Part shown: piece after piece, positions 1 through 33,765 of the stretch
How the letters are laid out: each line of letters starts with the position of its first letter
Numbering within the stretch: the stretch's first letter is position 1
NCBI GenBank assembly: GCA_017534425.1
Contig: JAFXWB010000037.1
Span: forward strand, 1-33,765
DNA from: Bacilli bacterium
GTDB lineage: Bacteria; Bacillota_I; Bacilli_A; RFN20; CAG-826
Reading direction: 5' to 3'
Length of the DNA stretch: 33,765 nt
Position numbers and translations under genes: made by a program
The notes under the pieces: model-generated
The model's input: the letters and a program-made list of their open reading frames with translations, nothing else
Told to the model about the DNA's origin: nothing
Databases searched by the model: none

Positions 1-2
1 CC

Positions 3-2450
3 CTACTTTTAACAAGCGGCGTTGCAGCTTTTAGTGCTGCCTCAGCAATAAAGAAAAAAGAACATGCTGTTGAAACTAGTGCAGCAGATGCAATGAATGC
101 ACCTGATTACACTAATCTATATTCTACCCCGGGTCAAAACTGGTTAATTAGTAATGATGATCCTGCTGCAGGACAGTCTAGTGATTATGCAACATATTCA
201 ACATCTATTAACTCGTCCACTTCTGGATATTCAACAACTACTCAAGCAATGACTGTTACAACTGGAAAAGATGGTAGTTTAAAACCATACATTAAATTAC
301 AAACCTCAAGAACAAAAGAATTTAGAGCGATGTATGTTCCGTTTAAAATGCAATTCACTGTCCCTGGTTATGTTAAGGCAACATACACTCTTAAATTAAC
401 TTTACTTGCCCAACGCTATAATGCAGATGGTGGTGGTGCGGACTATTCAACCGAGCTTTTCCATTATGGTGAGACATTACAAACACCAAATAGTTTCTTT
501 TATCATCAAGATGATTTTGCAACCAATACAGGGCGCGGTTACTCTCAATATCGTGTCGCTAAAGGAACAGCTAATGATTATGTTTCTTATCAATACACAA
601 AAACATTTACACTAGAAAACTTATCAGCTGGATCAGCTGTGAAAAATGTTTATTTTGGTGTTTTCTGTTATATGGAATCATCAGGTTATAGTGGAATTTT
701 TACCGGTTCAATAACCTCAGATTCATGCACTTACACATTTGAAAGTGCTATTGCAATGCTTACTAATGGTGGATCAACTGAGCTTGTTTATACTCCGGCG
801 GAAGCTATTTCAAAATTTAATGCTACATCTGGTCAAACCATGACATTAGTAAGCGACATTGATTTTTCCTCATATCCTAGTAATCCTACTTATACTGCTG
901 CCGGCACAATTAATTTACAATCATACGATATTCTTCTTGGAACACGATTAATGTATGTTAGAGGAAGTATAACATTTAATGGTACAACTACCGCGGAGAT
1001 AAAAGGCTCAGCCGCTCACTCAGTTCTGTTTTTAGATTCTGCTGTAACAGTTCATTTAAGTGGATATGTATCAGTTGTTTCAGAAAATACATCAACACAA
1101 ACAGCAAGAGCAATCTTAATTGCTCACGCAAATGCTGATTTATTCCTTGATGAAGATGCACGTATTTACTCTAACTATTATGGTGTTCAAATTGATGATG
1201 GAACTTTCCATTGCCAAGGAAGAATATTTACAGGAATAGGAGCAACAACTGATGTTCCATATGCTATTTATATTGGAACTTCCGAAACCACTCTTAAAAA
1301 TGTTTATCTTTACGGCACAAATTGTAGAGCTTTAAAGATTCATACAAATTATTTAGCAAAATCAAGAATTTACGCACAATATAATGGCACACCATACAAA
1401 TCAGGTCTTGATGTAACCATTTCACTTGGTAACACTTACTCACTTGGCGACATTGTAGTTAGAAACGTTACTACTTCTGGTGATAATAAAAATGACAACA
1501 GATTCTTATTGTCTCACTCTGAATATCAGATTTATACTTCTGGTTCAAACAAGACAATTCAATATAAAAAGTACAACGTTACCTATACACTCCAAAACTG
1601 TACAACTAATGGAGCTGCATTTGCTTCAAAAGCTTCTAATTTATCATTCACCATTACTCCAAACGAAGGGTATGTTCTTCCAAGTAGCATCACTGTTAAA
1701 AGAGGCGATGAAACATTAACTCAAAATACTCATTATACATATAACAGTTCAACTGGTGCAGTTAATGTGACTAGTACATACCTTACTGGAGAGATCAAAG
1801 TTACAGTGACTGCTGCAAAAATTATTACACTTAGATTCTTTAATACAAACGGTGAAGAAATTGCAGATAGAATTGTGGGCTATGGTTCATTTTCAGCAAC
1901 ACTTCCAACTATCTCAGAAGTTATTAGTCCTGCATATCACTCAATACTTTATTGGTACTTAAATGCTGAACTTACTGGAACAAGCTATGGTGGTGGTTAT
2001 ACTGGCACAGTCTATAACTCATACGATTATTACGCAAAATTTGATCAATCAAATGAAGATGTCGTTGATGAATTTGTTGGTGTAAAACTTCACTTTGATG
2101 TTGATGTAATTCCAACATCTAATAACAACGACACAGGAGCTTGTAGAGGCGATGAAGGTTACTATGCAGTTGCAAAAGCTGCCTACAATTCATTAAGTAA
2201 TGCCCAAAAGAAAATGTTCTGTCAAAATGCAGAATATGCAAATGGAAGAAGTAGATTCATTGCTTGGGCAAATGCAAATGGTGAAAATTTGAATCTTAGT
2301 ACATACGCAATTATTCAAGCATCCTCTAGAGCTCTTGGGACAGGAACTTCAGATAACAATAGTTTACTTGTTGCAATTATTGCAGTAACAGTTGTTACTT
2401 CAGGTTCATGCTTAGGATTAATTATCTTTAAAAAGAAAAGACATATTTAA
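3..2450 (+). CDS. Membrane-anchored surface protein with InlB-like repeats (5' partial)
   Basis: The reading frame is open from the first base. An ATG at 93 exists, but the codons before it encode a hydrophobic stretch (LLLTSGVAAFSAASAIKKK), which looks like the tail of a signal peptide, so the true start lies upstream of the window. About 815 residues are visible. The middle is Ser/Thr/Tyr/Asn-rich and probably beta-structured. Positions about 1565-1815 and 1820-2050 resemble bacterial immunoglobulin-like/InlB B-type repeat domains. Positions about 2080-2300 encode a small helical domain. The C-terminus has one hydrophobic segment followed by KKKRHI, i.e. a membrane anchor with a cytoplasmic basic tail and no LPXTG motif. 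Secretion and surface display are inferred from this layout. The ligand is unknown, but adhesin-like roles are common for such proteins. Confidence 0.75.
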   Translation, partial: LLLTSGVAAFSAASAIKKKEHAVETSAADAMNAPDYTNLYSTPGQNWLISNDDPAAGQSSDYATYSTSINSSTSGYSTTTQAMTVTTGKDGSLKPYIKLQTSRTKEFRAMYVPFKMQFTVPGYVKATYTLKLTLLAQRYNADGGGADYSTELFHYGETLQTPNSFFYHQDDFATNTGRGYSQYRVAKGTANDYVSYQYTKTFTLENLSAGSAVKNVYFGVFCYMESSGYSGIFTGSITSDSCTYTFESAIAMLTNGGSTELVYTPAEAISKFNATSGQTMTLVSDIDFSSYPSNPTYTAAGTINLQSYDILLGTRLMYVRGSITFNGTTTAEIKGSAAHSVLFLDSAVTVHLSGYVSVVSENTSTQTARAILIAHANADLFLDEDARIYSNYYGVQIDDGTFHCQGRIFTGIGATTDVPYAIYIGTSETTLKNVYLYGTNCRALKIHTNYLAKSRIYAQYNGTPYKSGLDVTISLGNTYSLGDIVVRNVTTSGDNKNDNRFLLSHSEYQIYTSGSNKTIQYKKYNVTYTLQNCTTNGAAFASKASNLSFTITPNEGYVLPSSITVKRGDETLTQNTHYTYNSSTGAVNVTSTYLTGEIKVTVTAAKIITLRFFNTNGEEIADRIVGYGSFSATLPTISEVISPAYHSILYWYLNAELTGTSYGGGYTGTVYNSYDYYAKFDQSNEDVVDEFVGVKLHFDVDVIPTSNNNDTGACRGDEGYYAVAKAAYNSLSNAQKKMFCQNAEYANGRSRFIAWANANGENLNLSTYAIIQASSRALGTGTSDNNSLLVAIIAVTVVTSGSCLGLIIFKKKRHI

Positions 2451-2468
2451 GTAGCCAATTAAAAGACT

Positions 2469-2493
2469 AGCTGCCATCAGGCAGCTTTTCTTT
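2469..2493 (+). terminator. Rho-independent terminator of the surface protein gene
   Basis: Perfect stem AGCTGCC/GGCAGCT with an ATCA loop, followed by TTTCTTT. It begins 18 bases after the stop codon and reaches the convergent gene's end. Confidence 0.85.
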
Positions 2494-3289
2494 AAGAAAT
2501 CTTAAATAAGTATTTATTTCTATTAACAAAATAAACAAGGTTGTCAAAACCTGAATCTTTAATAATTTTGATATATTTATCGAAGTGTAATCGGAACTTA
2601 TCTAACTCATGGGCATCACTTGATAAAGTAAGATATTTACCCCCAAGTGATTTATATAAATTCAAAATATATTTAGTGTGCTTAGTTGGTAAAACTTCTT
2701 GAACTTTTAAGTTTATTTCTAAAGCTTTTTCGTCTTTAATTAACACTTTCATAATTTTAGAAAGTTCGTTTTCATACTTATCAATCGATAAATTTTGATC
2801 GATTAAAAATGCTGTTTTAAAACCATAATCAAGATGGCAAAATACATCGTAATCTTTGAAAGACTCAATTGCCTCTAATTCTCTTTTGAAATAAAGATTC
2901 AATGTTTCTATGATTCCGTGTTTTTTGTATTCTTCAGCAAAGTAATAATCAATCTTATCTGATTCATGCAAAGAGAAATTAATTAAGTCAAATTGATTAT
3001 CTTTAATAATATTATTAATGCGATTTATTTCGTTGGGTTTGTATCCTATTTCAATTCCTTTTAGAATCTTTATATTTGGAAATTTGCTTTGTAAAGAGTT
3101 GAGTTCTTCAAATTGTTTATCAATATCAAAAAAGAGATCTTTGTTTTGATCTAAGTAATTAAGATCACAATGATCTGTTAAAACAAAATAATCTAAATCA
3201 AGCTCCTTAGCTTTTAATAAATATTCTTCGATTGGTTGTTTACTATCGAAGGAATAATAACTATGTACATGTTGGTCGTGAATTATCAT
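2492..3289 (-). CDS. PHP-domain phosphatase, HisJ (histidinol-phosphatase) family
   Basis: 265 residues from ATG at 3289. An upstream ATG at 3313 would add eight hydrophobic residues before the family's usual N-terminus, so the internal start is preferred. The PHP metal-binding motifs are in order: HDQHVHS near the start, TDHCD around residue 40, GIEIGY, a mid-protein HLDYG and a late SSDAHELD. The family uses a trinuclear metal centre to hydrolyse phosphate monoesters, and HisJ members act on histidinol phosphate. No other histidine-biosynthesis gene is visible, so another phosphomonoester may be the substrate. Neither start has a Shine-Dalgarno site. A TATAAT on this strand lies about 10 bases before the 3289 ATG, suggesting a near-leaderless mRNA. 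It is divergent from the EEP gene. Confidence 0.8.
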   Translation of the reverse strand: MIIHDQHVHSYYSFDSKQPIEEYLLKAKELDLDYFVLTDHCDLNYLDQNKDLFFDIDKQFEELNSLQSKFPNIKILKGIEIGYKPNEINRINNIIKDNQFDLINFSLHESDKIDYYFAEEYKKHGIIETLNLYFKRELEAIESFKDYDVFCHLDYGFKTAFLIDQNLSIDKYENELSKIMKVLIKDEKALEINLKVQEVLPTKHTKYILNLYKSLGGKYLTLSSDAHELDKFRLHFDKYIKIIKDSGFDNLVYFVNRNKYLFKIS

Positions 3290-3368
3290 AATAACAAATA
3301 TTATATTCCACATCTTAAATTAACAACCAAACAAAGTGTATTTATAATAAATAAGGATAAAAAATAAT

Positions 3369-4118
3369 ATGGATATCAAATTATTAACATATAACGTACA
3401 AAGCTGGGACGTAACGGATAGAAGAATAAGAGGAATCATTGATTTAATCAAAAGATATAATCCTGATGTTATTTGTCTCCAAGAAGTTACTCAAACTTGG
3501 TTCAAAATATTAAGAAAAGAGTTTTCAAATGTTTATACTTTTAAAGGTAGAGATAGATTATATGGAGACAAAGAAGCCCTTAAAAGAGATAGAGAAAAAA
3601 ACTGTGTCTTATTTAAGAAAGATCGTTTCAAATATATAACATGCCACACTTATTGGTTGGGACCAGACATCAACAATCCTTCAAAGTTTGAAGGCTCTGT
3701 TTTTAAAAGAGTTTTTACGGTCGTAAAACTATTAGATAAGAAAAATAATGCAAAATTCCTGGCAATTTCCACTCATTTTGATTATTTAAAGCCTGAGGTT
3801 AGAGAACAACAATCAAAGGTTTTAAGAGACTATTTAATTCAACAAAAAGACCCAATTCTTCTAGCTGGTGATTTTAATGGCGGACCGGAAGAAAAATGTT
3901 ATGAGGTTTTAACAAAAGTTCTAATAGATGTTGGTGCAGAATTTAATCACAACGAATTTACATATCACGCATACGATAAGCAACCATATGAAAAAATTGA
4001 CTTTATATTTAGAAGTGAAGGTATTAATGCAAAAGAATTCAAGATGATAAAAGATAAATTTGAAGGATTACCTCCAAGCGATCATTATCCTCTTTTTGCA
4101 AAAGTAGAAACAAAATAA
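3369..4118 (+). CDS. Endonuclease/exonuclease/phosphatase (EEP) family hydrolase
   Basis: 249 residues, with the EEP fold motifs in order: LTYNVQSW at the N-terminus (catalytic Asn), CLQEV (metal-binding Glu), STHFDY, LAGDFNGGPEE (catalytic Asp/Asn), IDFIF and the terminal SDHYPLFAKV (catalytic His). The family cleaves phosphodiester or phosphomonoester bonds in DNA, sphingomyelin or inositol phosphates. The exact substrate cannot be read from the sequence. There is no signal peptide, so it is probably cytoplasmic. An AAGGA lies about 10 bases before the ATG and a TATAAT about 20 bases before it. The gene ends in a strong terminator shared with the convergent permease gene. Confidence 0.85.
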   Translation: MDIKLLTYNVQSWDVTDRRIRGIIDLIKRYNPDVICLQEVTQTWFKILRKEFSNVYTFKGRDRLYGDKEALKRDREKNCVLFKKDRFKYITCHTYWLGPDINNPSKFEGSVFKRVFTVVKLLDKKNNAKFLAISTHFDYLKPEVREQQSKVLRDYLIQQKDPILLAGDFNGGPEEKCYEVLTKVLIDVGAEFNHNEFTYHAYDKQPYEKIDFIFRSEGINAKEFKMIKDKFEGLPPSDHYPLFAKVETK

Positions 4119-4136
4119 AGGGCTTAGCCCTTTTTA
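4117..4136. terminator. Bidirectional terminator between convergent genes
   Basis: Stem AAAGGGC/GCCCTTT with a TTA loop, followed by a T run on the plus strand and preceded by A-rich sequence. It lies between the EEP gene and the convergent permease gene. Confidence 0.8.
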
Positions 4137-4157
4137 AAAATTCAGTAAAAATTATCT

Positions 4158-5459
4158 TTATAAAATTATAAATAACACAAGAAGTGCTGCTGAAATAGTT
4201 GGGATTGCGATGATACAACCATATTCAACAAATTGAGTGAATGAGAATTTAATCTCGTGCTTGTTAGCAATATCTAAAAACATTATTCCTGCTAATGCAC
4301 CAATTGGAGTTAAAAATGCTCCGATGTTGCTACCAATAATCGAGGCATAAACTCCTTTTAAGTAAATTGCTGCATCTAAGTGAGAACAAAGTCCCGTATA
4401 TAAAATACTCATTGGAATGTTGTTGATTACGTTACTCATCATTAATGATGTAAATCCATACACCCAAACAGTGTTGCTGTTTCCTAAAATTGAAGCTATC
4501 TGAGAAGAGATTCCTCGGTAGTTAAATGCCACAACAATAATGAACATTGATAAGAAAAACGGGATAAGAGGATATGGAAGTCTTTTTCCTGCTCGAGATA
4601 TAAAACAAAAATCTTTTCTTGTTACTAAAGCTATAAATAAAGTTGAAACAAGAAGCGAAGATGCGCAGATTAAAGATATAAGCCACATTTCAAGTTTGAT
4701 GTAGTTTGCAATAATTAAAAATATAAGACAAATAAGTAAATGAGCCACCCCATTAAATAGCATTACTTTATTCTCGATTTTTTCTGTTTCAATATAAATT
4801 TCCCCTATTTTTTCCGACAATTTATGTCTAAACACTAAGAAAATCACAAGTAATTCAACTGTTCCTGCAGCGATAGTTGGAAGTGCCATAACTTTTACAT
4901 AATCAATAAATGTAATGTCTGCAGATGTTCCTAAAAAGATGTTTGTAGGATTACCAATTATAAAGAGTAGTGACCAAGTATTTGCTGCAGCGAACTCACT
5001 TATCAAATACGGAATCGGATTTATCTTCATGCGTTTACAGAAGAAACAAATAAATGGTGTAAACGTTAAAATGACAACATCATTTGATGTAAAGATTGTT
5101 AAGGCTGCGACCAAGAAATAGAAAGAAAAGAATAAAATATATTGGCTTTTTGCTCTTTTAGCAGCGACTGATGCAAGGAATCTAAATAACCCAAACTCAT
5201 CTAATAAGATTGAGATAAAAGTCATTGAGAAAAATAAGACCAAAATTTTCAAAGGGTTGATAGCAGTGTTTGTAGTTAATTGGTTATAAACTTCTTTTAT
5301 AGGAACAAGTGTTGAGCAAATTAAAATCAACGCACCAATAAGAGCAATAACCCAATAAGCGTGTATAGAAAAATTCTTAATCTTAATTTTTGGAAATAAG
5401 AATAACGATATGACTATCGTGATGAATGTAATAAGTGAAATAACAAGCGTCGGTATCAT
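4158..5459 (-). CDS. ArsB/SLC13-type ion permease
   Basis: 433 residues, almost wholly hydrophobic, with about 11-12 predicted membrane segments. Family signatures are the SNDVVILTFTP segment around residues 124-134 and IGNPTNIFLGTS around 167-178, both typical of ArsB/NhaD/CitMHS-type ion transporters. A second half-repeat carries SNVINNIPMS. Members move arsenite, Na+/H+ or dicarboxylates, and the substrate cannot be assigned. No arsR or arsC is nearby. It follows the aldo/keto reductase gene by 67 bases on the same strand, but a good promoter of its own (5473-5501) places the start site about 6 bases before the ATG, leaving no room for a normal ribosome-binding site. Confidence 0.8.
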   Translation of the reverse strand: MIPTLVISLITFITIVISLFLFPKIKIKNFSIHAYWVIALIGALILICSTLVPIKEVYNQLTTNTAINPLKILVLFFSMTFISILLDEFGLFRFLASVAAKRAKSQYILFFSFYFLVAALTIFTSNDVVILTFTPFICFFCKRMKINPIPYLISEFAAANTWSLLFIIGNPTNIFLGTSADITFIDYVKVMALPTIAAGTVELLVIFLVFRHKLSEKIGEIYIETEKIENKVMLFNGVAHLLICLIFLIIANYIKLEMWLISLICASSLLVSTLFIALVTRKDFCFISRAGKRLPYPLIPFFLSMFIIVVAFNYRGISSQIASILGNSNTVWVYGFTSLMMSNVINNIPMSILYTGLCSHLDAAIYLKGVYASIIGSNIGAFLTPIGALAGIMFLDIANKHEIKFSFTQFVEYGCIIAIPTISAALLVLFIIL

Positions 5460-5472
5460 AAACCCGACAACA

Positions 5473-5501
5473 ATTATCTTGCTTTAATAGTTAAATGTTA
5501 A
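5473..5501 (-). promoter_or_regulatory. Sigma-A promoter of the ArsB-type permease, very short leader
   Basis: On the minus strand TTAACA (5496-5501) is followed after 17 bases by GATAAT (5473-5478). The predicted start is near 5466, about 6 bases upstream of the ATG at 5459. Confidence 0.65.
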
Positions 5502-5526
5502 ATAGATTTTTATGAATTCGCTTTAA

Positions 5527-6333
5527 TTACATGTTTTTGAGGGTTTCCATATCTTCTTCAGAAATCTCAAAATCAACTTTTGCGTTTTCAATCATTCTAT
5601 CTTTATGGGTTGTTTTTGGAAGAGTGATATCTACGTCTTGAAGTGCAAATCTAATGCAAAGTTGCGCTGGTGTAACTCCATACTTTTCAGCCATCTTAGC
5701 AATCTTTTTGTTACCTAAAAGTTTGCCTGTTCCTAATGGAGAATAGGATTCGACAAGGATTTGATGTCTATTACAGTAAGCTTTTAATGCTTCATCTCTA
5801 CAGCCAATGTACCACGGGATTTGGTTAATCATTGGTTTGATTTTGCAGTTATCTAAGATGTTTTGAATGTCTGCTATGTTGAAGTTTGAAACTCCGATAG
5901 CTCTAATCTTTCCTTCTTCATAAGCTTCTTCGAGCGCTCTATATACTGCAACGTTTTCCTTAAAATAATCTTTTCTACGAAGGAAATATTCTCTCCATGG
6001 TGTTGGACAGTGAATAATGATTAAGTCGATATAATCGACATCTAATAATTCAAGTGATTTACGAATAGATTCTTTTGCTTCTTCATATGTTTTAAGTTCA
6101 GCAGGAATTTTAGTGGTAATAAAAATTTTCTTTCTATCGACTCCACTTAATTTAAGACCTTCACCGACTCCGTGCTCATTTCTATATGCAGCAGCGGTGT
6201 CGATATGAATATAACCTACCTCAATGCCTTCTTTAACAACTCTAGCGGCAATATCTTCTGGTGTTTGCCAAGTTCCAAGTCCAATGACCGGGATTTCAAC
6301 TCCATTATAAAAACTAACAGTCTTTTTTAACAT
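5527..6333 (-). CDS. Aldo/keto reductase
   Basis: 268 residues starting at 6333, where AGGAG sits 8-12 bases upstream. A longer reading from 6393 lacks such a site and adds non-homologous residues. The N-terminal GVEIPVIGLGTWQ is the usual AKR opening. The catalytic tetrad is visible as Asp and Tyr in HIDTAAAYRNE, Lys in ITTKIP and His in LIIIHCPTP. IRAIGVSNF and the C-terminal LPKTTHKDRMIENAKV (NADPH phosphate-binding segment) are also present. The family reduces aldehydes and ketones with NADPH in the cytoplasm, in a TIM barrel. It lies 70 bases downstream of the broken hydrolase gene, in a same-strand cluster with a flavin reductase, which suggests carbonyl detoxification or redox balance. 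Confidence 0.9.
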   Translation of the reverse strand: MLKKTVSFYNGVEIPVIGLGTWQTPEDIAARVVKEGIEVGYIHIDTAAAYRNEHGVGEGLKLSGVDRKKIFITTKIPAELKTYEEAKESIRKSLELLDVDYIDLIIIHCPTPWREYFLRRKDYFKENVAVYRALEEAYEEGKIRAIGVSNFNIADIQNILDNCKIKPMINQIPWYIGCRDEALKAYCNRHQILVESYSPLGTGKLLGNKKIAKMAEKYGVTPAQLCIRFALQDVDITLPKTTHKDRMIENAKVDFEISEEDMETLKNM

Positions 6334-6403
6334 AAGTCTTTCTCCTCTTCCATTTAATACTTTAAGTATTTCAAAATAAAAAGGCTCTTGCAAGTTTAAT
6401 ACA

Positions 6404-7359
6404 TTAGCCTTTTATGATTTTACTTATTTCATTAATTGCTTTTTTAGCCTCAAGGACTGGAGTAGCAACCCAGACATGAAACATCCCTCTGTATAACTTG
6501 TAGTTAATCTTGTCATTAAGGTTTTTATTTTTAACTTTTAATCTGAAGATTGAGTTATAACAGAATTCCTGGTCTCCAAAGAAGATGGTCATATGTTTTA
6601 TCTTAGATAAGTCACCATTAATTGGAGACATAAGTGGATCAGAATTATCCATTCCTTTTCCTAACCACATTTCTGCAATTGCAGGCCACGCTCTTTTGTC
6701 TTCAAAATACATCTTCTAAAGGATTCTTCGTCTTCTGGTGGTATTTCAAAATCAACCGCAGGAGACATACAGATTATTTCATCTGGTTGTTCTTCTTTAT
6801 TTAAAATCTCACCAAGGACCATTGAGATAGTCCCACCTGCCGAATCTCCTCCTATAACTATACGTTTATTAGGGCGTTTTTCACGAATTTTCATGTAAAA
6901 TTCCACTAAAATTGGGTATAAACCATCACATCGAATTTCTGGGATTAATGGATAATCTGGAGCAATTACTAAGGCATCAGTCTTCTTGACAATCTTATTA
7001 ATCATTCCCCATTGATGCTTATCGAAGTTGTTATAAAATGCTCCTCCGTGGAAATAGATAAAGATAACATTTGATTTACTTTCCTCATTTAAATAAAAGA
7101 CGTTCATTCTGGATTCCTGTTTTATTTTTACTGAACAACAGAATTTAATGTTCTTTGGAATCTTATATTCTACAGTGTGAGGAATATTAATTAGTCTTTT
7201 ACATTCTTCATAAGATTGTCTAAATGGTGAATATCTAAAATGATTAATATAAAACGCGACAAAACTTGTAAAAAAGAAACGATGATAAAAGATTAGAGAT
7301 AAAATCTCTAATCCCAAAAACAAAAGTATAATTGAGCCTATTACAATTAAAGCAATCAT
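6404..7359 (-). pseudogene. Alpha/beta hydrolase (HSL/Aes-like), frameshifted
   Basis: Two adjacent frames together make one complete esterase-like protein. The first (7359 down to about 6712) has an N-terminal membrane segment (residues 3-24), the oxyanion-hole motif HGGAF (104-108) and the nucleophile elbow GGDSAGG (170-176). The second (about 6712 down to 6404) supplies the rest, including the candidate acid in FFGDQEF and the candidate His in YRGMFHVW. The change of phase falls just after ESFRR. The second frame is closed upstream by a TAG at 6716-6718, so the shift lies at or below 6715. One missing base in the AGAAGATG stretch explains it. All three triad residues survive but in different frames. 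It may be a recent pseudogene, a sequencing error or, less likely, recoding; no classic slippery heptamer is seen. Its start lies 5 bases after the flavin reductase stop. Confidence 0.75.
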
Positions 7360-7364
7360 TTAGC

Positions 7365-7919
7365 TTATTTTAGTTGTGCGCCAATCTGGAATGCATCTCC
7401 GACTTCATCAGAGACAAGACGATATTTATGGTTTATTGGATCATAGACAATAATTTCTAAAGCTTTAGTATCAACCTTTCCATCTTTGATATATTTTTCA
7501 TCAACATTAACGTTTATAATCTCACCAATTAAGATTCCTTCTTCTTCATCATACTTATCAACAATGCATTCCATGACTAAAGGGAATTCTTCAAAAATAG
7601 GCGCATCAACTTTATTAGATTTAGTTGCAGTAAAACCAGCTTTAACCATTTTATCTGGATCATTATTTTGAGATACGATGCCAACGAAATCTGAAGGAAT
7701 TACAGTGCTTTTTGTTGCAAAGGCAACAGTGAAAGCATTATGAATCTTTAAGTTTTCAGTAGTTTTGTGTTTGCTAAGAGAAATAATAATCTTATCAAAA
7801 TCGTATTCGCCGCCCCAGGCTGCATTCATTGCGTTAGGGTTTCCATCTTTATCATATGTTCCAATAATTAATACCGGTTGTGGGAATAACCAAGGTTTGC
7901 TTCCAAAATCTTTTCTCAT
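7365..7919 (-). CDS. Flavin reductase-like protein (FMN-binding split barrel)
   Basis: 184 residues from the ATG at 7919, which has AGGAG about 8 bases upstream. The longer frame from 8021 would run into the divergent nitroreductase and has no ribosome-binding site. The sequence matches the flavin reductase-like domain: PVLIIGTYDKDGNPNAMNA near the N-terminus (FMN-contacting strand), a SKHKTTENL segment, and SDFVGIVSQNNDPDKM in the middle. Members bind FMN and reduce flavins or other small acceptors with NAD(P)H. It is the first gene of the minus-strand run with the hydrolase and aldo/keto reductase, and it is divergent from the nitroreductase across 55 bases, suggesting joint control. A TATAAT on this strand lies about 25 bases before the ATG. 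Confidence 0.85.
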   Translation of the reverse strand: MRKDFGSKPWLFPQPVLIIGTYDKDGNPNAMNAAWGGEYDFDKIIISLSKHKTTENLKIHNAFTVAFATKSTVIPSDFVGIVSQNNDPDKMVKAGFTATKSNKVDAPIFEEFPLVMECIVDKYDEEEGILIGEIINVNVDEKYIKDGKVDTKALEIIVYDPINHKYRLVSDEVGDAFQIGAQLK

Positions 7920-7974
7920 ATATTTATCTCCTACTAATTTAATTATAAAATAAAGGAAACAACGGAGAAACATT

Positions 7975-8499
7975 ATGTTAGAAGCAATCGTTAAACGTAG
8001 AGCGTGTCGCTCATTCGACAAAGAAAAAGAAGTTGAACAATCAAAGATTGATGAAATCGTTCAAGCTGGTTTATTAGCTCCATCTGGAATGAACCGTCAA
8101 ACTCCAGTAATCATTGTTATCAAAGATAGAAAGACAAGAGATAAACTCATGGATCTTAATAGAGCGTGTGGTCAAGGAAGATTCCCTGCAGACTTAGATC
8201 CTTTCTATAATGCTCCAGTTATCTTATTGGTAGCAGCCAACAAGAACGGATTATCAATGCTTGATGGTAGTGCGACTATGGAGAACATGCTTCTAGAAGC
8301 AACCAACCAAGGTTTAGCTTCAGCGTGGATTCATCGTGCTAAAGAAGAACTCGAATCAGAAGAAGGCAGAAAATTACTTTCCTTCACAGGTTTAAATTTT
8401 GATGATTATATTGGAATTGGCCATGCCATTATTGGCTATCCAAAAGACTACAAGTATCAAGAAAAAAAGATAAATCCAGGTAGAGTATTTCAAAAATAA
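7975..8499 (+). CDS. Nitroreductase family flavoprotein
   Basis: 174 residues, typical of the compact nitroreductases. The N-terminal motif IVKRRACRSFD is the conserved FMN phosphate-binding RRSxRxF-like segment. LLAPSGMNRQTPVIIVI follows and the dimer/FMN motif is MENMLLEATNQGLASAWIHR. The C-terminal half has IGIGHAIIGYP, the usual G-Y-P ending. The family reduces nitro groups, quinones or flavins using NAD(P)H. GGAGAAA lies 5-11 bases upstream of the ATG. It is divergent from the flavin reductase cluster, so the two flavoenzymes may answer the same redox signal. A hairpin directly after the stop codon ends transcription. Confidence 0.9.
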   Translation: MLEAIVKRRACRSFDKEKEVEQSKIDEIVQAGLLAPSGMNRQTPVIIVIKDRKTRDKLMDLNRACGQGRFPADLDPFYNAPVILLVAANKNGLSMLDGSATMENMLLEATNQGLASAWIHRAKEELESEEGRKLLSFTGLNFDDYIGIGHAIIGYPKDYKYQEKKINPGRVFQK

Positions 8500-8520
8500 A
8501 AAGGCTTAAATGCCTTTCTA
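8500..8520. terminator. Terminator between nitroreductase and Fic genes
   Basis: Stem AAAGGC/GCCTTT with a 6-base loop. On the minus strand it is followed by TTTATTTTTG, so it should work well for the Fic gene. The plus-strand tail is weaker. Confidence 0.7.
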
Positions 8521-9486
8521 TTTAATGTTCCAGTAGCCGTATTTTTTACCATTCACTCTTTCGATAATTCCGTTGGCTCCTAAAGAAGCAATAATACTTT
8601 TTGCTGTTCTTAACGAGACACCAAGTTCTGTAGCAATTTCACCAGTTTTTATTTTTGGGTCTGCTTTCATAAGGTCGACAACTTTTTCATCTCGAGACAT
8701 CTTTTTTCTATTTTTTACTAGTGAAATATGAAGTAATCTGTTTTCGAGAACATTACTTTCGCCAAGTAATAGATTTCTTAAAAACTTAACTAAAAATGAT
8801 CTATCTTCATATATACCTTTTGGTATATTAGTATAATTAGCCCTAACTAGTGCATTTCTGAAATACCATGCATTTTTCCTAAATAAATCATTAGAAACAT
8901 CAAAACCTAGAGATCTTAGATATTTAATTAAGAAGACCGCAACAGTTCTCGTGTTGCCTTCTGGAAATACATGAATTTGCCATAAGTTCGCAGTAAAAAT
9001 AGCTAACCTCTCAATAGTTTGATCGATAGATAGTTTTGAATAATTAAACTGTTTTTCTACACTAAAATCATATTGCAATGTTTCCTCTAATTCTCTGTAG
9101 TCACCATAAACGACCGAATCATCTTCAAGAACCCACTCTTTCTTAGAAATGTTATAAGTTCTCGTTTGTCCTGCACGTTTAAACACACCTTCGAAAAGAT
9201 AACGGTGTATTGATAAAAATTGTCCGACTGTAAAAGTGAATGAATCATCTTGAATTAGTTCACCGATTTTTATAGAGACATTATCAGCTTCTAATTCGTT
9301 TTCGTTAATATTAGGTTTATTTTTATAATATTCCTTTATTAATTTCCCGAATTCTTCTAAAGAAATCTCGCCACTTATATATCTTTGAGATTCCTTATTA
9401 AAATATTCAGATGTCTTCAAATGATCTACATCTTGAAGACCAACACCTGTTCCTAACAAATACTCTCTAGTGTATTTATTTTCCAT
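8518..9486 (-). CDS. Fic family protein with C-terminal winged helix
   Basis: 322 residues. The Fic motif HVFPEGNTRTV (residues 172-182) carries the catalytic His, the acidic metal ligand (Glu177) and the GN..R anion-binding loop. The second Arg of the general motif is Ala here, as I recall for this subfamily. SIHRYLFEGVFKRAGQTRTYNISKKEW (in two parts, about 92-118) is the flap region. The last ~55 residues form a winged helix-turn-helix (IKTGEIATELGVSLRTAKSIIASL), suggesting DNA binding. Fic enzymes transfer AMP or related groups to protein hydroxyls. Its promoter (9493-9521) overlaps repeats of AAAGTGCAAT, and the start site falls almost on the ATG with no Shine-Dalgarno site. Autoregulation through the winged helix is inferred. 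No antitoxin partner is adjacent. Confidence 0.88.
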   Translation of the reverse strand: MENKYTREYLLGTGVGLQDVDHLKTSEYFNKESQRYISGEISLEEFGKLIKEYYKNKPNINENELEADNVSIKIGELIQDDSFTFTVGQFLSIHRYLFEGVFKRAGQTRTYNISKKEWVLEDDSVVYGDYRELEETLQYDFSVEKQFNYSKLSIDQTIERLAIFTANLWQIHVFPEGNTRTVAVFLIKYLRSLGFDVSNDLFRKNAWYFRNALVRANYTNIPKGIYEDRSFLVKFLRNLLLGESNVLENRLLHISLVKNRKKMSRDEKVVDLMKADPKIKTGEIATELGVSLRTAKSIIASLGANGIIERVNGKKYGYWNIK

Positions 9487-9492
9487 ATGAAA

Positions 9493-9521
9493 AGATTAGC
9501 ACAAGCATCTTTAAAGTGCAA
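9493..9521 (-). promoter_or_regulatory. Extended -10 promoter of the Fic gene, leaderless
   Basis: On the minus strand TTGCAC (9516-9521), a 17-base spacer and TAATCT (9493-9498) preceded by TGC, an extended -10. Six bases separate the -10 from the ATG, so the transcript should begin at or next to the start codon. Confidence 0.65.
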
Positions 9522-9545
9522 TCTTAAAGTGCAATTTGCACTTAA
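9509..9545. repeat. Operator-like GTGCAA repeats in the Fic promoter
   Basis: CTTTAAAGTGCAAT (9509-9522) is followed directly by CTTAAAGTGCAAT (9523-9535) and by an inverted copy TTGCACTTAA (9536-9545). The second and third form AAGTGCAA-T-TTGCACTT. The first copy contains the Fic -35 box and the third contains a possible plus-strand -35 (TTGCAC). Confidence 0.7.
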
Positions 9546-9550
9546 AAATA

Positions 9551-9572
9551 AAAGGAGAATATATTCTCCTTT
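9551..9572 (-). terminator. Perfect palindrome, terminator-like on the minus strand
   Basis: AAAGGAGAAT and ATTCTCCTTT are perfectly complementary around a central AT. On the minus strand the stem runs into TTTTATTTTT, a good terminator tail. On the plus strand a TATATT inside it could be a -10 box, with TTGCAC at 9536-9541 18 bases upstream. Confidence 0.55.
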
Positions 9573-9718
9573 AGTTTGTTAATTTAGTTTGAACCGCATC
9601 GATTGAGATTGAGCTAAACCGATTGCAAGTAAGTACTCATTTACTCTACTACGATAGTTTGCGGCATAACTCCAAAAGAAAAAAACTAAAACTATAGGGA
9701 GGCAAGAGGCCTCCTTTT
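9572..9718. other. Unexplained structured intergenic unit (RNA candidate or gene remnant)
   Basis: This stretch lies between the two hairpins. Read on the plus strand it has a possible promoter (TTGCAC 9536, TATATT 9560) and ends in the GGAGGC/GCCTCC terminator. CCGCATCG (9594-9601) can pair with CGATAG..TTTGCGG (9652-9664), and AGTAA/TTACT forms an inner hairpin. Read on the minus strand, one frame ends with residues SYAANYRSRVNEYLLAIGLA and a few more before TAA at 9579-9581. It looks protein-like but has no ATG, GTG or TTG at a useful place. It could therefore be a structured RNA or a remnant of a gene. No known RNA family was recognised. Confidence 0.35.
9698..9718 (+). terminator. Terminator with no evident upstream gene
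   Basis: Stem GGAGGC/GCCTCC, loop AAGAG, followed by TTTTA. No plus-strand coding gene precedes it for more than 1 kb, so it should end a non-coding transcript or belong to the unit at 9572. Confidence 0.65.
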
Positions 9719-9733
9719 ATATTGCTTATGTAA

Positions 9734-9750
9734 GTGTATATAATATACAC
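9734..9750 (+). promoter_or_regulatory. Palindromic -10 region touching the start codon
   Basis: GTGTATATAATATACAC is a perfect 8-base inverted repeat around one central A, ending on the base before the ATG at 9751. It contains TATAAT (9739-9744), which puts the transcription start at or near the A of ATG. It may be both core promoter and operator. Confidence 0.6.
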
Positions 9751-11109
9751 ATGGGTGAAAAATGGGATAGAAAGAAAAAGCTCAAATTTTTGGTTGCTGT
9801 TTCAGCGAGCATTTCTTTACTTGCAATAACTGTGTTGCTAGTGATTTGGTCTATTTTATTGACCGATAAAACTAGAGGCACATATGTAAGGAGTGAAGCT
9901 GAATACTCTGAAATAATAAATAAGAACTATATAAAAGGTTTTGAAAGCATATCTGAGTCAGGTGAATTTTCGTTTAGATTTAGAGAAGACGAAATAAATG
10001 ATTTGCTCATAGATGGCGTTAAGACAATTAATGATAAACATATAGAAAAGATTTATTACGAAAAAGGCGATAACAATTTTCATATCTTTTATGTTGATTT
10101 AAAGAAAATGCCAGTTAAGACGAGAGTTGTTTTGACTACATATGTAGGAGATTGGGATGATAACTCAGTTACGTTAAAGATTTACACCGCAAAGATTGGG
10201 AAAGTTGAAGCATCAAAGTATTTGGTAAGAAAAGGATATTTAACCGAGAAGTTTTTAAATAAGTATTTTGAATCCTGCCATTTACCTATTTCTTATAATG
10301 AACAATCAAAGGCTTTCGTGATTAAAGCAACTGATTATATTTCAATGTTTCCTAAAGGAAATTTTGCCAACCTTTTATGGAATGAAGTGTTAGCTTCTCC
10401 TACTTCTTATAAGATAAATCCGACTACCCTCGGCATTAACGTTTCATTTTCTAAGTTTAGAACAGAGACCGAGTTAACAAAGAATACTTTTGAAAATGCA
10501 CTTCCAAATTTCCATCAAGAATTAAAAGATGAACTGGAAGCCGTGGATTTCTCCTCTATGTCTGTTGGTGAATTAAAAACAGTATATTCAATTAGCCTTG
10601 ACGAATTCGATCATCTTTTAATGAATAATATGCCTGACACAAAAGAAGAAGTTGAATCTAATCTATTATCTAGTAAAGCCACATTTGAATTGGCTGGCAC
10701 TAACACAACTTTAAAAGCAGGAGACAAATTAGATATTGCTTATCTATATTCACTCAATGGATATCTTTTAGACATTCATCAAGAAGTTGAATTTTATGAT
10801 TATTCAACTAATTATTTTGAAGCGACTTTTGAAATTAAAAAACCAATTACTTTTAATTCAAAATCTCATTCTGAAAGTAATGACGAACATCAAAAATACT
10901 TTAATTCAATTTTCAAAGGAATTTTTGAAAATATCCAAGAAAATCAATCGAATTTGCTCGGATTTAACGAAAGTAATAATTCATTAGTAATTGACTTAGA
11001 GACTATGAATGACTCCCATTCCTCGTCAACTTTGCGTAACGCATGGAAGTCAATCGTTTTAGACTCAACAAATAAAGCAATAAACTTTGCAGTTCAAAAG
11101 ACTGTATAA
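9751..11109 (+). CDS. Membrane-anchored protein of unknown function
   Basis: 452 residues that I do not recognise. Residues 1-12 are basic, residues 13-37 form one hydrophobic segment (VSASISLLAITVLLVIWSILL), and the rest is hydrophilic, mixed alpha/beta and Asn/Ser/Glu-rich. This predicts a single N-terminal anchor with a large outer domain. There is no lipobox Cys. The body seems to hold two similar segments, each with a FRFREDEINDLLIDG- or YSISLDEFDHLLMNN-like helix followed by beta strands (about residues 68-150 and 280-380), hinting at an internal duplication. There is no Shine-Dalgarno site, and a TATAAT lies 6 bases before the ATG within a palindrome, so the mRNA is probably leaderless. 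The DUF2130 gene follows after 109 bases and may not be co-transcribed. Confidence 0.7.
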   Translation: MGEKWDRKKKLKFLVAVSASISLLAITVLLVIWSILLTDKTRGTYVRSEAEYSEIINKNYIKGFESISESGEFSFRFREDEINDLLIDGVKTINDKHIEKIYYEKGDNNFHIFYVDLKKMPVKTRVVLTTYVGDWDDNSVTLKIYTAKIGKVEASKYLVRKGYLTEKFLNKYFESCHLPISYNEQSKAFVIKATDYISMFPKGNFANLLWNEVLASPTSYKINPTTLGINVSFSKFRTETELTKNTFENALPNFHQELKDELEAVDFSSMSVGELKTVYSISLDEFDHLLMNNMPDTKEEVESNLLSSKATFELAGTNTTLKAGDKLDIAYLYSLNGYLLDIHQEVEFYDYSTNYFEATFEIKKPITFNSKSHSESNDEHQKYFNSIFKGIFENIQENQSNLLGFNESNNSLVIDLETMNDSHSSSTLRNAWKSIVLDSTNKAINFAVQKTV

Positions 11110-11218
11110 AATAAAAAGAATAATGTAATAAAGGTCAATTACATAGTAGAATATCTTTACTAACCTTGTAATCACGAAAACTTCCTCTTTTGTGGATATA
11201 TTTAAAAGGAGAATTGGT

Positions 11219-12430
11219 ATGCCAGAACTAAAGTGCCCAAATTGTCAAAAAACATTCGTTATTGATCAAGATGATTATGCTTCGCTTCTTTCGCAAGTTA
11301 GAAACGATGCTTTTGAAAAAGAATTAAGAGATAGACTAGCTCAACAAGAAAAGAACAACAAACAACAAAACGAACTTGATTTACAAAGAGCAAAAGCCGC
11401 GGACGAAAAACAAATTAATGATCTTAAAAATAACATCGAACTCCTTAAACAAAGATTAGACGCTGCTGAAAAGGAAAAACAACTTGCTCTTTCTAATGCT
11501 TTAGCCCAAAAAGAAAAAGACATTTTAAATTTACAAAACGAATTAAAATTATCTGAAAAGAATAAACAGTTAGAAATCAGTCATTTGAATGAAGCACATT
11601 CAAGTGAACTCAAAATGAAAGATGAGCAAATTGCTTTCTACAAAGATTTAAAAGCAAAGATGTCTACAAAACTTGTTGGAGAAACCCTCGAACAACATTG
11701 TATGACTCAATTTAATCAAATTAGAATGACAGCTTTCCCAAAAGCATATTTTGAAAAAGATAATGATGCAAGTAGTGGTTCAAAAGGTGATTTTATTTTC
11801 AAAGAAAATACTGAAGAGAATGCTGAACTTATCTCTATCATGTTTGAAATGAAAAATGAAAATGACACAACTGCTACAAAGAAAAAGAACGAAGATTTCT
11901 TTAAAGAACTTGATAAAGATAGAAACGAAAAACATTGTGAATATGCTGTTTTAGTGTCAATGCTTGAACCAGACAGTGAATATTACAACGCAGGTATTGT
12001 TGATGTCTCTTATAGATATCCAAAAATGTATGTTATTAGACCTCAATGCTTTATTCCTTTTATCACGCTTGTTAGAAATGCAGCACTAGCATCTGCACAA
12101 TATAAAAACCAATTAGTGCTCATTAAGAACCAAAGCGTTGATGTTTCTAATTTTGAAAATGATTTAAACCAATTTAAAGAAAAGTTTGCCTACAACTATA
12201 ATCTCGCGAATGATAAGTTTAATAAAGCGATTGAAGAAATTGATAAAACAATTGAGCACCTTAATAAAGTTAAAGATGGCTTAATTGGTGCTGATCGTAA
12301 CTTAAGATTAGCAAACGATAAAGCTCAAGATCTTACTGTTAAAAAACTTACTCGTAACAATCCTACAATGAAGAAAATGTTCGAAGAGGCAAAGACAGTA
12401 AAAGAAACTGATGTAAAAGATGCTGAATAA
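11219..12430 (+). CDS. DUF2130 domain protein
   Basis: 403 residues from the ATG at 11219, which is preceded by AAAAGGAG at a normal distance. An upstream ATG at 11192 is less likely. The N-terminus [12 protein letters not shown] is a CxxC zinc-ribbon-like segment with only one Cys pair visible. Residues about 30-145 are a long Lys/Glu/Gln-rich coiled coil. The C-terminal half is the DUF2130 core, with [27 protein letters not shown] and [15 protein letters not shown]. The core's D..FE.K pattern recalls restriction-endonuclease-like folds, but catalysis is unproven and no function is firmly known. It is probably cytoplasmic. It ends in a strong terminator shared with the convergent channel gene. 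Confidence 0.85.
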
Positions 12431-12433
12431 CAA

Positions 12434-12460
12434 AAAAAGCGCGGAATTACCGTGCTTTTT
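12434..12460. terminator. Bidirectional terminator
   Basis: Stem AAAGCGCGG/CCGTGCTTT (one G-T pair) with an AATTA loop, with T runs on both strands. It separates the DUF2130 gene from the convergent channel gene. Confidence 0.85.
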
Positions 12461-12472
12461 TATAAGTTTTTT

Positions 12473-14335
12473 TTATTCTTCTTCAGACATGTATTTAAGG
12501 TAAATAAATGAGTCTTCAGGACGAACAACAATTTCTTGTTTCTCGTCCTGGTTTTCATCAAGCAACTTAATTTGGTTATCTTGAATTAAACCAATTAAGA
12601 TTCGTTTACCTTCAAAAGTATTATAGAAGGTTCTTAATAATTCTGCTTTTGATTCAAATTTTAGCTCTTCATTTATAACAACAGTTCTGCATGCCTTGTG
12701 AATGATTAAATCAAAGTCGCTAGCTCTATGAGAAGTGGAAATAGTTAATATTTTTTCAAAGAAACGTTTTGATTTTTTATTTAAGGCTAATTGAGTAATT
12801 AATAATGACATCATCTTATTAGAAATAATTGTGTTTTGGATATTGAAGTCTTTAACGCTTGAAAGGTTTCTAGAATCAAGAAGTTCTGTAGTGTATGAGA
12901 TATCTTCAGAATTAACCGGGAAGACCTTAGAGAGTTCTATTAAGGCAACAAAGACATTCGCATCATAACTATCAGATGCAACTTTGTCATCAGATAAGAT
13001 AAGTATTTTCTTTAAACCTTCTGTTACTTTAACATCTTCAATTAATTCTTTAGTTTGGCATTTATCATAATGTTTAAATTTGAAAGAAATATCAGATGAT
13101 TTTTGCATTCTTTCTAATGAATTAAGGAGAAATTTGGCTTTAGAGTTATCTCCAATGATAAATATTGAAATCTGAGCAGAACCATGCTCAATGTTAATTT
13201 CTAATGTACGTGAAGTCGTGTATTCTTCAGGACGCTTGTTATTTAGTTTTTCTTCTCCTGCTGCTAAAACGAAAAGATTTTTGTCTTCTTTATAAACAGG
13301 AATAGTCTCGTTATGAGTTTTTAAGTATTCATCAATCTCTTCATTAGATTCAATTGAGTAGAATTCTGAACCTTCAAAGGAGAACAGTTCAGAATATAGA
13401 TTACTCATATGAGGCATTACAAGTGATTGGGCGATGATTTGACCAATCTTTTTATTAAAGGATATTGGAGTAATACTAAGTTTCTTAAGAGAAGTGATTT
13501 TATGTGACAACCCTTCTATTTGAGCTCTAGTTTCATCCGATTGAGTTTCTACAACTATTTGACATCCATCTTTTAATTTAAAAGAACCAAGTTTTAAGAC
13601 AATCTTAAGATTGAGAAGATCAGAGTTAATGATATTGTCATCATCAACATCAATCATATCTTCTCTAGCCATAATACAAATTTGAGAAGCTTCTTCTATT
13701 GAAATATCTTCTAGATTTCCTCTAAGTAATGAATCTCCCTCTTTAATAATGAGATTAGCTTTAATCTTTTCGTGAACTTCGTTTGTTAAGAATAATGATT
13801 TAAGCTCTGCTTCAATATAGTCTTTATTTCTATCTGAAAGAATAACAATGTTCTTTTTAAAGCCTTTAAGCATTAAGTTATAAATCATTTCAGGAACTTT
13901 TGAGTTCCAGTTAAGAATAACAAAATGATTGTTAACAATGATCTTTCCTTTTGCTTTTGACTTCTTATCAATGAAGGTTCTTAAAGCGGTGGTGACAGTC
14001 GCTATAATGGCGCCAGAGAATAAAATCATACCCAGAATAACAATGATAATTGCAAGAACCATCATCATTCTGTTATCGCCAACATTTAACAATGTTAACG
14101 AGTTAGGAGAAATCATCCATCTAGCGTTAGTAATAAACGCAGACAAAAATGATTTTTGGAAGAATTCATAATCGTAATAAACTCCGTCAAGCACTAACGC
14201 TAAAACAGAGCCAATACATAAGAGTGCAACATTAATTAATAAAAGAGTTACTAAAGTAACTGCTAATGGTCTTTGATAGGTTCTAAGTGTCTTTTTCGCT
14301 TTAAGTTTTAAAAAGAATGATTTTATTTTTTTCAT
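12473..14335 (-). CDS. CASTOR/POLLUX-like ion channel with RCK domains
   Basis: 620 residues. Two hydrophobic segments (about residues 24-50 and 90-117) flank a loop with a possible pore helix (FITNARWMISPNSLTLL, about 67-83). The long cytoplasmic part begins with NHFVILNWNSKVPEMIYNL (about 135-153), the first Rossmann strand of an RCK-like domain as in CASTOR/POLLUX channels. A second Rossmann-like unit starts at ISIFIIGDNSKAKFLLNSL (about 386). Plant relatives are cation channels of the nuclear envelope. Bacterial homologues exist but their ion and ligand are poorly known. AGGTAGG lies upstream of the ATG. No partner subunit is adjacent. An alternative label is TrkA-N/RCK domain protein. 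Two transmembrane segments per subunit fit a tetrameric channel. Confidence 0.7.
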   Translation of the reverse strand: MKKIKSFFLKLKAKKTLRTYQRPLAVTLVTLLLINVALLCIGSVLALVLDGVYYDYEFFQKSFLSAFITNARWMISPNSLTLLNVGDNRMMMVLAIIIVILGMILFSGAIIATVTTALRTFIDKKSKAKGKIIVNNHFVILNWNSKVPEMIYNLMLKGFKKNIVILSDRNKDYIEAELKSLFLTNEVHEKIKANLIIKEGDSLLRGNLEDISIEEASQICIMAREDMIDVDDDNIINSDLLNLKIVLKLGSFKLKDGCQIVVETQSDETRAQIEGLSHKITSLKKLSITPISFNKKIGQIIAQSLVMPHMSNLYSELFSFEGSEFYSIESNEEIDEYLKTHNETIPVYKEDKNLFVLAAGEEKLNNKRPEEYTTSRTLEINIEHGSAQISIFIIGDNSKAKFLLNSLERMQKSSDISFKFKHYDKCQTKELIEDVKVTEGLKKILILSDDKVASDSYDANVFVALIELSKVFPVNSEDISYTTELLDSRNLSSVKDFNIQNTIISNKMMSLLITQLALNKKSKRFFEKILTISTSHRASDFDLIIHKACRTVVINEELKFESKAELLRTFYNTFEGKRILIGLIQDNQIKLLDENQDEKQEIVVRPEDSFIYLKYMSEEE

Positions 14336-14431
14336 AAAAACTACCTACCTGTTTGCAATAAACAAAGTTTCTAAAATAAATTATAAATTCAACCACACTT
14401 CTATTCAATTTAACTTATTAAAATTATTAAA

Positions 14432-14460
14432 TTGACATTAGCAATTTCAATATGTATATT
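14432..14460 (+). promoter_or_regulatory. Near-consensus sigma-A promoter of an orphan small RNA
   Basis: TTGACA (14432-14437), a 17-base spacer and TATATT (14455-14460). The -35 box is perfect and the -10 box has one mismatch. The predicted start is at 14466-14467. No coding gene follows before the terminator at 14498. Confidence 0.75.
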
Positions 14461-14466
14461 AAAAAA

Positions 14467-14518
14467 GTCATGTAAGAGCTTAGTGCTCAGACAATTGCCC
14501 TTGATAAAAGGGTTTTTT
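14467..14518 (+). ncRNA. Candidate 52-nt small RNA
   Basis: From the predicted start there are two hairpins: GAGC-TTAGT-GCTC (14476-14488) and CCCTT-GATAA-AAGGG (14498-14512), the second followed by six T (14513-14518), a textbook terminator. The stretch between start and terminator contains only a start-stop pair (ATG TAA at 14470-14475), so it does not encode a protein. The downstream antitoxin has its own promoter, so this is not obviously its leader. No known RNA family was recognised. Targets could be in trans. Confidence 0.5.
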
Positions 14519-14582
14519 GTTTATTTAAAATCATTCCATACTAAAGAAAATATTTTTAATTTAATGAATATAATACTAAATA

Positions 14583-14611
14583 TTGAAAATCAGATATAAA
14601 AATTTTATACT
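14583..14611 (+). promoter_or_regulatory. Promoter and operator of the first toxin-antitoxin operon
   Basis: TTGAAA (14583-14588), a 17-base spacer and TATACT (14606-14611). The palindrome TATAAAA-A-TTTTATA (14595-14609) overlaps the -10 box, a natural place for autorepression by a Phd/YefM-type antitoxin. Confidence 0.6.
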
Positions 14612-14645
14612 TATTTTGATAAAATTTGTTAATGGAGGTAGCGTT

Positions 14646-14912
14646 ATGACAATTATGGCATCTGCAGATATTCGACTTAAATATAATGATGTAGTTGAAA
14701 AGTGTAAAGAAAGCGGCGAGCCAATTTATCTTACAAAAAATGGCCAAGGTGAACTTGTTGTTATGGATATTGAATCTTTTGAGAAAAGAGAACAAGAACT
14801 TCGCGCTCAGCAACTTGTTTTAGAATCCTATGCAGCTCGTTTAGCTGGTGGAAAAGAATATTCCCTTGAAGAATCTAAGAATCTTATTTTAAAGATGATT
14901 GAGAGCAAATAA
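14646..14912 (+). CDS. Phd/YefM family antitoxin
   Basis: 88 residues from the ATG at 14646, chosen because GGAGG lies 7 bases upstream. A longer reading from 14583 has no such site. The N-terminal IMASADIRLKYNDVVEKCKE and PIYLTKNGQGELVVMDIESF match the Phd/YefM DNA-binding domain (the YLTKNG..ELVVM strand is characteristic). The C-terminal ~30 residues are charged and helical, as expected for the toxin-neutralising tail. It normally binds and blocks its partner toxin and represses its own operon. The partner starts one base after its stop codon. A palindrome over the -10 box is a likely operator. Confidence 0.88.
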   Translation: MTIMASADIRLKYNDVVEKCKESGEPIYLTKNGQGELVVMDIESFEKREQELRAQQLVLESYAARLAGGKEYSLEESKNLILKMIESK

Positions 14913-14913
14913 A

Positions 14914-15222
14914 ATGGGACTTTTTAAAGTTGAAATTGAAGAAACCGCTCACCAAGATATCGCTACATGCGTTGCTTTTGTTTTGAACGTATCAAAAGAA
15001 GCGGCAATTAAATTGGTGAATGAAATATATGATCAAATTCATTCTCTTGAGAGTTACCCAGAACGCAATCCATTATTTGAAATGCAAAAGACATTTCCAC
15101 ATTTATTAAGAAAACAAATTATTAATAAAAGATATCTTGCGATTTATTCAATTGAAGGGAATTTGGTTAAAGTTTATCGATTCCTTGATTCGAGACGAAA
15201 TTTTGAATCATTGTTAAAATAA
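14914..15222 (+). CDS. ParE/RelE family toxin
   Basis: 102 residues from the ATG at 14914, one base after the antitoxin stop, so probably translated by coupling. The fold signature is ParE/RelE-like: FKVEIEETAHQDI at the start, a pair of helices (AAIKLVNEIYDQIHSLESYPERNP), then KRYLAIYSIEGNLVKVYRFLDSRR with the final strand and basic residues. RelE members cut ribosome-bound mRNA and ParE members block gyrase. The YR.LDSRR ending occurs in both groups, so the target is open. It is paired with a Phd/YefM-type antitoxin, a common mix. A strong terminator closes the operon after 20 bases. Confidence 0.85.
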   Translation: MGLFKVEIEETAHQDIATCVAFVLNVSKEAAIKLVNEIYDQIHSLESYPERNPLFEMQKTFPHLLRKQIINKRYLAIYSIEGNLVKVYRFLDSRRNFESLLK

Positions 15223-15241
15223 ACTTTGTTTATATCGATAG

Positions 15242-15268
15242 AAGGCCCTTTATTTGGCCTTTTATTTT
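15242..15268 (+). terminator. Terminator of the first toxin-antitoxin operon
   Basis: Stem AAGGCC/GGCCTT with an 8-base loop, followed by TTATTTTTAT. Confidence 0.8.
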
Positions 15269-15318
15269 TATCTTAAAAAAATTTAATTCAGTATTTTTCG
15301 AACTTTTTTACTTAATTA

Positions 15319-15347
15319 TTGAAAGCGCTAACAAATTATTAGATAAT
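15319..15347 (+). promoter_or_regulatory. Promoter with overlapping cre (CcpA) site before the Fic/EF-G-like operon
   Basis: TTGAAA (15319-15324), a 17-base spacer and GATAAT (15342-15347). TGAAAGCGCTAACA (15320-15333) matches the cre consensus TGWAANCGNTNWCA at every position and covers the -35 box, a position at which CcpA normally represses. Confidence 0.7.
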
Positions 15348-15371
15348 AGTGATACGCGAGGTAAACAGAAA

Positions 15372-16409
15372 ATGAAAATGTTTGACTTAAAAGGCTCAGT
15401 GCTTAAGCTAAATACACCAAGCATTGTTGCCTTGCTCAATTCTATTGAGCTTTACAAAGGTAAGACCTTGCCTATTAAAGAGGTCAAAAAAGTCGAAATC
15501 TTGAAAGACATGGCACGTCGTAGTGCAGCGGTTATGAGGAACCAAATTGGTAATGTTTATATCCCTGAAGAACGCGAGAGTGCCCTTTTTCATAAAGATT
15601 CACACCCAGAAACCTTACAAGAATATATGCTCCAAGGCTACTATAATGCCATTGATTTAATTGATGAAGTATATAAATACCAAACACTTGATAGAAATTT
15701 TATTTCTACACTTCACTACTACATTTATAAAGACTACAATCCAGAATTTGGTGGTCGCTACAAAGATTCCATTAACTACATTCAAGAAAATGGGCCAGAT
15801 GGAGAATTTAGAACCATCTTCGTTACAGCAGCTCCAGAAAGAGTTGTCCAATTATTAGATAATCTTATTTATCAATTTAATATGTGTGCACAGGATGAAG
15901 AAGTTAATAAACTTTTACTCATCGCTACATTTATGATGGACTTCATGTGCATTCACCCATATAACCATGGTAATGGCAGAGTCTCACGTTTACTCTTACA
16001 TTATTTCTTAAAGAAGTATGAATATGATGTTGATGATTATTTTGCAATCGCATACTTAATGAAACAACATCTTGGAGAATATATCGATGCATTTAAAGCA
16101 TCTTCCGAAGGTTGGTTTGATGATGAAAATAGATACGAACCATTTGTTTCCTTCATTTTAAGAAGAATTCTTGAAGCATATCGTAAACTTGATTACATCA
16201 TGGAAATCAATAAACTCGATACAACCGCAAAAGATAAAGTCTTAAAAGTTGTTAATGATTCACCAACTCCAATTAATAAGACCTACATCTTAAGAATTCT
16301 TTTTGACTATGATAAAGTCACAATTGAAAAAGCTTTAACCGCTCTTGTTGGAGAAGATAAAATCCAGCTTATTACAAAGGGCCGTTATTCAAAATACTTC
16401 AGAAAATAG
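15372..16409 (+). CDS. Fic family protein with altered active-site and inhibitory motifs
   Basis: 345 residues with the architecture of the common ~340-residue Fic family. A flap region precedes GGRYKDSINYI. The Fic motif reads HPYNHGNGRVSR (residues 195-206). In canonical HPFxD/EGNGRxxR the fifth position is acidic and binds Mg2+; here it is His199 (codon CAT at 15966-15968). The region I align with the inhibitory (S/T)xxxE(G/N) motif reads RNQIGN (56-61), with Gly where Glu is expected. A C-terminal winged-helix-like segment ends the protein. Canonical relatives AMPylate proteins, and Doc phosphorylates EF-Tu. Whether this protein is active or uses another nucleotide is open. It is the first gene of an operon under a cre-marked promoter, 18 bases before an EF-G-like GTPase gene. 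Confidence 0.85.
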   Translation: MKMFDLKGSVLKLNTPSIVALLNSIELYKGKTLPIKEVKKVEILKDMARRSAAVMRNQIGNVYIPEERESALFHKDSHPETLQEYMLQGYYNAIDLIDEVYKYQTLDRNFISTLHYYIYKDYNPEFGGRYKDSINYIQENGPDGEFRTIFVTAAPERVVQLLDNLIYQFNMCAQDEEVNKLLLIATFMMDFMCIHPYNHGNGRVSRLLLHYFLKKYEYDVDDYFAIAYLMKQHLGEYIDAFKASSEGWFDDENRYEPFVSFILRRILEAYRKLDYIMEINKLDTTAKDKVLKVVNDSPTPINKTYILRILFDYDKVTIEKALTALVGEDKIQLITKGRYSKYFRK

Positions 16410-16427
16410 GGAGAAATTTATAAATTT

Positions 16428-18473
16428 ATGAAAACTGAAAACATTCGTAATGTCGTTATCCTTGGTCACCAAAGTAGTGGTAAGACCAGTTTAGTCGAAT
16501 CCTTAGCATACGTTGCTAAACTTATTCCAGCAAAGGGCGAAGTCGAAAAGAAAAATACATTATCAGACTATACTCCAGCCGAACAACTTAGAGGCGGCTC
16601 AATTCAAACTGCAGTAGTTCCATTAAACTATAATGATCATAGGATCAACATTGTTGATATTCCTGGTAATGATGACTTTATTTCTGAAGTTATCGGAGTT
16701 ACAGGTGTTGTTAAAGGCGCGGTCTTGGTCATCGATGCTTCAGTTGGTGTTCAAGTTGGTACAGTCAAACATTTCAATCAACTTAAGAAAAGAGGCGTTC
16801 CCACATTTGTCTTTGTTAATAAGATGGATAAAGAAGAAGCTAATTTTGAAGAAACACTTGAAGAAATCCGCGAAAAACTTGGTAAAAACGTTGTTTCATT
16901 CTGCTATCCACTTGGTCATGAAAAATCATTTGACGGCTTTGCAAACGCAGTAGATCTTAAGGCTCACATCTTCAACGGAAAAGAATGCGTTGAAGCAGAA
17001 ATCTATCCAGATAAGAGAGACAAAGTACTTGAATTACATAATACAATCGTTGAAGAAGTCGCAAAGACTAGTGATGAATTATTAGAAAAATTCTTTAATG
17101 GCGAAGAATTTACACTTGAAGAAATCCGCTCAGCACTTAGAGTTGGTGTTTTAAATGGTGAAATTTGCCCATTAATCGTTGGCAGTGCAACAAAGAACAT
17201 CGGTGTTCAAACACTCCTTAACATGTTCATTTCTTACCTTCCAAATCCAAACGACCTCAAACCTCTTGAAGCACAAGATGAAAATGGAAAAGATAAAGTC
17301 GTTCCAACAGATGTCAATCAACCATTCTCAGCATATGTCTTTAAGACAATCGTTGATCCATATGCAGGTCAAATTAACTTATTCAAAGTTTGTTCTGGTG
17401 TTTTACATAATGGTGATGAAGTCTACGTTAATGGTGAAACCCAAAGAATTTCAATGCTTTACCAAATGACAGGTAAAAAGCTTGATTCAGTTAATGAAAT
17501 TATTGCTGGTGATATTGGTGCAGTCACAAGACTTGAAGGTGTCGCATCAGGCGATTCTCTTTCAAGCCCAAGATCAGTCACGATCTTTAAGAAAGTTAAA
17601 TATCCAACCGCAGTTATTTATAAAGGTATCGTTTTAGCAAATAAGAATGATGAATCAAAACTTGGACCAGCTCTTGCTAAGATGCAACTTGAAGATCCAT
17701 CATTAGATGTCAAACGTAATAATGAAACAAAACAATTATTACTTGGTGGTCTTTCTGATTCACATATTAACTTTGCAATTGATAAATTAAAAACAATTTA
17801 TAAGATTTCAGTTAGCACAGAAAAGATGAAAATCATTTACCGTGAATCCATTAAAGGAACAGCAGAAGGTGATGGTCGTTACGTCAAACAATCTGGTGGT
17901 TCTGGATTCTATGGTGTTGTTAAGATGAGATTTGAACCTGCTGAAGAAAACGAATTTGCAGAAGAAGTCTTCGGTGGTGCAGTTCCAAAGAACTACTTCC
18001 CAGCAGTTGAAAAAGGATTCTTCGAAGCACTTCAACAGGGCTTATTAGCAGGATTCCCTGTTATCGGTGTTAAAGGCGTCTTAATTGATGGTAAATATCA
18101 CCCAGTTGATTCAAATGAACAAGCATTTAAGATGGCTGGTATCTTAGCATTTAAAGATGCATATATGAAATGCAAACCAATTATTCTCGAACCATTTATG
18201 AGAATTAGAGTTAACATTGAATCCAAGTATACAGGTAACGTTCTTTCTGATCTCAATACCAGAAGAGCAAGAATTCAAAACATCGAAGAAAAAGATGGTG
18301 GTTATCAAGAAATTGAAGCCCTTGTACCAGAAGCCGAAATTATTGACTACGTTACACAACTTAAGTCATTAACTCAAGCATCCGGTTTCTTCAATCGTGA
18401 ATTCACCGGTTATGAAGAATTACCAAGCTATCTTGTAGACAAAGTTATCGCTGATAATAAAGTCGATAAATAA
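16428..18473 (+). CDS. Elongation factor G-like GTPase
   Basis: 681 residues, spanning EF-G domains I-V, close to the ~690 of true EF-G. The P-loop is GHQSSGKT (13-20) and the G4 motif is NKMD (131-134). The G3 motif is DIPGND (77-82), where EF-G has DTPGHV. The catalytic His is therefore Asn81 (codon AAT, 16668-16670). These traits match the EF-G-like paralogue family rather than FusA itself. The C-terminal domains IV/V are complete (GGYQEIEALVPEAEI, then SLTQASGFFNREF). It presumably binds GTP and the ribosome, but a translocase role is uncertain. The start follows GGGAGAAA by 12 bases. It sits downstream of the variant Fic gene, and a terminator closes the pair. Confidence 0.85.
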   Translation: MKTENIRNVVILGHQSSGKTSLVESLAYVAKLIPAKGEVEKKNTLSDYTPAEQLRGGSIQTAVVPLNYNDHRINIVDIPGNDDFISEVIGVTGVVKGAVLVIDASVGVQVGTVKHFNQLKKRGVPTFVFVNKMDKEEANFEETLEEIREKLGKNVVSFCYPLGHEKSFDGFANAVDLKAHIFNGKECVEAEIYPDKRDKVLELHNTIVEEVAKTSDELLEKFFNGEEFTLEEIRSALRVGVLNGEICPLIVGSATKNIGVQTLLNMFISYLPNPNDLKPLEAQDENGKDKVVPTDVNQPFSAYVFKTIVDPYAGQINLFKVCSGVLHNGDEVYVNGETQRISMLYQMTGKKLDSVNEIIAGDIGAVTRLEGVASGDSLSSPRSVTIFKKVKYPTAVIYKGIVLANKNDESKLGPALAKMQLEDPSLDVKRNNETKQLLLGGLSDSHINFAIDKLKTIYKISVSTEKMKIIYRESIKGTAEGDGRYVKQSGGSGFYGVVKMRFEPAEENEFAEEVFGGAVPKNYFPAVEKGFFEALQQGLLAGFPVIGVKGVLIDGKYHPVDSNEQAFKMAGILAFKDAYMKCKPIILEPFMRIRVNIESKYTGNVLSDLNTRRARIQNIEEKDGGYQEIEALVPEAEIIDYVTQLKSLTQASGFFNREFTGYEELPSYLVDKVIADNKVDK

Positions 18474-18488
18474 TTAAAATTCTCAGGA

Positions 18489-18530
18489 AAAACCGCATTT
18501 AGAGATAAAACTCCAGGTGCGGTTTTATTA
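18489..18530 (+). terminator. Terminator of the Fic/EF-G-like operon
   Basis: Long stem AAAACCGCA (18489-18497) with TGCGGTTTT (18518-18526). The loop carries a small GAG/CTC inner pairing. It is followed by ATTACTTT, so termination may be incomplete and feed the channel gene. Confidence 0.75.
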
Positions 18531-18547
18531 CTTTAAGGAGGTTAGTC

Positions 18548-19450
18548 ATGGTAAATAAAAAGAGAGAAAACATATTAGATGCCTCATGGTTTAGAGTTAT
18601 ATTAATGATGGTTGGTGCTATCTTAACAACAGCAGTTTTGGTGTTTTCAGTATTTACGTTTGTGAAGGCTAAGAATAATCAATTAGAAGAAGCTCCAAAA
18701 TATATGGTTTGGGTTTTTATCTTTCTTGGCTTGTCTAGATTTGTAAATTATCTTAAAGATAGAAAAGCAACAAGTTTAATTAGAGCATTAGTTCTTCTTA
18801 CTATCGATGTTGGGTTGGGTGTAATGGTTATATTTGCTAAATACAATACTTACATTTTCTCTTTATCAGCTGGATTATTTGCTTTATCTATTATTCTTTC
18901 AAGAATATTCAAATTAATAGAAAAACACTCTGTTAGAGATATTGTTTTTAGTGTTTTAGTAATAGTTTTCTCAATTGCAGTTGCAATTGGATTCTTCCAA
19001 AAAGTTGATAGAGATGTCCTTGGATCAGTTATTTTATTAGAATGCTTATTTATTGCTATCTGCACATTTATTGAAGCTTCACTTTTGTCCTTAGCTCAAC
19101 TTAAGTTAGATGTTTTTGTGAAGATTATATTCAAAACATTTGCGTTGGAAATATTGTTCGGCTTAATAGCCTTAATGGCGGCCTTCTCGATAATTCTTAT
19201 GTATGAAGAACCGACGATGGCTCATTATCCAGATGCACTTTGGTATTGCTTTACCGTTGTTACCACAATTGGTTTTGGTGATTTCTATGCTACAACACTT
19301 ATCGGAAGACTTGTTACAGTAGTTCTTGGTATATATGGAATAGTTGTAGTTGCAGTTATCACTTCTATCATCGTCAACTTCTATAACGAGACAAGTGGTA
19401 AGAAAGACGCTAAAGAAATTCGTGAAATTAGTCAAGAACACAAAAAGTAA
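18548..19450 (+). CDS. Potassium channel protein
   Basis: 300 residues. About seven or eight hydrophobic segments: residues ~15-39, 52-69, 77-97, 101-122, 132-150, 157-182 and 193-218, then a pore loop and a last helix (252-279). The selectivity filter TTIGFGD (239-245) is the K+ channel signature with Ile and Phe in place of the usual Val and Tyr, a common variant. No Arg/Lys-spaced S4 voltage sensor is evident and no RCK domain follows, so gating is unknown. The ribosome-binding site AAGGAGG is perfect. No clear promoter is seen between the upstream terminator and this gene, so read-through from the EF-G-like gene is possible. Confidence 0.9.
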   Translation: MVNKKRENILDASWFRVILMMVGAILTTAVLVFSVFTFVKAKNNQLEEAPKYMVWVFIFLGLSRFVNYLKDRKATSLIRALVLLTIDVGLGVMVIFAKYNTYIFSLSAGLFALSIILSRIFKLIEKHSVRDIVFSVLVIVFSIAVAIGFFQKVDRDVLGSVILLECLFIAICTFIEASLLSLAQLKLDVFVKIIFKTFALEILFGLIALMAAFSIILMYEEPTMAHYPDALWYCFTVVTTIGFGDFYATTLIGRLVTVVLGIYGIVVVAVITSIIVNFYNETSGKKDAKEIREISQEHKK

Positions 19451-19520
19451 AGGAATTCCTCTATATTTTTATAAAATAAGGATAAAAAATAGAAACATTC
19501 TAAAAAAGAAATAAAATATT

Positions 19521-19550
19521 AGACCACACAGTGGTCTTTTAATTTCTTTA
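19521..19550 (+). terminator. Terminator after the K+ channel gene
   Basis: Stem AGACCAC/GTGGTCT with an ACA loop, followed by TTTAATTTCTTT. Confidence 0.8.
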
Positions 19551-19613
19551 TCAAATCATTTGACCAAGCATTATTAAAGTATTTAACTATTTGTAATTAA
19601 AAAGAAACGATTT

Positions 19614-20150
19614 ATGAAAAAAGTTTTAATTATTTCAACCAGCATTAGGGCTGGATCTAATTCAGAAATTTTAGCAAATAAGTTTTATGATGGTGCAAAA
19701 GATGCAGGCCATAATGTTGAACTTATTACTTTAAGAAATAAAAACGTTTCATTCTGTCGTGGGTGCATGGCTTGTCAAAAATTAGGGAAGTGTGTCCAAA
19801 ATGACGATGCTAATGAAATTACAGACAAAATCTGTGAATCTGATGTAATCGTTTGGGTAACTCCAATCTATTATTACGAAATGTCTGGACAAATGAAGAC
19901 AATGATTGACCGTGCGAATTCACTATATTCAAGAGATTACAAATTTAAAGAAGTTTATTTACTTACTGTAGCAGCGGATGATGACCCAAAAACTCCTCAG
20001 CACGCAATAGGTGGAATCCAAGGTTGGATTGACTGTTTCGAAGGCGTTTCGTTAAAAGGAACATTATTCTTAGGTGGAATAAATGATCCAAATGAAATTA
20101 AAAAGGATGAAAGGCTCCAAGAAGCTTACGAAATGGGAAAAAATATATGA
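19614..20150 (+). CDS. Flavodoxin-like NAD(P)H-dependent FMN reductase
   Basis: 178 residues. The N-terminus [19 protein letters not shown] is the flavodoxin-like FMN phosphate-binding loop (S.R..SNS). [19 protein letters not shown] holds a CxxCxxC arrangement plus a further Cys, as in the iron-sulfur-flavoprotein-like branch, where the cysteines can bind a cluster or act in thiol redox. [23 protein letters not shown] is the conserved isoalloxazine-side loop. It should reduce quinones or other small acceptors using NAD(P)H. The stop overlaps the start of the cysteine synthase gene by four bases (ATGA), so the two are translationally coupled. The ribosome-binding site is weak, and a possible promoter has TTGACC at 19560. 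Confidence 0.88.
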
Positions 20151-21076
20151 AAATCTACAAAAAAATTATAGATACAATTGGTGAAACACCTCTTGTAGAA
20201 CTTAAAAAACTTGAAAAAGAATATAACTTAAAAGCAAAGCTCGTCGCCAAAGTTGAATCATTCAACCCAGGCGGAAGTGTAAAAGATCGTATTGCGAAAG
20301 CAATGATTGAAGAAGCTGAAAACCAAGGCTTAATTAACAAAGATACTGTTTTAATTGAACCAACTTCTGGTAATACCGGAATTGGTTTAGCAATGGTTGC
20401 AGCGTCTAAAGGCTTAAGACTAATTATTGCCATGCCTGAAACTATGTCTATTGAAAGAAGAAACCTTATGAAGGCATATGGTGCTGAACTTGTGTTAACT
20501 GAAGGCGCTAAAGGAATGAAAGGTGCTATTGCAAAAGCAGAAGAACTTGCAAAAGAAACACCAAACTCATTTATCCCTTCTCAGTTTACAAATATGGCAA
20601 ACCCAAGAATGCACTATTTAACAACTGGTCCTGAAATATATAAAGATAGTGATGGAGAAGTTGATATCTTTGTTGGTGGGGTTGGAACAGGTGGAACTAT
20701 CTCTGGTGTTGGAAAATACCTCAAAGAAAAGAAACCAAACGTTAAAGTGGTGGCAGTTGAACCTGAAACATCTCCAGTTTTATCAAAAGGCACTCCTGGT
20801 CCACACAAGATTCAAGGAATCGGTGCTGGATTTGTGCCTCAAACACTAGACACAAATATCTATGATGAGATAATTACTGTTTCTAACGAAAAAGCCTTTG
20901 AAATGGGCCGAAAAGTGGCAAGAACAGAAGGATTACTTGTTGGTATCTCCTCTGGAGCGGCATTAAATGCAGCTATTGAACTCGCAAAGCGTGAAGAAAA
21001 TGCCGGAAAGATGATTGTTGTGCTTCTTCCAGACACCGGTGAGAGATATCTTTCAACAGCGATGTTTCAAGAATAA
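20147..21076 (+). CDS. cysK: Cysteine synthase A (O-acetylserine sulfhydrylase)
   Basis: 309 residues, full length for CysK. The PLP lysine is Lys46 in GGSVKDRIA. The substrate loop is [10 protein letters not shown] (71-80) and the PLP phosphate loop is GTGGT (180-184). The C-terminal GERYLST is typical of CysK rather than CysM. The enzyme joins sulfide to O-acetylserine to give cysteine in the cytoplasm. No cysE or sulfate-reduction gene is in the window, so sulfide may come from the environment. The gene overlaps a Cys-rich flavodoxin-like gene by four bases. This pairing suggests that the flavoprotein serves sulfur or thiol metabolism (inference). A terminator follows. Confidence 0.95.
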
Positions 21077-21086
21077 AAAAATAAAT

Positions 21087-21119
21087 AAGCTACATTTAAA
21101 ATATGTGGCTTTTCTTTTT
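21087..21119 (+). terminator. Terminator of the flavoprotein/cysK operon
   Basis: Stem AAGCTACAT/ATGTGGCTT (one T-G pair) with a 7-base loop, followed by TTTCTTTTT. Confidence 0.8.
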
Positions 21120-21147
21120 GCCAAAATATGTATTACAATGTATTACA
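21118..21147 (+). promoter_or_regulatory. Promoter with tandem operator palindromes for the second toxin-antitoxin operon
   Basis: TTGCCA (21118-21123), a 17-base spacer and TATTAC (21141-21146). Two exact 10-base copies of ATGTATTACA (21128-21137, 21138-21147) each contain the palindrome TGTA-T-TACA. They sit one helical turn apart over the -10 box, as expected for a ribbon-helix-helix autorepressor. Confidence 0.7.
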
Positions 21148-21173
21148 AGGATGAAATAGAAGGGAGAGAAAGG

Positions 21174-21392
21174 ATGGTTATTTCTTTACGTATGACAGAA
21201 GAAGAAAAAAGACTTGCAGAATCATATGCCAAAATACACGGTATATCTGTAAGCGAAGCAATTAAGCGTGCCTTTTTTGAAAAGGTGGAAGATGAGTTTG
21301 ACATAGCTGAAGCAGACTTAGCTCTCCGTGAATTTGAAAGAGACCCGAAGACCTATACTCATGAAGAAGTGAAAAAAATATTAGGCTTATGA
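21174..21392 (+). CDS. Ribbon-helix-helix antitoxin (RelB/DUF6290-like)
   Basis: 72 residues from the ATG at 21174, preceded by GGGAGAGAAAGG. Longer readings in this frame run back into cysK and have no ribosome-binding site. MVISLRMTEEEKRLAESYAKIHGISVSEAIKRA (given here as its pattern: one beta strand, then two helices) is a ribbon-helix-helix DNA-binding domain. The acidic C-terminus (DIAEADLALREFERDP, then THEEVKKILGL) should wrap the toxin. The stop overlaps the RelE gene start by four bases. Tandem palindromes in the promoter fit binding by two RHH dimers. It should neutralise the downstream toxin and repress the operon. Confidence 0.88.
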   Translation: MVISLRMTEEEKRLAESYAKIHGISVSEAIKRAFFEKVEDEFDIAEADLALREFERDPKTYTHEEVKKILGL

Positions 21393-21652
21393 AATATAGT
21401 GTCGTTTATACACCACAAGTCCTAAAAACACTTGAAAAAATGGACAAATACACGAAAACACTAATTTATTCATGGATTGATAAAAATCTAGCCGAATGTG
21501 AAGATCCAAGAATTCGCGGAAAGGCATTAAGAGGCGACAGAAAAAATCAATGGCGATACAGAATCGGTGATTATCGATTAATAGTAGATATTCGAGATAA
21601 GGAACTTGTCATTTTGGTTATTAAAATAGGACACAGAAGAGAAGTGTATTAA
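21389..21652 (+). CDS. RelE family mRNA interferase toxin
   Basis: 87 residues, the normal RelE length. The sequence follows the RelE fold: YSVVYTPQVLKTLEKMD, then IRGKALRGDRKNQWRYRIGDYRLIVDI with the basic residues used for mRNA cleavage at the ribosomal A site (Lys/Arg in GKALRG, WRYRIGDYR), and a terminal IKIGHRREVY typical of the family. It is inactive while bound by its antitoxin, whose gene overlaps the start by four bases. The operon ends at a strong hairpin shared with the convergent NfeD-like gene. Confidence 0.92.
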   Translation: MKYSVVYTPQVLKTLEKMDKYTKTLIYSWIDKNLAECEDPRIRGKALRGDRKNQWRYRIGDYRLIVDIRDKELVILVIKIGHRREVY

Positions 21653-21684
21653 AAACCGGACAGATTAAACTGCCCGGTTTATTT
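21653..21684. terminator. Bidirectional terminator
   Basis: Stem AAACCGG.CAG/CTG.CCGGTTT with one mismatch and an ATTAAA loop. T-rich tails are on both strands. It ends both the toxin-antitoxin operon and the NfeD/SPFH operon. Confidence 0.8.
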
Positions 21685-21699
21685 TAATTTTTAAGAAGA

Positions 21700-23100
21700 T
21701 TATTCTGCGTCTTCTTCGCCTTCGTCTCCGCCTGCCATTTCTTGGAGATCTGCAAAGTGATCTTTTGGAATGACTTCGCCTTGTTCGAGACCATCTTTCT
21801 TAGCGGCATCGCCAATTAAGACTTTTGCTCTACGGACTGATAAGCCGGATTTGATTTTGAAGACGAATGGGGTATCTTTACGAGTACCAAGTTTAGAAGC
21901 ATCTTCGAATGGATAGGTTGTATCTTTGTAATCTTCTGGATTAAGAGCTAAGAAGAGCTTGAGGTATTTACCTGCAACGACCATCTTAACATAAGCTTTC
22001 TTATGGAGTCTAAATGTATCACCAGTGGAGGAAACACGTGATTTGATACCATATGAAAGGACTTCGCTCTTAAGTTCGTTATAAGCATTTCTAAGGAAAT
22101 CGTCTGCTTGTGCAAGTCTTGCTTGGAATGGGACGAATTCTGGTTTTTCTTTAACTGGAGCTGGCTCTGGTTGTGGCTCTGGTTCTGGTTCAGGTTGTGG
22201 TTCTGGTTCAGGCTCTGGTTGTGGCTCTGGCTCTGGTTCAGGTTGTGGCTCTGGTTCAGGCTCTGGTTGTGGCTCTGGCTCTGGAGCTGGTTCCTCAACT
22301 GGTGCTGGTTCCTCAACTGGTGCTGGTTCTTCAACTGGTGCTGGTTCTTCAACAACCTCTTCTTGTTTTGCTTCTTCAGCAGCCTTTTCAGCAGCTTCTT
22401 TTTCTGCACGTTTTCTTTCGGCTTCTGCTTTAGCTTCTTCTTTTTCTTTCTTGCGTTGTTCTTTCATATCATCACGATAGTCTTTGCCATCACGAACACA
22501 TAAAAGGGTAACGCCTTGGATTTTACATACTTTGACAACATCGCCAACTTTAAATGTATCTAAATATGGATAGAGTGGTTCAATTGCCCAGTCAACATCG
22601 TTGATATAACCTCTTTGTGAATTGAGGCCGTCTTTGTCTTTGCAAATTGTAACGCGTTGTCCAATGATTAAATCTGAATTTGAGCGGTGTTTTCTTTGAT
22701 TTTTATCTTTATAAACTAATCTTGGTACAAGTAAAGAACCGAGTAATCCAACTACTAGGAATACGATAGGTGCTAAGATGTAGCTCAAGAGTTCACTTTC
22801 GAGTTCAAGTGCTTCTGGAATTGGAGCAGCTATTAATGCAAGAGTTGCGCCTAAGCTCCACCAAAATGCTCCGCGTGAGTTCTTGTATAAGTTTAATCCG
22901 GCTGCTACTACTGCAATGATTGAGAATAATAGCCAGTAAACTCCAAGAATTGTTTTGTCTTCAACAAATGCCATTACACTTGCTGCGACTGTACAAACTA
23001 ACCCTGCGAAAATAATTGGGTAGCTTCTGAGAAGTCTTGCTAGTAAGATGACGACTACGCCAACTGCAAATACTAGCAATGCGATAACAAATAGTGACAT
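21700..23100 (-). CDS. NfeD-like membrane protein with long PEPQ repeat and C-terminal domain
   Basis: 466 residues. Four or five membrane segments lie at about 2-22, 28-46, 51-70, 77-95 and 107-126. A small beta-rich OB-fold-like domain follows ([11 protein letters not shown]... to GVTLLCV, 145-202), as in NfeD proteins. Then come a Lys/Glu/Ala coiled coil (210-248), four EEPAP units (251-273), and QPEPEPEP-type units to about 313. The C-terminal domain (323-455) is of a type I associate with gut Firmicutes proteins (a [19 protein letters not shown]-like segment, then [10 protein letters not shown]). NfeD proteins partner SPFH/flotillin proteins at membranes, and an SPFH gene is two genes upstream. 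GGGAGGA precedes the ATG. The repeat is probably an extended spacer. Confidence 0.75.
22162..22353 (-). repeat. In-frame coding repeats (EEPAP and QPEPEPEP units)
   Basis: Four 18-base units encode V/EEPAP and about four to five 24-base units encode QPEPEPEP in the NfeD-like gene. The DNA copies are nearly identical, so repeat number could change by slippage. Confidence 0.85.
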
Positions 23101-23117
23101 AAATATTTCCTCCCTAT

Positions 23118-24083
23118 TTAATGTCGAATGATTTTTTTACAGACCCAGACTGAAGGTCTTAATAATGGAATCATAACCAATGCAGCGCATATATTGAATG
23201 AAAGGTGGAATAAAGCGACCTTGAATTCAGTGTTGATCTTCATTGCGCCGACTATATCAAAGAATAAATCTTTGATTGGTGTATACATAACTACCATAAA
23301 GATAGATGCACCAATAATATTGAAGAAGGTGTGGAACATAGCGGTTTGTCTTGCTGTCCTGGAACTACCAATAGAGGCAATCCATGAAGTAATACATGTA
23401 CCAATGTTTGCACCTACGACCAGGCATAATGCACTTTCAATTGGAAGAAGTGAGCCTGATACTAAGAAGACGACCATTGAAGTAACGACTGACGATGATT
23501 GAACCACACATGTCATGGCAACAGCAATTGCAACTAAGATTAGTGGATTAGATGTTGAATTAAAGACGAAATTAACGACGTTCTTGAATGATTCGTTTTC
23601 TATGTTGGCTTGCAATAATTGCAAACCGATGAACAAGATACCGAATCCTGCAACAATATGACCGAATGTTCTCATCTTTCTATTTTTAGAAAGAAGAGGA
23701 ATTGCTCCAACAAATGCTAAGAATGCAAAGTATGGAGTAAGGTTAAGTGCTGATAAGGAAACGATAAATGTAGTAATTGTGGTACCGATGTTAGCGCCAA
23801 TAATACATGCGCATGCTTGGAATAATGTAATTGTTCCAATGTCAGCGAGTCTAACAAGGGTAACGGCGGTAACGTCTGAAGATTGTGACAACATGGTATT
23901 AACCATACCTGCGCCAACACCAATAAATCTATTTTTTGCTTTAAAACCTCTTGTTAAGAAGTTATCGGTGTTGGTTGTACATAAGACGAAACCTTTTGAC
24001 ATTAAGTTTATGCCGACCAAAAAGCAACCACATGCCGTTAAGACAAGCATTATTGCTAATAATGTGCTTAAAATGGATGACAT
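23118..24083 (-). CDS. Na/Pi cotransporter family protein
   Basis: 321 residues, mostly hydrophobic, with about eight membrane segments. The inverted-repeat family signatures are both present: [10 protein letters not shown] (QSS at 67-69) with [10 protein letters not shown] (96-105), and [11 protein letters not shown] (QSS at 195-197) with [11 protein letters not shown] (224-234). These QSS and GANIGT motifs bind Na+ and phosphate in the NptA/PNaS family. Many bacterial members carry a C-terminal PhoU-like domain; this one ends without it. It probably imports or exports phosphate or a related anion coupled to Na+. It lies between the SPFH and NfeD-like genes with gaps of 24 and 17 bases, so it belongs to one operon. 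AAAGG precedes the ATG. Confidence 0.88.
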
Positions 24084-24107
24084 AAACTACTTACCTTTTA
24101 GTGAATA

Positions 24108-25616
24108 TTATTCAGGTTTAACTTCCTTTGCTTCTGGAAGAGGTTGTTTTTGAGCTTCTTTATCTTTGAAGGCATCAGCAACAACGTGAGCACCTGTAAT
24201 GAAGTCGCTTAAATCGCTTGGAATAAAGACCTTGTTGGCTGGTCCACGTGAAACTTCTTCGAGGGTTTCGTAACCACGGAGTTTGATGTGCTCTGCCATG
24301 ACTTGTTCGTCTTTCATCTTGCGGTAGCCTTCGGCTCTTAAGATGTTTGCTCTCTTTTCGCGTTCTGCGATAAGGACGTCATCCATAGCTTTTTGCATTG
24401 AATAGCCAAGTTCAAATTCTTTGACTTCAACACGGTTTGCTTTAATACCCCAGTTGTTTGTAGCAATATCAAGTTCTTCACGAATTTGATTATTGATTTC
24501 TTTACGTGCTTGGAGTGCTTCCTCAAGTGTGAGGCCTGAAATAATATTACGTAATGTGGTAATTGCGAGTAAGACTAAAGATTCTTCTGGCTCGTCAACA
24601 CCATAGTAGTATAAGAATGGATCTGTAACAGAGAAGAAAATAACGATATTTGCACCGATAGATGCATTATCTTTTGTAATTAAGTTAACACCAGAAAATC
24701 TGGTTGGAGCATTTAAAATCTTATAGTTCTTACGAACTGCATCGACCATTGTTGCAGCTTTTGGGAAGCTCATGGTGGACTCGAGTTTTAATGCGAATAA
24801 TTTACGAACTTTGTCGTTTGATGTATCAATATGTCTTTCACGGAGATCAACAAAGTCTTGAACATGGTTTTCTGCCATTGGATAAAGACCACGACGTCTG
24901 CTATGTGGATCTTGGTGTCTTGGATAATATTTAACACTTGCTGCTAAAGCTTCTCTTTCCCTGTCTCTTTCAATGAGATCAGAAACGAGGCTTTCGTCTG
25001 CACGGTATGCATCAAGGCCCATTTCTCTATAGCCTTGTTCGAGAGCTGATAAGCTGTTTTCTGCATCAATGATGCCATCAATCATATCAGCGACTCTTCT
25101 GCCGGTTGAATTGTACACAATTCTATCAACATCTAACGAGTCTGAATATGCTGCAGAAACATTCTCGCTTTGATCAATGAATTTTTCTCTTGTTAACAAG
25201 CGAATGTCCTTTTCGAGTTTTCTGCGTAATTGAGCACGTGTACGCTCAAGTCTAGCAATATCGCGTGTAGCGTCACGGCTTCTTCTTGGACCGTCATTGT
25301 AGAATGGAATCTTTCTACGAGCCATGTTCTTATCAAATTCATCTCTTTCAGAGATTGATAAGATATTCCATGGAACTGGAGCGATTTTGTCGAAAGGTCT
25401 GAAGATAATATGGATACCTTCTTTAAGTGTTCTGTTGTAAGAACCAAATCTTTCAACAATTTTTCTTGTACCTTGCTTAACGATAATGATGCATGAAGCA
25501 AGATAAATGAAAAATAAAATAGCAACTAAGATAAAAACTATAACTGCTATAAGGATGAACAAATTGTTCTCCTGTTCGGCTGTGTCAGCCATTAATTTGA
25601 AAATGGAGTTATTCAT
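24108..25616 (-). CDS. SPFH/Band 7 (stomatin/flotillin-like) protein with large insertion
   Basis: 502 residues from the ATG at 25616. A TTG two codons upstream is possible, but the GAGGGG site fits the ATG. One membrane segment (residues ~19-46) leads into IIVKQGTRKIVERFGSYNRTLKEGIHII (about 44-71), the classic SPFH opening. The rest of the domain, ITKDNASIGANIVIFFSVTDP to WGIKANRVEVKEFEL, resumes only at about 313-403. The intervening ~220 residues (charged, Arg/Glu/Asp-rich, mostly helical) are far more than the ~25 normally there. A coiled-coil tail follows (AMDDVLIAEREKRANILRAEG). SPFH proteins oligomerise in membrane microdomains and pair with NfeD proteins. This is the first gene of a three-gene operon. 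Confidence 0.85.
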   Translation of the reverse strand: MNNSIFKLMADTAEQENNLFILIAVIVFILVAILFFIYLASCIIIVKQGTRKIVERFGSYNRTLKEGIHIIFRPFDKIAPVPWNILSISERDEFDKNMARRKIPFYNDGPRRSRDATRDIARLERTRAQLRRKLEKDIRLLTREKFIDQSENVSAAYSDSLDVDRIVYNSTGRRVADMIDGIIDAENSLSALEQGYREMGLDAYRADESLVSDLIERDREREALAASVKYYPRHQDPHSRRRGLYPMAENHVQDFVDLRERHIDTSNDKVRKLFALKLESTMSFPKAATMVDAVRKNYKILNAPTRFSGVNLITKDNASIGANIVIFFSVTDPFLYYYGVDEPEESLVLLAITTLRNIISGLTLEEALQARKEINNQIREELDIATNNWGIKANRVEVKEFELGYSMQKAMDDVLIAEREKRANILRAEGYRKMKDEQVMAEHIKLRGYETLEEVSRGPANKVFIPSDLSDFITGAHVVADAFKDKEAQKQPLPEAKEVKPE

Positions 25617-25642
25617 ATGCAATTTCCCCTCTGTTTGAGTTT

Positions 25643-25671
25643 ATTATATAAAAAGAAAGTTTCGTCTTCAA
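25643..25671 (-). promoter_or_regulatory. Promoter of the SPFH/Na-Pi/NfeD operon
   Basis: On the minus strand TTGAAG (25666-25671), a 17-base spacer and TATAAT (25643-25648). It lies about 27 bases before the ATG, with GAGGGG between. Confidence 0.75.
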
Positions 25672-25736
25672 TAAAATAATTATATTTTAGGAAAAAGTAT
25701 CGATAAATTCGGTTGGTTTACCAAAAATTTGTTAGA

Positions 25737-25765
25737 TTGAGAACATGTAATTTTAGAAGTAAAAT
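25737..25765 (+). promoter_or_regulatory. Promoter of the small ORF/Dabb/EamA operon
   Basis: TTGAGA (25737-25742), a 17-base spacer and TAAAAT (25760-25765). The predicted start is near 25772, 28 bases before the small ORF. Confidence 0.6.
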
Positions 25766-25799
25766 ATGAGCGAATTTAGTTAAAAAACCAGAAATTACT

Positions 25800-25940
25800 A
25801 TGAAAAACCGCAAAAAACAGCAAAAGGAAAAACCAGTGATATCCAAAGCTGATCAGGACATGATTAATGAACTAGATTACGAATATAAAAAGGCTCACAA
25901 ATCATATGACAAATGGGAAAGGCACTGGGATGAAGCATGA
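25800..25940 (+). CDS. Small charged protein of unknown function (46 residues)
   Basis: A 46-residue frame from ATG at 25800 to TGA at 25940. The first third is very basic (MKNRKKQQKEK). The rest is helical and mixed-charge with paired Trp residues near the end (YDKWERHWDEA). Its stop overlaps the start of the Dabb gene by four bases (ATGA), and a good promoter lies 35 bases upstream. Both support a real gene. The ribosome-binding site is poor. No relative was recognised. It could be a regulatory leader peptide coupling translation to the Dabb gene, or simply a small soluble protein. Confidence 0.5.
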   Translation: MKNRKKQQKEKPVISKADQDMINELDYEYKKAHKSYDKWERHWDEA

Positions 25941-26228
25941 TAAAACACCATATTTTAGTTAAATGGAACGCATCTGTATGTGATAAAAAAGCTATCTTGA
26001 AGGAAATACAAAGTATATTTAACAAGTTATTTGTTTATCCAGAAATTCATAGCATTGAATACAGTGAAAACGTTATTAATCGTCCTAATCGTTATGATTT
26101 GATGATTTGTATCAAGATGGAAGAGAATTTTTTTGAAGATTTACGATGTTTCTGACGCACATAAGGAATGGAAGGAAAAATACGGAAAATTCCTGGAAAA
26201 TAAGGCCATATTTGATTCTGAGGCATAA
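25937..26228 (+). pseudogene. Dabb (stress-responsive A/B barrel) protein, frameshifted
   Basis: The first frame from 25937 reads MIKHHILVKWN to RYDLMICIKMEEN, matching the N-terminal two-thirds of a short Dabb-domain protein, and then stops at 26155. After a run of seven T (26128-26134) the homologous C-terminus continues in another frame (IYDVSDAHKEWKEKYGKFLE and a few more residues) to TAA at 26226-26228. Removing one T restores a single protein of about 96 residues. Dabb proteins are small dimeric alpha/beta barrels of unclear role. The gene overlaps the small ORF upstream and ends 3 bases before the EamA transporter gene. The cause may be sequencing error, decay or homopolymer phase variation. 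Confidence 0.75.
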
Positions 26229-26231
26229 AAA

Positions 26232-27134
26232 ATGACCTGGATTTTATTTGCAGTTTTAGCATTATTTTCGAGTGTCGGAAATACAATCTTTAATCGAATT
26301 TCGTCACACAAAATTGGCAGTCTTTTAAGCGCGTGCATTAAATCTTTTTTGATTACAATTGCATGCTTACTAATTTGTATCTGTTTTGGTCACATTAAAG
26401 ATCTTTATTCAGTGAATAAGATTGAGTGGATGTGGGTAGGTGTTCTTGGGTTAATCACGATAATAGATTGGTTATTTTATTTCTTGGCTCTTAAACGTTC
26501 ACATTTAGAAGCTTTTGCGCCATTTGAAGTCTCCGCAATTTTGTTTTTCTCAAACCTCTTGTTCTCAATTTTTATGATTAGCATTGTAACTAGCGGGGCG
26601 ACTCCTTTAAAAATTGTCTTTTATTATGCTGGCTTAGGTTTAGTTTCAATTTCAATGTTTTATGCTGTTTTCAACAAGAAGATTAATCCAATCGCAAAAT
26701 TAAGTTGGGTTATTTTTTCGTTAATATCAGCTCTTGCTTTGTCCTTTACTTTTTTGATTGTAAAACTAAAACTATCACATATTCATTCTGATGTTATTGC
26801 TTTCCATCAAATGTTGGTGGTGTTTGTGGTTTGCCTAATAGCTGTAATTTTTAGCAAAGAAAGACATAAAATTAAAGAAATTAATGGAAAGACATATTTG
26901 AATTTTTTCATCTCAGCAGTATTCAATGCTTGCTTGATGGTATTTAGATATATGGCGCTAGCGAGCGCGAACGCTATTCCTTCTATAATTACTATTATTG
27001 TAAGTTTGGATTTTGTTTTTGTTTCAATTGCAACAGTTTTGTTCTTTAAAGCTGATAATAAAAAACAACTGGTAGTATTAATAATAATTACCGTATCGGG
27101 AATGATCTTGAATGCATTACCAGCTTTGATATAA
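26232..27134 (+). CDS. EamA/DMT superfamily transporter
   Basis: 300 residues with about ten membrane segments in two halves of five, the EamA drug/metabolite transporter layout. The start is the ATG at 26232, 3 bases after the Dabb stop. A GAGG about 10 bases upstream may serve as ribosome-binding site. The N-terminal half ends near residue 150 (FYAVFNKKINPIAKLSW linker), and a second duplicate begins after it. The final segments VSLDFVFVSIATVLFF and LVVLIIITVSGMIL are typical. The substrate cannot be predicted, since relatives export amino acids, nucleotide sugars or drugs. It is the last gene of the operon with the small ORF and the Dabb gene. No clear terminator follows. Confidence 0.85.
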   Translation: MTWILFAVLALFSSVGNTIFNRISSHKIGSLLSACIKSFLITIACLLICICFGHIKDLYSVNKIEWMWVGVLGLITIIDWLFYFLALKRSHLEAFAPFEVSAILFFSNLLFSIFMISIVTSGATPLKIVFYYAGLGLVSISMFYAVFNKKINPIAKLSWVIFSLISALALSFTFLIVKLKLSHIHSDVIAFHQMLVVFVVCLIAVIFSKERHKIKEINGKTYLNFFISAVFNACLMVFRYMALASANAIPSIITIIVSLDFVFVSIATVLFFKADNKKQLVVLIIITVSGMILNALPALI

Positions 27135-27220
27135 CTATTAAGCAAAATACCTAGGAATTCATGTAAATTTTTAATGAATTTTTAAATAAATATTCAAAAA
27201 TTTTCCATTTAGATTTAATA

Positions 27221-27226
27221 TATAAT
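27221..27226 (+). promoter_or_regulatory. -10 box of the fba gene
   Basis: TATAAT lies 28 bases before the fba ATG. The -35 region is weak (A/T-rich, no clear TTGACA). AAGAAGGAAA provides the ribosome-binding site. Confidence 0.5.
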
Positions 27227-27253
27227 CGCTTTAAAAAGAAAGAAGGAAATTTT

Positions 27254-28225
27254 ATGCCATTAGTTAATACTAAAGAAATGTTTGCAAAAGCATACAACGG
27301 CGGATATGCAATTGGTGCTTTTAACTGCAACAATATGGAAATTGTTCAAGCAATTACCGAAGCCGCAAAAGAATGCAATTCACCAGTTATTCTTCAAGTC
27401 TCAGCAGGTGCAAGAAAATATGCAAAACCTATCTATTTAAAGAAGATGGTTGAAGCAGCTGTTGAAGATACTGGACTTCCAATCGTTCTTCACTTAGATC
27501 ACGGTGCAGACTTTGAAATGTGTAAAGATTGTATCGATGGTGGCTTCACATCAGTCATGATTGATGCATCAAGCAAACCATTTGAAGAAAATATCGAAAT
27601 CACTCGTAAAGTTTGTGAATATGCTCATGCTCACAAACCATATGTCACAGTTGAAGCTGAACTTGGAACTTTAGCTGGTATTGAAGACGATGTTAAAGTT
27701 GAACATGGTAGTGAATCATATACAAAACCAGAAGACGTTGAAGAATTTGTTCGTCGTACTGGTTGTGACTCATTAGCAATCGCTATTGGTACGTCTCATG
27801 GTGCTTATAAGTTCAAACCAGAACAATGCACAAGAGATGAAAATGGTGTTCTCTGCCCACCTCCTCTAAGATTTGACATTCTTGAAGAAGTTTCAAAGAG
27901 ATTACCAGGATTCCCAATCGTTCTCCACGGCTCATCATCAGTTAACCAAGAATACGTTAAAATCATTAACGAAAATGGTGGACAACTTAAAGATGCAGTT
28001 GGCGTTCCAGAAAAACAATTACGTCAAGCAGCTAAGTTAGCAGTTTGTAAAATTAATATCGATTCAGACTTAAGACTTGCTATGACGGCTGGTATCAGAG
28101 AACACTTCAATGCTCATCCAGATCACTTCGATCCACGTCAATATATTGGAGATGGTCGTAAATATGTTAAAGACGTCGTCAAACATAAGATCATGGAAGT
28201 TCTCGGATCAAACGATAAGATTTAA
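27254..28225 (+). CDS. fba: Class II fructose-bisphosphate aldolase
   Basis: 323 residues. Class II signatures are in order: GAFNCNNMEIVQAI near the N-terminus, the catalytic Asp and zinc His in VLHLDHGAD (about residues 78-86), VEAELGTLAG (zinc/Na loop, about 132-141), IGTSHGAYKF (second zinc His) and IVLHGSSSV (third zinc His). The C-terminus is complete. It cleaves fructose 1,6-bisphosphate to dihydroxyacetone phosphate and glyceraldehyde 3-phosphate in glycolysis, and its reverse in gluconeogenesis. It is monocistronic, with its own promoter and a very strong terminator. Codon use is strongly biased, as expected for a highly expressed gene. Confidence 0.95.
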   Translation: MPLVNTKEMFAKAYNGGYAIGAFNCNNMEIVQAITEAAKECNSPVILQVSAGARKYAKPIYLKKMVEAAVEDTGLPIVLHLDHGADFEMCKDCIDGGFTSVMIDASSKPFEENIEITRKVCEYAHAHKPYVTVEAELGTLAGIEDDVKVEHGSESYTKPEDVEEFVRRTGCDSLAIAIGTSHGAYKFKPEQCTRDENGVLCPPPLRFDILEEVSKRLPGFPIVLHGSSSVNQEYVKIINENGGQLKDAVGVPEKQLRQAAKLAVCKINIDSDLRLAMTAGIREHFNAHPDHFDPRQYIGDGRKYVKDVVKHKIMEVLGSNDKI

Positions 28226-28235
28226 TAAAACAAAA

Positions 28236-28262
28236 AAACCACGATTAATCGTGGTTTTTTAT
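28236..28262 (+). terminator. Terminator of fba
   Basis: Perfect stem AACCACGA/TCGTGGTT with a TTAA loop, extended by A/T pairs and followed by TTTTTATTT. Confidence 0.9.
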
Positions 28263-28270
28263 TTCTAATA

Positions 28271-28299
28271 TTGCAAAACTAAATTATACAAAGTATAAT
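28271..28299 (+). promoter_or_regulatory. Promoter of rarA, near-leaderless
   Basis: TTGCAA (28271-28276), a 17-base spacer and a perfect TATAAT (28294-28299). The start is expected near 28306-28308, 3-5 bases before the ATG at 28311. No Shine-Dalgarno site is possible. Confidence 0.75.
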
Positions 28300-28310
28300 T
28301 TATAACATAT

Positions 28311-29546
28311 ATGGATAGACCACTTGCAGAACAACTTAGACCAAAAACTTTAAATGATGTTTGTGGACAGCATCATCTTTTAGACAAAGGTAAATTACTT
28401 AGAAAAGCAATTGAGAATAATCGCATTACAAATATGATTTTTTATGGTCCTCCAGGAACAGGCAAGACCACAATCGCCAACATCATTGCTGATTCTACAA
28501 AGATGGAACTTCATAAGTTAAATGGAACAACCGCAACTATTGAAGACATCAAAAAAATTATTGAAGAAGCGAAGTCTATTTTTGCTCGAAACGGCATCTT
28601 ACTTTATTTGGATGAAATTCAATACTTAAATAAGAAGCAACAACAATCTTTACTCGACTTTTTCGAAAGAGGTGAAATAACTTTAATCGCTTCTACAACT
28701 GAGAATCCATATTTCTATGTTTATCCAGCATTATTATCTAGATGCACTGTCTTCGAATTTAAGTCTTTAAAATCAGAAGATATTGCAGAAGGACTCAAAA
28801 AAGCAGCAAACAAAATTGGTGTAAGAATTAATGCAGATGCACTTGAGAAAATGTCACTTGGTGCAAACGGTGACATGCGCAAAGCAATTAACAACCTTGA
28901 ATTCCTTGCAAATGCACTTGAAGGTAAGAAGACAATCAATATTTCTATGGTTGAAGAACTTATCAGCAAGGCAAATATTTCTTACGATAGAAGTGAAGAT
29001 CATCACTATGACAATCTATCCGCTTTAATGAAATCACTCAGAGGCTCTGATCCCGATGCAGCAGTATTTTATTTAGCTAAGATGCTTGAAGCGGGAGATT
29101 TGGTTGCAGCAGCGAGAAGATTACTTTGTTCAGCAAACGAAGATGTCGGGTTAGCATACCCTCAAATCATTCCAATTGTAAAAGCTGCAGTTGATACAGC
29201 ACTTCAACTTGGAATGCCTGAAGCTTACTTGCCACTTACCAATGCAGCTATTTTAATTGCAACAGCTCCAAAATCTAATTCTGGATGTCTTGCATACATG
29301 GCTGCAGTTGAAGATATCAAACAAGGCAAAGGAATAGGTGTTCCAAGACAACTTCAGAACACTCATTATGATGGTGCTGATGCAAAAGTCAAAGGACAAA
29401 ACTATAAGTATCCTCATGACTATGCTCATCACTGGGTAAAACAACAATATTTGCCTGATGATGTTAAAGACAGGAAGTACTATCATCCGGGTGAAAATAA
29501 AGCTGAACAAGCAGCGAAAGAATACTGGGATAAAATTAAAAAATAA
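28311..29546 (+). CDS. rarA: Replication-associated recombination protein A (AAA+ ATPase)
   Basis: 411 residues, normal for RarA/MgsA. The N-terminus PLAEQLRPKTLNDVCGQHHLL is typical. Walker A is GPPGTGKT (46-53), Walker B is LLYLDEIQYLNKKQQQ (about 98-113), sensor 1 is STTENP, and the Arg finger lies in LLSRCTVF. The C-terminal MgsA domain contains GDLVAAARRLLCSANEDVGLA, the family signature. The final part has YKYPHDYAHHW, also conserved. RarA acts at stalled replication forks with the clamp loader-like AAA+ fold. Its start is preceded by a strong promoter but almost no leader. The terminator overlaps the stop codon. Confidence 0.95.
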   Translation: MDRPLAEQLRPKTLNDVCGQHHLLDKGKLLRKAIENNRITNMIFYGPPGTGKTTIANIIADSTKMELHKLNGTTATIEDIKKIIEEAKSIFARNGILLYLDEIQYLNKKQQQSLLDFFERGEITLIASTTENPYFYVYPALLSRCTVFEFKSLKSEDIAEGLKKAANKIGVRINADALEKMSLGANGDMRKAINNLEFLANALEGKKTINISMVEELISKANISYDRSEDHHYDNLSALMKSLRGSDPDAAVFYLAKMLEAGDLVAAARRLLCSANEDVGLAYPQIIPIVKAAVDTALQLGMPEAYLPLTNAAILIATAPKSNSGCLAYMAAVEDIKQGKGIGVPRQLQNTHYDGADAKVKGQNYKYPHDYAHHWVKQQYLPDDVKDRKYYHPGENKAEQAAKEYWDKIKK

Positions 29547-29568
29547 GCAGGAAATCTCGCTTATTTTT
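29538..29568. terminator. Terminator overlapping the rarA stop codon
   Basis: Stem AAATAAGC/GCTTATTT (A/T pairs extend it) with a 10-base loop. The 5' arm contains the TAA stop codon. It is U-rich on both strands and lies before the convergent PAP2 gene. Confidence 0.75.
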
Positions 29569-29585
29569 CATTCATAAGATCAAAT

Positions 29586-30476
29586 TTATTTCTGTTGTTT
29601 AAATTCAAACGCTTTCACATTTATTGCTATAGCTTGAATGGCTAATGAGAGAATAATTCCACCCATAACGTCTGTCATAAAATGAGCTCTTGCAATGATT
29701 CTTGAGAAGGCTACTACAAAGACAAATAATCCGCCAATAATAATTGTGAGAATTTGAATCCATTTATTATATTCTCTTTTACTTAATGAGGCGACCAAAG
29801 GAAGAATTGTTACTAAGCATGCAGCGTTTGCAGTGTGTCCAGAAACAAATGATTTACAATCGTCATATTCATCTTTGAAAGCTGTGAATGGTTTAAATTG
29901 ATACCATTGCTTGAATTCATGCAAACCTTGATCTATAACTCTTGGTCTTGGGCGGCTTGCAAAATATTTAACTCCTTCACATGCTACAAAGTAGACAAGG
30001 ATAATTCCGATAATCATTAAGCACACAAATACTAGTGCGTTTTGATCCATTTTTTTGACCCAAATTCTAGAGAATAAAATGATTGCTAAATCAATAAGAG
30101 CAATGAAAACAATAATAAGTACTTTATAAGTGGATGCTTCGGCTTGCATTCTTGGAAAATCGACCCATTCAAGCCCCTCTTTAACTTGACTAAATGCAAA
30201 TCCTATTACACCAACAGCACCGATAATTCTAAAAACAATATTTAGGGTTTTGTTTTCGAGCTTTGGCATGAAAAATAATGTCGCTCCAGCAAGAATACCA
30301 AACGCCAATGTAATAACTGGTCCAAATGCAGTAAAAATAATTCCCATTAAATTGTTATAATCACCCATTTTTCCTGTGATTTTTTGGTCTAGGAAGCTCC
30401 CAATAATAAATCCAATTAATGCTATGCTTCCAATAACAATGAAGCCTATGTTTTGTATTTTCCTATTAAGTTTCAT
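29586..30476 (-). CDS. PAP2 family membrane phosphatase
   Basis: 296 residues with about seven membrane segments. All three phosphatase motifs are present: KYFASRPRP (Lys170 to Pro178, the KX6RP motif), FVSGHTANA (SGH 212-214) and SRIIARAHFMTDVMGG (Arg259, His265 and Asp269). The family dephosphorylates lipid phosphates such as phosphatidate or undecaprenyl pyrophosphate, usually on the outer face of the membrane. AGGAG lies about 8 bases upstream of the ATG. A TetR-like gene ends 10 bases before it, so both are co-transcribed and the regulator may control membrane-lipid phosphate turnover (inference). Confidence 0.92.
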   Translation of the reverse strand: MKLNRKIQNIGFIVIGSIALIGFIIGSFLDQKITGKMGDYNNLMGIIFTAFGPVITLAFGILAGATLFFMPKLENKTLNIVFRIIGAVGVIGFAFSQVKEGLEWVDFPRMQAEASTYKVLIIVFIALIDLAIILFSRIWVKKMDQNALVFVCLMIIGIILVYFVACEGVKYFASRPRPRVIDQGLHEFKQWYQFKPFTAFKDEYDDCKSFVSGHTANAACLVTILPLVASLSKREYNKWIQILTIIIGGLFVFVVAFSRIIARAHFMTDVMGGIILSLAIQAIAINVKAFEFKQQK

Positions 30477-30486
30477 CTTTTATCTC

Positions 30487-31050
30487 CTATCTAGAATAAC
30501 TTAAATGGCGAAGGTTTGAATAAGTTAAGTCAGTTAATATCTTAATATTTTCTTCAGCTGTTCCTGTAGCTAAAGTTATGTAATTTGTTAGTATTCCAAA
30601 TACTCCATTAATAAGGAAAGAAACCTTAATTTTGTTTTCGCTATTTGGTTTGATAAGTTCAAGAAATTCTTTCCTTAACTTCGAAAATTCTGGATTTAAA
30701 AATCCTGATGATGCTGCGTCGGTGATAATAATTCTATAAAGTTCAATATTCTCATCAACCACTTTGAAAAGATTACGATACATCATCTCAATTTTGCGTT
30801 TGTTTAACCCCATAACTTTGAAATATTGTGAGTTAAGTTGACCAAAATACTTTCTAATTGATGTTTTAACGATTGCATCGAGGATGCCTTCTTTTGAACC
30901 ATAGTTTAAATAAATTGTGTTTCTATTTACCAGTGCCTTTTCTGCAATTTCTTTAATGGTAATATTAGAATACCCTTTAATCTCAACTAAGTTGATAAAT
31001 GCGTTTTCGATTGCGGCATGGCTTTTTATTACTCTTAAATCGGTCTTCAT
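30487..31050 (-). CDS. TetR/AcrR-type transcriptional regulator
   Basis: 187 residues from the ATG at 31050. Longer readings up to 31164 run through the promoter region and add non-homologous residues. The N-terminal helix-turn-helix is AAIENAFINLVEIKGYSNITIKEIAEKALVNRNTIYLNYGSKEGIL in pattern, split here as AFINLVEIKG, ITIKEIAEKA and NRNTIYLNYGSKEGIL (about residues 13-60), a clear TetR signature. The C-terminal ligand domain resembles the TetR_C 7/DhaS-like type (YRIIITDAASSGF). It probably represses its own operon with the PAP2 gene. The inducer is unknown. A promoter 12-41 bases upstream gives a leader of only a few bases, and no ribosome-binding site is seen. It is divergent from the degV gene. 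Confidence 0.85.
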   Translation of the reverse strand: MKTDLRVIKSHAAIENAFINLVEIKGYSNITIKEIAEKALVNRNTIYLNYGSKEGILDAIVKTSIRKYFGQLNSQYFKVMGLNKRKIEMMYRNLFKVVDENIELYRIIITDAASSGFLNPEFSKLRKEFLELIKPNSENKIKVSFLINGVFGILTNYITLATGTAEENIKILTDLTYSNLRHLSYSR

Positions 31051-31061
31051 AATTAATAGGC

Positions 31062-31091
31062 ATTTTATCATGTTTGTCGCATAATAGGCAA
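31062..31091 (-). promoter_or_regulatory. Promoter of the TetR/PAP2 operon, short leader
   Basis: On the minus strand TTGCCT (31086-31091), an 18-base spacer and TAAAAT (31062-31067). The predicted start is 3-5 bases before the ATG at 31050. Confidence 0.55.
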
Positions 31092-31164
31092 ATGCTAAAT
31101 ACTGACTATTGCGGGCAAACGCATATATTATTAAAGTATATTCGTTGCGAAAGGAGAATATCAA

Positions 31165-32070
31165 ATGAGCAAATTCGTAATATTTATTGATTCAACCGGT
31201 GATTTAACAACCGAACAAAGAAAAAACAGCAATATTGAATTCGTTAGAATGTTGGTTAACTGGACAGACAAAGAGAAAAACTTCCATGAAACATATGCAG
31301 ATCTTGACTGGTCCGAAATGACACCAACTCAATACTATAATTTAATGAGAGACGGTTCAGTTATTATGACATCTCAAGTTACCGAACAAGAATTTGATTT
31401 AAAATTCATTCCACATTTAGAGAAAGGTGAAGATATTTTGTATATCTGCTGTTCATCAGCATTAAGTGCTTCTGGCGCCTTGGGTGAACGTCTAGCAAAA
31501 GAAAAATATTCAAAATCATTCCCAAAATGCAAAATTAGAGTTGTTGATGCTCTTAACTCAGGTATGGGTCAAGGCATGATGGCTTTAGATGCCGCTAAAT
31601 TAAGAGATGAAGGCAAATCTTTAGAAGAAGTCGCAGAATTCGTTGAAAAGAATCGTCTTTCATATAATCAAACTGCTACAGTAGAAGATTTAAATACATT
31701 AGCTAAACACGGTCGTGTTAAAGCTTCAACAGCTTTCTTTGGAAATATTTTTGGTGTAAAACCAATCATTATTTCTGATGCAAAAGGAAATAACTTTGCA
31801 GTAGAAAAAGCAAAAGGGAGAAGAAACGCTCTTCTTAGAATCGTAGCAGTCGCAAAAGAAAGAAGTACAGAACTTACTGAGGGAACTGTTTACGTTACTG
31901 AGGCTGATGCAAAACCAGAAGATATTGAACTTTTAGTCTCTCAATTAAAACTTGCAGGATTTAAAAACATTATTCCTCAAAAGATGGGACCAATTCTTTC
32001 TGCATCATGTGGTCCAGCTACAATCGGCCTTTTCTATAGAGGAAAAGAAGAAACCCGCATAGGAGAATAA
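31165..32070 (+). CDS. DegV family fatty-acid-binding protein (FakB type)
   Basis: 301 residues. DegV signatures are FIDSTGDLT (9-17), MTSQVTEQEF (about 71-80, the ligand-gating Ser/Thr region), YICCSSALSASG (about 93-104), TVEDLNTLAKHGRV (His-Gly-Arg) and the C-terminal GPILSASCGPATIGLFY. Such proteins hold a fatty acid while its carboxylate is phosphorylated by FakA, whose gene starts one base after this stop. The acyl phosphate then enters phospholipid synthesis through PlsX/PlsY. AAAGGAG precedes the ATG. It is divergent from the TetR/PAP2 operon, which also concerns lipid phosphates, so common control is conceivable. Confidence 0.93.
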   Translation: MSKFVIFIDSTGDLTTEQRKNSNIEFVRMLVNWTDKEKNFHETYADLDWSEMTPTQYYNLMRDGSVIMTSQVTEQEFDLKFIPHLEKGEDILYICCSSALSASGALGERLAKEKYSKSFPKCKIRVVDALNSGMGQGMMALDAAKLRDEGKSLEEVAEFVEKNRLSYNQTATVEDLNTLAKHGRVKASTAFFGNIFGVKPIIISDAKGNNFAVEKAKGRRNALLRIVAVAKERSTELTEGTVYVTEADAKPEDIELLVSQLKLAGFKNIIPQKMGPILSASCGPATIGLFYRGKEETRIGE

Positions 32071-32071
32071 A

Positions 32072-33748
32072 ATGATTCTCAAGAAATTAAATGGTGAGCA
32101 ATTCAAAGAATTACTTACTAATGGTGCGTTAAATTTAAAAGCCAATTTCGAAGAAGTTGACTCACTAAACGTTTTCCCAGTTCCTGATGGAGATACAGGC
32201 ACCAATATGCTTAGAACCATTTCTGGTGGTGTTTCTGCTTTAAACGGATTTGATGCAAAAGACTTAGGTGAAGTTGGTAAAGTAGTTTCAAAAGGAATGC
32301 TTATGTCTGCTAGAGGAAACTCTGGCGTTATACTTTCCCAAATTTTTAGAGGAATCTGTAAAGGTTTTGAAGGAAAGAAAGAAGTTGATGCAGTTCAACT
32401 CGCAGCAGCTTTCAAAATTGGTGTTAAGCAAGCTTATGGTGCTGTTGTTACACCTGTTGAAGGTACAATTCTTACCGTCTTTAGAGAAGCAACTGAAGTT
32501 GCAACTAAGAAAGTTACAAAAGAATCTACAATTAATGAGTTCTTTGAAGAACATTTAAAACAAGCTGCTAAATCACTTAAGAAAACAAAAGAAATTTTAC
32601 CTGTTCTTAAAGAAGCAAATGTTATTGACTCTGGTGGTGCAGGTTACGTTTACATCGTCAAAGGTATGGTTAAATTCCTTGATGGTGAAAAGATTGAAGC
32701 AGAACTAGTTAAAGAAGAAAAGTCTTCTGAACCAGCTGCCGAAATTGATTTTGGCGCATTTACAAGAGACGATACTCTTCAATTTGGCTATTGCACTGAA
32801 TTCATTTTAAGACTTCAATCTGCCAAAGTTGATGTTGATAATTTCAGTGTTGATCAAATTATTTCTGACCTTAATGAAGACGACATTCAAGGCGACTCTA
32901 TTGTTGCTTTAAAAGATGATGATGTTGTTAAGGTTCATGTTCACACAAAGGAACCAGGAATTGTCCTCCATAAAATGCGAAAATATGGAGAATTCCTCAC
33001 AATTAAGTGTGAAAACATGGCTCTTCAACATAACGAAAATATGTCGGAAGAAGAACGTGAGTCACAAGCACATCGCGAACACAAAAAGTATGCGATTGTT
33101 GCAGTTGCACAAGGTCAAGGTATCATCGAACAATTCAAAGCACTTGGTGTTGATGTAGTTGTCTCCGGAAACCAAACAATGAACCCTTCAACCGAAGATT
33201 TCATTAAAGCATTTAAATCTCTTGATGCTGAAAACATTATTGTGTTCCCGAACAACAAAAACATTATTATGGCTGCAAAACAAGCAGCACAACTTTATAA
33301 AGGCGCAAAGATTAAGGTTATTCAATCAACCTCAATTCCACAATGTTACTCTGCCCTAACTATGTTAGATTACTCTAGCGATGACCTCACAATTATCTGT
33401 GGTTCATTCTTAGAAGCAATTCGTAACGTTGTTACTGGTGAAATTACAGTCGCTAATAGATCAACAAGACTTAATGGTGTTTCAGTTCAAAAGAACGATC
33501 ACATTGGTATTCTTGATGGCAAGCTCGTAAAATCAACCAAGTTCAAAAATAGAGTCGTTGTAGACTTACTTGCTAAAGTTCCAGGTATGGAAGATAAACA
33601 AGTGCTAACTATCATCTATGGTAAAGATACAACCGAAGAAGAAAAGGCAAAGAATATGGCTAACATTAAGCAAAAATATCCTTACCTTGAAGTTGGTGCA
33701 ATCGATGGCGGTCAAGCTGTCTATAAGTACTTGCTCGCTATTGAATAA
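32072..33748 (+). CDS. fakA: Fatty acid kinase FakA (DAK2 domain)
   Basis: 558 residues, full length for FakA/YloV. The N-terminal DhaL/DAK2 kinase domain has FPVPDGDTGTNM (35-46), the Mg-ATP Asp cluster, then ARGNSGVILSQIFRG and TPVEGTILTVFREA. A middle domain (FGYCTEFIL, then DSIVALKDDDVVKVHVHTKEPG) and a C-terminal DegV-like domain (QSTSIPQCYSALTMLDY and following) complete the three-domain layout. It phosphorylates FakB-bound fatty acids using ATP. The start lies one base after the DegV/FakB gene stop, and AGGAGAA overlaps that stop. The gene ends 17 bases before the window edge, so its terminator is not visible. Confidence 0.94.
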   Translation: MILKKLNGEQFKELLTNGALNLKANFEEVDSLNVFPVPDGDTGTNMLRTISGGVSALNGFDAKDLGEVGKVVSKGMLMSARGNSGVILSQIFRGICKGFEGKKEVDAVQLAAAFKIGVKQAYGAVVTPVEGTILTVFREATEVATKKVTKESTINEFFEEHLKQAAKSLKKTKEILPVLKEANVIDSGGAGYVYIVKGMVKFLDGEKIEAELVKEEKSSEPAAEIDFGAFTRDDTLQFGYCTEFILRLQSAKVDVDNFSVDQIISDLNEDDIQGDSIVALKDDDVVKVHVHTKEPGIVLHKMRKYGEFLTIKCENMALQHNENMSEEERESQAHREHKKYAIVAVAQGQGIIEQFKALGVDVVVSGNQTMNPSTEDFIKAFKSLDAENIIVFPNNKNIIMAAKQAAQLYKGAKIKVIQSTSIPQCYSALTMLDYSSDDLTIICGSFLEAIRNVVTGEITVANRSTRLNGVSVQKNDHIGILDGKLVKSTKFKNRVVVDLLAKVPGMEDKQVLTIIYGKDTTEEEKAKNMANIKQKYPYLEVGAIDGGQAVYKYLLAIE

Positions 33749-33765
33749 TTACTATGAGGAATCCG

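Follow-up and report, generated by a model that had tools for sequence, protein, structure and literature searches.

The window, positions 1 to 33,765 of contig JAFXWB010000037.1 of a Bacilli bacterium, carries a small RNA that is probably (with a likelihood of roughly 60%) an RNA antitoxin partnering small MazF-fold toxins, a family from gut and rumen Bacilli, and present here as a solitary copy. The known RNA antitoxins that act on proteins form a few families, all of them RNA-then-toxin operons. If our reading is correct, the RNA-antitoxin strategy has also arisen in another layout, with opposite orientation, independent promoters and arrays. A protein family so far without annotation would receive a name, and several natural RNA-toxin specificities would become available for comparison. 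With the solitary copy in the window, RNA-only immunity can be put to a direct test.

A small RNA gene with a promoter and a terminator of its own

The RNA (GUCAUGUAAGAGCUUAGUGCUCAGACAAUUGCCCUUGAUAAAAGGGUUUUUUG; DNA GTCATGTAAGAGCTTAGTGCTCAGACAATTGCCCTTGATAAAAGGGTTTTTTG, 14467-14519) begins 35 nt downstream of the first base of the -35 hexamer, its 5' end at 14467 being placed by the promoter spacing and the conserved GUCAYG. The first-pass annotation had described a TTGACA-17-TATATT promoter (14432-14460), a GAGC/GCTC hairpin and a terminator hairpin with six T, and all of these were confirmed at the positions in Table 1. The promoter matches 11 of the 12 consensus bases and is the best promoter-like site between positions 12000 and 17000. 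Promoter-like sites in general are found at background frequency in the window, which is AT-rich (21 vs. 22.9 expected from shuffles). We then searched for the full combination, defined as two hexamers with at most one mismatch each followed by a stable hairpin run ending in TTTTT: it occurs once in the window, against three matches in 60 Markov replicas (~0.05 per window). The predicted fold of the RNA (-15.8 kcal/mol, z -2.7) is more stable than those of shuffled sequences.

Table 1. Positions of the RNA gene, its elements and the adjacent toxin-antitoxin genes in the window
Feature	Position	Strand	Basis or remark
-35 hexamer TTGACA	14432-14437	+	Sequence; place kept among candidate copies
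-10 hexamer TATATT	14455-14460	+	17-nt spacer after TTGACA
Small RNA, about 52 nt	14467-14519	+	Covariance model match and homologue alignments
Outer stem, GUC (14467-14469) with GAC (14490-14492)	14467-14492	+	Pairing across homologues
5' internal-loop segment AUGUAA	14470-14475	+	Alignments; fits the (C/U)A(C/U)GYRG-like motif at the same place in the RNA classes
Inner hairpin GAGC-UUAGU-GCUC	14476-14488	+	Covariation over 13 homologues
Single-stranded linker AAUUG	14493-14497	+	Invariant in homologue alignment
Second hairpin CCCUU-GAUAA-AAGGG with U-run	14498-14518	+	Terminator here; hairpin 14498-14512, TTTTTT 14513-14518
PhdYefM-type antitoxin gene	14646-14912	+	Pfam PF02604; not in the module of relatives
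ParE-type toxin gene	14914-15222	+	Pfam PF05016; not in the module of relatives

As had been annotated, no coding gene is apparent: we found no plausible ORF inside the RNA, the ATG TAA at its start yields none, and the AUG is not conserved. Neither the RNA nor its homologues matched Rfam above the gathering score. Weak matches of the RNA to MCS4 and SpF51 lay far below the cut-off and were rejected, and the only Rfam matches elsewhere in the loci were to tRNA, SRP and c-di-GMP-I. The RNA is present as a single copy in its 1.34 Mb genome and no tandem copies were found around it.

Several other genes of the window were recorded. A 620-aa membrane protein without Pfam match (12473-14335, - strand) shares 72% identity with a protein found in just one relative (G015) and has distant paralogues in few genomes; judging from its sequence, it looks like an RCK/CASTOR-type ion channel. 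A gene for a Fic/DOC protein (PF02661; 15372-16409, + strand) adjoins that of an EF-G-like GTPase (16428-18473), and the product of 8518-9486 (- strand) has a Fic-like appearance with an HVFPEGNTR motif.

Conservation and covariation in relatives

Conservation of the RNA was looked for in relatives and homologues were found. A DNA search of 59 relatives returned two copies from the same genus, located in unrelated places. The pattern GACAATTGCCCT-N(3-10)-AGGG was found in 10 of the 279 genomes of the order versus one for the reversed control, and one of these 10 matches (L050) is a chance match inside a GC-rich gene. Two loci whose resemblance was limited to the terminator (L010 and L020) were dropped. 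A covariance model built from eight copies matched 11 of the 279 genomes with one copy each (E 1e-5 to 1e-16) and matched the window at 14467-14512 with 62.5 bits; a variant form of the RNA was found in two more genomes (G092 and G093). No DNA or protein relative was found in plasmids, phages or viral contigs. The 14 window-type pattern matches in viral contigs are without terminator U-run, score at most 20 bits and were regarded as chance.

Identity among 15 candidate copies amounts to 78% in the promoter hexamers and 29% in the spacers, and the RNA starts 35 nt from the -35 in 11 copies and 36 nt in two. The three helices are paired in 97.6% of cells across 13 homologues, and in 7 of the 13 base pairs both partners vary. 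The covariation score was 0.528, relative to 0.168 for shuffles and at most 0.1 when the partners were slid, in an alignment some rows of which were N-padded by hand and which is therefore biased towards structure. The outer stem pairs in all 13 homologues (middle pair UA in 10, GC in one and GU in two) and changes from GUC/GAC to GGC/GCC in G092. The inner hairpin shows both-side changes in four of five pairs, with 94% of cells paired, and the second hairpin covaries in two pairs (UA/CG and UA/AU). This second hairpin had been annotated as a terminator, and it serves as such in the window. The CCCU..AGGG hairpin is nevertheless retained where a homologue possesses another, distinct hairpin as terminator, which indicates that it has a role beyond termination.

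The hexamers are kept at a fixed distance across a random spacer and all three helices present compensatory changes. These sequence comparisons therefore indicate that the window RNA is a genuine conserved structured sRNA gene, independently promoted and terminated, in support of the first-pass description of an intergenic small-RNA gene. The conservation of the hexamers relative to the spacers and the covarying helices remove the doubt that it might have arisen by chance.

A convergent gene for a protein with a predicted MazF fold

In most homologous loci, the window-type RNA is convergent with, and lies just downstream of, the stop of a gene encoding a small basic protein (105-150 aa). The distance from RNA to stop is usually 1-110 nt, both in relatives with this RNA class and in sister classes. 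The RNA had been called an orphan; this is true of the window genome but not of most relatives, where it is partnered by this convergent gene. The partner protein has no match above noise in Pfam, NCBIfam or PHROG. When 14 members of the family were compared with Pfam up to E 10, a single noise match was obtained and none to PF13958 or PF02452. A PADLOC match to Cas8b (E 9e-5) was weak, found for one of six sequences only, and was discarded.

A scan of genome contigs identified 14 toxin loci in rumen or gut MAGs of Bacilli or Erysipelotrichaceae, and all 14 carry an RNA unit behind the stop, as judged by eye. Considering 41 toxin genes, an opposite-strand hairpin RNA unit was detected within 330 nt of the stop for 35 of them, versus 13 of 158 other genes of the same loci, and no same-strand unit was found near these toxin genes. 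When a -35 with at most two mismatches was imposed, the association was 23 of 41 versus 2 of 158. The toxin family is present in 10 of the 11 genomes with window-type RNA versus 44 of the 279 genomes overall, counts that are not independent because the genus g49 contributes many of both. At 38 toxin loci, the commonest neighbouring family was found eight times, so that no protein neighbour is constant; neither an adjacent protein antitoxin gene nor a recombinase gene was constantly present beside the toxin.

The AlphaFold model of the partner protein (pLDDT 85.5) is a beta-barrel of the MazF type and not that of a small hydrophobic toxin. The top Foldseek matches were all to MazF, Kid and related toxins (probability 1.0, E about 3e-3), and in VIA comparisons MazF scored Z 7.7 and the type III toxin CptN Z 6.8. 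According to this model, the partner has the MazF/CptN fold; since Z is below 8 and the Foldseek E is only about 3e-3, the comparison extends to the fold and no further. Seven residues are invariant in the family (Y16, H26, P27, N38, Y40, R78 and G82). By sequence position, H26-P27 appears at what we take to be the place of the catalytic Arg-Pro of MazF, and a Thr/Ser follows where we assume the catalytic Thr of MazF to lie. The partner toxin is likely an endoribonuclease.

RNA classes, arrays and pairing with toxin subfamilies

Toxin homologues without a window-type RNA have another short RNA behind the stop codon. We distinguished class A (ACCGGUACGCG-inner hairpin-AUCGG), class B (GUGAUUCGCACGUAG-AGAUC..GGUC-UUGUGAAUCAU) and class F (AACCUGUCACGCA-GAGC..GCUC-A-GACAGGUU), and further classes are also present at toxin stops. 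The classes are alike in architecture and not in sequence, their common plan being an outer stem, a YAYGYRG-like loop, an inner hairpin, the second side of the outer stem and a U-run. Several loci present arrays of two to four units, whereas the window has a single one.

The RNA class was shared with that of the closest toxin for 15 of 20 non-redundant toxins (5000 shuffles: mean 4.8, maximum 14). Window-type RNAs accompany toxins without a long ESDK...KRHLT loop, and class A mostly accompanies toxins that possess it. Such agreement between RNA class and toxin subfamily would also follow if neighbours are simply inherited together, but it shows that RNA and toxin travel as a pair.

Additional observations were made on these RNAs. 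Class A arrays (ACCGGTACGYRG...ATCGG; e.g., L154, L149, L123 and L132) have their own -35 and -10 for each unit and are found in 21 of the 279 genomes of the order, often near HTH-type or possible defence genes. Class A units occur without toxin in 7 of these 21 genomes. Many class A promoters (L092, L121, L122, L128 and L095) contain a palindrome between the -35 and the -10, and these palindromes differ in sequence (CAACNNNAGTTG, AACTAG..CTAGTT and ATAGCATATGCTAT), suggesting cognate repressors; XRE-like genes are often divergent to such promoters. Another RNA type is found three times with promoters (AGAAGAGTAGAGCCTCGCAGACACTTAGTTGGTGCTAGTCGTCAAGGGCTCTTTT) beside small genes at L061 (6253-7318, same record as L102). 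Finally, one contig (G009:C61) carries two toxin copies (L077 and L078) with a distinct tandem RNA class (GATGATACG...GGATCATC).

Solitary copies and the genome of the window

Window-type RNA is found without an adjoining toxin in four genomes: G015, G216, G228 and that of the window. The toxins of G015 and G216 belong to subfamilies that go with other RNA classes. The window genome, a draft that is 98% complete, yielded nothing when searched with the toxin alignment or for PemK, an absence that is not certain because these genomes are draft MAGs. Since neither a cognate toxin nor PemK was found, we consider the window RNA to be a solitary antitoxin, which may be a relic left after the loss of the toxin or may have been kept as an immunity RNA against incoming copies. 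In one contig (G011:C11; L107 and L183), three class A RNAs have stayed intact next to a toxin gene that carries a frameshift and of which relatives have intact copies, as expected if toxins decay before antitoxins.

The window genome also encodes a canonical ToxN (L188, G000:C35:22875-23414 and upstream; PF13958, 124.7 bits), preceded by a promoter, a single candidate ToxI-like RNA (GGCCTCCATTAGCCATAGGGAAACC...) and a terminator, with tRNA genes beside it. This ToxN was rejected as the partner of the window RNA: an RNA of its own lies upstream of it, and the T-rich tail is all that this RNA has in common with that of the window.

Proposed mechanism and alternative explanations

Under the proposed mechanism, the toxin would be a MazF-fold endoribonuclease, and the RNA would adopt a fold in which a YAYGYRG-like internal loop separates the outer stem from an inner hairpin. 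By analogy with ToxI and CptI, it would bind the toxin protein and block it, and the separate strong promoters, often in tandem arrays, would maintain the RNA in excess.

It is also conceivable, although unlikely, that the RNA is a general trans-acting sRNA or a protein sponge that is unrelated to toxin control and merely rides the same mobile cassettes. Such a role would account for the class A genomes without toxin and for the solitary window-type copies in unrelated places, and the palindromes in the promoter spacers of some units suggest regulated expression. It would not explain why the great majority of the toxin genes (35/41) are accompanied by a unit whose position and orientation are fixed, nor why the RNA class tracks the toxin subfamily.

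Slightly less probable is a type I-like antisense RNA that silences the toxin mRNA by pairing in the overlapping 3' region, as RatA does for txpA and SR4 for bsrG. Many published type I pairs are convergent, and the layout observed here is strictly convergent with 3' ends that are close or overlapping. However, duplex energies outside the 3' overlap indicated that the RNA does not pair clearly better with its own toxin mRNA than with others in five of seven cases. Antisense pairing would need neither the conserved internal loop nor the covarying helices, the RNA also occurs where no toxin gene adjoins it, and the protein is predicted to be soluble and MazF-like, unlike the small hydrophobic peptides of such pairs. 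Because the structure is conserved, solitary copies exist and the cognate mRNA is not consistently preferred, we favour protein binding over antisense pairing. A base-pairing regulator with mRNA targets, as envisaged in the first-pass annotation, is not the best explanation.

We regard it as very improbable that the RNA is a leader or attenuator of the YefM-ParE operon or an additional RNA serving the canonical ToxN system encoded elsewhere in this genome. It does end 127 nt upstream of the YefM-type antitoxin gene on the same strand, and a ToxN is present. Yet none of the homologous loci examined adjoins YefM-ParE and the RNA has its own terminator, while the ToxN operon is already equipped with an RNA of another sequence. 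The least credible alternative is a DNA element, i.e., a folded site with promoter-like flanks at which gene cassettes recombine or transpose: hairpins do recur in arrays between small same-orientation genes, but the constant 35-nt distance from a canonical -35, the conserved -10, the random spacer and the terminal U-runs are features of transcription, the classes share architecture and not sequence, and no recombinase gene is constant beside them.

Comparison with known systems

Solitary ToxI mimics have been described in phage PhiTE (PMC3475682, PMC12548467). Like the window RNA, they are RNA antitoxin units without toxin; however, these copies are viral, whereas the viral matches to the window-type RNA are due to chance. 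The convergent type I systems (txpA/RatA, bsrG/SR4 and clostridial pairs) have the same tail-to-tail orientation but rely on small hydrophobic peptide toxins and on antisense pairing, for which the duplex energies gave no consistent support here. MazEF and PemIK of type II share the toxin fold, but there a protein antitoxin is produced from a gene adjoining that of the toxin, and none is constant here; in addition, the toxin sequence falls outside Pfam PF02452. In the AbiF/RCd22 system of Clostridioides difficile (PMC12373285), a ncRNA with a sigma-A promoter and a terminator binds and inhibits a toxic protein, as we propose for the present RNA. RCd22 is located upstream of abiF and co-transcribed with it (PMC12373285), and AbiF belongs to the Abi_2/AbiD/F family and is not a MazF-fold protein.

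The closest likeness is to type III systems (ToxIN, CptIN and TenpIN; PMC5086642), whose toxins share their fold with MazF and Kid (PMC5086642). In both cases, a structured small RNA accompanies a MazF/Kid-fold protein without any protein antitoxin. As for the tandem RNA repeats of type III, several of the present loci carry arrays of up to four units and the window a single one. Known type III systems are single operons in which one promoter is followed by the RNA, a terminator and then the toxin (PMC5086642). In contrast, the RNA described here is convergent with the toxin and downstream of it, with its own promoter and often as several separately promoted units, and the toxin matches no ToxN Pfam model (PF13958). 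Type III RNAs are pseudoknotted and bind and inhibit their toxin; for the present RNA the helices analysed are nested, and nested hairpins are predicted. We predict that this RNA-toxin system works like type III, but we do not assign it to type III because neither its operon layout nor the sequence family of its toxin is that of these systems. In the literature on protein-binding RNA antitoxins we found only layouts with the RNA upstream in an operon; most subscription papers were outside this search, so that an earlier description is possible. We tentatively suggest, with less confidence than for the antitoxin role itself, that these loci might represent a type of toxin-antitoxin system not described before. 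In it, short hairpin RNAs with separate promoters, encoded tail-to-tail with a MazF-fold endoribonuclease, would restrain this enzyme; the units of their arrays would diversify along with the toxin subfamilies, and solitary copies such as that of the window would serve as genome-encoded immunity to toxin cassettes.
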